Assembly (NCBI RefSeq): GCF_013179735.1
Contig: NZ_JABMEG010000001.1
Coordinates: 124,001-188,000, forward strand
DNA length: 64,000 nucleotides
From: Permianibacter fluminis
GTDB taxonomy: Bacteria > Pseudomonadota > Gammaproteobacteria > Enterobacterales > Permianibacteraceae
Direction of reading: 5' to 3'
The number at the start of each line of letters is the position of its first letter. Within the stretch, counting starts at the first letter, position 1. Under the pieces are notes generated by a model. The model was not told the origin of the DNA and did no database searches. It saw only the letters and a list, made by a program, of their open reading frames with translations. Of this stretch, positions 1 to 64,000 are shown one piece after another. A program made the translations under genes and the position numbers.

Positions 1-612
1 GATCAGCCGAAGCAGCAAGCCGACAAGGGCTTCCAGTTTGTTGATCACCTGACCAACAACGTGCACAAGGGCACGATGGAGCAGTGGTCGAATTTCTACA
101 AAACCGTGTTCGGTTTTTACGAAGTGCGTTACTTCGACATCAACGGCGTCAAGACCGGGCTGACCTCGTACGCGCTGCGCTCGCCGGATGGCAGCTTCTG
201 CATTCCGATCAACGAGAACAAAAACGACAAGGATCAGATTGCCGAATACCTGCGCGAATACGACGGCCCCGGCGTCCAGCATCTGGCCTTCGGCACCTAC
301 GACATCCTGGCCTCGCTCGACCACATGGTCGGCACTGGCATTGAAACCCTGGATATCGATGACGAGTACTATGCCGAGGTCTTTGACCGGGTACCGAATG
401 TCATCGAAGATCATGACCGCATCCGCAAGCATCAGGTGCTGGTGGACGGTGGCGAGCACGGCTATCTGCTGCAGATTTTCACCCGCAACCTGATCGGCCC
501 CATCTTCATTGAGATCATCCAGCGCAAGAACGAGCAGGGTTTTGGCGAAGGTAACTTCGGCGCGCTGTTCCGCTCGATTGAAAAGGACCAGGAACGCCGC
601 GGCGTGATCTGA
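1..612 (+). CDS. hpd: 4-hydroxyphenylpyruvate dioxygenase, C-terminal part
   Basis: The reading frame is open from base 1, so the true start lies outside the window. It converts 4-hydroxyphenylpyruvate to homogentisate in tyrosine catabolism using non-haem Fe(II). All three expected iron ligands of the family are visible: His in VDHLTNNV, His in VQHLAFGT and Glu in FIEIIQR. The end motif EGNFGALFRSIEKDQERRGV is characteristic of the bacterial short form. About 200 residues of the usual ~350 are present, covering the catalytic C-terminal vicinal-oxygen-chelate domain. A terminator follows directly, so this is the last gene of its transcript. Confidence 0.95.
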   Translation, partial: DQPKQQADKGFQFVDHLTNNVHKGTMEQWSNFYKTVFGFYEVRYFDINGVKTGLTSYALRSPDGSFCIPINENKNDKDQIAEYLREYDGPGVQHLAFGTYDILASLDHMVGTGIETLDIDDEYYAEVFDRVPNVIEDHDRIRKHQVLVDGGEHGYLLQIFTRNLIGPIFIEIIQRKNEQGFGEGNFGALFRSIEKDQERRGVI

Positions 613-640
613 GCGGACTGGCTTAGTCAGTATAAAAAAA

Positions 641-672
641 ACCGGCAGCGCTCGCTGCCGGTTTTTCTTTTT
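641..672 (+). terminator. Intrinsic terminator after hpd
   Basis: A perfect hairpin, CCGGCAGCG/CGCTGCCGG, is followed by a T-rich run and sits 30 bp after the hpd stop. The A-run before the stem could let it work weakly on the other strand for the leftward genes to the right. Confidence 0.85.
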
Positions 673-726
673 CCGACTACCACCGCATCACACAGAACCT
701 CGTGATCAGTCGTCGCAATCACGCCT

Positions 727-776
727 ATCCCGATCCCTTCCCCGGGAGAAGGTGGCGCAACGCGCCGGATGAGGGC
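727..776. repeat. Dispersed GC-rich intergenic repeat
   Basis: The sequence around CCCTTCCCCGGGAGAAGGTG followed by a CGCCGGATGAGGG-type end resembles widespread proteobacterial intergenic repeats. A related C-rich palindrome occurs at 13110-13132. No gene is seen between 673 and 840. Confidence 0.45.
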
Positions 777-840
777 GCCTGCTATCCGAGCATCACCGTC
801 AGCAAATCCGATCTCGCACTGCACAAACCACACCGTCTGT

Positions 841-1452
841 TCAGTTCTGCTCCGAAAAGGCAGTGACCTGATAAACGCTGTAGCGCGCCGCCGGATCAAA
901 TGGCGTCGGCAGCCCGGCCTTCTGCCGCAAGGCAGCGAGAAACGCTCTGCCCTCATCAAAGTGCGACCAGACTTTCGGCAAAAATGTTGCGCGCCGGCCA
1001 TCCTGCTCCAACACCACACCATCAATGGCCGGTCGTAGCTGGGCCAGTAGCGCCGCTTCATCGGCGACCGCCGCCAGCGGCACCGGCGCTGACAACAGTG
1101 CAATCTCGATGCAAAGTCTCGTCAGCTCCTGCGCCTGCACCGGCGGAAAGCGCGGATCGCGAAACGCCGCCGCAAAGGCATTGTCACTGACATCCAGCGC
1201 CAGTGAGCGGCGCGGCGACAAACTGCCAATGCAGCCACGCAATTGCTCCGCGAGGGTCAAGGTCACGAAACAGGCTGCCGGTTGCCGTAACCACTCGGCA
1301 GCAGATTCATCCAGCGGGACAATCTTTTCTAACGGTAACGGTCGGCCATTCCGACAGCCCGATTCGATGCTGCGCCGGGCCAGCGCCAACAATTGCTGCT
1401 GCTGGCTGACAGAAAGTTCACGGCCGTTTTCAGTGGACGCAAAAGCTGGCAT
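841..1452 (-). CDS. AmmeMemoRadiSam system protein A (AMMECR1 domain)
   Basis: The protein has about 203 residues and is an AMMECR1-domain protein; the family signature LRGCIGSL is present. The ATG at 1452 (MPAFASTENG) is preferred because it overlaps the end of the Memo gene by only 23 bp; an in-frame start at 1503 would overlap more. The family is conserved in all domains of life but its biochemical role is not settled. It is the second gene after the Memo-family gene on the same strand and lies opposite the radical SAM member, which together form the recognised AmmeMemoRadiSam trio. Function here rests on family only. Confidence 0.88.
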   Translation of the reverse strand: MPAFASTENGRELSVSQQQQLLALARRSIESGCRNGRPLPLEKIVPLDESAAEWLRQPAACFVTLTLAEQLRGCIGSLSPRRSLALDVSDNAFAAAFRDPRFPPVQAQELTRLCIEIALLSAPVPLAAVADEAALLAQLRPAIDGVVLEQDGRRATFLPKVWSHFDEGRAFLAALRQKAGLPTPFDPAARYSVYQVTAFSEQN

Positions 1453-2227
1453 AACCGACCACCCGATCCGCCGGGCCACCGTATTCGGCAGAATTACCGG
1501 CACGCAGCAGTTGCGGTTTTCCGCGCGCGCCGTCGCCGTGCGAATGCTGATTCAGAAAGTACAAAAATCCGTTCAAGGGCATGGCGCCGCAGGCCTGTTC
1601 CGGTTCCAGCATCGGCTCGGCGTTTTCGATATGGGCAATTGTTTCGGCATCAAGCACGCGGGCTTCGGCATCAGAATGAAAATGACTGAGATCGGTGCTG
1701 ATCACAATCAGCGTCTTGGCGTCGGCAAACTGCTCGATCACCATCGCCACCTGTTCGGGCTCGCAGTCGCCAACCACCAGCGGCAGCAGCGTGAACGCCC
1801 CCAGCTGCCGCTGCAGAAACGGCAGCTGCACTTCCAACGCATGTTCTTTGGCGTGGGCATCATCGCGTTGCTGCACGAACGGCAAGGCGCGCAGTGAATC
1901 CAGCCCTGCCCGGTCCAACGCGATGGCACCGAGCGGCGTGTCGAATGCCGCCACACTGGGGATCGCGATACCGCGCAGCGCCACGCGATGAGCCGGCCCC
2001 AGCAACAGCACTCGTTGAAATGCGCCTGCGGACAAACAGGCATAGGCCGCCCCGGCAATGACGCCGGAATAGCGGTAACCGGCGTGCGGCACAATCAGCG
2101 CGCGTAGCGGCGCTGGCGCTGATACGGTCGCCGAGGCCGGCGGTATCAGTGCACCGAGTTCGGTTTGCAATTCAACCGCATCGGCCGGATAGAAATAACC
2201 GGCGACTGCTGCGGGACGGATGTTCAT
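1430..2227 (-). CDS. AmmeMemoRadiSam system protein B (Memo family)
   Basis: This is a Memo-like protein of about 265 residues, related in fold to class III extradiol dioxygenases. Conserved histidine-bearing motifs are visible: VPHAGYRYSG, GPAHRVALRG, EHALEVQLPFLQ and STDLSHFHSD. The ATG at 2227 (MNIRPAAVAGYFYP) matches the usual start of the family; the upstream extension to 2320 has no family character. The gene overlaps the AMMECR1 gene by 23 bp, suggesting coupling, and is divergent from the radical SAM gene across a 160-bp spacer. The spacer probably holds promoters for both directions, though I see no clear consensus boxes. Confidence 0.9.
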   Translation of the reverse strand: MNIRPAAVAGYFYPADAVELQTELGALIPPASATVSAPAPLRALIVPHAGYRYSGVIAGAAYACLSAGAFQRVLLLGPAHRVALRGIAIPSVAAFDTPLGAIALDRAGLDSLRALPFVQQRDDAHAKEHALEVQLPFLQRQLGAFTLLPLVVGDCEPEQVAMVIEQFADAKTLIVISTDLSHFHSDAEARVLDAETIAHIENAEPMLEPEQACGAMPLNGFLYFLNQHSHGDGARGKPQLLRAGNSAEYGGPADRVVGYASFCVH

Positions 2228-2387
2228 GGCAGCACTCCGAAAGCCGTATCGACAACCCGCTAGATTGATAACGGAGCATCGGGCTCGTTTGCTGAGACCA
2301 TTTCTGACTGAGGCTTGCAAGTATAGAGCGTCGCAACCATTGACAGGGTGAACCGATCACGCCTGACGCACAACGCCTGCAGGAGTC

Positions 2388-3467
2388 ATGTTGATGGACG
2401 CCTTTACCGTATCCGGCCGCTACTGGCATCTGCTGGATGACCAGCGCATCCAGTGCGACGTTTGCCCGCGCGCCTGCAAGCTGCGCGAGGGCCAGCGCGG
2501 GCTCTGTTTCGTGCGTGGTCGCGAAGACAATGAAATCAAGCTTTACTCATACGGCCGCTCCAGTGGCTTCTGCATCGACCCCATTGAAAAGAAACCGCTG
2601 AACCATTTTCTGCCAGGCTCCAGCGTGCTCAGCTTCGGCACTGCCGGTTGCAATCTCGCCTGCAAGTTTTGCCAGAACTGGGACATTTCCAAAGCGCGTG
2701 AAACCGAAACCCTGTCGTCGGCCGCGAGCCCCGATCAGCTTGCCGCAACGGCCAAACGCCTCGGCTGTCGCAGCATTGCCTTCACCTACAACGATCCGGT
2801 GATTTTTCTCGAGTATGCAATTGACTGCGCCGACGCAGCGCGCGCACTCGGACTGCACCCGGTCGCGGTGACCGCCGGCTATATCTGCCCGGAACCGCGA
2901 AGCGAATTCTATCAGCACATGGATGCGGCAAATGTTGATCTGAAAGGTTTTACCGAACACTTTTATCAGCACGTTTGCGGTGCCGAGCTATCCGCCGTAC
3001 TCGACACCCTGCTCTATCTGAAGCACGAAACCAAGGTCTGGTTCGAGATCACCACGCTGCTGATCCCGGGCGCCAACGACAGCACGGAAGAAATCGAAAA
3101 CGAGTGCCGCTGGCTGGCCGACAACCTCGGTGCTGATGTGCCGCTGCATTTCACCGCCTTCCATCCCGATTACAAAATGCGTGAGACCGCCGCGACGCCA
3201 CCGGCCACGCTGAGCCGCGCCCGCGAGATCGCGCTGGCGCACGGCCTGCATTACGTTTACACCGGCAATGTCCATGACCGCAGCGGCAGCAGCACCTGGT
3301 GCCCACGCTGCAAGCAGTTGCTGATCGAACGGGATTGGTATGACTTGGGTCGCTACGCGCTCAGCGATAGCGGCGCCTGCAGGCACTGCGGCTATCAGCT
3401 GGCGGGCGTGTTTGACGGCCCGGCCGAAAGTTGGGGCCGGCGCCGGGTGCCGGTGCATATCGCCTGA
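2388..3467 (+). CDS. AmmeMemoRadiSam system radical SAM enzyme
   Basis: This radical SAM protein has 359 residues. The iron-sulfur motif is CNLACKFC (Cys88, Cys92, Cys95). An N-terminal Cys group (CDVCPRACKLREGQRGLC) and a C-terminal pair of CxxC motifs (WCPRCKQLL and ACRHCGYQL) suggest extra metal sites. It resembles pyruvate-formate-lyase-activase-like proteins and is assigned to the AmmeMemoRadiSam family by this pattern and by its neighbours. A GGAG ribosome site precedes ATG 2388; ATG 2394 is also possible. The substrate is unknown. The stop is 2 bp from the end of the convergent lipoprotein gene. Confidence 0.92.
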   Translation: MLMDAFTVSGRYWHLLDDQRIQCDVCPRACKLREGQRGLCFVRGREDNEIKLYSYGRSSGFCIDPIEKKPLNHFLPGSSVLSFGTAGCNLACKFCQNWDISKARETETLSSAASPDQLAATAKRLGCRSIAFTYNDPVIFLEYAIDCADAARALGLHPVAVTAGYICPEPRSEFYQHMDAANVDLKGFTEHFYQHVCGAELSAVLDTLLYLKHETKVWFEITTLLIPGANDSTEEIENECRWLADNLGADVPLHFTAFHPDYKMRETAATPPATLSRAREIALAHGLHYVYTGNVHDRSGSSTWCPRCKQLLIERDWYDLGRYALSDSGACRHCGYQLAGVFDGPAESWGRRRVPVHIA

Positions 3468-3468
3468 A

Positions 3469-4023
3469 TCAATTGACCGTTGCTGCGGGCGCGAGCTGCG
3501 CCTGCAACGCCGCCAATTGCTGTTGCAAGGTCGACCAGTCGGCAGATGACAATTCCGCTTGTGCGTTGACTTCGCCGACAAACCGCAACGTCAGCTGCAG
3601 TTGCGGTAATTGCAGCAATTGCCCGGTCAGCGCCAGTGGCGCCGGAAACGATCGGCCGTTGCCGGTATCGTCCACAGCCAGAAAGGGATTGCGTTCCAAG
3701 CCCTGATGCATTGGTCGGAATCGATCCGTTGCGATATTCAGTGTTTGCGCACCGGTCGGCAGGTCGAAGCTCAGCTGTTCAATGCGCTGCCGATTCAAGG
3801 CCCGCACGCTGACAACCAAATAGGTCGGACTTTTCTCGGTCCACCAGAACTGCAGCTGATAGTGCTGATCATGTTGCGACGTGAGCCGGACCGGCGCTGT
3901 GGTCAGGTACAGGGCGCCAGTGCCGGCTTCCCGATCCTGCTGCAAACCGCTTGATCGCTTTGGCTGGTTGCTGCAGGCCGCCAGCCAGATTACCCAGACC
4001 GCGACGACGATACGCCATGACAT
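3469..4023 (-). CDS. Predicted lipoprotein of unknown function
   Basis: The protein has 184 residues. The N-terminus is a lipoprotein signal (IVVAVWVIWLAACSN) with lipidation expected at the Cys of LAAC. The rest is soluble and beta-rich in appearance, ending in a Gln/Ala-rich helix. I do not recognise a domain. ATG 4023 places the signal peptide at the very start; an in-frame start at 4038 is possible. It converges on the radical SAM gene. A hairpin with a minus-strand T-run lies about 190 bp upstream, at 4210-4249. Confidence 0.75.
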   Translation of the reverse strand: MSWRIVVAVWVIWLAACSNQPKRSSGLQQDREAGTGALYLTTAPVRLTSQHDQHYQLQFWWTEKSPTYLVVSVRALNRQRIEQLSFDLPTGAQTLNIATDRFRPMHQGLERNPFLAVDDTGNGRSFPAPLALTGQLLQLPQLQLTLRFVGEVNAQAELSSADWSTLQQQLAALQAQLAPAATVN

Positions 4024-4199
4024 CCCGACACACACCACTCGTTTTCACGCTCGGCGGGAGTCTATCCGGCAGCGTCTGGCGACCCGGTCGATTCCGACAA
4101 TTCTGCACAATTCCGCAGTGAAATCGGCCCATCTGCCGAAACGGCAACGGCCGCTGCGGGTCGCTGTCCCGATGTGGTGGCCAGTCGGGAAAACGGACG

Positions 4200-4440
4200 G
4201 TAAACGGCGCGGAAAAAAGAAAAGGGCAAATCACGTTAGCGATTTGCCCCCTGCAGACTGCGAGGTATTTTGAACACCCGCCTTGCGAGCGAGTGGAGAG
4301 CTGCACACAGCCTGACTCCGGAGAGACAGGGACAGCCAGTCTCAATAATGCTTTCCCGAGCGCGACCCTCCGCTGGCCGACACCATGCAAGAGTGAGACT
4401 GGCTGTCGGGGGTCATTAGAGCGGTCCGGCCAGTCTCATT
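4200..4440 (-). ncRNA. Structured RNA candidate with competing hairpins
   Basis: The 534-bp spacer 4024-4557 holds no convincing gene but is highly structured. GGGCAAATC/GATTTGCCC (4223-4249) is a perfect stem followed on the minus strand by a T-rich run, like a leftward terminator. A 14-bp inverted pair lies at 4331-4344 and 4394-4407 (TGAGACTGGCTGTC), and a third arm, GCCAGTCTCA at 4429-4438, can pair with the middle arm instead. A further stem near 4275-4295 is complete only with a G-U pair on the minus-strand RNA. This fits a small RNA or attenuator read leftward, but no known family was recognised. Confidence 0.35.
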
Positions 4441-4557
4441 CAATCGCATTTCAGTATCGTTCTGTAGCTTTGTGTACGGGGTCACGGTTGCTCTCGAATG
4501 CGACTACGGTTAGGGTGGCGCGCCTTTTCCGGTGTCGCCGGTGGTCAGGAGAGCCGT

Positions 4558-5445
4558 ATGGCCTTTGTCGAACTGAAAATCCAGATTGAAAAAGCCGTCG
4601 CCGAGCCGCTGGACGAGCTGTTGCTCGACCATGGCGCGCTGGCCGTGACCTATGAAGACGCCGAGGATCACCCGATTCTGGAACCCGGTCCGGGCGAAAC
4701 GCCGCTCTGGCAGCAGATTGTGCTGACCGCGCTGTTCGACGGCGATATCGACACCGAAGTTCTGTTGGCCAGCCTTCAGAGCAACGCCATCTGGCCAACC
4801 ACCGGCCATGCCCGCTTTCAGCCGGTGGCCGATCAGGACTGGATCCGGGCCTGGAAGGATCGGTTCAAGCCGGAACCGTTCGGCAATCGGCTGTGGGTTT
4901 GCCCGAGCTGGCACCCTGTGCCGGCCGAGGCCACGGTGCCGCTGCTGCTCGACCCCGGTCTGGCGTTCGGCACCGGCAGCCACCCCACGACCCGGCTCTG
5001 CCTGCAATGGCTCGACGGCCAGATGCTGGCCGGCAAGCATGTGCTCGATTACGGCTGCGGCTCCGGCATTCTGGCCATTGCCGCCGGCAAACTCGGCGCC
5101 AGCGCGCTGACCGCCATCGACAATGATCCGCAGGCGCTGCTGGCGACCCGGGAAAATGCCGAGCGCAACGCCATCGATCCGGCCATGCTGACGGTCAGCC
5201 TGCCGCCGCTCGCTGATGATTTTCGCTGTGACGTGATCGTCGCCAACATTCTGGCCGAACCACTGCGGCAACTGGCGCCGGCGTTTGCCCGTTGGTTGCC
5301 GGCAGGCGGCAAGCTGGTGTTATCCGGTTTGCTGGCCGAACAGGGCGACGAGTTACGGCAGCGTTATGCGCCGTGGTTTGATAACCTTGTCATCACCCGG
5401 CACGAAGACTGGATCCGTCTGGACGGCGTGCGCAATTCGAATTGA
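4558..5445 (+). CDS. prmA: Ribosomal protein L11 methyltransferase
   Basis: The protein has 295 residues, close to the enteric enzyme. It trimethylates ribosomal protein L11 using SAM. The SAM-binding motif DYGCGSGILAIAA and the later VIVANILAEPL motif are typical of PrmA, as is the N-terminal substrate-binding part (MAFVELKIQIEK). ATG 4558 is chosen because it has an AGGAG ribosome site and the standard PrmA N-terminus; an upstream in-frame start at 4498 adds 20 unrelated residues. The DUF3426 gene follows, a common arrangement in proteobacteria. Confidence 0.96.
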   Translation: MAFVELKIQIEKAVAEPLDELLLDHGALAVTYEDAEDHPILEPGPGETPLWQQIVLTALFDGDIDTEVLLASLQSNAIWPTTGHARFQPVADQDWIRAWKDRFKPEPFGNRLWVCPSWHPVPAEATVPLLLDPGLAFGTGSHPTTRLCLQWLDGQMLAGKHVLDYGCGSGILAIAAGKLGASALTAIDNDPQALLATRENAERNAIDPAMLTVSLPPLADDFRCDVIVANILAEPLRQLAPAFARWLPAGGKLVLSGLLAEQGDELRQRYAPWFDNLVITRHEDWIRLDGVRNSN

Positions 5446-5523
5446 TGTGGTTGCGTGTGTTGGTGAGAAGCTGGCCGTGACTTGCCGGTTCTGACACACA
5501 AGGCGAAACCTGTAGTTTGCAAA

Positions 5524-5572
5524 ACCTGTTGTCGTAAAAAACGGTTGTCGTAAAAACCTGTTGCTGTAAAAG
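5524..5572. repeat. Degenerate 16-17 bp tandem repeat
   Basis: Three imperfect copies of ACCTGTTGTCGTAAAA stand between prmA and the DUF3426 gene. No hairpin or promoter explains them. The same style of short reiterated word occurs in several other spacers of this window. Confidence 0.6.
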
Positions 5573-5615
5573 ACCTGAGCTGACGCCCCTCCGCAGCCTG
5601 AGCGCGAAAAAAACA

Positions 5616-8021
5616 ATGGATCTGTACACCCGCTGCCCGCACTGCCAAACCGTATTCCGGCTGTCGCCGCCCCAACTCGACGCGGCCGGCGGCCGCGTCC
5701 GCTGCGGCGCCTGCCTGCGGGTCTTCCCGGCCCGGCAATATCTGGTAAGACCGAAAACTTCCGGTGCACCCGCTGCGGCCGTGACGACAGCCGTCAGCCC
5801 GGCCCCGATTCCAGCTCCGATTCCAGCTCCGGTTCCTGCTCCGGTTCCAGCTCCGGTTCCTACTCCGGTTCCTACTCCGGTTCCTACTCCGGTTCCTGCT
5901 CCGGTTCCTGCTCCAGTTCCTGCTCCAGTTCCGGCTCCGGCTCCGGCTCCAGTTCCTGCTCCGGTTCCTGCTCCGGTTCCTGCTCCGGTTCCTGCTCCGG
6001 TTCCTGCTCCGGTTCCTGCTCCGGTTCCTGCTCCGGTTCCTGCTCCGGTTCCTGCTCCAGTTCCGGCTCCAGCACCTGCACCTGCACCTGCACCATTGGA
6101 ATTGGACTTCGACAGCTTTTTCAACGATCGGGCGGAGTCGGCCACGCCGGCGCAAGCCGGTTTCGAAGAGCTCACACTGGACGAGTTGCCGCTGCCTGCC
6201 GAGCCCGCTTCTGATGAAGGTCTCGATACGGGTTTCGAAACAGGTCTCGATACAGCTTTCGAGACAAACTTCGACACCCGCCACGAACCCAGCCTCGAAC
6301 CCGCCAACGCGCCGGCAGCACCGCGCAATGAGGTCCCGGCCAGCCGTGCAATCGAGCCGGACCCCGAGTTCAATATTTACGGCGAGGCTGAGACCGAGAG
6401 CGAGGCCGATTGGGCAGCAACCGACGAGACCAGTTCGGTTGCGGAAATGCCGTTCGATACGCCGATCACAAGCGCTAAAACGACTGCGGTCAGCAGCGAC
6501 CAACCGACAAAAACCTCGGTGCACAGCGCAGAGCAATCGTCAGAAAAAACAAGCGCCGCCAAGCAAACCGGCCACACCACGGCCGAACCATTATCGGCAC
6601 TCGAAGATCTGGCCTTGGAATTGCCGGATGACTGGGCCAGTTTGAAAAAGGCGCCGCGTCAGGAGCCGGTTTTCGACGACGACAACGGTCTGGATCTGGA
6701 CGAACGCACCGCGACCGCAAGCAAACCGGCAGCAAAACCGCTGCTCGGCAAATCGGACAAAGACAGCGCACCGGCGACCAAACCGCTCGATCAGGGCAAA
6801 GCCAAGATCGAGCCACAGCCCGAGCTGCCGGCGCGCAAACCGGCGCTGACCAGCGCCGTGCCGGAAAACGCCTCCGCACCGACAAAAGCGCCTGCGCCAG
6901 AAAAAACCGCCGAGCCCCAAACACCCGAATCCAGAAAAACTGAGTCCAAAAAAGCCGAAGCTCAAAAGACCGAACCGAAAAAATTCGGCGTGTTCAAAGC
7001 CGACTCCGATGAGTCATTTGAATTGCATCCGGATCTGGCTGAGTTCAGCAATGACCAACCGGTGATCGGCGACTGGTCACTGAACCAGAATGAAACTGTC
7101 GACAAGGCTGGCGATGGCGACCAGCTCCGCCAACCGGCACCCGCGTCGCCGCACGTCATGCCGGTGCCCGCTGCGCTGTCGCCAGCCGCTGAAGCCGCTG
7201 TCAGCACGAGCGCCAATCTGAAAAACACCAGCCCGAAAAGCGCCGCAAAAGCCGCACCGGACGCGGTCGCCATTGCCGACTTTGGCGACATCAGCAGCGA
7301 CTGGGACAAGCCGTCCATACAGCTGCAGGCCAATGCGACGATAACGGCCACGGCCGCAGCCGAACCGCAGCCGGAACCGTTCGACAGCGAAGCCTTCACT
7401 GCCGACCCCGGCAGCCGGGTGTTCCAGCCGGTCATCGATCCGCTGGATGATCTGAGCAGCGACGACTGGACGCTGGTCAGCACCGAACCGCGTGAAGATT
7501 ACGAGGCCAGCCTGTTCGCACCGCCGCCCAAGCGCCGCTTTCCCTGGAAAGGACTGGCCTGGACGGCAGCTGCGCTGCTGACGCTGGTGCTGCTGGTTAG
7601 CCAGCTGCTGTGGCCACAGCGCGGCGAACTGCGCGAAGACCCGCAATGGGGCCCGTGGGTGGAGAGCATCTGCCAGCACATTGACTGCGACCTGCCGCCA
7701 CGGGTGGATGTCAGCAAAGTGCAGCTGCAGCAGAAAAGCGTGCTGAAAGACCGCACCGATCCGCGGGTCCTGCAAATTGATTTGCTGATCGCCAACAAGG
7801 CCGAGTTCAGCCAGCCGTACCCGGACATCAAGCTGCGCTTCACCAATATCGAGGCCGAGGTGGTGGCCGAGCGCCGGTTCAAACCGTCTGAGTACCTGCG
7901 TGAGCAACCGGACAGCGATCAGATGCCAGTCGGCGTGCCGATTCATATCGCGTTTACCGTGCGGGCACCGGACGCCAAAGTGACGGGCTACGAATTCGAT
8001 TTCCTGCCCACCGACCGATAA
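5616..8021 (+). CDS. Zinc-ribbon/DUF3426 membrane protein with Pro-Ala-Pro-Val tract
   Basis: The protein has 801 residues. An MJ0042-type zinc ribbon is at the N-terminus (CPHCQTVF and CGACLRVF). Residues ~60-160 are an almost pure PxPx repeat (mostly PAPV). Residues ~160-630 are acidic, Lys/Ala/Pro-rich and probably disordered. One membrane helix follows (LAWTAAALLTLVLLVSQLLW, near 650), then the DUF3426 domain, expected in the periplasm. DUF3426 genes commonly lie beside prmA but their role is unknown. The length is well above the usual few hundred residues because of the repeat and the linker. Confidence 0.85.
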   Translation: MDLYTRCPHCQTVFRLSPPQLDAAGGRVRCGACLRVFPARQYLVRPKTSGAPAAAVTTAVSPAPIPAPIPAPVPAPVPAPVPTPVPTPVPTPVPAPVPAPVPAPVPAPAPAPVPAPVPAPVPAPVPAPVPAPVPAPVPAPVPAPVPAPVPAPAPAPAPAPLELDFDSFFNDRAESATPAQAGFEELTLDELPLPAEPASDEGLDTGFETGLDTAFETNFDTRHEPSLEPANAPAAPRNEVPASRAIEPDPEFNIYGEAETESEADWAATDETSSVAEMPFDTPITSAKTTAVSSDQPTKTSVHSAEQSSEKTSAAKQTGHTTAEPLSALEDLALELPDDWASLKKAPRQEPVFDDDNGLDLDERTATASKPAAKPLLGKSDKDSAPATKPLDQGKAKIEPQPELPARKPALTSAVPENASAPTKAPAPEKTAEPQTPESRKTESKKAEAQKTEPKKFGVFKADSDESFELHPDLAEFSNDQPVIGDWSLNQNETVDKAGDGDQLRQPAPASPHVMPVPAALSPAAEAAVSTSANLKNTSPKSAAKAAPDAVAIADFGDISSDWDKPSIQLQANATITATAAAEPQPEPFDSEAFTADPGSRVFQPVIDPLDDLSSDDWTLVSTEPREDYEASLFAPPPKRRFPWKGLAWTAAALLTLVLLVSQLLWPQRGELREDPQWGPWVESICQHIDCDLPPRVDVSKVQLQQKSVLKDRTDPRVLQIDLLIANKAEFSQPYPDIKLRFTNIEAEVVAERRFKPSEYLREQPDSDQMPVGVPIHIAFTVRAPDAKVTGYEFDFLPTDR
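5799..6095 (+). repeat. In-frame 12-bp minisatellite encoding Pro-Val-Pro-Ala
   Basis: About 25 head-to-tail copies of a 12-bp unit such as CCGGTTCCTGCT, with synonymous and a few coding variants (Ile, Thr and Ala in place of Val or Ala). The unit is a multiple of three, so copy-number changes would alter the length of the proline-rich segment without a frameshift. Confidence 0.9.
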
Positions 8022-8035
8022 CGGGTAAAAGCCCA

Positions 8036-8119
8036 GACCCGGTAATCGCTGAACCGGCAATCCCTGACCCGGCTGTTCCTGACCCGGCAGTTGCTGACCC
8101 AGCAGTTCCTGACCCAGCC
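8036..8119. repeat. Degenerate 15-bp tandem repeat
   Basis: About six imperfect units of the type ACCCGGCAGTTCCTG run right after the DUF3426 stop. The rest of the spacer 8022-8300 shows no gene; an open frame running into the chemoreceptor from 8091 is only a 5' extension through this repeat. Confidence 0.7.
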
Positions 8120-8300
8120 ACAACCATCGCGCCCGTCCGTTCGCCTGTCGAACGGGCGAGCCGCTCACCAGCTCCCACCATCGGCAACCCGCGCGCTTGG
8201 CTGGCCGCCCTCAATAGCCCCGGCCACCAACGGCGCAGCAGTGGTCTACGCTTGTACGGTTAGGCCATTTGCCGGCCGGCGAGAGATGAGGCGTTGGGCA

Positions 8301-9905
8301 ATGAATATTCGACAAAAAATGCTCGCGTGTGGTGCGCTCAGCGTGTTCTCGGCGGCGCTGCTTGGCGGCATCGGTTTCTACGGCCAGACCGAGCTGGCCA
8401 CCGCCATGCAGGACAACGAAATCAGCATCACGGCGCTGCGCAATCACCTCGACGGTGACATGATGCACGACGCGCTGCGCGCCGACGTGCTGGCCGCATT
8501 GCTGACCGGCGGCGATGCCAGTGCCGCTGCCCAGGTCCGTCAGGATTTGAAGGATCACAGCGAGCGCTTCCAGCAGACGCTGGAAGAAAATGCCAAGTTG
8601 CAGCTCGATGACAACATCAAGCGCGCGCTCAGTGAAGCGCGACCGGCACTGGCCAGCTATATCGATCACGCCCGTCGCGTGGTCGACTTGGCCCTGCAAG
8701 ATCCCGCCGCCGCCCGCGCGGAATTGCCCGCCTTCCTGCAAACGTTTGCCGTTCTCGAAGACAAAGAAGAATCGCTCAGCGAATTGATTGAAGCGCACGC
8801 GGCGTTAACTCGCAAGGAAGGCGAAGCGGCTGTCAGCAGTGCGGCGTGGTGGCTGGTTGGCGGTATTGTCGTGATCTGTTTTTTGCTCTGTCTGATGACG
8901 ACTCGATTAATGAAAGCGGTGTTACTGCCACTGGAAAAAACCATTCAGGTAGCGCGCGCCATTGCTCACGGCAACCTGCGTACCAATGTCAGTGTCGACA
9001 GCAATGACGAAGCCGGCCAGCTACAGGCCGCGCTGGCTGACATGCAAAGCAATTTGCGCCAGATGATCAAAACCATCCATAGTGAAGCTGAGCTGTTGCA
9101 GGAAACCGCACAGCTGGTCAATCAGAGCTCGAAAGCCATTATTGATGGCACCGGCGAGCAGTCAGACAGCGCAACCAGCATGGCCGCGGCCATGGAAGAG
9201 ATGATCCGCAATATCCAGCAAATCGCCGACCATGCGGGCAACGCGCAATCCATTTCATCGGAGTCGGAGCAACTGGCCAGCAGCGGCGGTCAGGTGATCA
9301 TGGGCGTGGTCGACGGTATGAACCGCATTGCCGACGCGGTCAACGAATCCTCTGCCACTATTACCGCGCTCGGCAAATCATCGGAAGAAATCTATTCGAT
9401 TATTCAAGTCATCAAGAGCATTGCCGAACAGACCAATCTGCTGGCGCTGAACGCGGCAATTGAAGCGGCCCGGGCCGGTGAAGCTGGCCGCGGTTTTGCC
9501 GTGGTGGCCGATGAAGTGCGTAACCTCGCCGCACGCACCGCGCAGTCCACGCAAGAAATCACTGACATGATTCAGCGCATCCGCAGCAGCACCGATCAGG
9601 CGGTCAGCAGTATGCAGACCGGCGTGGTGCGGGTGAACGATGGTGTGGCGCTGGCCCAGCAGGCCGGCACGTCGATCAACGAAATCCGCGGCGGTGCCCA
9701 GCGCGCGGCCGTGGTGGTGGAAGAAATTTCCCAGACCATCGGCGAGCAATCGAAAGCCAGCGCCGAAGTCGCGCAGCGGGTCGAACACATTGCCCAGATG
9801 GCGCGCTCGAACAATCAGACCGTACTCGGGCTGGCCGAAGCGGCCCGCCGGCTGGAAGCGGTTGCACGGGAAATGCAGGGCTCGGTGGCGCGGTTCCAGA
9901 CCTAA
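8301..9905 (+). CDS. Methyl-accepting chemotaxis protein
   Basis: This chemoreceptor has 534 residues. TM1 lies at about residues 8-28 ([20 protein letters not shown]), followed by a periplasmic helical sensor of ~160 residues, TM2 ([19 protein letters not shown]), a HAMP segment and the cytoplasmic signalling coiled coil. The hairpin tip [20 protein letters not shown] and [15 protein letters not shown] are canonical for contact with CheA and CheW. ATG 8301 is chosen because it places TM1 at the N-terminus; ATG 8286 is possible. No che genes are nearby, so it probably feeds a distant chemotaxis system. The ligand is unknown. Confidence 0.93.
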
Positions 9906-9932
9906 GCCACCGAAAAGCAAGATTCAGACAAC

Positions 9933-9967
9933 AAACCGGGCGCCACTTTCAGCGCCCGGTTTGCTTT
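9933..9967 (+). terminator. Intrinsic terminator after the chemoreceptor
   Basis: AAACCGGGCGC pairs perfectly with GCGCCCGGTTT, followed by a short T-rich stretch, 28 bp after the stop. Confidence 0.85.
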
Positions 9968-10096
9968 TGGCATGAAAACAACTGGGCATGGCAAAAGAAT
10001 CATCCACAGCACCATCCACGCCATGCTCTACAAGCGCTGACAGCGCTTTGCCACAGCTGCAAGCAGTTAGTACTGATCCTGTCGTCGTACGACAAA

Positions 10097-10190
10097 ACGG
10101 GTGTCTGAATCAACGGGTGTCCGAAACAACGTGGGTCCGAAACAACGTAGCCCGGATGCAGCGCAGCAAAACCCGGGAATCCCCAAGATT
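10097..10190. repeat. Short tandem words plus a dispersed repeat
   Basis: Four imperfect copies of ACGGGTGTCCGAAACAACG run from 10097 to 10147. They are followed by GTAGCCCGGATGCAGCGCAG and a CCCGGGAAT end, a pattern common in proteobacterial intergenic repeats. The spacer 9968-10249 shows no credible gene; an open frame at 9988-10299 is low-complexity and runs through the repeats. Confidence 0.55.
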
Positions 10191-10249
10191 CACCCCGCCC
10201 TCTGTTCACAAAACGAAATGCCAACCGGTCTACGTCTGCACAAGCCCAC

Positions 10250-11404
10250 TCAAGGCTCGCCGGCTAAACCCAACTCAAACCGCAGCGAGATCGCGGTAGC
10301 ATCATCAAGATTCGGATCCATGCCCGGTTGGTGAATGCGCTGGATGCTCGGCTGCAGCGCCAACCACTCGGTCACGACGAAACGATAGCTGAGTTCAATG
10401 GCCGTTTCGGTGCGCTCCAGATCGACACCATCGGCCGCCGCAGCGCGCAAAAACGGCGAACCATTTTCCACCTGGGCAATCGCGATGCCGAGCGCATCGG
10501 AATCATCACTTGCGAGCACGCCGACCCACTGCAGACCGGCACCGCGGTAGCGGGCAAAGGCATTGACCTCGTCATTGGCAAAGCCGAGCCGGACAAAACC
10601 ATGCAGCGCCGATGCCGAATGCCAGTCATGCCAAAGCCGGTGACTGGCTGCGACATACCAGCCGTTATTGTTTTCGTCACCGCTGCCGTCGAGTCGCGCA
10701 ACCGGTTCGGAATAGCGCCACAAGCCGAGATTGAGTTTGCTGATCTGGCCTTCGTCGCTTTTGTCCTCCCAGCCGACTTCGCAGGTGCTCAGCAAACCGT
10801 CATCACTTTCCAGCTTGATATGGGTGCCGCGCGGATTGTCCGGGTCACCGGGCACACCATCGAGCAGGATGCAGGCACCATAAACGCCGCCGGCAAAACC
10901 CCAGTGCAGACGCGCGCCGAGCGAAGTGGTGGGAAAAATCGACGGGCCGTTTTCACCGCTCTGGGAAAAATCCGGACCGATGCCAAACGACGAGTTCTGG
11001 AACAGCCCGGCCGCTTCAACCACATCGAACTCACTGTTCAGATCGATCAGACCAAACTTCCAGCTGGCGGCGCCGTCGGCAAACGGCTGCTCATACCAAA
11101 GCTCATACAGTTTCAGCGCCTGCGGCGCATCGATATTGGAATAGGTCTGGGCATCGCCAATCACTTCGCTCGGCGAGTCGCCATGGTTGCCCAACACATA
11201 GATAAACGCGGTGCCGCCGTCGCCGAACCAGCTCAGCTCGCGCCATTCCATCGTGGCATCGAGATTGCCGAGGTAGCCGCTGTCCTCTTGCAGGCCGCCA
11301 CTGAGATTGCGGAACGACTCGCCGGTATACACCAGCGCCCATTCATCGCCTGTCGCCGCTGTCGCCAGCGCCATCAACGCCACTGCTGCCGGACCTGCGC
11401 GCAT
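10250..11404 (-). CDS. OprB-family carbohydrate-selective porin
   Basis: The protein has 384 residues with a signal peptide (MRAGPAAVALMALATAATG) and repeated amphipathic beta-strand pattern. Typical OprB features are LYELWYEQPF, WKFGLIDLNSEFDV and the NSSFGIGP motif. It would form an outer-membrane channel for sugars or similar solutes. ATG 11404 is preferred because it begins the signal peptide. It stands alone, with no sugar transporter or catabolic genes beside it, and sits oddly inside the otherwise conserved prmA/DUF3426/dusB/fis neighbourhood. Confidence 0.85.
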   Translation of the reverse strand: MRAGPAAVALMALATAATGDEWALVYTGESFRNLSGGLQEDSGYLGNLDATMEWRELSWFGDGGTAFIYVLGNHGDSPSEVIGDAQTYSNIDAPQALKLYELWYEQPFADGAASWKFGLIDLNSEFDVVEAAGLFQNSSFGIGPDFSQSGENGPSIFPTTSLGARLHWGFAGGVYGACILLDGVPGDPDNPRGTHIKLESDDGLLSTCEVGWEDKSDEGQISKLNLGLWRYSEPVARLDGSGDENNNGWYVAASHRLWHDWHSASALHGFVRLGFANDEVNAFARYRGAGLQWVGVLASDDSDALGIAIAQVENGSPFLRAAAADGVDLERTETAIELSYRFVVTEWLALQPSIQRIHQPGMDPNLDDATAISLRFELGLAGEP

Positions 11405-11508
11405 AACCCGGGCTCCGTTTTGGCTGCGCCGGCGCCGATCTGGCACCGACAAACCTCTAGAGCGTAGTTGGCCGGCGCCGGTTGGCAAAAAAGCCTGTTG
11501 TCAACTGC

Positions 11509-11537
11509 TTAAATTTCAACCAGAGCATGGCTATAAT
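11509..11537 (+). promoter_or_regulatory. Probable dusB-fis promoter
   Basis: A perfect TATAAT at 11532-11537 lies 17 bp after TTAAAT, a weak -35 box. The predicted transcript would start about 25 bp before the dusB ATG. The spacer 11405-11508 shows no gene. Confidence 0.55.
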
Positions 11538-11569
11538 GCGCGCCCCCTTCCGGTCCCGGCTTCCCCCGA

Positions 11570-12631
11570 ATGCGTCTTGGTCCTTACACCCTGCCGAACC
11601 AGCTTTGGCTGGCGCCGATGGCAGGCGTGACTGACCGGCCGTTCCGGCAGCTGTGCCGGGAGCTGGGTGCCGGTCAGGCGGTGTCGGAAATGATGTCGGC
11701 GAACCCGCAGCTGCGCGATACCGAAAAGTCCCTGCGGCGGATGGACCACAGCGGCGAATCGGGCGTCCGGGCGGTGCAGATCGCCGGTGCCGAGCCGGCC
11801 TGGCTGGCGGAAGCGGCCCGATTCAATGTCGAGCGCGGCGCGCAGATCATCGACATCAACATGGGTTGCCCGGCCAAGAAGGTCTGCAACAAGTACGCGG
11901 GTTCGGCATTGATGGCGGATTTGGTTACGGCCAAGGCCATCATCGAAGCCACCGTGCAGGCGGTGCGGGCCTTGCCCAACCCGGTGCCGGTGACCGTCAA
12001 GATGCGGGCCGGCCCGTGTGCCGATGTCCGTAACGCGGTCGAGCTGGCCTTGATCGCCCAGGACGCCGGCGCGGCCGCCGTGACCGTGCATGGCCGCACC
12101 CGCGACCAGCTGTACAAAGGCCAGGCCGAGTACGACACGGTCGCGGCGGTAAAAAAGGCGCTGTCGATTCCGGTGATTGCCAATGGCGACATCGATTCGC
12201 CGGCGAAAGCGAAATGGGTGCTGGACCATACCGGCGTGGACGCCGTGATGATTGGCCGCGCCGCCCAGGGCAATCCCTGGATCTTTCGCGAGATTCAGCA
12301 CTTTCTCGATACCGGTGCGCAGTTGCCACCACCATCGGCCGCGGAAGTGCATGAAGTGATGGACCGACACGTGGCGCAGTTGCACGCCTTTTACGGCGAG
12401 TACATGGGCCTGCGCATCGCGCGCAAACATGTGGGATGGTATGTGGCAGAACGTGCCAACGGCGCCGACTTCCGCAACCGCTTTAACAGCATTGAAAACG
12501 CTGTCGAGCAGCGGCAAGCACTGGCCGACTTTTTGTTGGCCGCAAGCAACAGCACAACTGATTCATTAACAAACGTTCAACCCGATCGGTTGACTGACGT
12601 CAAAACTGATCATCAACAACAGGCAGCTTAG
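11570..12631 (+). CDS. dusB: tRNA-dihydrouridine synthase B
   Basis: The protein has 353 residues. It reduces uridine to dihydrouridine in tRNA D-loops using FMN and NADPH. The N-terminal LAPMAGVTDRPFRQLC, the active-site Cys in NMGCPAKKVCNKYAGSALM and the phosphate-binding VMIGRAAQGNPWIF are diagnostic. The last ~30 residues are a Ser/Thr/Gln-rich tail not seen in the enteric enzyme. fis begins 2 bp after the stop, the conserved dusB-fis operon of gammaproteobacteria. Confidence 0.96.
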   Translation: MRLGPYTLPNQLWLAPMAGVTDRPFRQLCRELGAGQAVSEMMSANPQLRDTEKSLRRMDHSGESGVRAVQIAGAEPAWLAEAARFNVERGAQIIDINMGCPAKKVCNKYAGSALMADLVTAKAIIEATVQAVRALPNPVPVTVKMRAGPCADVRNAVELALIAQDAGAAAVTVHGRTRDQLYKGQAEYDTVAAVKKALSIPVIANGDIDSPAKAKWVLDHTGVDAVMIGRAAQGNPWIFREIQHFLDTGAQLPPPSAAEVHEVMDRHVAQLHAFYGEYMGLRIARKHVGWYVAERANGADFRNRFNSIENAVEQRQALADFLLAASNSTTDSLTNVQPDRLTDVKTDHQQQAA

Positions 12632-12633
12632 TA

Positions 12634-12921
12634 ATGGAACAGTTCTTTGTGGAAAAAACCGCTGGCGAGAAATCCACCAGCGCGGCAACCGTCCAGCAAC
12701 CGACCCTGCGCGAATGCGTGCAAACTGCGGTGCAAAATTACTTTGCCCACCTCGAAGGTGAGCTGCCGAGCAATCTGTATGACCTGGTGCTGGCCGAAGT
12801 CGAAGCGCCGCTGCTCGAAGTGGTCATGAAGCAGGTGCGCAACAACCAGACCAAAGCCTCGCAAGTGCTCGGTCTGAACCGTGGCACGCTGCGCAAGAAA
12901 TTGAAGCAGTACGATCTGTAA
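12634..12921 (+). CDS. fis: Fis family nucleoid protein
   Basis: The protein has 95 residues, close to the 98 of the enteric Fis. The C-terminal helix-turn-helix NQTKASQVLGLNRGTLRKKL is strongly conserved. Fis bends DNA and controls rRNA and tRNA promoters and many global functions. It is co-transcribed with dusB, only 2 bp apart, so its level would follow the promoter before dusB. Confidence 0.95.
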   Translation: MEQFFVEKTAGEKSTSAATVQQPTLRECVQTAVQNYFAHLEGELPSNLYDLVLAEVEAPLLEVVMKQVRNNQTKASQVLGLNRGTLRKKLKQYDL

Positions 12922-12929
12922 TTTTCATT

Positions 12930-13135
12930 TACCCCTCTCCCATTGGGGCGAGGCGGTAATTAACGAAGCACTGCTTCGTTCCGCCGCAGCGCCATGAGCC
13001 GAAGGCGAATGGCTGGGGCGCGGAGCGGAGCAGGGTGAGGAAACCCTCAGCATGAGCGACTTTTTGCTTTTGCGCGACCGGTCAGCCCCCTCACCCCTCA
13101 CCCCTACCCCTCTCCCGGCGGGAGAGGGGATTCCA
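12930..13135. repeat. C-rich repeat cluster between fis and purH
   Basis: The spacer contains a hairpin AACGAAGCA/TGCTTCGTT (12963-12981) and a palindrome CCCCTCTCCC/GGGAGAGGGG (13110-13132) flanked by reiterated CCCCTCACCCCTACCCC. It resembles common intergenic repeats. No gene is seen. Confidence 0.55.
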
Positions 13136-13167
13136 TTCTCTCTCATCTCGTGAAGACTGAAACCGCC

Positions 13168-14790
13168 ATGTCCGTCGCCTTTTCATCAGAACTCCGTCCC
13201 ATCCGTCGCGCTTTGCTGAGCGTTTCCGACAAAACCGGTATCGTTGATTTCGCCAAGGCTTTGAGCCAGCACGGTGTCGAGCTGCTGTCCACCGGCGGCA
13301 CTTACAAGCTGCTGAAAGACAACGACATCGCCGTGAAAGAAGTGTCGGAATACACCGGCTTTCCGGAAATGATGGATGGCCGCGTCAAGACCCTGCACCC
13401 GAAAGTGCACGGCGGCATTCTCGGCCGCCGCGGCACCGATGACGCGGTGATGGCACAGCACGGCATCGAGCCGATCGATCTGGTCGTGGTCAACCTGTAT
13501 CCGTTTGCCGCCACCGTCGCCAAGCCGGGCTGCACACTGGAAGACGCGATCGAAAACATCGATATCGGCGGCCCGACCATGGTTCGCTCGACCGCCAAGA
13601 ATCACAAAGACACCACCATTGTGGTCAACGCCAGTGATTACGGCCGCGTTATCGACGCGCTGAAGAGCGGCGGCACAACCTACGCGCTGCGCTTCGATTT
13701 GGCAGTGAAAGCCTTTGAACACACGGCCGGCTATGACGGCATGATCGCCAACTATCTCGGCACCCGTGTCGGCAGTGACGACGTCGCCGCCAAACACGCA
13801 GCACCGGATTTGTTCCCGCGCACCTTCAACAGCCAGTTCATCAAGAAGCAGGACATGCGCTATGGCGAGAACCCGCACCAGAATGCGGCGTTCTACGTTG
13901 AAGCGGCTTCTTTCAACAACAAGCCTGTAGAAGCCAGCGTCGCCACCGCGATTCAGCTGCAAGGCAAAGAGCTGAGCTTCAACAACGTCGCCGATACCGA
14001 TGCCGCGCTCGAATGCGTCAAATCATTTGTCAAACCGGCTTGCGTCATCGTCAAGCACGCCAATCCGTGTGGCGTCGCGGTATCGCTCGACGGCATTCGC
14101 GCTGCTTATGATTTGGCCTACGCCACCGATCCGGAAAGCGCGTTTGGCGGCATAATTGCCTTCAACCGCGAGCTGGATGCCGACACCGCCAAGGCGATTG
14201 TCGAGCGCCAGTTTGTCGAAGTGATCATCGCGCCGAAAGTCTCGGAAGCGGCACGCGCCGTCGTCGCCGCCAAGCAAAACGTTCGCCTGCTGGAAAGCGG
14301 CGAATGGTCGCAGGACCGCGCGCCGGGCTGGGATTACAAGCGCGTCAACGGCGGCCTGCTGGTGCAGGATCGCGACAATGGCATGATCACGGAAAGCGAT
14401 TTGAAAGTCGTGACCAAACGGGTGCCGACCGAAGCCGAAATGCATGATCTGATCTTCGCCTGGAAAGTGGCCAAGTTCGTCAAATCAAACGCCATTGTCT
14501 ACGCCAAGAACCGCCAGACCATCGGCGTTGGCGCCGGCCAGATGTCACGGGTCAACTCGGCCCGTATTGCGGCGATCAAGGCCGAACACGCCGGTCTGGA
14601 AGTCAAAGGCGCCGTGATGGCCTCGGACGCGTTCTTCCCGTTCCGCGACGGCATCGATAACGCCGCCAAGAACGGTATCGCCTGCGTGATTCAACCGGGC
14701 GGTTCGATGCGCGATGCCGAAGTCATTGCCGCCGCCGACGAACACGGCATGGCGATGGTCTTTACCGGCATGCGTCATTTCCGGCATTGA
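13168..14790 (+). CDS. purH: Bifunctional AICAR formyltransferase/IMP cyclohydrolase
   Basis: The protein has about 540 residues. It carries out the last two steps of purine synthesis, formylating AICAR and closing the ring to IMP. The N-terminal MGS-like cyclohydrolase domain shows [13 protein letters not shown] and [12 protein letters not shown]; the C-terminal transformylase has the catalytic [13 protein letters not shown] 13168 is preferred to the in-frame GTG at 13150. purD follows after a hairpin repeat, so the two purine genes may be one operon, though the hairpin could reduce read-through. Confidence 0.97.
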
Positions 14791-14799
14791 GTCGAACCC

Positions 14800-14869
14800 T
14801 GTAGGAGCGGCCTTGGCCGCGATACTTTCCATTCGCTGAAAGACAATCGCGGCCAAGGCCGCTCCTACA
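14800..14869. repeat. 24-bp perfect inverted repeat (REP/BIME-like)
   Basis: Arms at 14800-14823 and 14846-14869 are exact complements, beginning TGTAGGAGCGGCCTTGGCC, with a 22-bp loop. This sequence type is common as an interspersed palindrome in pseudomonads and relatives. Its position between purH and purD could affect mRNA stability or transcription. Confidence 0.9.
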
Positions 14870-14927
14870 AAATCACCGCCTTTGTGAGCGTGGCAGCGGC
14901 GACCTATCTGTTACAGGGACAACAACA

Positions 14928-16211
14928 ATGAAAATTCTGGTGATCGGCAACGGCGGCCGTGAGCACGCGCTGTCGTGGAAAGTGGCACAAAGCGGCCGGG
15001 TGTCGCAGGTGTTTGTCGCGCCGGGCAATCCGGGCACAGCACGCGAACCCAAGATCCAGAACGTCGCGATTGGCGCCACCGATGTCGAGAAGTTGCTGGC
15101 GTTTGCGCAAAGCGAAAAAATCGATCTGACCATCGTCGGTCCGGAAGCGCCGCTCGCCGCGGGCGTGGTTGATGCCTTCCGCAAGGCCGGCGTGAAAATC
15201 TTTGGCCCGCACAGGCACGCGGCGCAACTGGAAAGCTCGAAGGCGTTTGCGAAAGAGTTTTTGTGGCGGCACCAGATCCCGACCGCGCAATACCAAACCT
15301 TTACCGACATCACGCCCGCCAAAGCCTATGTCGAACAAATGGGCGCGCCGATTGTCATCAAGGCCGATGGTCTTGCTGCCGGCAAGGGCGTGATCGTTGC
15401 GATGAGGAAAGACGAAGCCTTTGCCGCGATTGACGACATGCTGTCCGGCAACAAATTCGGCAGCGCCGGTTCGCGCGTGGTCATCGAGGAATTCCTCGCC
15501 GGTGAAGAAGCCAGCTTTATCGTCATGGTCGATGGCAACAACGTGATCCCGATGGCGACCTCGCAGGATCACAAGCGCCGTGACGACGGCGACCGTGGCC
15601 CGAACACCGGCGGCATGGGTGCGTACTCGCCGGCACCGGTGGTGACGCCGGAAGTGCATGATCGCGTGATGAAAGAAATCATTCAGCCGACCGTGCGCGG
15701 CATGATCGCCGATGGCCATCCTTACGTCGGCTTCCTGTATGCCGGCCTGATGATCAACGAGCAAGGCGAACCGAAAGTCATCGAGTTCAACTGCCGTTTT
15801 GGCGATCCGGAAACCCAGCCGATCATGATGCGGTTGAAGTCGGATCTGGCGACGCTGTGCGAAGCCGGCGCCGACGGCAAACTCAACACCGTCCAGGCCG
15901 ACTGGGATCACCGCGCCGCGGTGGGCGTGGTGCTGGCCGCCGCTGGCTACCCGGACGACCCGCGCAAAGGCGACGTCATTGAGGGCCTCGATGCCACCGT
16001 GGCCGATGCCAAACTGTTCCAGGCCGGCACCGCCGAAAAAGACGGCGCCGTGGTCACCAATGGCGGCCGGGTACTGTGCGCGACCGCCCTTGGCGAGTCG
16101 GTGCACGAAGCCCAGCAGCGGGCGTATCTGCTGGCCAACCGGGTTAGCTGGAAAGGCATGTTCTGCCGCCAGGACATCGGCTGGCGGGCCATTGCCCGCG
16201 AACGCCAGTAA
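14928..16211 (+). CDS. purD: Phosphoribosylamine-glycine ligase
   Basis: The protein has 427 residues. It joins glycine to phosphoribosylamine with ATP in purine synthesis. The N-terminal GNGGREHAL, the GPEAPLAAG motif, the ATP-grasp KADGLAAGKGV and FNCRFGDPETQ are all present. It starts at ATG 14928 after a purine-rich leader. It lies 137 bp after purH; the glycine cleavage genes elsewhere in the window feed related one-carbon pools, but there is no physical link. Confidence 0.97.
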   Translation: MKILVIGNGGREHALSWKVAQSGRVSQVFVAPGNPGTAREPKIQNVAIGATDVEKLLAFAQSEKIDLTIVGPEAPLAAGVVDAFRKAGVKIFGPHRHAAQLESSKAFAKEFLWRHQIPTAQYQTFTDITPAKAYVEQMGAPIVIKADGLAAGKGVIVAMRKDEAFAAIDDMLSGNKFGSAGSRVVIEEFLAGEEASFIVMVDGNNVIPMATSQDHKRRDDGDRGPNTGGMGAYSPAPVVTPEVHDRVMKEIIQPTVRGMIADGHPYVGFLYAGLMINEQGEPKVIEFNCRFGDPETQPIMMRLKSDLATLCEAGADGKLNTVQADWDHRAAVGVVLAAAGYPDDPRKGDVIEGLDATVADAKLFQAGTAEKDGAVVTNGGRVLCATALGESVHEAQQRAYLLANRVSWKGMFCRQDIGWRAIARERQ

Positions 16212-16257
16212 GCACCCGCTTTCACTGCGGAGCCTTAAAAACTGGCACCGCTATGCC

Positions 16258-16281
16258 AAAGCCGCCCACGGGCGGCTTTGT
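16258..16281 (+). terminator. Probable terminator after purD
   Basis: AAAGCCGCCC/GGGCGGCTTT is a perfect hairpin about 45 bp after the purD stop. The T-run is short, so efficiency is uncertain. Confidence 0.6.
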
Positions 16282-16382
16282 GCTGTCTGGCGGCAGGCTA
16301 TCGGCGTTCGGGCAGGGCTACCCAGTCTGCTGGCGCTCGGGTAGTATCGAGCCGTTCAAAATAATAGACGGCCAGTTTAATC

Positions 16383-17684
16383 ATGCAGCACAGCACGACA
16401 GCCTACCGCGCCCAGCCGCACGCCCCCTCCTACTACGCCGCCTCCGCCAATCCGGCGCCGGAACGGCCGCCTTTGCAAGGCGCGGTCAGTGCTGACGTTT
16501 GCGTGATCGGCGCGGGCTATACCGGACTGTCGGCGGCGCTGCATCTGGCCGAAGCCGGCTTCAAGGTGGTCGTGCTGGAAGCGAACAAGGTCGGCTGGGG
16601 TGCGTCCGGGCGCAACGGCGGCCAGATCGTGCATTCCTATTCGCGCGACGTCGATGTGATCGAGGCCAAGTACGGCCTTGATACCGCCCGCGCGCTTGGC
16701 AGCATGATTTTTGAAGGCGCCGACATCCTGCGCAGCCGCGTTCGCGACTACGGCATCCAGTGCGATCTGAAAAACGGTGGCGTCTACGCGGCCATGAGCG
16801 GCAAAAAAGCCGAACAACTGCAGCACCATCAAGAACTGTGGCAGCGCTGGGGTCATCCCGGTTTGCAATACATGGAAGGTGAGGCCGCGCGCCGCATCGT
16901 CAATTCCGAGCGCTACAGCGCGGTACTGGTCGACCCGACCGGCGGCCATTTTCATCCGCTCAATCTGGCGCTTGGTGAAGCGGCGGCGCTGGAGTCACGC
17001 GGCGGCGTGATTTACGAAAGCAGCCAGGTCACCCGCATCGAGCAACTGGCCTCGCCAATCGTGCACACCGAACAAGGTCAGGTGACGGCAAAATTTCTCG
17101 TCGTTGCCGGCAATGCCTATCTCGGCAATCTCATTCCGGCGCTCGCGGCCAAGTCGATGCCCTGCGGCACCCAGGTGATCGCCACCGAACCGCTCGGCGC
17201 TCTGGCCGATGAATTGATTCCGAGTGATTACTGCGTCGAGGACAACAATTTTCTACTCGATTATTTCCGGCTGTCGGCCGACAAGTGTTTGATTTACGGC
17301 GGCGGCGTCATCTACGGCGCTCGCGATCCGGCTCACGTCGAACGGATCGTCCGGCCGAAATTGCTGAAGACCTTTCCGCAATTGAAAAACGTCAAAATCG
17401 ATTACGGTTGGACCGGCAATTTCCTGCTGACGCTGTCACGGCTGCCGCAGTTCGGCCGGCTCAATCACAACATCTACTATTCGCAAGGTTGCAGCGGCCA
17501 CGGCATCACCATGACCCATCTGGCCGGACGCTTGCTCAGCGAAGCGATTCGCGGTCAAGCCGACCGCTTCGATGCCTTCGCCAAGCTGCCGCATTTGCCG
17601 TTTCCGGGTGGCCGCTTGTTCCGGGTGCCGGCGACGGCACTGGGCGCATGGTATTACCAAATGCGCGATTCGCTGGGGATTTGA
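16383..17684 (+). CDS. FAD-dependent oxidoreductase, PuuB-like
   Basis: The protein has 433 residues and belongs to the DAO family. The FAD motif CVIGAGYTGLSAALHLAEAG and the following VGWGASGRNGGQIVHSY closely match gamma-glutamylputrescine oxidase, which oxidises an N-glutamylated polyamine in putrescine breakdown. The C-terminal SQGCSGHGITMTHLAGRLL is also typical of that group. No other puu genes are adjacent, so the substrate is inferred from family resemblance only; another amino-acid or amine oxidase role is possible. Confidence 0.8.
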   Translation: MQHSTTAYRAQPHAPSYYAASANPAPERPPLQGAVSADVCVIGAGYTGLSAALHLAEAGFKVVVLEANKVGWGASGRNGGQIVHSYSRDVDVIEAKYGLDTARALGSMIFEGADILRSRVRDYGIQCDLKNGGVYAAMSGKKAEQLQHHQELWQRWGHPGLQYMEGEAARRIVNSERYSAVLVDPTGGHFHPLNLALGEAAALESRGGVIYESSQVTRIEQLASPIVHTEQGQVTAKFLVVAGNAYLGNLIPALAAKSMPCGTQVIATEPLGALADELIPSDYCVEDNNFLLDYFRLSADKCLIYGGGVIYGARDPAHVERIVRPKLLKTFPQLKNVKIDYGWTGNFLLTLSRLPQFGRLNHNIYYSQGCSGHGITMTHLAGRLLSEAIRGQADRFDAFAKLPHLPFPGGRLFRVPATALGAWYYQMRDSLGI

Positions 17685-17751
17685 TTATTTAGCCCGTTTC
17701 GAGTGGCCCGTCTCGACTCAGCTCGCTCGATCCCGCCTCGTTACAATCATC

Positions 17752-17825
17752 AGAATTGCCGGGTCTCGCCCCGGCGGGCGAGGACCTTTCTTTGCGAAAG
17801 AAAGGTCCCAAAGAAACATGCCCGG
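17752..17825. repeat. Palindromic dispersed element, copy 1
   Basis: The element begins GAATTGCCGGGTCTCGCCCC and contains the palindrome GGACCTTTCTTTG/CGAAAGAAAGGTCC (17782-17808), then CAAAGAAACATGCCC. A second, diverged copy lies in the opposite orientation at 18421-18500. Similar elements are common in pseudomonads and xanthomonads. It lies in the 937-bp spacer 17685-18621, in which no credible gene was seen. Confidence 0.75.
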
Positions 17826-17875
17826 CTCCGAGCCGTGCTGCGCACGGTTCCCTGCGCTGCTCATTCCGTCTGGGG

Positions 17876-17911
17876 CTTTTGTGACAGTACATCCTTGTAC
17901 AGTCACAAAAG
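17876..17911. repeat. Inverted repeat in the repeat spacer
   Basis: CTTTTGTGAC pairs with GTCACAAAAG, extended by GTAC/GTAC with one mismatch. It is AT-richer than its surroundings. It could be a protein-binding site or part of the surrounding mosaic repeat. Confidence 0.6.
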
Positions 17912-18027
17912 GCTTCGGCATCCATGCCTCGCCCCTTCGTTTCACTCCGGGCTGTTAACCCAGACTGCATTCCGCGGCTCAGCTCGTCGAACGGGCGGGG
18001 AATTCAAAGGCACGCTTCGCGCAAAGG

Positions 18028-18060
18028 TTAAGGCTAAGGCTAAGGCTAAGGCTAAGGCTA
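18028..18060. repeat. Hexanucleotide microsatellite (AAGGCT)n
   Basis: About five perfect head-to-tail copies of AAGGCT. No gene spans it, so any length change would not affect a protein. Confidence 0.9.
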
Positions 18061-18076
18061 AAAGTGAAAAGGAACC

Positions 18077-18104
18077 TGTCATTCCCGCGAAAGGGGGAAT
18101 CCAG
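18077..18104. repeat. Dispersed TGTCATTCCCGCGAAAG repeat
   Basis: The pattern TGTCATTCCCGCGAAAGGGG followed by GAATCCAG is a common proteobacterial intergenic repeat with paired arms. A related two-armed form lies at 47377-47447. Confidence 0.6.
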
Positions 18105-18420
18105 AGACTTTGAAAAATGCGGAGACACTGGGTCCCCGCCTCGGCAACTGCTCCTGCCTTGCTCTACCTCCCGCATCCATGCAGTCGTACGCGGGGATGA
18201 CAAACAAAAGAAGAAAAGCCGAAGCAACTGACTCAACTAGAATCCGGGCCCCCATTCGCGCCAGCCGACGGGCACGTGACAGTGGCCGGGTGCGCTGGCA
18301 GGGATGCCAGCGCAGCACTGATAAGACAGGATGTCGCATCAGTGCGTGCCCGAAGACACTGGCATGTGAGCGGCGGGCGGACTACCCAAAGCAACCAAAC
18401 CGATTCTGGCGCGCTGGGGC

Positions 18421-18500
18421 GTGTTCTTTTGCTTACTTTTCTTGCACGAGCAAGAAAAGTGAGGCGCACGCCGGGGCGCAACCCGGCAATCTCGAATTAC
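18421..18500. repeat. Palindromic dispersed element, copy 2 (inverted)
   Basis: This is an opposite-orientation, diverged copy of the element at 17752-17825. It contains ACTTTTCTTGC/GCAAGAAAAGT (18435-18460) and ends GCGCAACCCGGCAATCTCG. The two copies bracket about 600 bp of mosaic repeats. Confidence 0.7.
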
Positions 18501-18575
18501 GCCAAGCACCAAAGTAAACTGCAAGTACACGTTCAACCCGACCTTCTTTCGTCAGGGGAGAAGGTTTAAAAAGGC

Positions 18576-18609
18576 AAAAAAAAGGCCCGCAATGCGGGCC
18601 TTTTTTTTG
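18576..18609 (-). terminator. Bidirectional terminator after the cold-shock gene
   Basis: GGCCCGC-AAT-GCGGGCC is flanked by eight or more A on one side and eight T on the other, so it can work both ways. It ends the leftward cold-shock transcript. Confidence 0.9.
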
Positions 18610-18621
18610 CGACTAGCTGAA

Positions 18622-18837
18622 TCAGTTATTCACAACGCGAATGCCAGCGGCTTGCAGGCCTTTCTGGCCTTGCTTGACGGTGAATTCGACTTTGTCGTTT
18701 TCATTCAGCGATTTAAAACCGCTGCTTTGAATTTCCGAGAAGTGCGCGAACAGATCGGCGCTGCCATCGCTAGGGGTAATGAAACCAAAGCCTTTGGCTT
18801 CGTTGAACCACTTGACGGTACCGGTTTGAGTCGACAT
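18622..18837 (-). CDS. CspA-family cold-shock protein
   Basis: The protein has 71 residues and is a single cold-shock domain. RNA-binding motifs KGFGFI (RNP1) and DLFAHF (RNP2) are intact. It would act as an RNA chaperone. An AAGGA ribosome site precedes the ATG. The gene stands alone, with its own terminator and a long spacer upstream. Confidence 0.96.
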
Positions 18838-19189
18838 TTGTTACGTTCCTTTCAATAAATCAGAGAAATAGGCTGAGAGCCTGTTTTTTTGCTGAGCGAA
18901 TCAGCCAACAAGCGTTCAAGAAACGTAGCGAATGTGTTCGAAGGACTGCCGGTGAACCGAAGCTTTACGGGACAAAACACGGGATGAAGCACGAGGTGAC
19001 TACACTGCTTGAAACGAATGCAGCCGTCACCCTACAGGTATTACTGCCGTCTGTCGAACGCTATTTGCACAAGCTGGGACGTCCGTAGTGATGGCAGCGG
19101 CTGCCATTTGCACTCACAAAGTGCCGCCTCGTTCGCTGTAACCGTCGGTGCGGCGCCATGCCGGCACGGGGCATAAAGGTCGGGTTCTG
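18838..19189. other. Spacer upstream of the cold-shock gene
   Basis: About 350 bp carry no credible gene. The part next to the cold-shock gene is AT-rich and probably its 5' leader and promoter; family members usually have a long, folded leader that controls expression with temperature, but no conserved cold box could be confirmed by eye. Confidence 0.4.
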
Positions 19190-20116
19190 CTAGCGCTGAT
19201 GCGGCTGATGATCGGTGTAGGCGCGCGGGTCACCGAGCGGTTCGAGGTGGATACTGATGTGCACGCTGGGCAGCGCGGCCGCCACCGCGTCTTCGATGTC
19301 TTCTGACAAATCGTGGGCACGGCGCACGGTCCACTCATCCGGCACCAGCACATGCACGGTGGCGAAACCCTGACGACCGGATTGCCGGTGTCGCAGCGCA
19401 TGCCATTGCAGCGGCGCCGGCACCAGTCGATTGAGCACACCAACCAAAATGTCGTGATCGGCCGTGCTCAGCGCCTCATCCATCAGGCCGGCAATGGCCC
19501 GGCGCAGCAGGCCCACGCCAGTAATCAGGATATGGGCCGCGACCAGCAGCGCCACCAGCGGATCGAGCCACCACCAGCCGGTCAGCGCGACCAGCCCCAG
19601 GCCAACCAGTACACCGACCGAGGTCCAGACATCGGTCAGCAAATGGTGGCCGTCGGCTTCCAGCGTCAGCGAACGATGCTTGCGACCGACCCTTAGCAAC
19701 AGCAAACCAACCGCCAGATTGATCAGCGAGGCCAGCGCAGCAAACACGACACCAAAACCGATTTGCTCCAGCGCGGCCGGATGCAACAAGCGGTCGATGG
19801 CGAGATAACCGATGGTCGCCGCCGCCAGCAAAATCATGCCGCCTTCGTAACCGCCGGCGAAGTAATCGATCTTGCCGTGGCCGTATTGGTGATTGTCGTC
19901 ATCAGGCAAGGCGGCAACGCGCAGCGCAAACACGGCAAACGATGCGGCCAGCAGGTTGACGCTGGCTTCCGCCGCATCAGACAGCAGGCCGACCGAACCG
20001 GTCAGCCACCACGCGATCAGTTTCAGTGCCATGGTCGACAGCGCCGCCGCGACCGAAAGCCAGGCATAGCGGCTCAGTGTGGGTGGCAGGCGAGTGGCAG
20101 CAGCGGATTCGGTCAT
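19190..20116 (-). CDS. Cation diffusion facilitator (FieF-like)
   Basis: The protein has 308 residues with six expected membrane helices and a cytoplasmic C-terminal domain. It would export divalent metals (Zn, Fe, Mn or Co) against protons. Visible features are LLSDAAEASVN in TM2, YGHGKIDYFAGGYEG after it, and the HxxxD pair in DGHHLLTDVWTS of TM5. The second acidic residue of the TM2 site is a Glu placed differently from the enteric YiiP, so metal choice is uncertain. It stands alone. Confidence 0.9.
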   Translation of the reverse strand: MTESAAATRLPPTLSRYAWLSVAAALSTMALKLIAWWLTGSVGLLSDAAEASVNLLAASFAVFALRVAALPDDDNHQYGHGKIDYFAGGYEGGMILLAAATIGYLAIDRLLHPAALEQIGFGVVFAALASLINLAVGLLLLRVGRKHRSLTLEADGHHLLTDVWTSVGVLVGLGLVALTGWWWLDPLVALLVAAHILITGVGLLRRAIAGLMDEALSTADHDILVGVLNRLVPAPLQWHALRHRQSGRQGFATVHVLVPDEWTVRRAHDLSEDIEDAVAAALPSVHISIHLEPLGDPRAYTDHQPHQR

Positions 20117-20321
20117 TGGCTGGTTTGTCAGTGTGTGTGGTGGAAACTGGGCCGCACCGGTTTCGGCATCAGTGCGGTATTTGTATTGCTATCGTTATTG
20201 TTGTTGTCGTTATTGGGTTTGTCTTTATCGGTGTTTACGTTCTGGCACACCGTACTGGTCCACCGTGCAGATTCACCATATCGGCCGCCATTTTCCGATT
20301 TACCGTTTGGGGCAGCGGTGG

Positions 20322-20945
20322 TCAAGGCTGCGCATTGGCACTGCTGAGCGTCGACACTGCAGCCGGTGTCGCCATCGCACCGGACTTGCGCTCCCGCACT
20401 TCCACCGGCGCGGTCATCAACCGTTCGCAGGTGCGTTCATCCTGCCGGATCGGCCACCATTCATACAGAAAAATTTCCACCGGTTTCCACATCGCTACCC
20501 AGCCGAGAATGCTGACGCCGGTGCGCACCAGGCCGAGATGTTCGGCCGGACCGTTCAACAAATAACGGGCGACAAAATCGCAGGCGATCAGAAACGCGAG
20601 ACCCACTGCCAGCGACTGCCGGCCGATGCGGAACAGGTGACGCAGATGTTGCCGGTATTTCATCGCACGGTAATGAAAATAGTGGCGAATCGCGCCGCGC
20701 ATGTCGGCATCGGCGATGCGGGCATCGGGCGCCGGCAAATACAAGACGATTTTCAGTTTGCGTTCGCGATGCAGTTCGCGGCCGGCATCGAGCAGCCAGG
20801 CCGCTGCGTCGGCATCGAGTTCGCGCATTTCAAACGGCGCCGGATCCAGCGTATTGAACAACTGCCGCGCTTCCGCCAGCTTGATCGCAATCAGCCGGTA
20901 CTCCCCTTCCACGGGATAAAGCGCCTCCAATGCCTTGTCAGACAT
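20322..20945 (-). CDS. Predicted membrane protein of unknown function
   Basis: The protein has 207 residues. Residues 1-110 look soluble and alpha/beta (with RKLKIVLYLP), followed by two helices, SLAVGLAFLIACDFVARYLL and GVSILGWVAMWKPVEIFLYEW, and a cytosolic tail. ATG 20945 is chosen because an upstream extension of the frame would read through a terminator and a tRNA gene. I do not recognise the family. The downstream spacer 20117-20321 has a T/G-rich simple stretch and no gene. Confidence 0.7.
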   Translation of the reverse strand: MSDKALEALYPVEGEYRLIAIKLAEARQLFNTLDPAPFEMRELDADAAAWLLDAGRELHRERKLKIVLYLPAPDARIADADMRGAIRHYFHYRAMKYRQHLRHLFRIGRQSLAVGLAFLIACDFVARYLLNGPAEHLGLVRTGVSILGWVAMWKPVEIFLYEWWPIRQDERTCERLMTAPVEVRERKSGAMATPAAVSTLSSANAQP

Positions 20946-21029
20946 ACGCGGGGAACTCCAGCAAGCGAGCGCACGGACAGAACTGGCATGGACTGTAGCA
21001 GAGCCCGTTGCCGGCATGGCATCAGGCAA

Positions 21030-21063
21030 AAACAAAACGGCCCGCAATGCGGGCCGTTTTGTT
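21030..21063 (-). terminator. Bidirectional terminator after tRNA-Ala
   Basis: AAACAAAACGGCCCGC pairs with GCGGGCCGTTTTGTTT around AAT. It lies 8 bp past the tRNA 3' end and so ends that transcript; the stem is symmetrical enough to act on both strands. Confidence 0.88.
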
Positions 21064-21070
21064 TCGGATT

Positions 21071-21146
<76 letters not shown>

Positions 21147-21375
21147 AACGGTTGCCCTGTCGCGTGTTTGGCGCAAGGCAAGACCGGCGCGCATTCTAGC
21201 GACTGCCGTCGGTGCCGGGAAGGGCGGCCGGCAAATGCCGGGCGCGGGGCTTATGACATTGCGGCCTTTGGCTTGTCGGTTACTGGCTCCGCGAATGTGG
21301 CGGGGCAGAACGGCAATCGCCGGCAAAACCGCGGCCGTCGCAGTCAATTCGGGCATGGCAGCTGCCGGCCCAGCG

Positions 21376-21972
21376 TTATTTCGGCTCGGTCGCCACCAAA
21401 CTGGGCCGCTGGCTGATGTCCCGATACCAGTCAGCCAGCCGGTCGTAGTCCTGTTGCCAGTTCAGATCTTCATGACGGAATGCCAGATAGGCCAGCATGC
21501 AGGCCATGTGCAGGTCCAGCAGGCCCGGTTCGGCCGGCATCAGCGCCCGGTCGGCCTGCAGGGTGGCCAGGCCACGCTTGAGCGCGGCCCGCTGCCGTTC
21601 CATCCAGAAGCCGGACTGCTGCGGCTCCGGCTTGGTCTTTTCGATGCGCAGCGCCACCGCGACATCTAGCATGCCTTGCGACAGCGCCTGCCATTTGCGC
21701 ACCTGCCAGCTGGTCTTGTGGGCGGCCAGCAAATCCGGGCCCTGACCGAGGCTGTTGAAATAGTCGTTGATGACGGTGCTGTCGTAGAGCGTGTCACCGT
21801 CGTCGAGCAGCAGGCAGGGGATTTTGCCAAGCGGGTTGCTGACGATGAGCTCGGCCGGGTTCTGCAGCGGGTCGACCAGCACTTCTTCAACCTGTGTGGC
21901 CAGTTGCTTTTCCAGCCGCAGCACGCGGCAGCAGCGGGCGTAGGGCGAGGCGTGCGAATAGAACAGTTTCAT
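21376..21972 (-). CDS. Glutathione S-transferase family protein (YibF-like)
   Basis: The protein has 198 residues. The N-terminal thioredoxin-like domain begins MKLFYSHASPYARCCRVLRL, with NPLGKIPCLLLDDGDTLYDS carrying the glutathione-binding cis-Pro and the acidic/Ser pair. The C-terminal all-helical domain follows. The length and the N-terminal SPYARCCRV pattern match the YibF group. Substrate is unknown. It stands alone. Confidence 0.88.
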   Translation of the reverse strand: MKLFYSHASPYARCCRVLRLEKQLATQVEEVLVDPLQNPAELIVSNPLGKIPCLLLDDGDTLYDSTVINDYFNSLGQGPDLLAAHKTSWQVRKWQALSQGMLDVAVALRIEKTKPEPQQSGFWMERQRAALKRGLATLQADRALMPAEPGLLDLHMACMLAYLAFRHEDLNWQQDYDRLADWYRDISQRPSLVATEPK

Positions 21973-22066
21973 GGCGGTGAACCGGAACGGGTGTCTGGGT
22001 CTGCCAAGGCTAGCAGCTTGCGCCGGCGGCCGTCATCGCGCGCCACAGCAGAAAGGACACGACGGT

Positions 22067-22924
22067 TCAGACGACCACGGCGGCGCCGGGCGCGATGATG
22101 TTGAGCACTTGCATGGCGCAGTCGCGCGCCGAAGTGAGCGCTTCTTTGAGCAGCACCGTGTCGGCGCTGGCCAGTTGCAGCCGGTCGTTGCGCAGCGGCG
22201 CCAGCAGCGGGCTGTCGGCCTCCGGGCTGAACCCGGCCTGCAGATGGCGGGCGCCATACATGCCGACATGAACCAGCGCGCAGGCCACCCGCTCGCCGTT
22301 GGCTGCCTCCGGTTCATGCTGATGCCGCACCACCTCGGTCAGACTGGTCGGCAAGCGCCATAGCGTCATCAGCGCGTGACCCAGATCAGCTACCCGGAAG
22401 CCGAAGCTGGCCTGTTCCAGATCGGGCCGAATGCCGCCTTCGGCTTTCTGCAGCATTGCGGCACATTCACTCGGCGCCTGTTCCAGCAACACCAACAGGC
22501 CGATGTTGTGCAGCAGGCCGGCGGCGAACAAGCGCTCGCCTTGACGAAAGCCGCTGCGCCGGCCGAGGCCGCGGGCGATCAGGCCGGTATAGACGCTGTG
22601 CTCCCAGAACTTGTCCATGTCCATCAGCTCGCGCGGCACCCGCTGGAAGGCCGCCACGGCCGAGGTGGCCAGCGCCAGGTTGTACAGCTCGTTGGTGCCG
22701 ATCAGCCGAACTGCCCGCGACACCGACTCGACCTGGGCCGGAAAGTTGTAGAACGAGCTGTTGGCCAGCCGCAGCAGCCGGGCGGTCAACGCCGGATCGA
22801 GCGCAATCAGGTCGGCGATTTCCAGCACGCTGGCCTGACGGGCGATCAACTCCTGCAGCCGCAGGCAGATATCCGGCAAGCTGTACAGCCGGCCGGCTTG
22901 GCGCACCAACTCGTTCAGATTCAT
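22067..22924 (-). CDS. HDOD domain protein
   Basis: The protein has 285 residues and is a single HDOD domain (about residues 15-205), a degenerate HD-type fold used in signalling. Features include LDPALTARLLRLANSSFYNF, AVRLIGTNELYNLAL and a C-terminal alpha segment. HDOD proteins often work with diguanylate cyclases or in chemotaxis and motility control. It is divergent from the hybrid histidine kinase across about 200 bp, so the two may share regulation. Confidence 0.9.
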   Translation of the reverse strand: MNLNELVRQAGRLYSLPDICLRLQELIARQASVLEIADLIALDPALTARLLRLANSSFYNFPAQVESVSRAVRLIGTNELYNLALATSAVAAFQRVPRELMDMDKFWEHSVYTGLIARGLGRRSGFRQGERLFAAGLLHNIGLLVLLEQAPSECAAMLQKAEGGIRPDLEQASFGFRVADLGHALMTLWRLPTSLTEVVRHQHEPEAANGERVACALVHVGMYGARHLQAGFSPEADSPLLAPLRNDRLQLASADTVLLKEALTSARDCAMQVLNIIAPGAAVVV

Positions 22925-23126
22925 CCCTTACCCGACCGCCAGCCTGTTGTGCTTTGAAGAATAGGCGCTGGATTGCAACTGCACAGCCCGAAATGGCGGC
23001 AATTTTCGCTCTTGTGCGTTCGTGCACAGTCGCGTATTTCCTGTCCAATGCCGTTGTTGCGGGCGATTCTGCTTGGGTGAACCGCTTGCCTAGCCTAGGA
23101 TCAAGCTGTTTTCTGCGGATGATTTC

Positions 23127-26100
23127 ATGATGCGTGCGGTACCGAATTTGACTTGGCTGGCCTCGAGCGCGGCCCTCAAGCGCCTGTTGCTGGCGTTGAC
23201 GCTGCTGCCCGGTGCAACCATGGCGGTAGAAACGGTGGCGTTTCGCCATCTCGACAGCCGCGCCGGGCTGCCGCAGAACTCAGTGACCAGCATCGTGCAG
23301 GACCACGATGGCTACGTCTGGCTTGGCACATTCGATGGCCTGCAACGTTACGACGGTTATCAATTCCAGAGCTACCGCAACGATCCGCGCGCGCCAAACA
23401 CGCTGACCGACAACATGGTGCTGGCACTCGCCGAAGACAGTCACGGCGAACTGTGGATTGGCACCCAGAATGGCCTGAACCGATTCAGCGCCGACCGCCA
23501 GCAACTGACCCGCTTCGTGCCGTCCGATGCGCCGGGCGCAATCAGCCATCGCCGCATCAACACGCTGTTTCGCGATCGCCAGGATCGGCTCTGGATTGGC
23601 ACGCCACGCGGCATCGATGTTTACCGGCGCGAACAAAATGATTTTCTGCATTACCAGCATAACCCGCTCGATCGCGACAGCATTCCGGCCGGCTTCGTCA
23701 ATGCTTTTGCCGAATCCGCCGATGGTCGTATCTGGATCGGTGCCGCGACGCTGGCCCGGTTGAATCCCGTCGACGACAGCCTCGAACAATTTCCGCTGAC
23801 CAGCAAAAGCGGCACGGTGCCGCAGCAAATCACCGCGCTGTGGAGCGATGCCGACAATGGCGTCTGGGTCGGCACGCTGAGCAACGGCCTGTTCTATCTG
23901 GCGCCAGAGGCCAAACAATTCCGTCACTACCGCTATGATCCGCATGATCCGCTGAGTTTGCCCAGCAATGCCGTGCGCTCGCTGCTGCGTGATCGCGGTG
24001 GCCGTTTGTGGATCGGTACTGAAGGTGGCGGTCTGGCGCGCCTGTTGCCGGATGGCTCCGGCTTTGATGTGTTCCGGCGCAACGGCGCTGATCCACACAG
24101 CATCAGCTTTGATGAAATCGATGCCCTGCACGAAGACCGTACCGGGCTGCTGTGGATTGGCACGCTCGGCGGCGGCGTCAACACCACGCACCCGGAACGC
24201 ACTGCGATCGGCCGGGTCATTCATTCGCCGTATCAACCGAACTCGTTGTCGGATCCGTTTGTCTGGCAATTGGCCCGCGATAAACAAGACAACATCTGGA
24301 TTGCCACGCTGGCCGGACTCGATCACCTGAATCCGGGTACCGGCGAAGTGGTGCACTACGTCAACTTCAGTGACCGCGATGGCAGCGTGTTCCCGCCGCG
24401 CTTGCAGGCCTTGTTGGTGGATCGCAAACAGCGAGTCTGGCTCGGCAGCACGACCGGGGAACTGGCGGTTTTTGATCCGGCCACCTTGCGCACCGAAATC
24501 ATCAGCCATCCGGCCATGAGTCGCGGCAAGCTCAGCAGCTACCGGATTTTTCTCATCAGCGAAGACAGCAAAGGCCGGATCTGGGTCGGCGTCGGTGAAG
24601 GCGTGCTGGAAATCGATCCGGAACGACTGGAAGTGCTGCGCAGTTTTCCGGTCAACGAAGAAGGCTTTCCGCGGGCACTGGTGCGGGTCATGGCGGAAAT
24701 TGACGGCCAGTTGTTCTTCGGCACCCAAGGCGCCGGTTTGCAGCGTTTTGATTACGACAGCCGCGCCGTGCGCAGTTTCAGTCACCGCGATGACGACCCG
24801 CGCAGCCTGTCCAATGATGTCGTGCGCGCGATTTACACCGACCCCAGTGGCGACGTCTGGATCGGCACCCAGAACGGCCTGAATCGCTGGCGCGCGGCCG
24901 ATCGCCGGGCCGGCGCTGAACGCTTTGATTCCTGGTTTGTTGCCGACGGTCTGCCCAACAGCGTGATCTACGCCATTCAACCGGATGGCAACGGCAAACT
25001 CTGGCTCAGTACCAATGCCGGTCTCGCCGAATTCGATCCGGTCGCCAACAGCTTCCGCCGCTTTGATCAAAGCGATGGCTTGCCAACCAACGAATTCAAC
25101 GGCCTCGCCGCCACCCGCACCAGCGATGGTCGACTCTGGTTTGGCGGCACCACCGGCATCGCCGTGCTGGAGCCGCGCAATCTGCGCGGCAGCACCAGCG
25201 CGGTCGGCACCCTGATTACCGGGTTTGAGGTTCGCAATCCGGACAATCAGCCGCTGCGCCAACAGCAGAACGAATGGCAGCTGGCCGCGGATCAGAACGA
25301 CGTGCATCTGCAGTTTGCAGCGCTCGATTATCGCGATCCGCAAAAGAACCAGTTTGTCTGGCGCATGAGCGGTTTGCAGAAAGACTGGACCAGCAATGGC
25401 AACCGCAATGAATTGCGACTGACCAATCTCAACCCCGGCCATTATCTGTTTGAAGTGCGCAACGCCAATGCCGATGGCGTCTGGAGCGCCACGCCGGTGC
25501 AGCTGCGCTTTTTCATTCAGGCGCCGTGGTTTGCCCGCTGGTACAGCTACCTGAGCTATGCCCTGCTGCTGCTGCTGGCGGCGTGGTGGCTGTGGCGCAG
25601 CCATATCCGGAAAGTGGCGGCGCAAAAACGCATCAACGATCAGCTGCGCCGCATTGACCAACTGAAAGACGAGTTTCTCGCCAACACCTCGCACGAACTG
25701 CGGACGCCGCTGAACGGCATCATTGGCGTTGCCGAATCGCTGCGCGATGGCGTTGCCGGGGAAATGAATGACCGGGCGCGCGATCATCTGGCCCTCATCG
25801 CCGACAGCGGCCGCCGACTGGCCCATCTGGTCAACGAAATTCTGGATTTCAAAAAGCTGTCGCACGGCAGCGTTGCTCTGGAGCGCAGCCCGACCGATTT
25901 GCAAGCCTCGGTCGCGGTGGTGCTGGCGCTGTCACGGCCGCTCGCTGGTGACAAGGACTTGGCGCTGGTCAATGCGGTGCCGGCCGACTTTCCACCGCTC
26001 GATGCCGATGAAAATCGGCTCGAGCAGATTTTGCATAATCTGGTTGGCAATGCGGTCAAGTTCACGCCGCAGGGTCATGTCACCGTGACCGCGCGCGTGG

Positions 26101-27563
26101 TCGATGGCATGGCGGAAATTCAGGTGGCGGATTCCGGTATCGGTATTGCGACCGATCAGCTGGACCGCATTTTTCTGCCGTTCGAGCAAGTGGCCGAAGC
26201 CAACACCCGCCGGCATGGCGGCACCGGCCTCGGTCTGGCAGTGGTGAAAAAACTGGTGGAATTGCACGGCGGCAAAGTGGCGGTGCATTCGCTGGAAGGC
26301 AACGGCTCGCAATTCAGTTTCACCTTGCCGCTGGCGAGTGCCGGTGCCCAGGTCAAGAAGGCTCGCAGCGAACCGGCCGCGCCCGGTAAATTGCTGCCGC
26401 TGCGCAAAGCGATCGCGGCACCGATACTCGGCAACGCCGCGACCATTCTGGTTGCCGACGACGAACCATTGAACTGTCAGGTGGTCGCCGATTGCCTGAG
26501 CATGCAGGGTTACAACATCGTCACTGTTGGTGACGGTCAGGCGGCGATCGATGCGCTCGGCCAGCAGGCGTTCAGTTTGCTGATTCTCGATGTGATGATG
26601 CCGAAACTGTCCGGCTTCGATGTTGCCCGCCGGGTGCGTGAGACGTTCAGTCAGCAGGAGTTGCCGATTCTGATGCTGTCGGCGCGCAACCGACCTGAAG
26701 ACGTGGCCACCGGTCTCGCCGCCGGCGCCAACGATTACATCGGCAAGCCGGTCGAGCGTAGCGAACTGGTGGCGCGGGTGAAAAACCTGCTGGCGCTGCA
26801 CGAGGTCAACGCCGCCAGGCGCGAGCGCGAACAAGCCCGCGTGGTGCAGGAAACTGTCAACCGGCTGGCCCGCTATTTTCCGCCGCCGCTGGTGCAGCGA
26901 CTGCTGGCCGATCCGGATGCCAAACAGCTACAAGCCGAACGGCGCCGGCTCACCGTGCTGTTTGCCGATCTGGTCGAATTCACCGCGCTGACCGACCGCT
27001 TCGAACCGGAGATCATCACCGACTTGCTGAATCAATTCCTCGGCGGCATGGGCGCGCTGGTGGAAAAATTTGGCGGCACCTTGAACGAGTTACTCGGTGA
27101 CGGTCTGGTGGTGTTGTTCGGCGCGCCCGAAACGATGGAAAAAGAAGATCAGGCCGAGCGCGCGGTCGCGCTGGCAGTGGCGATGCAACGGGAAATGCAA
27201 CGCTTGCAGCGCAGCTGGCTGGATGCCGGCATCGATCACAACATCAAGCTGCGGATCGGCATTCACCAGGACTTTGCCACGGTCGGCAATTTCGGCTCCG
27301 GTCTGGTGCTCGCCTATCGCGCAGTCGGCAGCGGCGTCAATTTGGCAGCGCGGTTGCAGGCACATTGCGAACCCGGCCGAGTGCTGGTCAGCTATCCGGT
27401 GTTTGCCTTGACCCGGGATCGCTATCCGTTCGAACCGCTGCAGGAAATTGCCGTCAAGGGCTTTGGTCACGCCCACCGGGTCTGTGAATTGCAACCGGAA
27501 AAAGTGTCTGAAGCGCGGCTGAAACTGATCGCCGGCGGCGACTCGGCTGATCCGGCTAATTGA
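23127..27563 (+). CDS. Propeller-type hybrid histidine kinase fused to receiver and class III nucleotide cyclase
   Basis: The protein has 1478 residues. Order: signal peptide (1-34); two seven-bladed-type propellers (~40-700) made of repeats such as GYVWLGTFDGLQRYDG; Y_Y_Y domain (~725-800); TM helix (~806-826); HisKA with His856 in SHELRTPLNG; HATPase with DSGIGIA and GGTGLGL; receiver (~1105-1220) with Asp1155; then a class III cyclase domain (~1270-1460). In the cyclase both metal aspartates (Asp1281, Asp1325) and the transition-state pair Asn1405/Arg1409 are present. The purine-selecting positions are Glu1321 (Lys in adenylate cyclases, Glu in guanylate cyclases) and Arg1398 (normally Asp, Thr or Cys). 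So it looks catalytically competent but its substrate cannot be predicted. No separate response regulator is adjacent. Confidence 0.93.
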   Translation: MMRAVPNLTWLASSAALKRLLLALTLLPGATMAVETVAFRHLDSRAGLPQNSVTSIVQDHDGYVWLGTFDGLQRYDGYQFQSYRNDPRAPNTLTDNMVLALAEDSHGELWIGTQNGLNRFSADRQQLTRFVPSDAPGAISHRRINTLFRDRQDRLWIGTPRGIDVYRREQNDFLHYQHNPLDRDSIPAGFVNAFAESADGRIWIGAATLARLNPVDDSLEQFPLTSKSGTVPQQITALWSDADNGVWVGTLSNGLFYLAPEAKQFRHYRYDPHDPLSLPSNAVRSLLRDRGGRLWIGTEGGGLARLLPDGSGFDVFRRNGADPHSISFDEIDALHEDRTGLLWIGTLGGGVNTTHPERTAIGRVIHSPYQPNSLSDPFVWQLARDKQDNIWIATLAGLDHLNPGTGEVVHYVNFSDRDGSVFPPRLQALLVDRKQRVWLGSTTGELAVFDPATLRTEIISHPAMSRGKLSSYRIFLISEDSKGRIWVGVGEGVLEIDPERLEVLRSFPVNEEGFPRALVRVMAEIDGQLFFGTQGAGLQRFDYDSRAVRSFSHRDDDPRSLSNDVVRAIYTDPSGDVWIGTQNGLNRWRAADRRAGAERFDSWFVADGLPNSVIYAIQPDGNGKLWLSTNAGLAEFDPVANSFRRFDQSDGLPTNEFNGLAATRTSDGRLWFGGTTGIAVLEPRNLRGSTSAVGTLITGFEVRNPDNQPLRQQQNEWQLAADQNDVHLQFAALDYRDPQKNQFVWRMSGLQKDWTSNGNRNELRLTNLNPGHYLFEVRNANADGVWSATPVQLRFFIQAPWFARWYSYLSYALLLLLAAWWLWRSHIRKVAAQKRINDQLRRIDQLKDEFLANTSHELRTPLNGIIGVAESLRDGVAGEMNDRARDHLALIADSGRRLAHLVNEILDFKKLSHGSVALERSPTDLQASVAVVLALSRPLAGDKDLALVNAVPADFPPLDADENRLEQILHNLVGNAVKFTPQGHVTVTARVVDGMAEIQVADSGIGIATDQLDRIFLPFEQVAEANTRRHGGTGLGLAVVKKLVELHGGKVAVHSLEGNGSQFSFTLPLASAGAQVKKARSEPAAPGKLLPLRKAIAAPILGNAATILVADDEPLNCQVVADCLSMQGYNIVTVGDGQAAIDALGQQAFSLLILDVMMPKLSGFDVARRVRETFSQQELPILMLSARNRPEDVATGLAAGANDYIGKPVERSELVARVKNLLALHEVNAARREREQARVVQETVNRLARYFPPPLVQRLLADPDAKQLQAERRRLTVLFADLVEFTALTDRFEPEIITDLLNQFLGGMGALVEKFGGTLNELLGDGLVVLFGAPETMEKEDQAERAVALAVAMQREMQRLQRSWLDAGIDHNIKLRIGIHQDFATVGNFGSGLVLAYRAVGSGVNLAARLQAHCEPGRVLVSYPVFALTRDRYPFEPLQEIAVKGFGHAHRVCELQPEKVSEARLKLIAGGDSADPAN

Positions 27564-27656
27564 GGTCAATCGGGAAAGAACTTGCTGACACGGTGTTGAT
27601 TATTGCCGCCTTCATGTCCACCAATGAAGGCTGTTCCGCTGGTGAATAGGCTTCCG

Positions 27657-28205
27657 CTAGTGAATGTTGTAGTGATGCGGATCGTAATCGCGATTGTGTT
27701 TGGCTTTGACCAGCAGCGCCTGCAAATCCTTTACCCGAACGTTGGCCTCTTCGATTTGCTGCGCCGTCAAATCAGGCGCGTGCAGCTTTTGCTTGCGCTT
27801 GCCGGCGCTGTCGCCATTGCTCGCCGCCAGCAGGAACCAGGCGTAGCCTTCGACCGGGTTCTGGGCAACGTAGTCGCCGTTCCAGTACATGGCACCGACA
27901 TTGTGTTGCGCCGTCGTGTGGCCGCGCAGTGCCGCTTCAAAAAACAGCGCAAATGCGCGGCGATAGCTTTGTCCAATACCGGAACTCTCCGGCGGGTCGT
28001 AGTGCATTAGCCCCAGCTGAAAGAGTGCATCGACATTACCGAGCTCGGCGTGATGGCGGAGACGGGCAAAATCTGCCAGATAGATATACTGGTAGGGCAT
28101 GCTCTCATTCTCACGGTCGCTCGGCGTTGCTTGCGCCGGCGCGACCGGAATCGCGCTGACCAGCACCAAAGCCAATGCCATGCCTATGCCCTGCTTCACA
28201 GTCAT
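27657..28205 (-). CDS. Secreted Sel1-repeat protein
   Basis: The protein has 182 residues with a signal peptide (MTVKQGIGMALALVLVSAIPVAPAQA). Sel1/TPR-like helical repeats follow: LGNVDALFQLGLMHYD, RGHTTAQHNVGAMYWNGDYV and GYAWFLLAASNGDSAGKRK. Such repeats usually bind proteins, here in the periplasm. ATG 28205 begins the signal peptide; ATG 28220 is possible. It lies between the cyclase-fusion kinase and the CRP-like gene on the opposite strand; no functional tie is shown. Confidence 0.8.
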   Translation of the reverse strand: MTVKQGIGMALALVLVSAIPVAPAQATPSDRENESMPYQYIYLADFARLRHHAELGNVDALFQLGLMHYDPPESSGIGQSYRRAFALFFEAALRGHTTAQHNVGAMYWNGDYVAQNPVEGYAWFLLAASNGDSAGKRKQKLHAPDLTAQQIEEANVRVKDLQALLVKAKHNRDYDPHHYNIH

Positions 28206-28337
28206 AACCTCAATTATCATTACCCTGTCAGTCTAGGGCGGGGGACTGCCCCTGCCCAGCTGTACTTTGCCAATGCTATGGTGTGCACTATTTACGTTGT
28301 CCCTCATGGCCCATCTGCGGTCTTGTAAGGAACCCTT

Positions 28338-29018
28338 ATGACAGACGCTTCGGCCACCCCCACGGACATGGAACTGGCAACTTTCAAGATATTCAATGGC
28401 CTGTCGCCCGAGCAGATGACCCAGCTCGGCCGCCACATCCATATCCGCAACTACCCGAAGCGAACCCAGATCATCAGCGAGGGCGATCCGGCCCATTGCC
28501 TGTATTTCGTCTTGTCCGGTCGGGTCAAGGTCTATCTGGACGACGAGAAGGGCAAGGAAATCACCGTCAACATTCACGAAGGCGGCGAAGTCTTTGGCGA
28601 GCTGTCGGTGATCCAGGGCATTCCGCGTTCGGCCTCGGTGGTCACGATGGACGACAGCCGGCTCGGCCTGATGTCGGATCAGGATTTCAAGCAATGCTTG
28701 CGCGACTACCCCGACTTCACCGCCAACGTCATGAGCGATCTGATCGATCGCCTGTTGCAGGCAACCGAGACCATTCGCCGGCTGGGTCTGATGGATGTGT
28801 ATGGCCGTATCGCGGTGCTGCTGTTGACCCAATCGGAAGAGAAGGACGGCCAGCGGGTGATGAAGGAAAAACTGACCCAGCAGAGTATCGCCAGTCGGGT
28901 TGGCGCCTCGCGGGAAATGGTTGCCCGCATCCTCAAGGATCTGAAGCTGGGCGGCTATGTCGATACGGATGCTGACGGCCATCTGGTGCTGAAGAAAAAC
29001 CTGCCGCACTCCTGGTAA
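28338..29018 (+). CDS. CRP/FNR family transcription regulator
   Basis: The protein has 226 residues. The cyclic-nucleotide-binding fold is complete: the phosphate-binding cassette FGELSVIQGIPRSASVV keeps the Glu and the Arg-Ser that bind cAMP in E. coli CRP. There are no FNR-type N-terminal cysteines. The C-terminal winged helix-turn-helix QQSIASRVGASREMVARIL is intact. So it is likely a ligand-responsive regulator. It starts 775 bp after the nucleotide-cyclase fusion gene and has its own terminator. Its targets are unknown. Confidence 0.93.
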   Translation: MTDASATPTDMELATFKIFNGLSPEQMTQLGRHIHIRNYPKRTQIISEGDPAHCLYFVLSGRVKVYLDDEKGKEITVNIHEGGEVFGELSVIQGIPRSASVVTMDDSRLGLMSDQDFKQCLRDYPDFTANVMSDLIDRLLQATETIRRLGLMDVYGRIAVLLLTQSEEKDGQRVMKEKLTQQSIASRVGASREMVARILKDLKLGGYVDTDADGHLVLKKNLPHSW

Positions 29019-29062
29019 GCCTTCAAGCTCCTGCAACGAATCAACCGCTCGAAAAAAGTAAC

Positions 29063-29096
29063 CAAAAAAAGGGCTGCCTGTGGCAGCCCTTTTTTA
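29063..29096 (+). terminator. Intrinsic terminator after the CRP-family gene
   Basis: GGGCTGCC-TGT-GGCAGCCC is followed by TTTTTTATT and preceded by an A-run, 45 bp after the stop. It may also stop the leftward gene at 29130. Confidence 0.92.
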
Positions 29097-29129
29097 TTAC
29101 ACCGCCCGATTCAAGCCGGCCAACCTGAC

Positions 29130-29453
29130 TCAAGGCGGCGGAATCGGCAGTCGCTTGCATTCGATGGCCGACTGCGGGTTGTGCACCAGACACATCACTA
29201 CCTGCCGGGTTTTGACCTCGATAAACCAAGCGTAGGAGCCGTGATCATTCGGCCCGAATGATGCCGTGCCAAGCGGCACGTATTCCGCGGTTGCGGCGTT
29301 GGTGGAATTCGCCGGATTGGCGGCGTTGTTCGGCGCCTGTGCCTGCGGATTGGCTGGTGGATTGGCCGCGAGCGCGGGCTGGCCGACCACGACGGCAGCA
29401 GCCAGCAGCATCGCCGCTGCCGCCCGCGTCATTACCGATTGCTGGTGATTCAC
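29130..29453 (-). CDS. Small secreted protein of unknown function
   Basis: The protein has 107 residues: signal peptide (AAAAMLLAAAVVVGQPALA), then an Asn/Pro/Ala-rich linker, then about 50 structured residues with two Cys (MCLVHN and ECKRLP). No family is recognised. It is transcribed toward the terminator after the CRP-like gene. Confidence 0.6.
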   Translation of the reverse strand: MNHQQSVMTRAAAAMLLAAAVVVGQPALAANPPANPQAQAPNNAANPANSTNAATAEYVPLGTASFGPNDHGSYAWFIEVKTRQVVMCLVHNPQSAIECKRLPIPPP

Positions 29454-29542
29454 CTGTGCATCCCCTGCGAATTTGTGTCAGCGCCGGTTTTACCGGCTTG
29501 CCGGCTCGTCAGCAAGCGTTCGACACGGTTGCTGGTGGTCAG

Positions 29543-30262
29543 TCAGCGCTTTTTCATTGCCGCTTTGGCCTCGGCAAAATTGAGTTGGCCATTCAGCAGT
29601 GCCCGGCCCACCACCACACCGGCCAGCGCCGATTGCGGCGCCTTGCGCAAATTGGCAATCGCGTCCAGATCATGAATGCCGCCGTTGCAGAACACCGGAA
29701 TGTCACAAGCCTGCGCCAACCGGCCAGCCGGCAGCAAGGGATCCGTGCGTTCGCCGGGGGCATGCAGCTCGGTGTAGAAAATCCCGGCCACACCTTCCTC
29801 GCTGTAGCGCCGGGCCAATTCATCGGCCGCGACGGCTACTCCGCCGCCGTTTTGCACCATGCCGTCACGCGCCTCCAGCGCCACCACCACCGAGCCCGGA
29901 TACTCGGCACAGAGATCGCCGGTGGCTTCCGGATTGCGCAGCAGCTTCCAGGTCAGCACGACAAAACTGGCACCGACATCGAGCCACAATTCCGCATGCT
30001 CGATTTTGCGCACGCCGCCGGTGATTTCGATTGCCAGTTTCGGAAATTCCTTGTGCAGCCGCTGGACGATATCGGTATTGACCGGTTCGCTGTCCTGGGC
30101 GCCGTCAGCGTCGATCAGGTGCACGCGCTCGGCGCCGGCGGCGACCAGTGTGCCAATCGTTTCCAGCGCATCCAGATAGAGCAGCGGCTCGTCATCATCA
30201 GGTTTGGGATTGGGCAAAGCGATGTGTGCGTTGCGTAACTCCAATCCCGGAATCAGCAGCAT
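29543..30262 (-). CDS. HisA-like (beta/alpha)8 protein with altered active site
   Basis: The protein has 239 residues and resembles HisA, the phosphoribosyl-ProFAR isomerase of histidine synthesis. The phosphate-binding loops are kept (EITGGVRK, CNGGIHDLDAI and GVVVGRAL), as is VHLIDADGA. But the two catalytic aspartates are changed: LLIPGLELR has Glu8 where HisA has Asp8, and VVVALEARDG has Glu130 at the second Asp. No other his genes are nearby. It is probably a paralogue with a different or reduced activity. ATG 30262 matches the family start. Confidence 0.8.
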   Translation of the reverse strand: MLLIPGLELRNAHIALPNPKPDDDEPLLYLDALETIGTLVAAGAERVHLIDADGAQDSEPVNTDIVQRLHKEFPKLAIEITGGVRKIEHAELWLDVGASFVVLTWKLLRNPEATGDLCAEYPGSVVVALEARDGMVQNGGGVAVAADELARRYSEEGVAGIFYTELHAPGERTDPLLPAGRLAQACDIPVFCNGGIHDLDAIANLRKAPQSALAGVVVGRALLNGQLNFAEAKAAMKKR

Positions 30263-30398
30263 GGTTGCCCCCACGGTTATCCATCACTCGGTGTCGTTGG
30301 GTGCCGCTGGCCTTGGCACCGAACAAGATGAAGCAAGTGTAGTCGGTCAAATAGACCCGGGGCAGCCGCGCGCCGCTGGCCGGTCCTGGCCGATCCTG

Positions 30399-31271
30399 CT
30401 AACGCCGCTGCCAGAGGTTATGGCCGGTCAGCAAGGCGAGGCCAGTCCAGATGCAAGCAAAACTGACCAGACGGTCATGATCGAACGGTTCGTGATAAAC
30501 AAAAACGGCCAGCAGGAAGACCAGGCTTGGTGACAGATACTGCAAAAAACCCAACGTGGTCAGCGGAATGCGCTGGACCCCGGCAGCAAACAGGCTCAGC
30601 GGCACCGCCGTCACCACGCCGCCAAATACCAGCAGCAGCGACAGCCACCAGCCGGCATGCACAAACTGGCCCTGTCCGCCGGCATGCAGCCAGCTGAGGT
30701 AAATCAGCGCCACCGGCATCAGCACTGCGGTTTCGATCAAAAAACCGTTGATGGCGTTGACCGCCGTGCGCTTGCGGATGAGCCCATACAAACCAAAACT
30801 GAGCGCCAAGCCCAGCGCAATCCACGGCAACGTGCCGCGGGCATAGATCAGCCAGCCAACCCCAAACGCGGCCAGCAGCAGCGCCAGCTTCTGCACCCCG
30901 GACAAACGCTCGCGCAGCACCAGCACACCGAGCGCAATGGTCAGCAAGGGATTGATGAAATAGCCCAGACTGGTATCGAGCACGCGCTCATGGGTGACCG
31001 CCCAGGTGTAGATAAACCAGTTCGTGCTGACCAGCAGCGCCGACAGAATCAGCGTGCCGAATAGCCGCGGTTTGCTGACAATCTCGCGCAGCTGCCAGGG
31101 CTGGCGCAGCGCCACAATCAGCAAAATGGCAATCGGAATCGACCATACAATCCGGTGCGCCAGAATTTCATGGGCCGGCACGCTGGCCACCGCCTTGAAG
31201 TAAATCGGCACCAGGCCCCACATCAAATAGGCGCTGCCGGCCAGTAATAGACCACGTCGATGTTCGGTCAT
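30399..31271 (-). CDS. rarD: EamA-family transporter RarD
   Basis: The protein has 290 residues and ten predicted membrane helices. The N-terminal GLLLAGSAYLMWGLVPIYFK, the NWFIYTWAV motif and LGYFINPLLTIALGVLVLRE are characteristic of RarD. The substrate is not established for the family. It stands alone between the HisA-like gene and the small 31290 gene. Confidence 0.93.
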   Translation of the reverse strand: MTEHRRGLLLAGSAYLMWGLVPIYFKAVASVPAHEILAHRIVWSIPIAILLIVALRQPWQLREIVSKPRLFGTLILSALLVSTNWFIYTWAVTHERVLDTSLGYFINPLLTIALGVLVLRERLSGVQKLALLLAAFGVGWLIYARGTLPWIALGLALSFGLYGLIRKRTAVNAINGFLIETAVLMPVALIYLSWLHAGGQGQFVHAGWWLSLLLVFGGVVTAVPLSLFAAGVQRIPLTTLGFLQYLSPSLVFLLAVFVYHEPFDHDRLVSFACIWTGLALLTGHNLWQRR

Positions 31272-31289
31272 GTTTTGGATACGCTGAGA

Positions 31290-31742
31290 CTACTGCACAT
31301 CATATGAGGGAGTGCCGAGCTTGCTTTGTTTGAAACTGGCATAAACAGCATCAACGGTCCCACCACACCAATGAGCAAAATAGAGCTCGTCATCCGCGAG
31401 CCTGGCGAACAAAAGATATTGTTTACCTAGCTCAAAGTCTCTGGCTCCCGGGGCGGCGTTTGTCAGCTCAATGAAGGGATTGAGCGGCCCCTTCCATAGC
31501 GAGAGAACTTTTGCGACGTAGATGGTGCGCTCAGATCCAATCGAACCATCGCTCCGTTCAACATTGAGAAACGAGCGTTCAATCGCAACCTTAGCCACCA
31601 GATCCGACGATTCAAGATCGTGACGAGGCTCCTTCAGATAGTACTCCATAGAATCATCTGCAGGGATGCAGCGAGCCGCATAGGCATACTGATCATAGGC
31701 CAGTATTAGAAGCGTAAAAACGGTAAACCACAAATACCTCAC
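31290..31742 (-). CDS. Secreted protein, possibly TIMP/NTR-like
   Basis: The protein has about 150 residues. A hydrophobic leader (YLWFTVFTLLILAY) ends before a Cys (AARC). The order early Cys, then KVLSLWKGP, LGKQYLLFARL and a late HWCGGT resembles bacterial tissue-inhibitor-of-metalloproteinase/NTR-like domains, but this is a weak match by eye. The GTG start at 31742 avoids overlap with the thioesterase gene; a TTG at 31781 is also open. The gene is AT-richer than its neighbours, suggesting a different origin. Confidence 0.5.
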   Translation of the reverse strand: MRYLWFTVFTLLILAYDQYAYAARCIPADDSMEYYLKEPRHDLESSDLVAKVAIERSFLNVERSDGSIGSERTIYVAKVLSLWKGPLNPFIELTNAAPGARDFELGKQYLLFARLADDELYFAHWCGGTVDAVYASFKQSKLGTPSYDVQ

Positions 31743-31746
31743 AAAA

Positions 31747-32214
31747 CTACCCCACCAGATAAGTACCCGTACCCACCGCAATCAGTTCATTGCTGTCGTT
31801 GTGCAATTCCATCCGCGCCACCGCCACCTTGTTGCCACCGCGCAGCAACACCGCATCGGCACGGAAATGCTGGCCTCGGCCGGGCCGCAGATAATCGATG
31901 CGCAGATCGATGGTGCCCAGCTTCGACAAGCGCTCGCGGATTTCCGCTTCGCTGGCGTCGCCGTGCTTGTGGATGAGCCCGACCGCCGCCATGGTGCCAC
32001 CCGCGACATCGAGCACCGTGGCAATGACCCCTCCATGCAGAATGTTCTGGATGTAATTGCCGATGAGTTCGTCGCGCGAGGCAAAGCTCAGCACGCAGCG
32101 TTCGTGGTCGACCTGCTCAAAATGCAGGCCAACCGTGCGGTGAAACGGAATGTGCTTGGAAAAACTTTCCACCAGATTGGCCAGATGTTGTTGCACGGTT
32201 TGTTGCGCGGTCAT
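31747..32214 (-). CDS. PaaI/YigI-type hotdog thioesterase
   Basis: The protein has 155 residues with a hotdog fold. The motif NILHGGVIATVLDVAGG is the usual active-site segment of PaaI-type acyl-CoA thioesterases. It probably hydrolyses a medium-chain or aromatic acyl-CoA. It is divergent from the YheT-type gene over a 109-bp spacer with a promoter on the plus strand. Confidence 0.9.
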   Translation of the reverse strand: MTAQQTVQQHLANLVESFSKHIPFHRTVGLHFEQVDHERCVLSFASRDELIGNYIQNILHGGVIATVLDVAGGTMAAVGLIHKHGDASEAEIRERLSKLGTIDLRIDYLRPGRGQHFRADAVLLRGGNKVAVARMELHNDSNELIAVGTGTYLVG

Positions 32215-32285
32215 GGTCGGTTACCAGTCGGAAAGTCGAAGGCCGATCACGATTGTAGCGGATCATCATGACCGGCTCTGGCTGT

Positions 32286-32303
32286 GCTCCGTATAATCGG
32301 AGC
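32286..32303 (+). promoter_or_regulatory. -10 box nested in a perfect palindrome
   Basis: TATAAT at 32292-32297 is flanked by GCTCCG and CGGAGC, exact reverse complements. An ATGACC-type weak -35 lies 18 bp upstream. It would drive the YheT-type gene, starting close to its ATG. The palindrome may be a repressor operator or chance. Confidence 0.5.
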
Positions 32304-32323
32304 ATGCTTGGAACCAACCCGCC

Positions 32324-33349
32324 ATGACCGACATCACCACCTCATTCGCACCGCGCGGCCTGCTGCGCAATCCGCACCTGCAAGGCGTGTTGTCGCGCCT
32401 GCCGCCCCGTCGTGCCCGCATCGAGACGGCGGCCGAAGCGCTGCGCCAGCACGGCCGGCCTTTGCTGCTGCACGGCGGCGCGGCCCAGTTGCTCGGCTGG
32501 TTGTCGCAACACCCGGCTGCTGCCAACACGCCGCGGCCACTGGTGATTTTGCTCCATGGCTGGGAGGGCTCCAGCGATTCGCTGTATCTGCTGGCCACCG
32601 CCAGCCAAGCGTTTCAGGCCGGCTTTGATGTGCTGCGCCTGAATCTGCGCGACCACGGCGACAGCCATCATCTGAACCCCGAACTGTTTCATTCCTGCCG
32701 CGACGAAGAAGTCGCCTTGGCCATTGCCGATGCCGTGGCGCGGCTGCGGCCAGCCTCTTTCGCGTTGGCCGGCTTTTCGCTCGGCGGCAATTTCGCCATG
32801 CGGGTGTCGCTGCGACTGGCTGCGCTGTCCGCGTCAGCTCAGTCGGCATCGACTTTGTCACCGCTGCGCACCGTGGTTGCGGTCTGTCCGGTCATCAGCC
32901 CGGCCGCGACGCTGCAGGCACTGGAAACCGGGCCGCTGCTGTACCGGGCCTATTTTCTGCGCAAATGGAAGGAGTCGCTGTACCGCAAAGCGGCAGTCTA
33001 TCCGGGCCAGTTTCCGAATCCGCACTGGCAACGCATCAGCAGCCTGACCGAGCTGACCGCGCATTTTGTCGAACACCATACCGAGTACCCGAGTCTGCTC
33101 GATTACCTCAACGGCTATGCGATGACAGCGGCCAAACTGGCGGCGCTACCGGTCAACACCCATGTCATCGTCGCGGCCGACGATCCGGTCATCCCGGTTG
33201 CAGATTGGCTGGCGGTGGCCAAACCGCCACAGCTGACGCTGGAAGTCACGCCACATGGTGGCCACTGCGGCTTTGTCAGCAATTGGGCCCTCGACGGTTG
33301 GTCCGAACGGCGCGTGACCCAGCTGCTGGCGCACGCGCTCGCCGGTTGA
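32324..33349 (+). CDS. YheT-family alpha/beta hydrolase
   Basis: The protein has 341 residues. LVILLHGWEGSSDS is the oxyanion region and FALAGFSLGGNFAMRV holds the nucleophile Ser in GFSLGG. The N-terminal RNPHLQGVLSRLPPRR is characteristic of the YheT/EMB8 family. GGHCGF near the C-terminus gives the catalytic His. It is a putative carboxylesterase of unknown substrate. Confidence 0.92.
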   Translation: MTDITTSFAPRGLLRNPHLQGVLSRLPPRRARIETAAEALRQHGRPLLLHGGAAQLLGWLSQHPAAANTPRPLVILLHGWEGSSDSLYLLATASQAFQAGFDVLRLNLRDHGDSHHLNPELFHSCRDEEVALAIADAVARLRPASFALAGFSLGGNFAMRVSLRLAALSASAQSASTLSPLRTVVAVCPVISPAATLQALETGPLLYRAYFLRKWKESLYRKAAVYPGQFPNPHWQRISSLTELTAHFVEHHTEYPSLLDYLNGYAMTAAKLAALPVNTHVIVAADDPVIPVADWLAVAKPPQLTLEVTPHGGHCGFVSNWALDGWSERRVTQLLAHALAG

Positions 33350-33503
33350 ACCACCGAATCGACCGGCATCTACCCACCAAAATGGACCGGCGAAATGCCG
33401 GCCGATGCGGCCAGCGCTTGCCGATTACCGGGTTGGGCTGCTTTAATCCTGTGACTGCTTTCCCAGTTTTACCTCCCACCGCAACGACAACCCGACCGCC
33501 CCG

Positions 33504-34457
33504 ATGGCCTCCGACGACAAAAACGAAAAAAAACCGGCACTAAAAGAACGCCTGGGTGAATGGCGTGGCCACCTCGGCTACCTGCGCGAATTGGTCAAGG
33601 AAGATCCGGGCAAAGCCTGGGACCACTGGAAAAGCACCTACAAGGAACAGGATGCGCTGAAGGCCGCCATCACCGAGCTGTCGACCCGCTGCCAAAGCGA
33701 CGACTTCAGCTGGGAGCAGGTCACCGCCACGCTGACCCGCTTTCATCTGCGCACCGACGATCTCGGTCAGGCCGAGTGGTATCAAAACGCCCACCGACAA
33801 TACGAACAGGCACTGGCCCGGCTCGACAAGGAACAGCGGTTCCGGCCGGCGTTTGTTGAAGGACTGATCAAAGAATTGCGCTTCCTGGCCGAAGCCAACG
33901 ACTTCCACCAGAAATTCGGCCTGAGCGCTCTGCAAGCGAGGATCAAAACCATGTATCACGCCCTGGTACAGCGCATCGATGAATTCAATGCCATCGCCAA
34001 AGAAGAACTGGCGGTGAAAAAGCAGCAAGCCGAGCTGGAAAAAATCAAAGCCCAGGAAGCGGTGGTCGCAGCCGAAAACGAAAAGGTCGCGCAGCAAAAC
34101 CGGCTGGTGCAAGAACAGCGCATGAAAGTCATGGAAGAGCGCAAGCGGCTGGAAGCCAAACGCGCCGCCGATGAGGCCGAACAATTGCGGCTGGAAAAGC
34201 AGCGCGAATACGACGCCGAAGAATCCCACCGCAAGCGTCAGCAAGAGCTGCAGGACAGCTTCAAGAACCTGCAATGGGGCAGCAACCCCGCCCCGGCCGC
34301 CGCGCCGGCACCGGCCGAACCGGCCAAGCCGCTGACCATCGATGCCCAGATCGACTCGCTGATGAAGCAACTGCAGACGCAGGAAAAATTGAGCGGCACC
34401 GAGCTGGCCGCGACAGCGCGTTTGTACGATATGTTGCGGAAAAAATTCTCGCCCTGA
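33504..34457 (+). CDS. Coiled-coil protein of unknown function
   Basis: The protein has 317 residues. Residues 1-160 look globular and helical; residues ~165-255 form a long Glu/Lys/Gln/Arg-rich coiled coil (e.g. VMEERKRLEAKRAADEAEQL); a Pro/Ala linker (NPAPAAAPAPAEPAKP) precedes a short C-terminal helix bundle. No signal peptide or membrane helix, so it is cytosolic. No family is recognised. It is followed by its own terminator. Confidence 0.7.
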   Translation: MASDDKNEKKPALKERLGEWRGHLGYLRELVKEDPGKAWDHWKSTYKEQDALKAAITELSTRCQSDDFSWEQVTATLTRFHLRTDDLGQAEWYQNAHRQYEQALARLDKEQRFRPAFVEGLIKELRFLAEANDFHQKFGLSALQARIKTMYHALVQRIDEFNAIAKEELAVKKQQAELEKIKAQEAVVAAENEKVAQQNRLVQEQRMKVMEERKRLEAKRAADEAEQLRLEKQREYDAEESHRKRQQELQDSFKNLQWGSNPAPAAAPAPAEPAKPLTIDAQIDSLMKQLQTQEKLSGTELAATARLYDMLRKKFSP

Positions 34458-34482
34458 TCGCGCCTTGCAAATCAGACAATGC

Positions 34483-34513
34483 AAAACGGCAACCCGAGGT
34501 TGCCGTTTTTTTT
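34483..34513 (+). terminator. Intrinsic terminator between convergent genes
   Basis: AACGGCAA-CCCGAGG-TTGCCGTT is followed by eight T. It ends the coiled-coil gene, and the A-run on the other side lets it serve rppH as well. Confidence 0.92.
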
Positions 34514-34525
34514 GCCCGCTACCTG

Positions 34526-35107
34526 CTAACGATTACGTCGCCGGCGATGGTGCTGACGATGGCCTTCCTTACGCTGGCCTTCTGGCCGCGGGCCGACAGT
34601 TGGCTCGACCGTGCCGCCGTCACGTTGCCGGCTCAGCTGCGCCGCAAACGGCAGCAACTCGGCCAGTGCCGCACGATAGACCTCGCGCTTGAACGCGATC
34701 ACCTGCCGGACCGGGTACCAATAATTGACCCACATCCAGCCATCAAACTCGGGATGATCGGTGCTGTAGAAATCGACCTTGGTCTCGTCGCCCGTCAACA
34801 GCAATAGAAACCAGCGCTGTTTCTGGCCGATGCACAAAGGCTTGGAATCGTGCCGCATGTATTTCTGCGGCAGCCGATAGCGCAACCAGTCACGGGTGCT
34901 GCCCAGCACCCGCACTTCATTACGGGTCAAGCCCGTTTCCTCGCGCAGTTCCCGGAACAACGCCTGCTCGGGGGATTCGCCGGCATTGATTCCGCCTTGC
35001 GGAAACTGCCAGGAATCGTGACCCTTGCGGCGCGCCCAGAACAGTTGGCCATCACGGTTGCAAATGACGATGCCAACATTGGCGCGATACCCTTCCGCGT
35101 CAATCAT
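34526..35107 (-). CDS. rppH: RNA pyrophosphohydrolase
   Basis: The protein has 193 residues. It removes pyrophosphate from 5'-triphosphate RNA, starting RNase E decay. The Nudix box runs from [20 protein letters not shown] to [20 protein letters not shown] at ATG 35107 is the standard start; a longer open frame upstream is not used. The C-terminus is Arg/His-rich. It is divergent from the HAD-mutH pair; rppH and mutH are also near neighbours in enterics. Confidence 0.95.
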
Positions 35108-35187
35108 GCCGGCTTTCCTGCCGGGTGTACTTGCAATCGATTCTTCCACAGGGTGGCGTGGCCAGCAACCACCATTACGAGAACAGG

Positions 35188-35413
35188 TACAATTAGTTCT
35201 CTGATGCGGTGCAATAGCCGCAGGAGAGTTTGGCGGCTTCGCCCTCCGCTTCATCCCAACTGGTCCGCTGCCGGGTGTCACTGTTTCCCGTTTGCCCTTG
35301 CCGGGGCAAGACGGCAGGAGCCGTCGCCGACGAGTCGGTATTGAAGAAGAAGGGCGAGGCATGCAGAGAAGACCTGCACCACTACCGCACACCCAACGCG
35401 AAAACCCATCACC
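35188..35413 (+). promoter_or_regulatory. Promoter and folded leader before the HAD-mutH pair
   Basis: A TACAAT -10-like box (35188-35193) is followed by a hairpin CTCT-GA-TGCGG/CCGCA-GG-AGAG (35204-35230) and by CTGCCG/CGGCAG stems enclosing TTGCCC-TTGCC-GGGGCAA. The 306-bp spacer shows no gene. It could be a regulatory leader, but it matches no riboswitch I know. Confidence 0.35.
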
Positions 35414-36085
35414 ATGACGCTTGCCTTGTTCGATCTGGATCACACGCTGCTGGAAGGCGACAGCGACCAGCTGTGGGCCGAGTTCCTGTTCAGTCGCGGC
35501 CTGGTCGGTAGCGACCATCTGCGTAACAAGGACGCCTTGTTTGCCGACTATCTTGCCGGCCGGCTCGATATTCATGCCGCCGCCCGCGTCGTGCTCGGCC
35601 CTCTGGTCGGCAAACGCGAACAGGATCTGCTGGCGATGCGCCGCGAATTCGGCGCCCAGTGCATTGCGCCGCGCCTGCGCAGTCAGGCCATGGCCCGAAT
35701 TGACTGGCACCGCGAGCGCGGCCATCGCGTGGTCATCATCACCGCGACCACAAGGTTTGTCGCCGCGGCCAGCGCCGAGCTGCTCGATGTTGGTGATCTG
35801 CTGGCGACCGAGCCGGAATTGCGCGACGGCATTTTCACCGGCGAATTGACCGGCATTCCCTGCTTTCGCGAAGGCAAGGTGCAACGCCTGCAAGCGTTCT
35901 GCGCGGCCGAAGGCATCGACAGCAGCGATCTGCATTTCTACAGCGATTCGCACAACGATCTGCCGCTGCTGCAACACGCGCATTTTGCCTACGCCGTTAC
36001 GCCCGATGCGATCCTGCGCGAGCAGGCCGAACACAATGGCTGGCCGATTCTGGACTGGTTTCAGCCCGTGCCACCGCGCCGCTGA
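35414..36085 (+). CDS. HAD-IB family phosphatase
   Basis: The protein has 223 residues. Motif [12 protein letters not shown] holds the nucleophile Asp and general-acid Asp; motif II is IITATTRF; motif III/IV is [12 protein letters not shown]. The pattern matches the SerB-like HAD-IB group that includes phosphoserine phosphatase relatives. Substrate is unknown. mutH begins 18 bp downstream, so they are probably co-transcribed. Confidence 0.9.
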
Positions 36086-36103
36086 GCCGCGAGCGAGCCA
36101 CCG

Positions 36104-36772
36104 ATGCGCATCCCGCCACCCCGTGACGCCTCCGAACTGCTTGCGCGCGCCCACGCGCTCGCCGGCTTGCCACTGGCCGAGCTCGCTGCCCGGTTTGAGT
36201 TGACCACACCGGCGGATTTGCGCCGTGACAAAGGCTGGCTCGGTCAGTTGATGGAGCGTGCTTTGGGCGCCAGCAGCGGCTCACTGGCCCAGCCGGATTT
36301 TCCCGCACTCGGCATTGAACTGAAAACGCTGCCTTTCGGCGCTGATGGCCTGCCGACCGAATCGACCTGGGTTTGCATTGCTCATTTGCAACCCGGCGAG
36401 TTGCCGCGCTGGGAACACAGCTTGGTCCGCGCCAAGCTGAGCAAAGTGCTGTGGTTACCGGTGCAGGATCGCGATGACTTAACGCTTGCCGAGCGCCGGA
36501 TCGGCAGCGCGTTTTATTGGCAACCGAGTGCAGAAGAGGCCGGGCAACTGCAGCGCGACTACGAAGAAATTGCCGAAAAAATCCAGCTCGGCGAAGTCGA
36601 GAGCATCAGCGCCCACCACGGCGAATATCTGCAGCTGCGGCCAAAAGCCGCCAACGCCAGCATCCTGACCGATGCCATCGGTCCCGATGGTGTCCGCATC
36701 AAAACTCTGCCGCGCGGTTTCTATTTGCGCCGCAGCCTGACCAGCCGAATCCTGCAGCAGCATGTGCTGTGA
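36104..36772 (+). CDS. mutH: DNA mismatch repair endonuclease MutH
   Basis: The protein has 222 residues. MutH nicks the unmethylated strand at hemimethylated GATC sites. The catalytic D-x6-E-x-K motif is in [14 protein letters not shown], and the C-terminal [13 protein letters not shown] is conserved. Its presence implies a Dam/MutH mismatch repair system, which is limited to part of the gammaproteobacteria and supports the placement of the host. Confidence 0.95.
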
Positions 36773-36877
36773 CAATTGCAGCCAGCCGCGACAGCACGCA
36801 CCTGTGAAGCCTCACGACCGTCCGTATCGGCAGGCAAATCGGCAGGCAAACGAACATGTCTGCAGCGCCACACCCGC

Positions 36878-36906
36878 TTGAGTTAACGGCGGCCAATGGC
36901 TATAGA
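36878..36906 (+). promoter_or_regulatory. Probable sigma-70 promoter before the solute-binding protein
   Basis: TTGAGT, 17 bp, then TATAGA. The expected start near 36913 lies after the in-frame ATG at 36907, favouring ATG 36928 for the gene below. Confidence 0.5.
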
Positions 36907-36927
36907 ATGAAGCAGTCAGACAATCGA

Positions 36928-37722
36928 ATGGGCGAGGCAACGTTGCCACCTGCACGCAAAGCGGTCCTGCTCAGCGCCCTGCTGACGTTCGCCGCATTCA
37001 TACCGGTGCCGGCAGGGTCAGCCACAGCGGCGGCGCCGCTGGAAATTTTTGTCGAAGACAATGCCGATCCGTTCTCGCGCCCGGATGGCAGTGGCTATGC
37101 CAATGACATTGTCCGCGCCGCGTTCGCTGCTGCCGGCGTCGACATCACGCTGGTGGTGGTGCCCTATTCCCGCTGCAAGAAGCAGGTGATCGAAGGCAGT
37201 GCGGTCGCCTGTTTCAGCATGTCGGCCGCGCCAGAATTAGTCGGTCAGGTCAAATTTGCCGATACGCCGCTGTTCTCGGTAACGCCCACCTATTTCGAAA
37301 ACCGCAAGCGACCGCTCAAGGCAAGAAGTGAAGCCGAACTCGGCGCCGGCGTTACCATCGGCGTGGTCCGGGAATACGAATACCCGGCCACCACCTTGGC
37401 CGCGCAGGCACGCGGCGCGATATTCGACGCGCATCGTGCAGAGCAAACCAACTTGAAGATGCTGGCCGCCGGTCGACTGGATGCGGCGCTGGTCATGACC
37501 AATGATCTGACCGGTGACGATTACTGGCCACATGCGGCCGGTGTCAGCAACAAAGTCAGTGTCGCGTTCCACAGCCCCAGCATCCAGATTGCCTATCTCG
37601 GTTTCAGCACGGTGCATCCGCAAGGTGAATGGGCATTGGCGCAATACAATCTTGGCGTGTCGCGCATCAGCGACAATGGCACGCTGGCCAGCATCCGCCA
37701 GCGCTGGCTTACGCCAAAGTGA
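36928..37722 (+). CDS. Periplasmic solute-binding protein (SBP_bac_3 type)
   Basis: The protein has 264 residues from ATG 36928 (upstream in-frame starts exist at 36856 and 36907). A signal peptide (AVLLSALLTFAAFIPVPAGSATA) precedes two lobes: LEIFVEDNADPFSRPDGSGYAND and VTIGVVREYEYP are typical of amino-acid-type binding proteins. No transporter permease is adjacent, so it may be an orphan binding or sensory protein. Confidence 0.75.
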   Translation: MGEATLPPARKAVLLSALLTFAAFIPVPAGSATAAAPLEIFVEDNADPFSRPDGSGYANDIVRAAFAAAGVDITLVVVPYSRCKKQVIEGSAVACFSMSAAPELVGQVKFADTPLFSVTPTYFENRKRPLKARSEAELGAGVTIGVVREYEYPATTLAAQARGAIFDAHRAEQTNLKMLAAGRLDAALVMTNDLTGDDYWPHAAGVSNKVSVAFHSPSIQIAYLGFSTVHPQGEWALAQYNLGVSRISDNGTLASIRQRWLTPK

Positions 37723-37860
37723 CTACGCTACGTCGGCCATGACGGAATACCTCACCATTGCTGAGTTGCCTTACCATGAATAGGCAGCGTCGCTGTCACT
37801 GAATTACGTCGCCATCAATGGCTGGCCCGGCGGACAAACTCCAGCAACAACAAACAGCGC

Positions 37861-38442
37861 TCAGGGCTGCACTGGCGGCGTGACCGGCGTTTCACTTTCA
37901 TTTGTCGGAGCGCTTGCTGGAGCAGTCATTGGCGTGCTCGGTGACGGTAATGTTGGTGACGGCAGCTCACAGTGTTTCGCTACCATCAGACCTTTCAGAA
38001 ACGCCCGCCGGATTGTTCCAGCAGCAATCGCTTTGCTGACTTTTTTCGAATGACGCTCGGCACCACTCAGCTTCCGCAGCCAGCTGCGAAACGGCACCAC
38101 ATCTTCAGCGGCGCTGCGCACCACTTTGATCGCCGCCTTGCCGACTTCTTCGCTGCCACGTTGCAGCAGCGTCGGGTCCGGCTCGTCTTCCTCCGGCGCA
38201 TCAACATCGGGACCGAGCGCCGCATCCAGCTCTGCCAGTTCAGCGAGCAGAACCGGACAGCCGTCTTCTTGCGGCACCGCATAGGGATGGGCTTTGGCGC
38301 GATCAAGCACGGCCGGAATGTCGACCCGGATCACGTTCAGATCGGTCAGCGGAGTGGTTGCGGCATCGACCACCACCTTTTCCGAACTGGCGCAGGCCGC
38401 CAGCAATAACGGCAAACAAAGCGGGAGCATTTTGGCGTTCAC
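37861..38442 (-). CDS. Predicted lipoprotein
   Basis: The protein has 193 residues. Signal sequence LPLCLPLLLAACASS has a lipobox (LAAC). The middle is acidic and helical; the C-terminus is Pro/Thr/Ser-rich. No family is recognised. It stands alone between short spacers with no notable structure. Confidence 0.7.
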   Translation of the reverse strand: MNAKMLPLCLPLLLAACASSEKVVVDAATTPLTDLNVIRVDIPAVLDRAKAHPYAVPQEDGCPVLLAELAELDAALGPDVDAPEEDEPDPTLLQRGSEEVGKAAIKVVRSAAEDVVPFRSWLRKLSGAERHSKKVSKAIAAGTIRRAFLKGLMVAKHCELPSPTLPSPSTPMTAPASAPTNESETPVTPPVQP

Positions 38443-38502
38443 GACGCGTCCTTGTTTTCATTCGGCCATCGACCGTACCGCCGCCCGGTCGGCACGATTG
38501 CC

Positions 38503-39321
38503 TCAGGGCTGGTAGCGGTAATCGCGCGGCCGCTTGCTCAGCGGGCAGACAAACTTAAGCTGCACGGCAAATAACTGCAAGCCGCGCGGATCGGCGTTGT
38601 GTTCGCCGTATTGCGGATCACCCAGCACCGGATGACCGATACCCGCCAGATGCCGGCGGATCTGGTGCTTGCGACCGCTATCGATCACCACCTCGGCAAT
38701 ACTGCATTGCCGTTCGGCATCGAAACTCAGCCGGGTGAACCGGGTGCTGGCGGCTTTGCCATCGAGTGGCTGATCAATTTGCCCGGCGCTCGGCAACTCG
38801 CCACGCACTTCGACCCGGTAACGTTTTTCGATCACGCTCGCACCGGCCGTGTGTTCGGCAAACAGCGCCGACAACGCTGCCGCCGCTTTGCCAGTATGGG
38901 CAATGAGCATCAGCCCGCTGGCTTCCCGATCCAGTCGGTGCACCAGAAACGCTTGCCGGTTGAGCGCCAGTTCTGCCAGCCGAAGCATGGCGCAGTGATC
39001 GCCTTCACGGGTGCCTTGCGCCAACACGCCGGCCGGTTTCAGCCAGACACTGTACTGAGTTTCGTCGGCCAGCTTGATCGGTGTCGGCGGCGTCAACGCC
39101 AGCAGGCGGGCATCGTAATACAGTGAAATGGTATCGCCCGGCAGCAATTCAGTGCTGACCCGGCGCAGCCGTTTTTCCTTGCCGCGCTGTTTCAACCAGA
39201 CCGCGCCCTTGGCCATTGCATCCTTGATGCGTGCTTTCGGCAATCCGGATCGGGCCGCGAGTACATCGACCGCAATCTGGCCGGGCTCGGTGATATGAAT
39301 CTGAAATTCTTGTGTGCTCAT
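38503..39321 (-). CDS. RluA-family pseudouridine synthase
   Basis: The protein has 272 residues. FLVHRLDREASGLMLIA contains the catalytic Asp of the RluA family. The N-terminal S4-like part is short. RNA target is unknown. ATG 39321 overlaps the stop of the upstream methyltransferase by 4 bp (ATGA), so the two RNA-modification-type genes are translationally coupled. Confidence 0.9.
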   Translation of the reverse strand: MSTQEFQIHITEPGQIAVDVLAARSGLPKARIKDAMAKGAVWLKQRGKEKRLRRVSTELLPGDTISLYYDARLLALTPPTPIKLADETQYSVWLKPAGVLAQGTREGDHCAMLRLAELALNRQAFLVHRLDREASGLMLIAHTGKAAAALSALFAEHTAGASVIEKRYRVEVRGELPSAGQIDQPLDGKAASTRFTRLSFDAERQCSIAEVVIDSGRKHQIRRHLAGIGHPVLGDPQYGEHNADPRGLQLFAVQLKFVCPLSKRPRDYRYQP

Positions 39322-40589
39322 GGCTGACTCGGTTGCGCATTCCGGTGGTGGCGGATTGCAGCGGATTGATTTGCGCGGGCGCGCAGCAACAGATTTCGTG
39401 GCGTCAATTCCCGCGGGCAAAACTCGCTCAGTTCAACTTGATAACCGAGCTGCTCCAGATACAGCGCAAGATCCAGCACCAACCACAATTCAATGGCGCG
39501 CCGAAAGCCATGGCGAACCCCTTGCAGTCGCTGGGCACGGCGATGACGCTCGACGCCGAGCGCCTGATAATGCGGCCAATCGACGTTCGCCGGCAGCGGC
39601 AGATTTTTGTGCGCGGCAATACGCCGGCACAGCGATTCAAAGCCTTCCAGCAGCACCGATTGCGGCAGTGATGGCGTGGTCAGGTACTCGTCTTTGCCGC
39701 GCAGTTCACGCTGCAGGCTGTCAAAACCGAGCCGCCACGCCGCCAGCGTTTCCGAGCGTGAGCGAATGCGATGGGATGAAGTCACCGCTTCCTGCACGGC
39801 CAGCTGCACGCTGTTGCGATCCAGTTGCAGATCCCTGCCGCGCGCCAGCGCTGACAACGGCACATAGTTTTCTTTCAGCCACAAATGGTAGCAACACGGC
39901 GCCAGCGTCAGCGCCTGCACCGGTTGCTGCGCCAGCCGCTGCAGCAAGCGACGATGTAAATCGCCACAGGCGTGCAGCGCCAGCACTTGCGCTGATGCAG
40001 GCAGGGAAGGCTCGTCCTGCAGTACATCGGCGCAAACAAATTCCGCCGCCACGCCAGCCTGCTGTGCCAGCGCCGCGCCGGCCGCGCACAAGTTGGCATC
40101 ACGCTCGACCGCCAGCAACGGCTGCCGGCGCACCTGCGCCAGCGTGCGACCCAGATGCGCCTTGCCGCTGCACCAATCCAGCAGCGTACCGGCTGCTGTT
40201 GGTTTTAGTTCAAGCTCCGATTCCAGTTTCGGTTCCAGTGCTGGCACCTGCGCGGCGAAGGCGGCAATCTGCTGCCATTTGCGACCGGGAATGTCCTTGG
40301 CCCACAGATTGGGCAAGTCCGTTACCGCCGGCGCGGATGTCGGCACTTCCAGCAAGGGCGGCAGCGCCGCCAGCGCCGGTTCACGAGCGATCAGCCATTG
40401 CATCAGCGCGGATGGGTCCGCTTCCAGCGCAGCGAGCGCGGCATCGGTCAACGCGTGGCAGTCAGCGGCCAACGCCGGATAGTCCGCGCACCAGGCCGGC
40501 ACCGGATGGACAAACGGCGACGGCCGCCAGAACGGTTCGTACTGGCGCAGCAAGGCGGTCAGATCAGCAAAGCGGGTGGCCAGGGACAT
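39318..40589 (-). CDS. SAM-dependent methyltransferase
   Basis: The protein has 423 residues. TLLDWCSGKAHLGRTLA is the SAM-binding motif; LALHACGDLHRRLL and TLAPCCYHLWL are the distinctive motifs of the Methyltransf_32 group. Substrate is not established. It is coupled by a 4-bp overlap to the pseudouridine synthase, hinting at a shared RNA target. Confidence 0.85.
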   Translation of the reverse strand: MSLATRFADLTALLRQYEPFWRPSPFVHPVPAWCADYPALAADCHALTDAALAALEADPSALMQWLIAREPALAALPPLLEVPTSAPAVTDLPNLWAKDIPGRKWQQIAAFAAQVPALEPKLESELELKPTAAGTLLDWCSGKAHLGRTLAQVRRQPLLAVERDANLCAAGAALAQQAGVAAEFVCADVLQDEPSLPASAQVLALHACGDLHRRLLQRLAQQPVQALTLAPCCYHLWLKENYVPLSALARGRDLQLDRNSVQLAVQEAVTSSHRIRSRSETLAAWRLGFDSLQRELRGKDEYLTTPSLPQSVLLEGFESLCRRIAAHKNLPLPANVDWPHYQALGVERHRRAQRLQGVRHGFRRAIELWLVLDLALYLEQLGYQVELSEFCPRELTPRNLLLRARANQSAAIRHHRNAQPSQP

Positions 40590-40648
40590 ACAGCACTCTC
40601 ACAGCAAGTGCGCCATTATAGAGGCCTGCGCCACCAACGGACTGCACC

Positions 40649-40888
40649 ATGAGCCGCTACCAACCCATCAACTGCGAATGGCACGACCAACTGGAAGCCG
40701 CCGCCGTGCGCAAACAACCGGTACAGCTGCAATGGCGTGATGCCGACGGCAATGCCCGGCAGGCAAGTGGGCTGGTGCGGGATATTGAAGTCAAACAAGG
40801 CGAAGAGTTTGTGCTGTTTGAAGTGAACGGTGAGCAACTGCGGTTACGGCTGGATTGGCTGGACTGGCAGAGCTTTCCGTTGCGGTAG
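40649..40888 (+). CDS. rof: Rho-binding antiterminator
   Basis: The protein has 79 residues and matches Rof/YaeO: N-terminal YQPINCEWHDQLEAAAV and the Sm-like strand pattern ending LRLRLDWLDWQSFPL. Rof binds Rho and reduces Rho-dependent termination. It stands alone. Confidence 0.85.
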   Translation: MSRYQPINCEWHDQLEAAAVRKQPVQLQWRDADGNARQASGLVRDIEVKQGEEFVLFEVNGEQLRLRLDWLDWQSFPLR

Positions 40889-40922
40889 GGGGGTGTTGGC
40901 ATTTCCAGCCCGAGCTACTCGC

Positions 40923-41243
40923 TCAACCAACAAGTAGCCAAGAAAAAATGCTGCCCCAAATAATCAATGCGATGGCGAGTGAAAGCCAGAAAAAGGCCTT
41001 TCTGAGCCGATTGAACATTGAATCTCTATCTTCTTGAAACCAGCTCAGGTACCAACCCGGGAAAAACGCAACCGTAAAAAACAGATATGGGATGACGATC
41101 GCCCCACCCAAAACCGCAGTCATTTTTTCCGGGCCGAAAAAATGCGTATAGATTAATTCGGCAACAAACCCAGCGGCACTGATCGCACAAGTGAAATCAA
41201 TTACTTTGCGATGCCGTCTGAGAAACTGAATTGCTTGCATCAA
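40923..41243 (-). CDS. Small membrane protein of unknown function
   Basis: The protein has 106 residues with three membrane helices (VIDFTCAISAAGFVAELIY, GGAIVIPYLFFTVAFFPGWY and AFFWLSLAIALIIWGSIFSW). It is AT-richer than its neighbours. No family is recognised. Confidence 0.6.
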   Translation of the reverse strand: MMQAIQFLRRHRKVIDFTCAISAAGFVAELIYTHFFGPEKMTAVLGGAIVIPYLFFTVAFFPGWYLSWFQEDRDSMFNRLRKAFFWLSLAIALIIWGSIFSWLLVG

Positions 41244-41259
41244 CTTTCGCCTCAGTGAT

Positions 41260-41287
41260 GTAGGGTGCGTCTTGACGCACCATCACC
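41260..41287. repeat. GGTGCGTC/GACGCACC dispersed repeat
   Basis: GTAGGGTGCGTCTTGACGCA followed by CCATCACC is a palindromic intergenic repeat. A related, longer form lies at 50541-50615 between gcvH and gcvP. Confidence 0.65.
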
Positions 41288-41343
41288 GTATCAAGAACAG
41301 GAGGCTGGGCAGTTTATGACCCGCTCAGCCTCATAGCCAAACA

Positions 41344-42549
41344 TTACGGCAACACCACCCTCGCCAAAAACGCTTTCAGATAACGCGTTTCCGGAATCGC
41401 CGGATGCACCGGATGATCTGCGCCTTGCATACCTTCGGCGAGAATCTGGACATGACGGTCGAGATGGCGGCCTGACGCACGCACAACCTCATGCAGTTCT
41501 TCACGCGGCAGATGCATGGAACAGGAACCGGCCAGCAGCAGGCCGTCCTTGTTCAACAGTCGCATCGCCAGTTCATTGATGCGGCGATAGGCGTTGACGC
41601 CTTCGGCCAGATCTTTCTTGCGCTTGATGAAGGCCGGCGGGTCAACGATGACAATGTCAAAACGCTCGTCTGCCGCTTTCAGTTCTTTCAGAGCTTCAAA
41701 CGCATCGCCCTGCACGGTCATGAAGCGCTCGCCGCCGCCGTTGAGCGCGGCATTGCGTTCAGCGGTGTCGAGGGCGAATTCGGAGGCATCGACGCAGCAG
41801 ACTTCGGCGGCGCCAAAACTCAGTGCCTGCACACCAAAGGCGCCGACATAGCTGAAGACATCGAGCACGCGTTTGCCTTTGGCGATACCGCGCAACCATT
41901 CCCGATTCGGCCGCTGATCATAGAACCAGCCGGTTTTCTGGCCGTCGTGCAGCGGCGCCAGAAAGCGCACGCCGTTTTCAATCAACTCGACTTCCTGCGG
42001 CGGGTTGCCGGCCGCGACCACCACTTCACTCGGAAGGTTCTCGAAGGCGCGGGCGCTGCTGTCATTGCGCAGCAAAATCGACGCCGGCTTCAGCACTTTG
42101 TCGAGCGCCGAAATGATGTCGTCCTTGACCGCTTCCATGCCGGCGGTGGTGATTTGCACGACCAGGTGATCGCCAAAGCGATCCACCACCAGCCCGGGCA
42201 ACAGATCACTCTCGCCATAAACCAGCCGGTAATACGGCAACGGGAACATCAGCTCGCGCAAGCTGAGCGCAATGTTGATCCGGTGCACCAGCAGCGACCG
42301 ATCCAGCACATGATGATCGCGGCTGATGATGCGCGCGCAGATCAACGAATGCGGGTTGACGTAGGCCACACCGAGAAACTGGCCGGTGGCGCTTTCGATG
42401 ACTGCCTGCTGGCCGGGCTCGAACGCTTTCAGCGGCGTCGCGACTGTATCGACCTCGTTGCTGTATACCCACAAATGGCCGCCCTTGATCCGGCGCTCCT
42501 CGTGTTTGGTCAATCGCAAACGGGGTAATTGTGCTGTGTTGTCGCTCAC
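41344..42549 (-). CDS. rlmI: RlmI-like 23S rRNA methyltransferase
   Basis: The protein has 401 residues. The N-terminal PUA domain (HEERRIKGGHLWVYSNEVD) is followed by the methyltransferase with VLDVFSYVGAFGVQALSFGA and IVIVDPPAFIKRKKDLAEG. This fits RlmI, which methylates C1962 of 23S rRNA. It stands alone. Confidence 0.9.
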   Translation of the reverse strand: MSDNTAQLPRLRLTKHEERRIKGGHLWVYSNEVDTVATPLKAFEPGQQAVIESATGQFLGVAYVNPHSLICARIISRDHHVLDRSLLVHRINIALSLRELMFPLPYYRLVYGESDLLPGLVVDRFGDHLVVQITTAGMEAVKDDIISALDKVLKPASILLRNDSSARAFENLPSEVVVAAGNPPQEVELIENGVRFLAPLHDGQKTGWFYDQRPNREWLRGIAKGKRVLDVFSYVGAFGVQALSFGAAEVCCVDASEFALDTAERNAALNGGGERFMTVQGDAFEALKELKAADERFDIVIVDPPAFIKRKKDLAEGVNAYRRINELAMRLLNKDGLLLAGSCSMHLPREELHEVVRASGRHLDRHVQILAEGMQGADHPVHPAIPETRYLKAFLARVVLP

Positions 42550-42600
42550 CGGAACGGTGCTCCTGTCTTCAATGCAGTGGCCGGAAAGTCCGGCCAGTGT

Positions 42601-43503
42601 TTACCAAAATACGTGCGCCGTCAGACCGGCAAAGCGGATGTCATCACCTTGCTCGCCGCGGTTGATACCGGCATTCAGATCCAGCCCCCAGCGCTCACCA
42701 AGGTTCAGCGCCAAGGTCACGCTGTCAGTGCGGAAGCTGCCATCATCCAGCTCCGGCACGCTGACGAAATGCTCAAAGGTCAGCAGATGCTCTGCCACCG
42801 GCACATCGACCCCCAGCCACCCGTTGCGTTTTGCCAGACCACCTTGTGCCAGCTGGCGCGTGGTCAGCATGGCGAGATACAGCCGCGGATGTGACAGCAA
42901 GTACTGTCCAAACTGATCACTCAACACGCGGGCATCATCGTAATCGTATTGCTGCAAGGCGCCGTAGGCGCGCAGACCACTTTCGCTACTGATGGCGATA
43001 TTCGCGCCAACGCCTCTGCTGTCAAAGCTCTCGCTGTATTCCCGCACTTGCAACGGAAACTGCAGCGTCACCGAGACCTCATGCGAGCGCTTGGACAGCT
43101 CCAGCCCCAGCTCCAGCTGCTCACCGCGATGGCGCAGTGCCAGTTGTGCTTCATCGGTCTTGAGCAGCATGTCGTCGTCATAGCGTAGCAGCGACAGCCC
43201 GCCACCCCAGCCGCTCTGCTCCAGACTGAGCCCGAGTCGGGTACTGGTTGCCTGCACCGACTCGCTGCCGCTCAACGTGGCCATCTGACTGTTGGCGCGG
43301 ACCGCGCTGGCATTCAGATACCAGACCGGGCTGAGCGGCAGTGCCAGCGCCAGGGCGGCCGAATCGCCTTCGTCGCTGTCCTGCTGCCAGCCGAGGCTGG
43401 CGTGGCCGAGGCCCGGCAATTCGTCGGCGGATTGGTCAAACGCTTGCACCGGCGCCTGGCCGAGCAGGCCCGCGCATAGCACCCCGAACAAAAGAGGTTT
43501 CAT
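42601..43503 (-). CDS. Predicted outer-membrane beta-barrel protein
   Basis: The protein has 300 residues with a signal peptide (MKPLLFGVLCAGLLGQAPVQA). Alternating hydrophobic strands (e.g. LALRHRGEQLELGLEL) continue to a C-terminal aromatic end, LTAHVFW, the sign used for outer-membrane insertion. No family is recognised. The spacer 43504-43798 shows no gene. Confidence 0.75.
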   Translation of the reverse strand: MKPLLFGVLCAGLLGQAPVQAFDQSADELPGLGHASLGWQQDSDEGDSAALALALPLSPVWYLNASAVRANSQMATLSGSESVQATSTRLGLSLEQSGWGGGLSLLRYDDDMLLKTDEAQLALRHRGEQLELGLELSKRSHEVSVTLQFPLQVREYSESFDSRGVGANIAISSESGLRAYGALQQYDYDDARVLSDQFGQYLLSHPRLYLAMLTTRQLAQGGLAKRNGWLGVDVPVAEHLLTFEHFVSVPELDDGSFRTDSVTLALNLGERWGLDLNAGINRGEQGDDIRFAGLTAHVFW

Positions 43504-43798
43504 TGGCTGTACTCCATCACGGATTCAGGTCGGCGCGGCAAGCGTGCAGACAGGGGCAGACCGGCCCTCGGGCGCGGCACTCTACCGTTCACGCGCCAGC
43601 GGCGCCAGCGTTGACCGCTGGCGGAAAATTTTGCCGCCGGGGTCAACGGCCGGGGCAGCGGACCGTTATCAGCCTTGAGACGACAGGCACCGGGTGCGCT
43701 GCCGTCGAAACGGGGTGTCCCGGCGGTCCGGAAAGAGACGGCCGGGGTCAGTTGCCGTAAGCTTCAGGGCGCGTGCTGACGCGAACCACGGAGACAAC

Positions 43799-44086
43799 AT
43801 GAGAGGCTGGCGACTGGCAATGCTGCTGGGTTTGTTCAGCTCGGGCCTGCTGGCAAGCGAGGCTGCGGGCGGCCCGGATGCGGAGCTGAGTCTGGAATTG
43901 CTGGAGTTTCTTGGCGAATACGGCAATGACCAGGGCGAGCTCAATTTGCCCGACGATTTTGACAGTGCCTTGGTGCAACCGGCGGACGCGGACGAACCTG
44001 CCACCGACCAGCCGGCGCTATCGCGCCCTGCCGAACCAACGACCGTGCCGGCCAGCAACGCCCAGGCCGCAGTGGAGAAGAAATGA
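43799..44086 (+). CDS. Small secreted protein paired with DUF3106
   Basis: The protein has 95 residues. Signal peptide MRGWRLAMLLGLFSSGLLASEA is followed by an acidic segment (LSLELLEFLGEYGNDQGELN) and a Pro/Ala-rich tail. Its stop overlaps the DUF3106 start by 4 bp, so the two are translated together and probably act in one process. Confidence 0.7.
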   Translation: MRGWRLAMLLGLFSSGLLASEAAGGPDAELSLELLEFLGEYGNDQGELNLPDDFDSALVQPADADEPATDQPALSRPAEPTTVPASNAQAAVEKK

Positions 44087-44553
44087 TGATGCGCCCTCTC
44101 GCCATTCTGGTGTTGAGCCTGTCGGCTGCGCTGCTCGGCAGCGCGCCGCGCGCCGATGAGGTCAGCACCAACGCGCCGGCGACGGTCAGCGTGCCGGCCG
44201 AGTTTGATGCGCTGCCGGACGCGCAGCAAAAGCAGCTGAAGAAATTTGCCGGACAATGGCCGCAACTGACCGACAGCCAGCGTCAGCACATCGTCCAGGG
44301 CCTGGAGCGCTGGAACCAGATGACACCGGAGCAGAAACAGCGCGCCGGCAAACAGTTCAAACGCTGGCGCGACTTGAGTCCCGAACAGCGCAAACACCTG
44401 CGCAAGATGCACAAGCGCTGGCAGCAGCTGACGCCCGAACAAAAGAAACAACTGCGCGAACAAGTGAAACGCTTTCGCGAATTGAGCCCGGAACAACGGC
44501 AGTTGTTGAAACAGCGATTTGACTTGCAGCGCAAGCTGCGCCGGGGCGGCTGA
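44083..44553 (+). CDS. DUF3106 periplasmic protein built of 18-residue repeats
   Basis: The protein has 156 residues with a signal peptide. Residues 41-148 are six exact-length 18-residue repeats; clear ones are WNQMTPEQKQRAGKQFKR (77-94), WRDLSPEQRKHLRKMHKR (95-112) and WQQLTPEQKKQLREQVKR (113-130). Each is a likely helical hairpin with an aromatic residue first and a S/T-P-E-Q turn. The protein is strongly basic. DUF3106 is often next to a sigma/anti-sigma pair, which is absent here. Function is unknown. Confidence 0.85.
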   Translation: MMMRPLAILVLSLSAALLGSAPRADEVSTNAPATVSVPAEFDALPDAQQKQLKKFAGQWPQLTDSQRQHIVQGLERWNQMTPEQKQRAGKQFKRWRDLSPEQRKHLRKMHKRWQQLTPEQKKQLREQVKRFRELSPEQRQLLKQRFDLQRKLRRGG

Positions 44554-44642
44554 GTCGGGCGCCGCCAGCCGGCGCGACACGCGCCGGATCAACCTCCAGC
44601 TGGTGCCGGTGTACGGAAACGGCACGCGCTGACCCGCGCCGC

Positions 44643-45704
44643 ATGAACTATGCTTGGCAGGTCACCCGATCCGGACCATCCCGCATGGAACAGATGGAGT
44701 TGTTGACCGAGCAACTGGCACTGCTTCGCCGCGGCGCTCAGGAGTTTGAAATCCTGCAGGGTCGGGTGGCTGAGCTCGATTCGCTGACCCGTACCTTTGG
44801 CGCCTTTAACCGGCACATGGCCGAGCAACTCGCCGAGGCTCAGGCGCTGGTGCAGCAGTGGCGCAATTTCTTTTCGCTGTCGCTCGACATGCTCTGCGTT
44901 GCCGACACTGACGGCCGGTTTCACGACATCAATCCGGCCTTTGTTCGCGCGCTCGGTTATGACCGCGCCGACCTGCTGCAGCAGCCATTTCTGGATTTGG
45001 TGCATCCTGAAGATCTGGCCGCCACGCTGGCGGAAATCGACAAACTCAAAACCGGTGTCGACACGATCAGCTTTGACAATCGCTACCGCTGCAAGGACGG
45101 TCATTGGCTGTGGCTCAACTGGACCACGCCGGCACCGGCACCCGGCAGCAAACTGCTCTACGCCATTGCGCGCGACATCACCGAGCGCAAGCGCAGTGAA
45201 GCCGACATTTTGCACCGTGCCCAACATGATGCCTTGACCGGTCTGTACAACCGCGCTGCGTTGATGCATGAGCTGGCGGCCGCCGGCGAACGCCACCGGC
45301 GCAATCGCAGTCATCGGGTCGCGCTGCTGTTTCTCGATCTGGACGGATTCAAACCCATCAACGATTGTCATGGCCATCAGGCCGGTGATTGTCTGCTGGC
45401 GGAACTCGGCCGCCGCTTGCGCGCCCGTGGCCGCAGCACTGACATGATTGCCCGCATCGGTGGCGACGAATTTGTGGTGCTGTTCCAAGGCAATGAGGCT
45501 GCCACGGCGGAGCTGCTGAGCCAGCGCTACCGCGACTGCTTTACCGAGCCATTTCTGCTGGCGACCCAGCCCGTGCAACTGAGCGCCAGCATCGGCTATG
45601 CCGCGCTGGACGCTGGCATGTTGGATGCCGAGCAATTGCTCGAATTGGCGGACCGGCGCATGTATGAGCACAAGCGCGAGCATCAGCACGCGCGACACGC
45701 CTGA
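44643..45704 (+). CDS. PAS-GGDEF diguanylate cyclase
   Basis: The protein has 353 residues. An N-terminal coiled coil leads to a PAS domain (FFSLSLDMLCVADTDGRFHD) and a PAC end (RDITERKRSEAD), then the GGDEF domain with the intact RIGGDEFVVLF and an RSTD inhibitory site five residues before it. It should make c-di-GMP with product inhibition. No membrane helix, so it is cytosolic. ATG 44643 is the farthest start; ATG 44685 is possible. Confidence 0.92.
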   Translation: MNYAWQVTRSGPSRMEQMELLTEQLALLRRGAQEFEILQGRVAELDSLTRTFGAFNRHMAEQLAEAQALVQQWRNFFSLSLDMLCVADTDGRFHDINPAFVRALGYDRADLLQQPFLDLVHPEDLAATLAEIDKLKTGVDTISFDNRYRCKDGHWLWLNWTTPAPAPGSKLLYAIARDITERKRSEADILHRAQHDALTGLYNRAALMHELAAAGERHRRNRSHRVALLFLDLDGFKPINDCHGHQAGDCLLAELGRRLRARGRSTDMIARIGGDEFVVLFQGNEAATAELLSQRYRDCFTEPFLLATQPVQLSASIGYAALDAGMLDAEQLLELADRRMYEHKREHQHARHA

Positions 45705-45815
45705 ACCACCGGCAACGTTCGGCACCAGATCGGCAAAATTGCGAACACCGCAATAGGAAAGCGGCCGGCCAGCCACTATGCTCCACGCCAACCATCGTTC
45801 GAATGGAGCACACAG

Positions 45816-46232
45816 ATGAAAACCACCGTCCTCGCCGGCATGTTGGCGTTGTCGCTAACCGCCTGCCACCACTATGTCGACATTTACCCGGATCGCGGTC
45901 CCGGCCCTGGTCCTGTCGTCGTCCGTGGCGGCCCGCCTGACCATGCCCCGGCGCACGGCTATCGCAAGAAATACCATGACCACGATCTGATGTTCGACAG
46001 CGGTGTTGGCGTCTATGTTGTGGTCGGCTCACCGGGTTTCTATTTCTGGGATGATTTTTACTGGCGCCTGCGCGACGGCATCTGGATCCGCGCCAGTGCC
46101 TTTGACGGTCCCTGGCTCGTGGTCGAAGACACCTATCACCGGCTGCCACCGGGGCTGGCCAAAAAACATGGCTACGGCAATAACCGTGGCCAGGAAAAAA
46201 GCAAAGGCAAGAACAAGAAAAAAGACTATTGA
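45816..46232 (+). CDS. Small lipoprotein with His/Tyr-rich domain
   Basis: The protein has 138 residues. Lipobox in MLALSLTACHHY. The core FYFWDDFYWRLRDGIWIRAS followed by GPWLVVED is a Trp/Tyr-rich motif seen in many small envelope proteins of unknown role. The C-terminus is Lys/Gly-rich. It stands alone. Confidence 0.7.
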   Translation: MKTTVLAGMLALSLTACHHYVDIYPDRGPGPGPVVVRGGPPDHAPAHGYRKKYHDHDLMFDSGVGVYVVVGSPGFYFWDDFYWRLRDGIWIRASAFDGPWLVVEDTYHRLPPGLAKKHGYGNNRGQEKSKGKNKKKDY

Positions 46233-46548
46233 TGATTGTTGCGCTGACGACGCACGTTGCTGTGGCGGTAAACCCCGTTGTTAAAGCGCACCCCGGTCGG
46301 CAGTGCTCAGGGGCAATCGTCATCACGGCTCACGATTGCTGATTGCTGCAGTTCGCCGATCCAGCGCACTGCGCGTGACGTAACCTAACGAGGCTTGACG
46401 TAACGAGGCGCGGCAGCACGCCAAACAAACAAAGGGCGCCAACTGGCGCCCTTTGTCATGCTTGCTGCTACAGCAAATCGTATTGCAGATCATCGTACTG
46501 CAGCGCAGTCGTACTGCAAATGAACACGCAACGGTGGCACGGCGACCG
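46233..46548. other. Spacer with short direct repeats
   Basis: No gene is seen. TGACGTAAC-x-AACGAGGC is repeated twice near 46376-46410 and TCGTACTGCA-like words three times near 46478-46520. A terminator (separate entry) lies in it. Confidence 0.5.
46429..46456 (-). terminator. Symmetrical hairpin after the GST gene
   Basis: ACAAAGGGCGCC-AACT-GGCGCCCTTTGT is a perfect 12-bp stem about 90 bp after the leftward GST stop. The T-run is short. It could also serve rightward transcription from the lipoprotein gene. Confidence 0.65.
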
Positions 46549-47157
46549 TTACTTGCCGATGCCCTCTTCCGCCATCGCCGCTTGCACTGCGGCACGGGCG
46601 GCCACCCGCTGCTGAAACGCCTGCAGCGCCGGCCACGGCGTCAAATCAAATTTGACCCAGCCACACCAGTTCAGCACCACGAACAGATAGGCGTCGGCAA
46701 TGGTGAAGTGGCTGCCGGTCAGCCAGTCATTGCTGCCGAGTTTGCTGACGATGTAATTCAGCCGTTGGCCCAGACGCTCGCTTAGCGCGGCGCGGGTTTC
46801 CGGATGCAGCTTGGGATTAAAAAAAGCGCCCATGGTTTTGTGCACTTCGCTGGTGATGAAGTTGAGCCATTCCTGCTGCTGATAGCGCTCGAACTGGCCG
46901 GCCGCCGGCAACAGGGTATTGCCCGGCTTTTGGTCGGCCAGATACTGGGCAATGATGTTGGCTTCGGTCAGCACCTTGCCGTTGTCGAGTTGCAGCGCCG
47001 GCACATAGCCGTTCGGATTCACGTCAAAATAATTCTGGCCGTCATCGGTTTTCTTGCTGGCCAGATCAACCTTGCTCAAGCTCGCCGTCAGGCCGAGTTC
47101 CTTCAACACAATATGCGGCAGCAAGGCACAGGTGCCGGGGCTGTAATACAGTTTCAT
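46549..47157 (-). CDS. gstA: Glutathione S-transferase
   Basis: The protein has 202 residues, as in the enteric beta-class enzyme. The N-terminal MKLYYSPGTCALLPHIVL has the conserved Cys10, and NPNGYVPALQLDNGKVLTEA is the glutathione site. LTGSHFTIADAYLFVVLNW is the C-terminal N-capping box region. ATG 47157 is the standard start; a long upstream extension is not used. It conjugates glutathione to electrophiles. Confidence 0.93.
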   Translation of the reverse strand: MKLYYSPGTCALLPHIVLKELGLTASLSKVDLASKKTDDGQNYFDVNPNGYVPALQLDNGKVLTEANIIAQYLADQKPGNTLLPAAGQFERYQQQEWLNFITSEVHKTMGAFFNPKLHPETRAALSERLGQRLNYIVSKLGSNDWLTGSHFTIADAYLFVVLNWCGWVKFDLTPWPALQAFQQRVAARAAVQAAMAEEGIGK

Positions 47158-47376
47158 GATGACTCTCCTTGAGCGATGGCCAGTGCTGGAATGCAACGGC
47201 GGCAGTGATGACAACGACAAAACCGGAAGCGCTGCCGAACAGCTTAGAAGAATCGGCACCGCGGCATGGCAAAAGCTTTTGATGCAATCGGTCAAAAGTT
47301 TTGATGCTGACCAACCTGATACTAACCGTTTTGATACCAAGAAAGCCCTGCATAAGCCCTGAAATAGAAATCATGC

Positions 47377-47447
47377 TGTCACCCCGGCGAAAGCTGGGGT
47401 CTATTTTCTCAATAGAAATGGATTCCGGCTTTCGCCGGAATGACAGA
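47377..47447. repeat. Two-armed dispersed repeat
   Basis: CTGTCACCCCGGCGAAAGCT and, 25 bp later, the complementary GGATTCCGGCTTTCGCCGGA form an imperfect long hairpin. This is a common interspersed element related to the one at 18077. The spacer 47158-47574 shows no gene. Confidence 0.7.
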
Positions 47448-47514
47448 GTGATGGCCTAATCAGAGATTCCCTCACACTGCTTGATACTGGCAAAGACGGC
47501 GAGAAAGGCAAAAA

Positions 47515-47555
47515 AAAAAGGCGGTGGCGTGCTGACACACCACCGCGCCTTTTGT
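47515..47555 (-). terminator. Terminator of the glycine cleavage operon
   Basis: On the minus strand, AAGGCGCGGTGGTGTG pairs imperfectly with CACGCCACCGCCTT and a run of ten T follows. It is 20 bp after the gcvP stop. Confidence 0.85.
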
Positions 47556-47574
47556 TGTAGCGGTTAGGCCGCGC

Positions 47575-50463
47575 TTAGGCCTGATAGTCTTCCATCGGCG
47601 GGCAAACGCAGAACAGATTGCGATCACCGTAGACGTTGTCGATGCGGTTGACGCTCGGCCAGAACTTGTTGTGCTTCTGGGCCGGCATCGGGAACACCGC
47701 CTGTTCGCGGCTGTACGGTCGGGTCCACTCGCCTTCGGTGATATCGGCCAGCGTGTGCGGCGCATTGACCAGCGGATTGTTGTCCAGCGGCCAGACGCCG
47801 TTCTGCACGTTGTCGATTTCCTTGCGGATGCTGATCATCGCGTCGATGAAGCGATCGAGTTCTTCTTTCGATTCGCTTTCGGTCGGCTCGACCATCAGCG
47901 TACCGGCCACCGGGAAGCTCATGGTCGGCGCATGGAAGCCGTAATCCATCAAGCGCTTGGCGATGTCTTCTTCGCTGATGCCGCTGGCTTCTTTCAGCGG
48001 CCGAATGTCGAGAATGCACTCGTGGGCAACGCGACCATTACGACCGGTGTACAGCACCGGGAAATGCTCGCCCAAACGCTTGGCAATGTAGTTGCCGTTC
48101 AGGATGGCGTATTCGGTGGCGCGCTTCAGCCCTTGCGGTCCCATCATCGTGATGTAGGCCCAGGAAATGGTCAGGATCGACGCACTGCCCCACGGCGCTG
48201 CCGACACCGAACCGTTGCCCGGATTCGGACCTTCCAGATGCACTACGGCGTGGTTCGGCAGGAACGGCGCCAAATGCGCGCGGACACCGATCGGTCCCAT
48301 GCCGGGGCCACCACCGCCGTGCGGAATACAGAAGGTCTTGTGCAGGTTCATATGCGAAACGTCGGCACCGATACGGGCCGGCGCGGTCAGACCGACTTGC
48401 GCGTTCAGGTTGGCGCCGTCCATGTACACCTGACCACCGTAGGAGTGGATCAGATCGCAAATTTGTTTCGCGCTTTCTTCGTAGACACCGTGGGTCGACG
48501 GATAGGTCATCATCAGGCAGGCGAGATTGTCGGCGTGCTCTTTGGCTTTCGCTTCCATATCGGCCAGATCGATGTTGCCTTCCTTGTCGCAGGCGGTCAC
48601 GACTACGCGGAAGTTCGCCATTTGCGCCGAGGCCGGATTGGTGCCGTGCGCCGATTGCGGGATCAAGCAGACATTGCGATGACCTTCGCCACGCGACTCG
48701 TGGTATTTGCGAATGGTCAGCAAACCAGCGTATTCGCCTTGCGCACCCGAGTTCGGTTGAATCGAGATCGCATCAAAGCCGGTGATCGCACGCAGTTGGG
48801 CTTCGAGCTCGTGAATCATCTCGAGGTAACCCTGCGCCTGCACGAGCGGCACAAACGGATGCACGTCGCCGAATTCCGGCCAGGTCACCGGAATCATTTC
48901 GCTGGTGGCGTTCAGCTTCATGGTGCAGGAGCCAAGCGGGATCATGCCGTGGGTCAGCGAGAAATCCTTGTTCTCCAGCTGCTTCAGGTAACGCAGCATG
49001 TCGGTTTCGCTGTGATAGCGGCTGAACGTCGGGTGGGTCAGGTAGGCGCTGCTGCGCTGCAACTGATCCGGAATGTCTTGCAACCCGGTTTGCGCGAACA
49101 GTGCATCAAGCTGCGCAACATCAAGACCTTGCGCCTGATCCTGCAGGAACACCTCCCACAGCGCGACGACATCGTCACGGGTGGTCTTCTCGTCGAATGA
49201 AACGCCGAGTTTGGTCTCGCCGACCAGACGCAGGTTCATCTTGTGCGCCAGCGCACGCATGTAGACCTGCTCGCGCACCGAACCCACATCGACGGTGACG
49301 GTGTCAAAGAACGCCTTGGTGTCGACATGGGCGCCCTTGGCGCGCAAGCCGGCAACAAAAATGCTCATCAGGCGATGGGTGCGCTCGGCGATGTCTTTCA
49401 GGCCTTGCGGGCCGTGGTACATCGCGTACATCACCGCCATGTTCGACAGCAGCACTTGCGCGGTACAAATGTTGGAGGTGGCTTTTTCGCGACGGATATG
49501 TTGCTCGCGGGTTTGCATGGCCATGCGCAGCGCGCGGTTGCCGCGCTTGTCGATGGACACGCCGATGATGCGGCCCGGCAGGTTGCGCTTGTGCTCGTCC
49601 TTGCCGGCCATGAACGCAGCGTGCGGACCACCGAAACCAAACGGCACACCAAAACGCTGGGCCGAACCGATGGCGATATCGGCACCGAGTTCGCCCGGCG
49701 ATTTCAGCAGACACAGCGCCAGCAGATCGGTAGCGAGAATGACCACGGCTTTGCGATCTTTCAGCGCGGTGATCAAGCTGGAGAAATCATTGACCTGACC
49801 GCTCGAACCCGGATACGACAACAGCACACCGAAGTAATCGTGCTTCAGCGCTTCGCTGGCCGGCGCGATGACCGTTTCGAAGCCGAACGCTTCGGCGCGG
49901 GTGCGGATCACGTCGATGGTTTGCGGATGGGTATCCACATCGACAAAAAACTGGTTGCTCTTGCTCTTCGAACTGCGCCGGGCCAGTGCCATCGCTTCGG
50001 CGGCGGCCGTGCCTTCATCCAGCAGCGAGGCGTTGGCGATATCCAGACCGGTGAAGTCGACGATCATCTGCTGGAAATTCAGCAGGGTTTCCAGACGGCC
50101 CTGGGCAATTTCCGGTTGGTACGGCGTGTAGGCGGTATACCAGCCCGGGTTTTCCAGCACGTTGCGCAGGATCACCGGCGGCGTCACGGTGTCGTAATAG
50201 CCCATGCCGATAAAGCTTTTGTAAATCTTGTTCTTGCTGGCGATTTTTTTCAGGTAGGCCAGCGCTTCGTGCTCGCTCTTGGCCGGTGCCAGCGCCATCG
50301 GGCCGTTCAACCGGATTTGTTCCGGCACGATTTGCTGCATCAACGCGTCCAGCGAAGCCACGCCGAGCGTTTTCAGCATCTCGGCAGTCTGACCCTCGTT
50401 CGGGCCGATATGACGGGCGATAAAGCCGTCGTGTTTTTCAAGCTGGGACAGCGTGGCACTCAT
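47575..50463 (-). CDS. gcvP: Glycine dehydrogenase (decarboxylating), P-protein
   Basis: The protein has 962 residues, the full length of the homodimeric P-protein. It decarboxylates glycine with PLP and passes the aminomethyl group to GcvH. The PLP lysine is in [20 protein letters not shown], and the Gly-rich loop follows. The N-terminal [17 protein letters not shown] is typical. It is the third gene of a gcvT-gcvH-gcvP operon. Confidence 0.97.
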
Positions 50464-50540
50464 GTTTCACCTGACTGTATGACAGTAAAAAGAACGGCCC
50501 CCGTTTTGGCGGGGGCTGGGAAAACCTGCATTGATGATCG

Positions 50541-50615
50541 CGTAGGACGGGTCATGACCCGTCACGCATTGGTCAATCCAGCCGCGATAACGGTGCGTCA
50601 TGACGCACCCTACGC
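50541..50615. repeat. Palindromic repeat between gcvH and gcvP
   Basis: ACGGGTCATGACCCGT and GGTGCGTCATGACGCACC lie 32 bp apart, each a perfect palindrome with a shared GTAGG-type end. It is related to the element at 41260. It may stabilise or separate the gcvH and gcvP messages. Confidence 0.75.
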
Positions 50616-50628
50616 TCGCCGGGACAGA

Positions 50629-51024
50629 TCAATGCTCTTCCGACTCGACATGCTCGGCATAGCTTTCGGCGTCGAGCAGATCGTCGAGCTCGGCTTCGTC
50701 CGAGGCCTTGACCCGGAACAACCAGCCGGCGCCGTACGGATCTTTGTTCACTTTTTCCGGGGCATCAGCCAGCTTTTCGTTGATGGCGACGACTTCACCG
50801 GTGATCGGGCTGTAAATGTCGGACGCGGCCTTGACCGACTCGACCACGCCGCACTCTTCGCCAGCGGCGACATCATCACCGACTTCCGGCAGCTCGACAT
50901 AAACCATGTCGCCGAGCAGCTCTTGCGCGTGCTCGGTAATGCCAACGGTGTAGCTGCCGTCTTCTTCACGACGCACCCATTCGTGCGACTTGGCGTAATG
51001 CAGTTCATTCGGGTAATGCGCCAT
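50629..51024 (-). CDS. gcvH: Glycine cleavage system H protein
   Basis: The protein has 131 residues. The lipoylated Lys is Lys65 in [20 protein letters not shown]. It carries the aminomethyl group between the P and T proteins. It lies 91 bp after gcvT and 165 bp before gcvP. Confidence 0.97.
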
Positions 51025-51115
51025 GGTCTGTATCCTCAGCGTAAAAAGTTGTTATGGAACCAAGCAATGCCGGCCAGCGCCGGCACCGAAAACAGCAACG
51101 ACAAACCGACCGAAA

Positions 51116-52204
51116 TTAAAGCACCGATTTGCCGTTACGAACGAAACCCACTTTTACTACCTTGGCTGGCACCAGCTTGCCGCGAATTTCGACACTGACC
51201 GTGTCGGTGACGCTGGCCGGTACCCGCGCCATGGCGATGCCGAGCTGCAGGGTCGGCGAAAAGGTACCGGAGGTGATCTCGCCGCTGCTGCCGTCGGCGA
51301 GCACCACTTTCTGGTGGCCACGCGGAATGCCGCCTTTCTCGTTGATGACCAGACCCACCAGCTTGCGTTTAACGCCAGCGGCTTTCTCGGCGGTCAGCGC
51401 GGCGCGACCCACGAAATTGCGTTCGGCCGGTTCCCAGGCAATGGTCCAGCCCATGTTGGCTTCGAGCGGGCTGATGGTCTCGTCCATGTCGGAGCCGTAC
51501 AGGTTCATGCCGGCTTCCAGCCGCAGCGTGTCGCGCGCGCCGAGACCGCAAGGCGCAACACCCGCCGCGATCAGCGCTTTCCAGAAGCTATCGATATGCT
51601 GCAGCGGGATCATGATTTCGTAGCCGTCTTCACCGGTGTAGCCGGTGCGGGCGATGAACCAGCCGTCGACTTCCTCAGCAAAGAACACGCCGAGATTTTT
51701 CACGCCATCGGTGGCCAGTTTGCCGAGTGCGATATGGGCTTTTTCGCGCGCCTGCGGACCTTGTACCGCCAGCATCGCCAGACCGCAGTTGTGCTCCACC
51801 GATACGGCGAAACCCATTGCCTGGTTTTCCATCCAGGCAATGTCTTTGTCGCGGGTCGAGGCATTGACCACGACGCGGTAGTACTGATCGTTGCGGTAAT
51901 AGACGATGAGGTCGTCAACCACTTTGCCCTGCTCGTTCAGCATGCCGCTGTACAACGCCTTGCCGGTCGTTTTCAGCTTGTCGACATCATTGGCCAGCAG
52001 GTGTTGCAGGTAGGCTTTGGCATCGGCGCCGCGCACTTCCAGGATGGTCATGTGCGAGACATCGAAAAATCCGGCGTCCTTGCGGACGATGTGGTGCTCT
52101 TCCAGCTGCGAGCCGTAGTGCAACGGCATGTCCCAACCGCCGAAATCGACCATCTTGGCACCGGCAGCAATGTGGAGATCGTAGAACGGGGTGCGTTGAC
52201 CCAT
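51116..52204 (-). CDS. gcvT: Aminomethyltransferase, T-protein
   Basis: The protein has 362 residues. It transfers the aminomethyl carbon to tetrahydrofolate. [32 protein letters not shown] and [13 protein letters not shown] are diagnostic. It is the first gene of the operon, with a strong -10 box about 60 bp upstream. Confidence 0.97.
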
Positions 52205-52263
52205 GGCAGGCGCTTTCCTGTAAAGAACCGCCCCGACGGAAGCGGGGCAAAAAGGTGGCGCGG

Positions 52264-52269
52264 ATTATA
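52264..52269 (-). promoter_or_regulatory. -10 box of the gcvTHP promoter
   Basis: A perfect TATAAT on the minus strand gives a leader of about 50 bases with a GCCCC/GGGGC hairpin before an AGGAAAG ribosome site. The -35 box is weak, which suggests an activator. The leader is too short for a glycine riboswitch. Confidence 0.55.
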
Positions 52270-52367
52270 CCGATCCGGGCCCGGCTCGGCATTGACATAA
52301 CCACGGCGAAAGCAGGCTTTTTCACCAAATGCCGATCAAGACTAGCCGGACCAGTGCCGGCGCCGAC

Positions 52368-53438
52368 TCAGCCGGTCTCGGCCGCCAGCACCCGGTTGCG
52401 GCCTTCGGCCTTGGCCTGGTACAGCGCGGTATCGGCCTGACGCAGGCAGCGGTCGAGATCGGCGCCGGGCGGACAGTCATCGACCCCGAACGACAGCGTG
52501 ACGCTGAGGCCCTTGCCATCGCGCAGCAGCGGCGACTTGGCGACCGCCTCGCGCATCCGCTCGGCGGCCCGGACGCCATCCTGCTTGCTCATCTGCGGCA
52601 GGATCAGCAGAAACTCCTCGCCGCCCCAGCGGCCGACCGTGTCCTGCTCGCGCAGACAGGCTTTGAGCAGCTCGCTGACGTGGCAGAGCACAGCATCGCC
52701 GGCCTCGTGGCCGTGCTGGTCATTGATGGCTTTGAAGTGATCGATATCAGCCATGATGACGACAAACGGCCGGTCCTGATGCTGGCTGCGTAAGTGCTCA
52801 CCCTCAAGCCGCTCCCACAGTTTTCGGCGGTTCGGTAGCCCGGTCAGCTGGTCGGTGTGAGCCAGCTCGGCCATGCTCTGCACGGTCTGCAGCGAGGCCT
52901 CGCGGAAGTAGAAACTGACCAGCGCCAGGGTCAGAAAGCTGATCAGGATGTTGCCGAACTGCAGCCAGGCCAGCGTGGCGTCCGGCAGCGCCATCAGCCC
53001 GCCGGCATGGGTCCAGTGGAACAAACCGGCGTACAGCAAGACGATGGCGATCGCCTGCAGCGCCACCAGCGCGTTGCGCAGCCGGTAGTTGAACATCGTA
53101 AAGGTGACCAGGGTCACCAGGTAGTGCGGAAAACCGCTGGCCCAGCCGAGCAGCGCGGTCGCCAGCAGCGCGTGCAGGATCACTTCGATGGTGATCAGCT
53201 GAATCGCCCAGGGGTGCTCGCCGCGGACATTGAGCCATTTGGCCAACGCCCAGACTGCGACGCTGGCTACGTTGAACCAGGCCAGCACCGGCACGCCCAG
53301 CCAGAGAAACAGCGGAATGAAACCGATATGGGCGACCAGCCCGAGCGAGCTGCCGTGGGCGACCACCAGGAACAGCCGATAGTTGGCCGATTCAATCCGG
53401 CTGCCGCGCTGACTGCGACGGTCGCGTCCCACGATCAT
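52368..53438 (-). CDS. Membrane-bound GGDEF diguanylate cyclase
   Basis: The protein has 356 residues from ATG 53438 (an earlier in-frame start adds 19 residues). Five or six membrane helices (e.g. LATALLGWASGFPHYLVTLV) precede a GGDEF domain with GRWGGEEFLLIL, the active GGEEF form, and an REQD inhibitory site five residues before it. It should make c-di-GMP. It sits between ubiI-like and gcvT on the same strand, where enterics have no such gene. Confidence 0.92.
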   Translation of the reverse strand: MIVGRDRRSQRGSRIESANYRLFLVVAHGSSLGLVAHIGFIPLFLWLGVPVLAWFNVASVAVWALAKWLNVRGEHPWAIQLITIEVILHALLATALLGWASGFPHYLVTLVTFTMFNYRLRNALVALQAIAIVLLYAGLFHWTHAGGLMALPDATLAWLQFGNILISFLTLALVSFYFREASLQTVQSMAELAHTDQLTGLPNRRKLWERLEGEHLRSQHQDRPFVVIMADIDHFKAINDQHGHEAGDAVLCHVSELLKACLREQDTVGRWGGEEFLLILPQMSKQDGVRAAERMREAVAKSPLLRDGKGLSVTLSFGVDDCPPGADLDRCLRQADTALYQAKAEGRNRVLAAETG

Positions 53439-53527
53439 GTTCGAGCCATGCCCCCAAACCGCCGGTTCTCGGCGCCCGGTCAAGCATAGCGGCAAATCAT
53501 GACATCGTTTTTTTCGGCCCGGCTCGC

Positions 53528-54712
53528 TCAGCGCAAACCCAGCGCGCGTCGGCTGATCCAGCTCTTGGCGTAGCCATGCCGGTCGAGCAGCGACATGCCA
53601 ACGTTGCGCGCCAGCACCACCGGCAACTCGCTGCGGGCAAACAGATTCTTGAAGCCACCGACCAGCGCCAGCATCGCGCTGTTGTCAGCGCGGCGGGCGC
53701 GCTCGAACGGCCGCAGCACGGACAGCAAACCCGGATCCAGCTGCCGGCGCTTGGCCGTTTCCAGCACCGTCGCCAAGGCCGCGACATCGGCCAGACTCAA
53801 GTTGAGTCCCTGCCCGGCCAACGGGTGCATGGTGTGGGCGGCATCACCGAGCAGCAACAGGCGCTCACCGAGATAGCGATCCGCGTGGCGCATTTTCAGC
53901 GGAAAACTGAGTCGCGCCGATTGCACCGTCAACGCGCCCAGGCGCGCTTCGAAAGCGCGGGTCAGCGCGGCGGAAAAATCTTCATCATTGAGTGCCAACA
54001 TGGCCTCGGTTTGTGCCGGTGGCTGCGACCAGACAATCGAACACTGCTGCGGCTCGGCGAGCGGCAGCAAAGCCAGTGGACCGTGTTCGGTAAAACGCTG
54101 CCAGGCCGTTTGCTGATGCGGCCGCTCGCAGTGGATTTGCGCCACCAGCGCGTGGTGATCGTAATCGTGTTCGGTCAGTGCGATGCCGGCCGCTTCACGC
54201 AACCCGGATTGGGCACCGTCCGCCGCAATCAATAATTTGGCTCGCAGCGTCTGGCCGTCGTCCAGACTGACCACCGTCGCATCGGCCTCAGCCTGAGCCG
54301 CGCTGACCTTGCAAGCGCGCCGCAGCGTCACCGCCGGCTGCTGCTGCAGCACGCTGAGCAGTGCCGCCTCGATGGCCGAGAGTTCAACGATGTGGCCCAG
54401 ATCCGGCTCGCCAATGTCCGCCGCCGCAAAACGAATGCTGCCGCTACCCTGACCGTCCCAGACCTGCATCGCGGTGTAGGGACTGACGCGGCGCAGCGCA
54501 ATGCCGTCCCAAGCTCCGAGCTGCTGCAACAAGCGCTGACTGGCCCGCGTCAGGGCGACGACGCGCTGATCGTAACGCTCACGCTGCCACGGTGTCGGTG
54601 CCGCCCGGGCGTCGATCACGGTCACGCTGAATCCGGCACGCGCCGCGACCGCGGCGGTGGTCAGGCCGACCACACCGGCGCCGGCAATCAGCACTTCGCT
54701 CTGCACGGTCAT
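53528..54712 (-). CDS. FAD-dependent ubiquinone hydroxylase (UbiI/UbiH/UbiF family)
   Basis: The protein has 394 residues. The FAD motif EVLIAGAGVVGLTTAAVAAR, the RYDQRVVALTRASQRLL motif and GDAAHTMHPLAGQGLNLSL place it among the aromatic hydroxylases of ubiquinone synthesis. In enterics ubiI precedes gcvT, so this is most likely ubiI, but UbiH and UbiF cannot be excluded by eye. ATG 54712 starts the FAD domain; an upstream frame adds a low-complexity His/Asn/Ala stretch and is not used. Confidence 0.88.
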   Translation of the reverse strand: MTVQSEVLIAGAGVVGLTTAAVAARAGFSVTVIDARAAPTPWQRERYDQRVVALTRASQRLLQQLGAWDGIALRRVSPYTAMQVWDGQGSGSIRFAAADIGEPDLGHIVELSAIEAALLSVLQQQPAVTLRRACKVSAAQAEADATVVSLDDGQTLRAKLLIAADGAQSGLREAAGIALTEHDYDHHALVAQIHCERPHQQTAWQRFTEHGPLALLPLAEPQQCSIVWSQPPAQTEAMLALNDEDFSAALTRAFEARLGALTVQSARLSFPLKMRHADRYLGERLLLLGDAAHTMHPLAGQGLNLSLADVAALATVLETAKRRQLDPGLLSVLRPFERARRADNSAMLALVGGFKNLFARSELPVVLARNVGMSLLDRHGYAKSWISRRALGLR

Positions 54713-54986
54713 TGCTCCACTGTTCGCTGCGTGGCTATTGCCTGCGCGGTTTTTGCCTGCATGGTTGTTGTCTGCATGCTTGTTGTGTGCCTGTCTACGC
54801 CTAGCGCTTGCCACCGGATAGTCGCGGCCGGCTTTTTGCCAACCGTTTGCCGGCGACAGTATAGCGCTTCAGCCAAACGCAGGAGATCACTCGCGCCAGC
54901 CGCCAGTCGGTGCACCATCACCGATGGCATGACAGCCTGCCAACACCGTGCGAAACTGCCGGCGGTTTCCTGATCGGTGGCATGTG

Positions 54987-55958
54987 ATGCGTGGTGGCAA
55001 AAAAGGCTGGCGGCAATCGGGTGGTTGCCGAGTGTTGATCGTTGTGCACGGTTTTCTCTTCAGTGGCTGGCTCAGCACGGTTGCCGCCGGTGAAGCCGAG
55101 CTGGCACCCGCTTCCGGTTTCGGACCGGATTCGACTGCGGCGGCTGAGTCAACGTCAGTCACGGGCGAAATCGCAGGCGATACCGCACGCCACACCGAAT
55201 CAACTCAGGCCGAATGGGAACTCGGCATCGGCGGCACAGCGGTGCATATCCCGCACTATATTGGCGCTGATGATGCCCGTGATTATGTCTTGCCGTTTCC
55301 CTATTTCGTTTACCGCAGCGAGCGACTGAATGTCGACCGCAATTTCATTCACGGCAAGCTGCTGGAGCGCGATGATCTGAAAATCGAATTGTCGCTGTCC
55401 GGGACGCCGCCGGTTGACAGCGACGACAATGACGCCCGCGCCGGCATGCCGGATCTGGATGCCACCGGCGAACTGGGGCCGTCGATTCAATACACATTTC
55501 GTGAAGCTGATGACCAGATCTGGCGCGCGGATTTAGCTATTCGCAAAGTCATCGGCACCGATTTTTCCCGGATCAGCAATGCCGGTTACACCGTCTCGCC
55601 ACAACTGTATTTCAGTCAGCGCTGGCAAACCGACGCCAACACGCGTTGGCAGTTTGAAAGCACGCTGGGTCCAAGCTACGGCGACAATCGCTATCACGAT
55701 TTTTTCTATGCCGTGGCCCCTGCCTATGCCACCAGCGACCGTGCCGCCTACGATGCCGCAGGCGGCTTTGGCGGCTGGCGCTGGGCACTCGGGCTGACTC
55801 GGCGCGAAGGCAATTTCTGGTTTGGCGCGTTTGTCCGCTATTACGACTTGAGTGACGCCGTGTTTCTGGACAGCCCGCTGGTCCGCCGCGAACACTCGGT
55901 GCTGGCCGGGTTCGCCGTGGCCTGGATTCTGAAAGCCAATCGCAATCCGCTGCCGTGA
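54987..55958 (+). CDS. MipA/OmpV family outer-membrane protein
   Basis: The protein has 323 residues. A signal peptide (VLIVVHGFLFSGWLSTVAAG) is followed by a Ser/Thr/Glu-rich linker and the barrel with GIGGTAVHIPHYIGADDARD, PFPYFVYRSERLNVDRNF, and the ending VLAGFAVAWILKANRNPLP. MipA is thought to act as a scaffold for cell-wall enzymes; OmpV relatives are porins. ATG 54987 gives the signal peptide near the start. Confidence 0.88.
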   Translation: MRGGKKGWRQSGGCRVLIVVHGFLFSGWLSTVAAGEAELAPASGFGPDSTAAAESTSVTGEIAGDTARHTESTQAEWELGIGGTAVHIPHYIGADDARDYVLPFPYFVYRSERLNVDRNFIHGKLLERDDLKIELSLSGTPPVDSDDNDARAGMPDLDATGELGPSIQYTFREADDQIWRADLAIRKVIGTDFSRISNAGYTVSPQLYFSQRWQTDANTRWQFESTLGPSYGDNRYHDFFYAVAPAYATSDRAAYDAAGGFGGWRWALGLTRREGNFWFGAFVRYYDLSDAVFLDSPLVRREHSVLAGFAVAWILKANRNPLP

Positions 55959-55978
55959 TTACCTGCTGCGCCTATTTG

Positions 55979-56036
55979 TTATGATCGTTTGCCGTGATCG
56001 TTTGCTGTGATTGCTTTCTGTAATCGTTAGCTGCGC
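55979..56036. repeat. Degenerate 15-16 bp tandem repeat
   Basis: Four imperfect copies of TGATCGTTTGCCGTGA-type words stand between the MipA gene and the end of the pigment operon. No other feature is seen in this 111-bp spacer. Confidence 0.6.
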
Positions 56037-56069
56037 TCGTCGGCACTGAACCTGCTGCGCTGTAGGCCA

Positions 56070-57302
56070 TCACGACCAGCGTTTCAGCACCAACGAGGTA
56101 TTGATGCCGCCAAAGGCGAAGTTGTTTGACATCACAAACTCGCAGTCGAGTTGCCGTCCGTCACCCACCAGATAATCCAGTTCAGCGCAATTCGGATCGA
56201 CGTTATCGAGATTGATGGTCGGAGCAAACCAACCGCGATTCATCATCTCGATGCACAGCCAGGCTTCCAGCGCGCCACAGGCACCAAGCGTGTGGCCAAA
56301 ATAACTTTTCAGCGACGAGATCGGCATCTGCTTGCCAAACACTGCCGCGGTTGCATGTGACTCGGCCACGTCGCCACGTTCAGTCGCCGTGCCGTGTGCA
56401 TTGACATAACCCACCGCGGCGGCAGCCAGCCCGGCATCATCGAGCGCCAGCCGCATCGCGGTCGCCATGGTTTCCGCTTCCGGCTGGGTGATGTGGGCGC
56501 CATCGGAATTACAGCCGTAGCCGACCAATTCCGCGTGAATTTTTGCGCCGCGCGCCTGCGCATGTTCGAGCTCTTCAAGAATCAGACTGCCCGCGCCTTC
56601 GCCAACCACCAGACCATCGCGATCCCGATCAAACGGTCGCGGCGTCAGTTCCGGCTTTTCATTGCGGGTGCTGGTGGCAAACAGCGTATCGAATACCGCC
56701 GCTTCGGCACCGCTCAGTTCTTCAGCGCCGCCGGCGACCATCAATTTTTGTTTGCCGTACTTGATCGCTTCATAGGCATAGCCGATGCCCTGCGAACCGG
56801 ACGTGCAGGCCGAACTGGTGGTGATGACCCGGCCTTTCAGTTCAAAGAAAACCCCGACGTTGACCGGTGCCGTATGCGCCATCATCTGGATGTAACTCGA
56901 TGAGGTGATGCCGGTCATCGAGCCATTGCTCAGCATGTTGCCGAAGGCCTTGACCGGTTCCATGCTGCCGGCGGACGCGCCATAGGAAATACCCATGCGA
57001 CCATCCTTGATGATCGGATTATCAAGCAGGCCGGCATCCTGCAGGGCCCGCTCCGTTGCCACCGTCGCCAGCAACGAAACCCGGCCCATGCTGCGAATTT
57101 TTTTTCGCGAGTAATGCGCCGGCACGATGAAATCCGTTACCGGTCCGGCGAGCCGGGTATTCAAACCATCAAAGCGTTCCCAGTCCGGCATGTAGCGTAT
57201 GCCACTGCGCCGCGCGCGCAAATTGGCACTGATACTGTCCCAGTCATGACCAAGCGAACTGATGCCGGCCATGCCGGTGATGACGACACGCTTGGGCGTC
57301 AT
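56070..57302 (-). CDS. apeR: Aryl polyene beta-ketoacyl-ACP synthase
   Basis: The protein has 410 residues. The Cys-His-His triad is complete: TTSSACTSGSQGIGYAYEA, NAHGTATERGD and SYFGHTLGACGALEA. It is the last gene of the cluster, as apeR is in known aryl polyene clusters. It should prime or extend the polyene on ACP. Start overlaps the ketoreductase stop by 4 bp. Confidence 0.88.
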   Translation of the reverse strand: MTPKRVVITGMAGISSLGHDWDSISANLRARRSGIRYMPDWERFDGLNTRLAGPVTDFIVPAHYSRKKIRSMGRVSLLATVATERALQDAGLLDNPIIKDGRMGISYGASAGSMEPVKAFGNMLSNGSMTGITSSSYIQMMAHTAPVNVGVFFELKGRVITTSSACTSGSQGIGYAYEAIKYGKQKLMVAGGAEELSGAEAAVFDTLFATSTRNEKPELTPRPFDRDRDGLVVGEGAGSLILEELEHAQARGAKIHAELVGYGCNSDGAHITQPEAETMATAMRLALDDAGLAAAAVGYVNAHGTATERGDVAESHATAAVFGKQMPISSLKSYFGHTLGACGALEAWLCIEMMNRGWFAPTINLDNVDPNCAELDYLVGDGRQLDCEFVMSNNFAFGGINTSLVLKRWS

Positions 57303-58057
57303 ACCATGCCTCCATTTACCGCAATCACCTGACGGGTGACATAGGCGGCGCTGTCGCTACACAAAAATGCCACCACGGCAGCAATTTCTTCCGGTTTGCC
57401 GAGCCGTTTGGCTGGCACCAGTTTCAGTGCTTCATCAATTTCGACGCCCTGTAGCATCTCGGTATCGATCAAGCCCGGCGCGACACAATTGACCGTGATG
57501 TTACGCGAGGCCAGCTCCAGCGCCAGCGCCTTGGTCGCACCGATGATGCCGGCTTTGGCCGCACTGTAATTGACCTGACCGCGATTGCCAGCAATGCCGG
57601 ACACCGATGACAGCGTGACGATACGACCGCCTTTTTTGGCCCGCACCATCGGCATTACCAGTGGTTGCACAATGTTGTAGAAACTGTCGAGATTGGTCTG
57701 GATGACACCATCCCAGTCTTCATCGGTCATCGCCGGAAACGCGTTGTCGCGGGCAATGCCGGCATTGCAGACCACGCCGTACAGCGCACCATCGGTCTGT
57801 GCCTGCTCGATGGCGGCGCGAGTTGCGGCGCGATCACCAATGTCGAAAATCAGCGGCGCGGCCTGACCGCCGGCCGCTGCGATGTCAGCGAGTGTGGCGC
57901 GCAGCGCGTCGCTGTCAGCACGGCCATGCACCAACACCTGAAAACCCTCGCGCGCCAATTGCAGGGCAATGGCCCGACCGATACCGCGACTGGAGCCGGT
58001 AACCAGAATGCGGCGCAATGGTGTCGTGAGGGACTGGGGCTGGTCGATAGCCGTCAT
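57299..58057 (-). CDS. apeQ: Aryl polyene beta-ketoacyl-ACP reductase
   Basis: The protein has 252 residues and is an SDR of the FabG type. RILVTGSSRGIGRAIALQLA binds NADPH; the catalytic Ser-Tyr-Lys is in TLSSVSGIAGNRGQVNYSAA followed by KAG. It should reduce the 3-keto group in each polyene extension. It overlaps the dehydratase gene by 4 bp. Confidence 0.9.
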   Translation of the reverse strand: MTAIDQPQSLTTPLRRILVTGSSRGIGRAIALQLAREGFQVLVHGRADSDALRATLADIAAAGGQAAPLIFDIGDRAATRAAIEQAQTDGALYGVVCNAGIARDNAFPAMTDEDWDGVIQTNLDSFYNIVQPLVMPMVRAKKGGRIVTLSSVSGIAGNRGQVNYSAAKAGIIGATKALALELASRNITVNCVAPGLIDTEMLQGVEIDEALKLVPAKRLGKPEEIAAVVAFLCSDSAAYVTRQVIAVNGGMV

Positions 58058-58521
58058 GATTGTTGTCCTGATAAATAGGTTTCCAGTTCCGGCGGTTCGA
58101 ACACATTGATGCTGGCTTCAACCAGCAAACCGGTTTCATCTTCAATGCGACAGAGAAAGGCGCCAAGGCCGTTGCTTTCCTGATACTGCTTTTGCGCGCT
58201 GATCCATAACGGTTTGTCCAGCGCAAAAACCGCAACCTTGCTGTCATAGCTGCGGGTGCCGAGCAAAAAGCCAACTTTCGGGGCGGCACCGCGTGCACGC
58301 TCGTGGACCCCGGCAAAGCAAGCAATGGCCTGCGCCATATATTCGATACCGATCCAGGCCGGTAGCACTCCGTGCTCATCGACCAGAATAGTGCCGGCAT
58401 GCGGCACGGCCGTCACGACGATCCGGTCGTCATCACAATGCTCGACGGCCGTCAGCAGAATCATGTCACCGGCGTGCGGCAACAACTCCGCTATGTGCCA
58501 GCGGGAAAAATCGAGTGCCAC
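58054..58521 (-). CDS. apeP: Aryl polyene 3-hydroxyacyl-ACP dehydratase
   Basis: The protein has 155 residues with a hotdog fold. The active-site His is in AELLPHAGDMILLTAV. It matches the ApeP/FabA-FabZ-like family that forms the double bonds. It lies between ketosynthase and ketoreductase genes, as in other aryl polyene clusters. Confidence 0.87.
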   Translation of the reverse strand: MALDFSRWHIAELLPHAGDMILLTAVEHCDDDRIVVTAVPHAGTILVDEHGVLPAWIGIEYMAQAIACFAGVHERARGAAPKVGFLLGTRSYDSKVAVFALDKPLWISAQKQYQESNGLGAFLCRIEDETGLLVEASINVFEPPELETYLSGQQS

Positions 58522-58581
58522 TATGCCCTCCCGCGCGTCAGTGTTGTGACCACAATGCAGTGATCGTGATCACACGCATTT

Positions 58582-59769
58582 TCATTGCCGCTCGCCAGCA
58601 TCCGTGCGCGCCAACACCAGCGCGACATTGCTGCCACCGAACGCGTAATTGCAACTCATTGCTGTTGCCAGCCTGGCGGCTGCCGGCTGAGTGACCAGAT
58701 TCAATGCTGGCAGATTCGGATCACTGACAGGCGGCCGCAATTGTACCGGCAGCTGCTGCTGTTGCAGTGCGAAATAACAGAACGCCAGCTCAACTGCACC
58801 GGCCGCGCCGAGCAGATGACCGGTCAGCGCCTTGGTGCTGCTGCATGGTAGCGCCGCGCCAAACAGCCGGTGCACCGCGCGCGCTTCCATCTCGTCGTTT
58901 TTGGCTGTCGCGGTACCATGCAGATTCAGATAATCAATGGCGGCCGGCGTCAGTCCGGCGTCTTGCAGCGCGGCACGCATGGCCTGCTCGGCACCCAGAC
59001 CGTCAGGTTGCGGCGCGGAAATATGGTAGGCATCGGCCGAGGCGCCGGCACCGACCAACGCAACCGGCCCCGGCTCCCGGCTCAGCACAAACAGTGCGGC
59101 ACCTTCACCGATATTGATGCCATCGCGATCGGCGCTGAATGGCCGGCATTGCCCGCGGGAAAACGATTCCAGCGCAGCGAAACCTTGCACCGTCAACCGG
59201 CACAGCGAATCGGCACCACCGACGATCACGGCATCGCACATATCGGCCTGCAGCAACTGCCGCGCCGACATCATGGCGCGGGTACTGGACGTGCACGCCG
59301 TCGAAACCGTATAAGCCGGGCCACGAACGCCCAGCTGACGCGCGACAAACAAGGCCGGCGCACCAATTTCCTGTTGGCGATAAGCAAAACCGGCCGGAAA
59401 TTGTCCGCGCTGTTCGTACTCGGCAATGGCGCGTTCACCTTCGGCAATACCGGAGGTGCTGGAGCCGATGACCACGCCGATGCGCTCGGCGGGATAGCGT
59501 TGCAGCAGTGGTGCCAGCGTGGGTTGCAGTTGCTGCAGCGCTGCCAGCAGCAAGCGATTGTTGCGACAATCGAACGCCGCCAATGCCGGCGCAATGGCCG
59601 GCAACTCCGCATCAACCTGGCCAAGCCAGACCGCGCGATCGGGCAGCCAACCGTGCGCCTCGGTCAAGCCATGCTGGCCGGCGAACAGGGCTTGGCAGAT
59701 CGTCTGCGGATCGCTGCCGAGCGGACACACCAGTCCCGGCGCCGACAGATAAAAACGCGCGACCGTCAT
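58582..59769 (-). CDS. apeO: Aryl polyene beta-ketoacyl-ACP synthase
   Basis: The protein has 395 residues. Active-site Cys in VSTACTSSTRAMMSARQLL, His in NLHGTATAKND and His in TGHLLGAAGAVELA are all present. In studied clusters ApeO works with a chain-length-factor-like ApeC, which is not in this window. It follows the DUF3261 gene with a 4-bp overlap. Confidence 0.86.
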   Translation of the reverse strand: MTVARFYLSAPGLVCPLGSDPQTICQALFAGQHGLTEAHGWLPDRAVWLGQVDAELPAIAPALAAFDCRNNRLLLAALQQLQPTLAPLLQRYPAERIGVVIGSSTSGIAEGERAIAEYEQRGQFPAGFAYRQQEIGAPALFVARQLGVRGPAYTVSTACTSSTRAMMSARQLLQADMCDAVIVGGADSLCRLTVQGFAALESFSRGQCRPFSADRDGINIGEGAALFVLSREPGPVALVGAGASADAYHISAPQPDGLGAEQAMRAALQDAGLTPAAIDYLNLHGTATAKNDEMEARAVHRLFGAALPCSSTKALTGHLLGAAGAVELAFCYFALQQQQLPVQLRPPVSDPNLPALNLVTQPAAARLATAMSCNYAFGGSNVALVLARTDAGERQ

Positions 59770-60365
59770 CGCGCTGGCTCCACCGGGACGCGCGCTTCCA
59801 CCGGAAGGTTCGCTTGCTGATCCAGAGTCTGAACCCGGACCCGATAACCGAGCCGGTATTGAATCAATTCGAGTTCGTCCGGCGCCAGCCGGTGAACCTC
59901 TGCCAACAATTCTTCCCCGGCACGCAGTTCACGCCGCCCGGTATCGGCCTGTTCCTGCAGTTGCCAACCGCGCGGCAAGTTTGCCTGCAGCAGCTCAAGC
60001 GGCCACAGCATCAGCTGGATATCCAGCAAGGATTGTTCCGGCAGAATGGGCACCGGCAACAAGCCGCGCTCGAACTGCAGCTGACGGCCATCGTATTGCA
60101 AGCGATACAAGCGCTGACCGAGCGGCGTCAGCACCACCTGGGTAAAGCGCGTTGCAGTCCACTCCGTGCTCGCCATCGCTTGCAGTTTTTGACCACGGGC
60201 ATCGGCGCTGACAATATCTTCACGACTGGCAAATGCCGGCTGGGCGGGCAGCGCGGCTGCACACCAGGCAGCGGCACCCGGCCAGCGGACGCAGGGCTGA
60301 TGACTGCAGCCCGGCAACACCAGCACAAGCAACAGCAAACAAAAGAAAGAACCAGCGCGAATCAC
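59766..60365 (-). CDS. DUF3261 lipoprotein of the aryl polyene cluster
   Basis: The protein has 199 residues with a lipobox in LLLVLVLPGCSHQ. Repeated beta-strand pattern matches DUF3261, a family found in aryl polyene clusters and thought to help place the product in the outer membrane. It corresponds in position to apeN. 4-bp overlaps join it to both neighbours. Confidence 0.82.
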   Translation of the reverse strand: MIRAGSFFCLLLLVLVLPGCSHQPCVRWPGAAAWCAAALPAQPAFASREDIVSADARGQKLQAMASTEWTATRFTQVVLTPLGQRLYRLQYDGRQLQFERGLLPVPILPEQSLLDIQLMLWPLELLQANLPRGWQLQEQADTGRRELRAGEELLAEVHRLAPDELELIQYRLGYRVRVQTLDQQANLPVEARVPVEPAR

Positions 60366-62719
60366 GGCGTTTCCTTGCTCAGCACCAGCGTCAGCGGCGC
60401 CAACATCAGCGCCAGCAAGACGCCGAGCAAAACCGTCAAACCAAAACCGCTGACCGCCGGCAAGCTGGCACCAACGAGCAAACCAAAACCCAATACCGCG
60501 GTCAGCGCCGACAGCAAAATCGCCAGCAGACTGACCGGTTCATGGCCCTCGCCTTCGGCAAGAAACAGGGCATAGTCGATGCCGATGCCCAGCACCAGCA
60601 ACAGCGCGATACCGGTAAACAAATTGAAAGGTTGGCCGAGATAGCCAAGCATGGCCAGCGTCATGCCACTGGCGAGAGCGGTCGGCAATAAGCGAACGAA
60701 CGCGCCGTAAGCGCCACACTGCCACAACAGCCACAGCAGCGTCGCACCGTAAGCCAGCAGCACGTAATGGCTGGCTTGCTGACGGAACTGGGCAAACAGT
60801 GCCGAGATGCTGGCGGTTTTGTCGACCCAGAGTACGCCATCGCCTTGAATCGCCGCGACCGCGGCCAAATCGTGTATGCCATCGAGCAGCACGATGCTGG
60901 CGAATTCGTCGGAATGTGTGTTCGCTGCTGGTGCAGCATTACCGTGCTCGGTTCCGGTTTGCAGCAATTGCGCCTGCAACAGCCGGTTGTGCGGCAAGGC
61001 CAAATAATGCGGCAGATCGAGCAGCGCGCTGCTGAGCGTACGCTGCTGCAGCTCGGCAATTTCGCCACTCGTGAATTCAAGTTGGCGCAGACTGTTGTTC
61101 AGGTTGCCACCATCGGCAAACACTTGCTGCAACAAACGGATATTCGCCTGCTGCTGCTCGGTTGTCGGCAGCCCGTCGGATAGCGCGCGCCAGCCCAGCA
61201 ACAAACCTTGCGCGCGCGCTGCTGCCAGCGCGGTCGTCAATTGCCGTTCCCGCTGCAGCAATTGCTCCGCGGAGTTGGCGCGAACCAGAAAAAACTGGCT
61301 GTTGCCTTGCAACTGCAACAGCGCGGCAATTTGCTGCTGCTGCGCCAGCAAACCGGGATCGGATTTCTGCAGCAAATGAATATCATCATCGGCATGCAGC
61401 CAGTACAGACCGGGCAAGGCGAGCAGCACCAACAGCGCAATCGCCAGTTGCAGTGGCCGCCGTTTTTGCCGAAGCCGTAACAGCCGGTCATGCAGTGCAG
61501 TCATCCAGGCCAAACCGCGCGGCGGACAGTCCGAGGCCTGCGCGAGTACCGCTGGCAACAGCAGCAACACCGCGACATAACCGCAGAGCAAGCCGAGCAT
61601 GCAGAAAAACGCGATCTGACGAAACGCGCTGAACGGCGTCAAGGCGATGGCCAAATAGGCGGCAAAGGTCGTCAGCATCGCAACCGTCAAGGGTTTGAAC
61701 AGCTGACGCATCGCGGCGCGGGCATCCCAGTGCGTGCTGCTCGCATGCAAGGTCAGATAATGCAGCGCGTAATCGCCGGCTATGCCGATCAGTGTGGTGC
61801 CAAAGACATAGGTCAACAAATGCAACCGACCGTAGATCAGCAGGCACAGCGCGGTAGCACCGAGCAACGATGCCCCGATCACGGCCAGCATCAGCAGCAG
61901 CGGCTGCACCCGGCGAAAAACCAGCAACACCAGCAGCAACACGCCGATGGTGCTGATACTGGCAATGACACTGAAATCACGCTCGCCTTGCGCGCGCGCT
62001 TGCGCGGCAAACAACAGCGTGCCGGTGCCGATCACCTCCACTGCTTCGGTTTGCGCCACTTGCTTGGCCTGATTGAGCGCGGCCATGGCGAGGTTCTGAT
62101 ATTGGTCATCAAATACTGAACGCGACGAGATGGCATCAACCAGCACGTAGTAGCGGCCGTCATGACTCAATGCGAGCAAACCGTCATCGGGCCGGGCGCC
62201 ACCGCTCCGTGCCGACAAGCCTTGCAGACTGTTGGCAAAAAAACCTAACGGGTCACCACCCGGAACCGCCACCGCCAGCGGTGAATACAGCGCCTGCAGC
62301 ACGCGTTGCTGTAAGGCCTCGCCACCTTGCTGCAGCAACTGGGCATCGGCCGGCGTCAGCAGTGCGCTGCGATACGGCAACAGCGCTTCGATCACGGCCG
62401 CTTGTGCAGTCGCCGGCAATTCGAACTGGATACGCTCGAATACCGCGCTCTGCCGCAAGCTGTCAGCAAAGCGCTGGGCGGCGCGCCGGGCCGTGTCCCG
62501 GTCCGGATGACTGAGCAAAAAAATACTGTGGCTGCCGATTGTGGCCTGAACTTGCTGGGCCGCCTGCTCGGCCAGCGGCTCACGCTCGGTGCTCGGCAAC
62601 AGCGCCAGCAGATCGGTGCTGAACGCGTCACCGGCGCGCAGGCGCTGGCCAACGAAAGCCGCAGCCAGAATCAAGGCGAACAGGAACAGCAGTATGCGCG
62701 GCGCCAACCAGACTTTCAC
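60362..62719 (-). CDS. MMPL-family exporter of the aryl polyene cluster
   Basis: The protein has 785 residues and about 12 membrane helices in two six-helix halves, each preceded by a periplasmic loop domain. Characteristic RND/MMPL motifs are IGIAGDYALHYLTL in the first half and LGIGIDYALFLAEG in the second. It probably moves the lipid-linked polyene out of the inner membrane. It corresponds in position to apeM. Confidence 0.9.
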   Translation of the reverse strand: MKVWLAPRILLFLFALILAAAFVGQRLRAGDAFSTDLLALLPSTEREPLAEQAAQQVQATIGSHSIFLLSHPDRDTARRAAQRFADSLRQSAVFERIQFELPATAQAAVIEALLPYRSALLTPADAQLLQQGGEALQQRVLQALYSPLAVAVPGGDPLGFFANSLQGLSARSGGARPDDGLLALSHDGRYYVLVDAISSRSVFDDQYQNLAMAALNQAKQVAQTEAVEVIGTGTLLFAAQARAQGERDFSVIASISTIGVLLLVLLVFRRVQPLLLMLAVIGASLLGATALCLLIYGRLHLLTYVFGTTLIGIAGDYALHYLTLHASSTHWDARAAMRQLFKPLTVAMLTTFAAYLAIALTPFSAFRQIAFFCMLGLLCGYVAVLLLLPAVLAQASDCPPRGLAWMTALHDRLLRLRQKRRPLQLAIALLVLLALPGLYWLHADDDIHLLQKSDPGLLAQQQQIAALLQLQGNSQFFLVRANSAEQLLQRERQLTTALAAARAQGLLLGWRALSDGLPTTEQQQANIRLLQQVFADGGNLNNSLRQLEFTSGEIAELQQRTLSSALLDLPHYLALPHNRLLQAQLLQTGTEHGNAAPAANTHSDEFASIVLLDGIHDLAAVAAIQGDGVLWVDKTASISALFAQFRQQASHYVLLAYGATLLWLLWQCGAYGAFVRLLPTALASGMTLAMLGYLGQPFNLFTGIALLLVLGIGIDYALFLAEGEGHEPVSLLAILLSALTAVLGFGLLVGASLPAVSGFGLTVLLGVLLALMLAPLTLVLSKETP

Positions 62720-63333
62720 CGCAACTGCTCCAGCAAAGCCTGCTCGTCTGCGCTCGGTGGCGTAGAAGCCGCGGGCTGAAACTGCAGCTCGGTGCGATCA
62801 CCGTTGCGATCGCGGATCACGACCGTGTCGATATGCGCCGAACCGGTCAATTGCACCTGCTGAAGCGCCAGCGTCAGCGGTTCATGCAGCGGCGTCAAAG
62901 TCAGTTGCCAGCCGCCGGGGACGCTACTCAGCTCGCAGTGAAAATCCTGCTCGAGTGCGCTCAGCTCGCCGGCCAGCACGCTGTGCAACAAGCGGCCGAG
63001 GGTGCGCAGCCAGGGCGCCTCGCTGACCTGCAACAGCCGCTGTTGACCCGCTTCTTCCAGTATCAGTTTGTCGCGACCAATGCCGTAGCGCGCCGGCAAA
63101 GGTTTTTTCAGGCTGTACAAGACGCCCTGACCCGGCACCACCAACACCTCACCGAAGGCCCGCAATGGTCGACTCAGGCCGGCGACCGTCTTCAGCTGGG
63201 TGAACTGTGTCCGTTGCTGGGGCTGTTGCTGAGTCTGCTGCGCCAGCTGCGCGGTCAGCGCCGGCAGCGTCAATTCGGCTGCGGTGGCCGACACGGAAAA
63301 CACGCTGATGATGAACAGCAGGCGAAAGTTCAT
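62716..63333 (-). CDS. LolA-like outer-membrane lipoprotein carrier
   Basis: The protein has 205 residues. Signal peptide MNFRLLFIISVFSVSATA is followed by a beta-rich fold; RTQFTQLKTVAGLSRPLRAF and VLYSLKKPLPARYGI match LolA-like proteins in these clusters, expected to carry a lipidic product across the periplasm. ATG 63333 begins the signal peptide; a long upstream frame is the shadow of the next gene. Confidence 0.82.
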   Translation of the reverse strand: MNFRLLFIISVFSVSATAAELTLPALTAQLAQQTQQQPQQRTQFTQLKTVAGLSRPLRAFGEVLVVPGQGVLYSLKKPLPARYGIGRDKLILEEAGQQRLLQVSEAPWLRTLGRLLHSVLAGELSALEQDFHCELSSVPGGWQLTLTPLHEPLTLALQQVQLTGSAHIDTVVIRDRNGDRTELQFQPAASTPPSADEQALLEQLR

Positions 63334-63749
63334 GCCGACAACCCCAGCCGCTCGCGCAAAATCGGCGGCGACACCAGCTGCATTTCGCCGCTGGCCATCG
63401 CCACTGCCACCTGAATGGTGTAACCACGGGTCAGGCGGGCACCGGTGTCGGCGGCCCGGATCAGATAGTCGATACGCAAGCGGTTTTCCCATTCGACCAA
63501 CTTCGCCAGCACCTTGATGCGCTGCTCGTACCGGGCTGAGCCCACGTATTTGATCTGGGCATCGACAATCGGCCAGGCATAGCCGGAGTCACGCATCTGG
63601 AGATAGTCATAATTAAAGCTGCGCAGCAGCGCGCAGCGCGCCACTTCGAAATAGCGAAAATAATTGCCATGCCAGACCACGCCCATCATGTCGCAATCAT
63701 GAAAGGGGATTTCCAGTTCGATTTCCTGCTCGCGCAGCGCTGTGCTCAC
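63330..63749 (-). CDS. 4HBT-family acyl thioesterase
   Basis: The protein has 139 residues. PFHDCDMMGVVWHGNYFRYFE is the active-site segment with the conserved Asp of the 4-hydroxybenzoyl-CoA thioesterase family (longer than quoted motifs elsewhere in this cluster). It corresponds in position to apeK, a thioesterase that may release or proofread chains. Confidence 0.87.
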   Translation of the reverse strand: MSTALREQEIELEIPFHDCDMMGVVWHGNYFRYFEVARCALLRSFNYDYLQMRDSGYAWPIVDAQIKYVGSARYEQRIKVLAKLVEWENRLRIDYLIRAADTGARLTRGYTIQVAVAMASGEMQLVSPPILRERLGLSA

Positions 63750-63804
63750 GTTGGTCGCATCCGGTTGGCCAAACTCAAAGTGTTCTCGGGGTATTCCGTC
63801 GAGC

Positions 63805-64000
63805 TCATACCGAGTACAAACGGAACTGCCGCTGCTGCACCGCAGCCGTCAGCGCCCGCAGCTCAAACTCCAGCATGCGATCTTCACTGATGAAACCGCT
63901 GAACTGGCGCACGCTGACAACCGTTTCGGTCAATGCCGGGGCATGCGCTTCGGCGCTCAACTCGCCGGCAGCGGTGCGCAAATCATAAGCCTGCGCCACC
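63805..64000 (-). CDS. Aromatic amino-acid ammonia-lyase-like protein, C-terminal end
   Basis: Only the last 64 residues are in the window. The segment AQAYDLRTAAGELS followed by FISEDRMLEFEL resembles the end of histidine/tyrosine ammonia-lyases (AQALDLR ... EDR). Some aryl polyene clusters carry such a lyase, which would make a cinnamate-type starter from an aromatic amino acid. The catalytic core lies outside the window, so activity cannot be judged. Confidence 0.65.
   Translation of the reverse strand, partial: VAQAYDLRTAAGELSAEAHAPALTETVVSVRQFSGFISEDRMLEFELRALTAAVQQRQFRLYSV

Follow-up and report, generated by a model that had tools for sequence, protein, structure and literature searches.

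A propeller-bearing hybrid kinase-cyclase with a Glu/Arg base-reading pair and a co-inherited CRP-family regulator in Permianibacter fluminis

Described relatives and the kinase-cyclase chain

Two adenylate cyclases with Lys and Thr as base-reading residues are the nearest solved relatives of the cyclase examined here: CyaB of P. aeruginosa, which differs from it in its N-terminal part, and CyaC of Spirulina and Anabaena, in which kinase, receiver and cyclase follow one another and, to our knowledge, no periplasmic propeller is present. CyaC is described as a cyanobacterial adenylate cyclase activated by autophosphorylation and phosphotransfer (PMC1183210; also PMC4284465). The guanylate cyclase Cya2 of Synechocystis has Glu at the first base position and Gly at the second, with a sensor reported as CHASE2 (PMC5995499). 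Guanylate cyclase genes are reported to be linked to a cNMP-binding effector in the cGMP-CgrA system of Rhodospirillum centenum, where CgrA is a CRP homologue, and in XC_0250-XC_0249 of Xanthomonas, where XC_0249 is described as a GGDEF protein reading cGMP by an Asn-Glu pair and XC_0250 as having Ala at a substrate-specifying position and Leu and Ala for the Asn and Arg (PMC3770947). Pycsar systems pair a class III cyclase (PycC) with a cNMP-binding effector (PycTIR or PycTM), and HTCS with propeller sensors run in the order Reg_prop, Y_Y_Y, HisKA, HATPase and receiver to a DNA-binding output. A title-level literature search found no paper on a propeller-kinase-cyclase or on an Aliikangiella cyclase.

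The window, a 64,000-nucleotide stretch of the P. fluminis genome (NZ_JABMEG010000001.1), encodes a chain with the following features:

23127..27563, + strand: hybrid sensor kinase-cyclase, 1478 aa (ORF call with ATG start and no internal stop; Pfam)
23127..25604, + strand: N-terminal hydrophobic stretch, Reg_prop repeats, Y_Y_Y and membrane helix (Pfam; hydrophobicity by eye)
25665..26336, + strand: kinase core, HisKA (H856) and HATPase_c (Pfam, motif reading)
26445..26783, + strand: receiver with phospho-acceptor D1155 (Pfam, motif reading)
26784..26921, + strand: receiver-cyclase linker NAARREREQ...LARYFPPPLVQRLL, a probable signal-transducing helix (by eye)
26946..27467, + strand: class III nucleotide cyclase with E1321, R1398 and S1402, metal D1281 and D1325, N1405 and R1409 (Pfam, alignment, structure)

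The initial annotation had read this frame as a sensor, histidine kinase, receiver and cyclase that unite a phosphorelay with second-messenger output on a single polypeptide; the ORF call and Pfam confirm the frame and its domains, all above curated cut-offs, and the domain content supports the joining of the two outputs. The Reg_prop repeats (195.3 bits in total) are accompanied by Y_Y_Y (residues 734–797), a single hydrophobic, presumed membrane helix (~806–826; both hydrophobic stretches were called by eye), HisKA (847–914), HATPase_c (961–1070), Response_reg (1107–1219) and Guanylate_cyc (1274–1447, 6.7e-18). The chain has the HisKA His, ATP-binding boxes and receiver Asp of a hybrid histidine kinase, retaining H856 in SHELRTPL, the N and G boxes, D1155 in LDVMMP and the Lys of GKPV, which we take to be the key kinase and receiver motifs. 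Its C-terminal part is a class III cyclase by catalytic fold and Pfam match, with both metal aspartates and the transition-state Asn and Arg present.

The further suggestion that the architecture is by itself undescribed is not supported, CyaC being a precedent described as phosphotransfer-activated (PMC1183210, PMC4284465). The window protein differs from CyaC in its Glu/Arg pair and co-inherited CRP-type partner, from the HTCS in having a cyclase as output, and from Pycsar, with which it shares HMM kinship, in its sensor kinase fusion and DNA-binding regulator. The CgrA and XC_0250-XC_0249 systems, as described, have other cyclase residues and a TPR architecture, and the proposed receptor in the window lacks the Asn-Glu pair of XC_0249. 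In one related locus (L058), an AraC-type HTCS adjoins the orthologue.

Base-reading residues of the cyclase

The predicted structure of the cyclase (pLDDT 88.6) matched CyaB (Z 30.5), CyaC (Z 29.1, second best by entry family) and Cya2 (Z 27.2) most closely; CyaB was also the best match by sequence (6.4e-41), and both CyaB and CyaC outscored Cya2 there. D1281, E1321, D1325, R1398, N1405 and R1409 lie where the initial annotation had put them, and in alignment with these three enzymes E1321 stands four residues before the metal D1325. The first base position is Lys in CyaB and CyaC and Glu in Cya2 and the window protein, and the Cya2-like motif is nearly identical (GGTIDEFMGDG against GGTLNELLGDG); the second is Thr in CyaB and CyaC, Gly in Cya2 and Arg (R1398) in the window. 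The pair thus differs from the Lys/Thr of both adenylate cyclases and lacks the Lys plus Asp, Thr or Ser of their class. Glu is the guanylate-cyclase residue at the first position, while Arg lies outside the C, S, T, H, A or G listed for the second position of guanylate cyclases in PMC4215837. The claim of an odd pair, with Arg in neither class's listed residues, therefore held. What the second position does in class III cyclases is unsettled; because it is described in the literature as poorly conserved, a guanylate-cyclase-like reading stands despite the Arg.

Orthologues were compared across 21 proteins, the window and 20 relatives (52–74% identical) from three families of one order. E1321 and R1398 are invariant in all 21, so that the pair is not due to chance; D1281, D1325 and R1409 are equally invariant and N1405 is kept in 20, the orthologue in genome G002 having Ile. 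That Ile, together with the changed base-reading residues, would suit a degenerate regulatory fold without turnover, in which the hybrid kinase acts through its receiver or a partner. This is highly improbable: the invariant metal aspartates and R1409 indicate that the domain is constrained to function as an enzyme, XC_0250 is reported as an active guanylate cyclase with Leu at the Asn position (PMC3770947), and a fold without turnover would leave unexplained why a cNMP-binding regulator constantly accompanies it. Where GDxVN usually has Asp, the window enzyme has S1402; this residue was considered as a special mark of the enzyme and rejected, because many CyaB-like relatives vary there too (G/R/K/A/T/S/H/Q).

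The Glu/Arg cyclases formed one clade in the tree (100/97). Base pairs in the neighbouring part of the tree are diverse (E/R, Q/T, R/T and K/T), and the closest relatives of the clade have Gln, Lys or Arg at the first position and not Glu, so Glu probably arose separately from that of Cya2. The contig scan of the genomes used patterns from Glu/Arg orthologues and is biased towards that pair.

The initial annotation proposed cGMP or an unusual nucleotide as the product; this pair of options remains right, and the comparison now favours cGMP, the most likely product given the Glu shared with Cya2, with the Arg leaving room for another nucleotide. Several class III enzymes depart from canonical residues, and with CyaB and CyaC closest to it among solved enzymes in both sequence and fold, the protein might be an adenylate cyclase feeding the common cAMP pool and ordinary CRP. 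That is decidedly unlikely, as Glu replaces the adenine-reading Lys in 21/21 orthologues, a Lys still present in the four further class III cyclases of the genome, and as the gene is accompanied by a CRP-type protein other than the genome's CRP/Vfr-like one.

The same circuit with a product that is neither cAMP nor cGMP (such as cUMP, cCMP or cIMP), Glu/Arg reading another base ahead of a CRP-type receptor, is unlikely. It would agree with the wide variation of base-reading residues nearby in the tree, with the UTP and CTP class III cyclases whose residues are described as changed around the site (PMC11224242), and with matches of the cyclase to PADLOC PycC models (best 1.3e-20) and of the regulator to PycTIR via its cNMP domain (1.2e-16). 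Class III cyclases and cNMP domains in general would be expected to give such matches. Against this product, the CTP-reading Arg142 and Gln144 reported for EaPycC (PMC11224242) fall on E1321 and L1323 by residue spacing, so the EaPycC code is not shared here, in a comparison that covered EaPycC alone; other PycC clades use other residues. A carboxylate at the first position is moreover described as the guanine code in characterised enzymes (PMC4215837, PMC5995499), and the neighbours of the cyclase that were scanned (HDOD, GST, Sel1, CRP-type and HisA-like) included no TIR, PycTIR or PycTM-like effector, in a scan confined to the nearer genes of the window.

Co-inheritance with a CRP-family regulator

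A CRP-family gene lies 0.8 kb downstream of the kinase-cyclase:

27657..28220, - strand: Sel1-repeat protein between cyclase and regulator (Pfam; neighbourhood comparison)
28338..29018, + strand: CRP/FNR-family regulator, 226 aa, proposed to be the dedicated receptor for what the cyclase makes (cNMP_binding and Crp HTH)
29543..30274, - strand: HisA-like TIM barrel, conserved neighbour of the regulator (well below HisA equivalog cut-offs)

The regulator has a cNMP-binding domain with the phosphate-binding motif and a Crp-type HTH, scores below the CRP equivalog cut-off (126.9 against 266 bits) and is thus not CRP proper. Its pocket core, FGEL...R[ST]A, is retained. The C helix carries Ala-Thr in 21/21 regulators, where E. 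coli CRP has Thr-Ser, as does the CRP/Vfr-like protein of the window genome. The regulator is distinct from that CRP/Vfr-like protein, the one compared in a genome that also encodes the cNMP proteins L202, L203 and L205. Since Clr is reported to bind both cGMP and cAMP via a Thr-Thr motif (PMC10127613), Ala-Thr alone cannot tell the two apart.

An orthologue of the regulator occurred in 21/21 genomes with the cyclase and in 1/373 others of the sample (at most seven regulator candidates scored per genome), an order-level sample that includes Kangiellaceae (Aliikangiella, Pleionea). The sole exception, G018, is a weak match (34%) without the pocket motif and promoter element. A Sel1-repeat protein lies near the regulator in all 21. 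Cyclase and regulator are adjacent in 12 genomes, and both are kept in 9/9 genomes where the loci are separated and the examined cyclase flanks are without a CRP gene. The co-occurrence is clustered by phylogeny, so independent events number far fewer than 21. It could be baggage inherited from a common ancestor with no functional link, the 21 genomes belonging to three families of one order in which no other sampled family has both genes. This is very unlikely given the retention of both genes where they lie apart, and given that such a pair also lies side by side in a related lineage of HK-receiver-cyclases with Gln/Thr, where gene order differs and no propeller was matched. There, the cyclase divergently adjoins the same CRP subfamily in 2/3 loci (L108, L208). 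The third (L109) holds a cyclase fragment beside a transposase-like frame and is uninformative on pairing. Neither this lineage nor the linked regulator figured in the initial annotation.

The linked CRP-family receptor is the strongest evidence for a distinct circuit, and the association of the cyclase with one particular CRP-type factor points to a probably private cyclic-nucleotide circuit. At a probability of roughly 0.55, a periplasmic signal is received by a one-protein receptor whose messenger, most likely cGMP, is read by a dedicated CRP-type transcription factor; the circuit would be separate from the normal cAMP-CRP system of the cell. A ligand would bind the periplasmic propeller, as its domain type suggests, and H856 would autophosphorylate and pass its phosphate to D1155 on the same chain, the residues for both being present. 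The receiver may then drive the dimeric cyclase via the linker helix, with CyaC as precedent, and the cyclase would act on a nucleoside triphosphate, conversion of GTP to cGMP being the most likely reaction. By homology and chemistry, E1321 would read N1/N2 of guanine, with R1398 of the partner subunit possibly reading O6/N7. The regulator encoded at 28338–29018, linked to the cyclase by co-occurrence, would bind the product and regulate genes, perhaps its own included.

The C-helix pairs of the regulators differ by cyclase group, Ala-Thr accompanying Glu/Arg and Leu-Ser accompanying Gln/Thr. It is conceivable, though quite unlikely, that the base code (Glu/Arg in this clade, Gln/Thr in the related group and Arg/Thr at a greater distance) shifted in step with the dedicated receptor (Ala-Thr, Leu-Ser) and that the messenger is neither cAMP nor cGMP.

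Promoter element and significance

A conserved element lies upstream of the CRP-type gene:

28282..28296, + strand: TGTGCACTATTTACG, window copy (12/15) of the element with consensus TGTGTAATATTYACA

Cyclase genes are not preceded by this element: in 18 upstream regions the best matches scored 8 to 11 of 15, within the shuffle range, and the idea of one operator serving both genes was rejected for that reason. The classical CRP box (TGTGA-N6-TCACA) was also rejected, the best matches upstream of 18 cyclase and 12 regulator genes reaching 6 to 8 of 10 against a baseline of 6 to 9 from 300 mononucleotide shuffles of the window cyclase upstream region alone.

With one mismatch allowed, the pattern TGTGNAATATTYACA gave 67 sites in 11 genomes and its reversed-pattern control 24. 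Another control pattern, which shares its core, gave 69 sites in nine genomes compared with 64 real sites in those nine, so TGTGNAATATTYACA is not globally enriched. Loci were examined for 60/67 real sites, of which 10 before the CRP-type gene were set aside (n = 50), and for 54 control sites (24/24 reversed-pattern, 30/69 same-core). Fewer real sites lay inside an ORF of at least 150 aa (19/50 versus 37/54; Fisher p = 0.003). Among the matches listed, peptidases were downstream of 8/50 real sites and, for the same families, 0/54 controls (p = 0.002), a category picked after the hits were seen; the eight are S8 (n = 4), M9 (n = 2), M14 (n = 1) and one S9-like, and inspection by eye gives most of them a signal sequence. 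Two of the S8 genes are orthologous, and counting them once gives 7/49 (p = 0.004). Two listed control genes encode intracellular peptidases (M24 and Lon-like), and counting any peptidase among the matches listed gives 8/50 versus 2/54 (p = 0.046). The pattern hints at secreted peptidases as a possible regulon, as a lead only.

The role of cGMP in bacterial signalling is called poorly understood in PMC3770947, and few bacterial cGMP circuits are documented. The locus is a defined example of a hybrid kinase that senses through a propeller and has a diffusible messenger as output instead of DNA binding. Were the messenger neither cAMP nor cGMP, this would be a transcription circuit run by a new cyclic mononucleotide. 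The invariant Glu/Arg clade, the Gln/Thr group and the co-inherited receptor together make a natural experiment on base code and messenger.

Architecture, conservation and relatives of the hybrid kinase-cyclase

The hybrid kinase-cyclase is a single open frame that combines, by Pfam matches, two-component regulator propeller repeats, Y_Y_Y, HisKA, HATPase_c, receiver and class III cyclase domains.

23127-27563, + strand, hybrid kinase-cyclase, 1478 residues, open frame without a stop

The kinase histidine (H856), the ATP-binding boxes and the receiver aspartate (D1155) were all found in the chain, and the cyclase residues named in the initial annotation (D1281, E1321, D1325, R1398, N1405 and R1409) were confirmed. 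Among sequences of solved structures, the cyclase domain is nearest to Pseudomonas aeruginosa CyaB, followed by CyaC of Spirulina and Cya2 of Synechocystis. The residue corresponding to E1321, at the first base-reading position, is Lys in CyaB and CyaC but Glu in Cya2; the residue corresponding to R1398, at the second, is Thr in CyaB and CyaC and Gly in Cya2.

Matches to the cyclase at 1e-25 or better occurred in 27 of 394 genomes of the order. Counting the window's own genome, 21 of them contain orthologues (52–74% identity to the window's cyclase, E 1.4e-72 or better), and in the remaining six a Lys-type cyclase is the top match. Glu1321, Arg1398 and Ser1402, which replaces Asp, were present in all 21 orthologues, as were both metal aspartates and R1409; N1405 was replaced by Ile in one genome (G002). 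A scan of an 84,980-species collection, using patterns derived from the Glu/Arg orthologues, returned 23 loci, of which 19 were of the Glu/Arg/Ser type (including Aliikangiella, Pleionea, Kangiellaceae and one groundwater gammaproteobacterial bin, many from genomes already in the order sample) and four were not. No further Glu/Arg pair was found in any of the 27 other class-level matches at 1e-35 (369 genomes) or in 28 new phylum-level loci out of >150 matches at 1e-30 (388 genomes). Four of the 27 class-level matches carried Glu at the first position, paired with Ala, Asp, Gly and Gly; these loci (L122, L127, L137 and L140) form a separate clade in the cyclase tree and are additional guanylate cyclase candidates.

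A tree built from 92 cyclase domains placed all 21 Glu/Arg cyclases in a single clade (100/97), surrounded by a Lys/Thr cyclase (L110; fork 95/78), a Gln/Thr trio (100/99) and an Arg/Thr fragment (L112). Together these 26 rows (100/98) were separate from the CyaB-like enzymes.

L110, 8399-10618, 7TMR-DISM receptor cyclase with Lys/Thr/Gly residues, on the branch neighbouring the Glu/Arg clade
L112, 12-449, partial cyclase from an Aminicenantes bin, carrying Arg both at the first base-reading position and at the counterpart of residue 1402
L208, 6606-9961, and L108, 2375-5701, histidine kinase-receiver-cyclases whose base-reading residues are Gln/Thr and whose counterpart of residue 1402 is Lys/Arg
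L109, 2151-3081, Gln/Thr cyclase fragment adjoining a transposase-like frame, on a contig labelled Maribacter

The two Gln/Thr kinase-receiver-cyclases (857 and 858 aa) had no propeller match, and each has a divergently adjacent CRP-family gene of the window regulator's subfamily (~40% identical to the window's). The third member of the trio, L109, is perhaps mis-binned; a search for a kinase, receiver or CRP gave no match, and it looks like a disrupted copy or mixed contig that is uninformative on cyclase-CRP pairing. At a further locus (L058:5840-9904), a propeller hybrid kinase with an AraC-type output (HTCS) directly adjoins a cyclase orthologue, which suggests that propeller kinases exchange output domains.

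A co-inherited CRP-type regulator and its putative promoter element

A CRP-family gene lies ~0.8 kb downstream of the cyclase, preceded by a 15-bp element.

28338-29018, + strand, CRP-family regulator
28282-28296, window copy of the 15-bp regulator element, 12 of 15 matches

The cyclase and regulator are inherited together: a regulator search of the 394 order genomes (at most seven candidates scored per genome) gave 22 matches at 1e-30, comprising the 21 cyclase genomes and G018, where the match was 34% with neither the pocket motif nor the promoter element. The naive Fisher value for co-occurrence (6e-34) has no meaning as a probability because the genomes share descent. The order cyclase, Sel1 protein, regulator, HisA-like protein was retained in 12 of 19 neighbourhoods (the window and 18 other regions). 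For the nine genomes with separated pairs, no regulator, Sel1 or HisA-like gene was found at 1e-4 in the cyclase flanks (~10 kb per side, contig permitting), and the regulator retained both its Sel1 and HisA-like neighbours in all nine. Therefore, the Sel1, regulator and HisA-like genes remain together in 21/21 genomes, with the cyclase adjoining in 12, which fits a cyclase either departing from or joining the group. The Sel1-repeat protein (27657-28220, - strand), adjoining the regulator in 21/21 genomes, has an N-terminal hydrophobic stretch. The HisA-like protein (29543-30274, - strand), also a conserved neighbour of the regulator, scored 122 bits against a HisA cut-off of 243 and is probably a paralogue with another role. 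An HDOD protein (22067-22924), divergent from the cyclase gene, was kept in one of the 18 other neighbourhoods (G001, same genus).

The 15-bp element (consensus TGTGTAATATTYACA) was found upstream of the regulator in 21/21 genomes with 11 to 15 matches, and was absent from the scored regions upstream of the cyclase genes. At least 12 matches occurred in 20/21 genomes compared to 1.7% of mononucleotide shuffles, though the consensus was derived from the same sequences. In a genome scan, the near-consensus pattern was not more common than a second control pattern. Its sites favored non-ORF positions (19/50 inside ORFs compared to 37/54 controls, p = 0.003), and 8/50 preceded mostly secreted peptidases compared to 0/54 controls for those families, a category picked post hoc; counting any peptidase, the comparison was 8/50 to two controls, both intracellular peptidases (p = 0.046). 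Elements resembling the regulator promoter lie ahead of subtilases, collagenases and a carboxypeptidase at L171, L175, L182, L190, L193, L236 and L263 (genomes G254, G302, G366, G339 and G263). Secreted proteolysis could hypothetically be an output of the circuit.

Predicted product and signaling circuit

An AlphaFold2 model of the cyclase domain from a 21-row alignment (pLDDT 88.6, pTM 0.87) aligned in VIA-align to CyaB (Z = 30.5; 1.2 Å, 196 aligned), CyaC (29.1), Cya2 (27.2) and RhGC (26.4); the predicted fold is that of an ordinary class III catalytic domain and is uninformative on substrate. By its chemistry, arginine is well suited to reading guanine O6/N7, so Glu and Arg together would form a two-sided guanine reader. 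Comparison with characterized enzymes identifies the first-position Glu as a guanine-reading residue, because a single change in Cya2, E488K, yields an adenylate cyclase (PMC5995499) and the Glu-N1/N2 contact is regarded as the main base contact, the second being variable (PMC7384201). The second-position residues listed for guanylate cyclases in PMC4215837 are C, S, T, H, A and G, Arg not being among them. A product other than cGMP and cAMP is improbable; the CTP-reading Arg of EaPycC maps by spacing to the first, not the second, base position (PMC11224242).

The regulator retains the phosphate-binding core of the cNMP pocket. Where E. coli CRP carries Thr127-Ser128 in its C helix, all 21 regulators have Ala-Thr, both CRP partners of the Gln/Thr group (L108 and L208) have Leu-Ser, and the CRP/Vfr-like protein of the window's genome (L200) has Thr-Ser; the regulator also fails the CRP equivalog model (126.9 bits, cut-off 266). 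Therefore, besides this pair, the same genome encodes a separate receptor of the CRP/Vfr-like type together with four class III cyclases of the Lys type.

In the proposed circuit, the propeller would bind a ligand, phosphotransfer would proceed from H856 to D1155, the linker would convey activation to the cyclase dimer and the regulator would bind the product. Activation of a cyclase via autophosphorylation and phosphotransfer is described for CyaC (PMC4284465; work cited in PMC1183210), and bacterial guanylate cyclases are linked to a cNMP receptor in R. centenum and Xanthomonas (PMC4681086, PMC3770947). As far as our literature searches show, three features are new: the fusion of propeller, kinase and cyclase in one chain, the Glu/Arg code, and a CRP-type partner inherited with the cyclase. 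We place the probability that the cyclase and its partner constitute a cGMP circuit at roughly 0.55.
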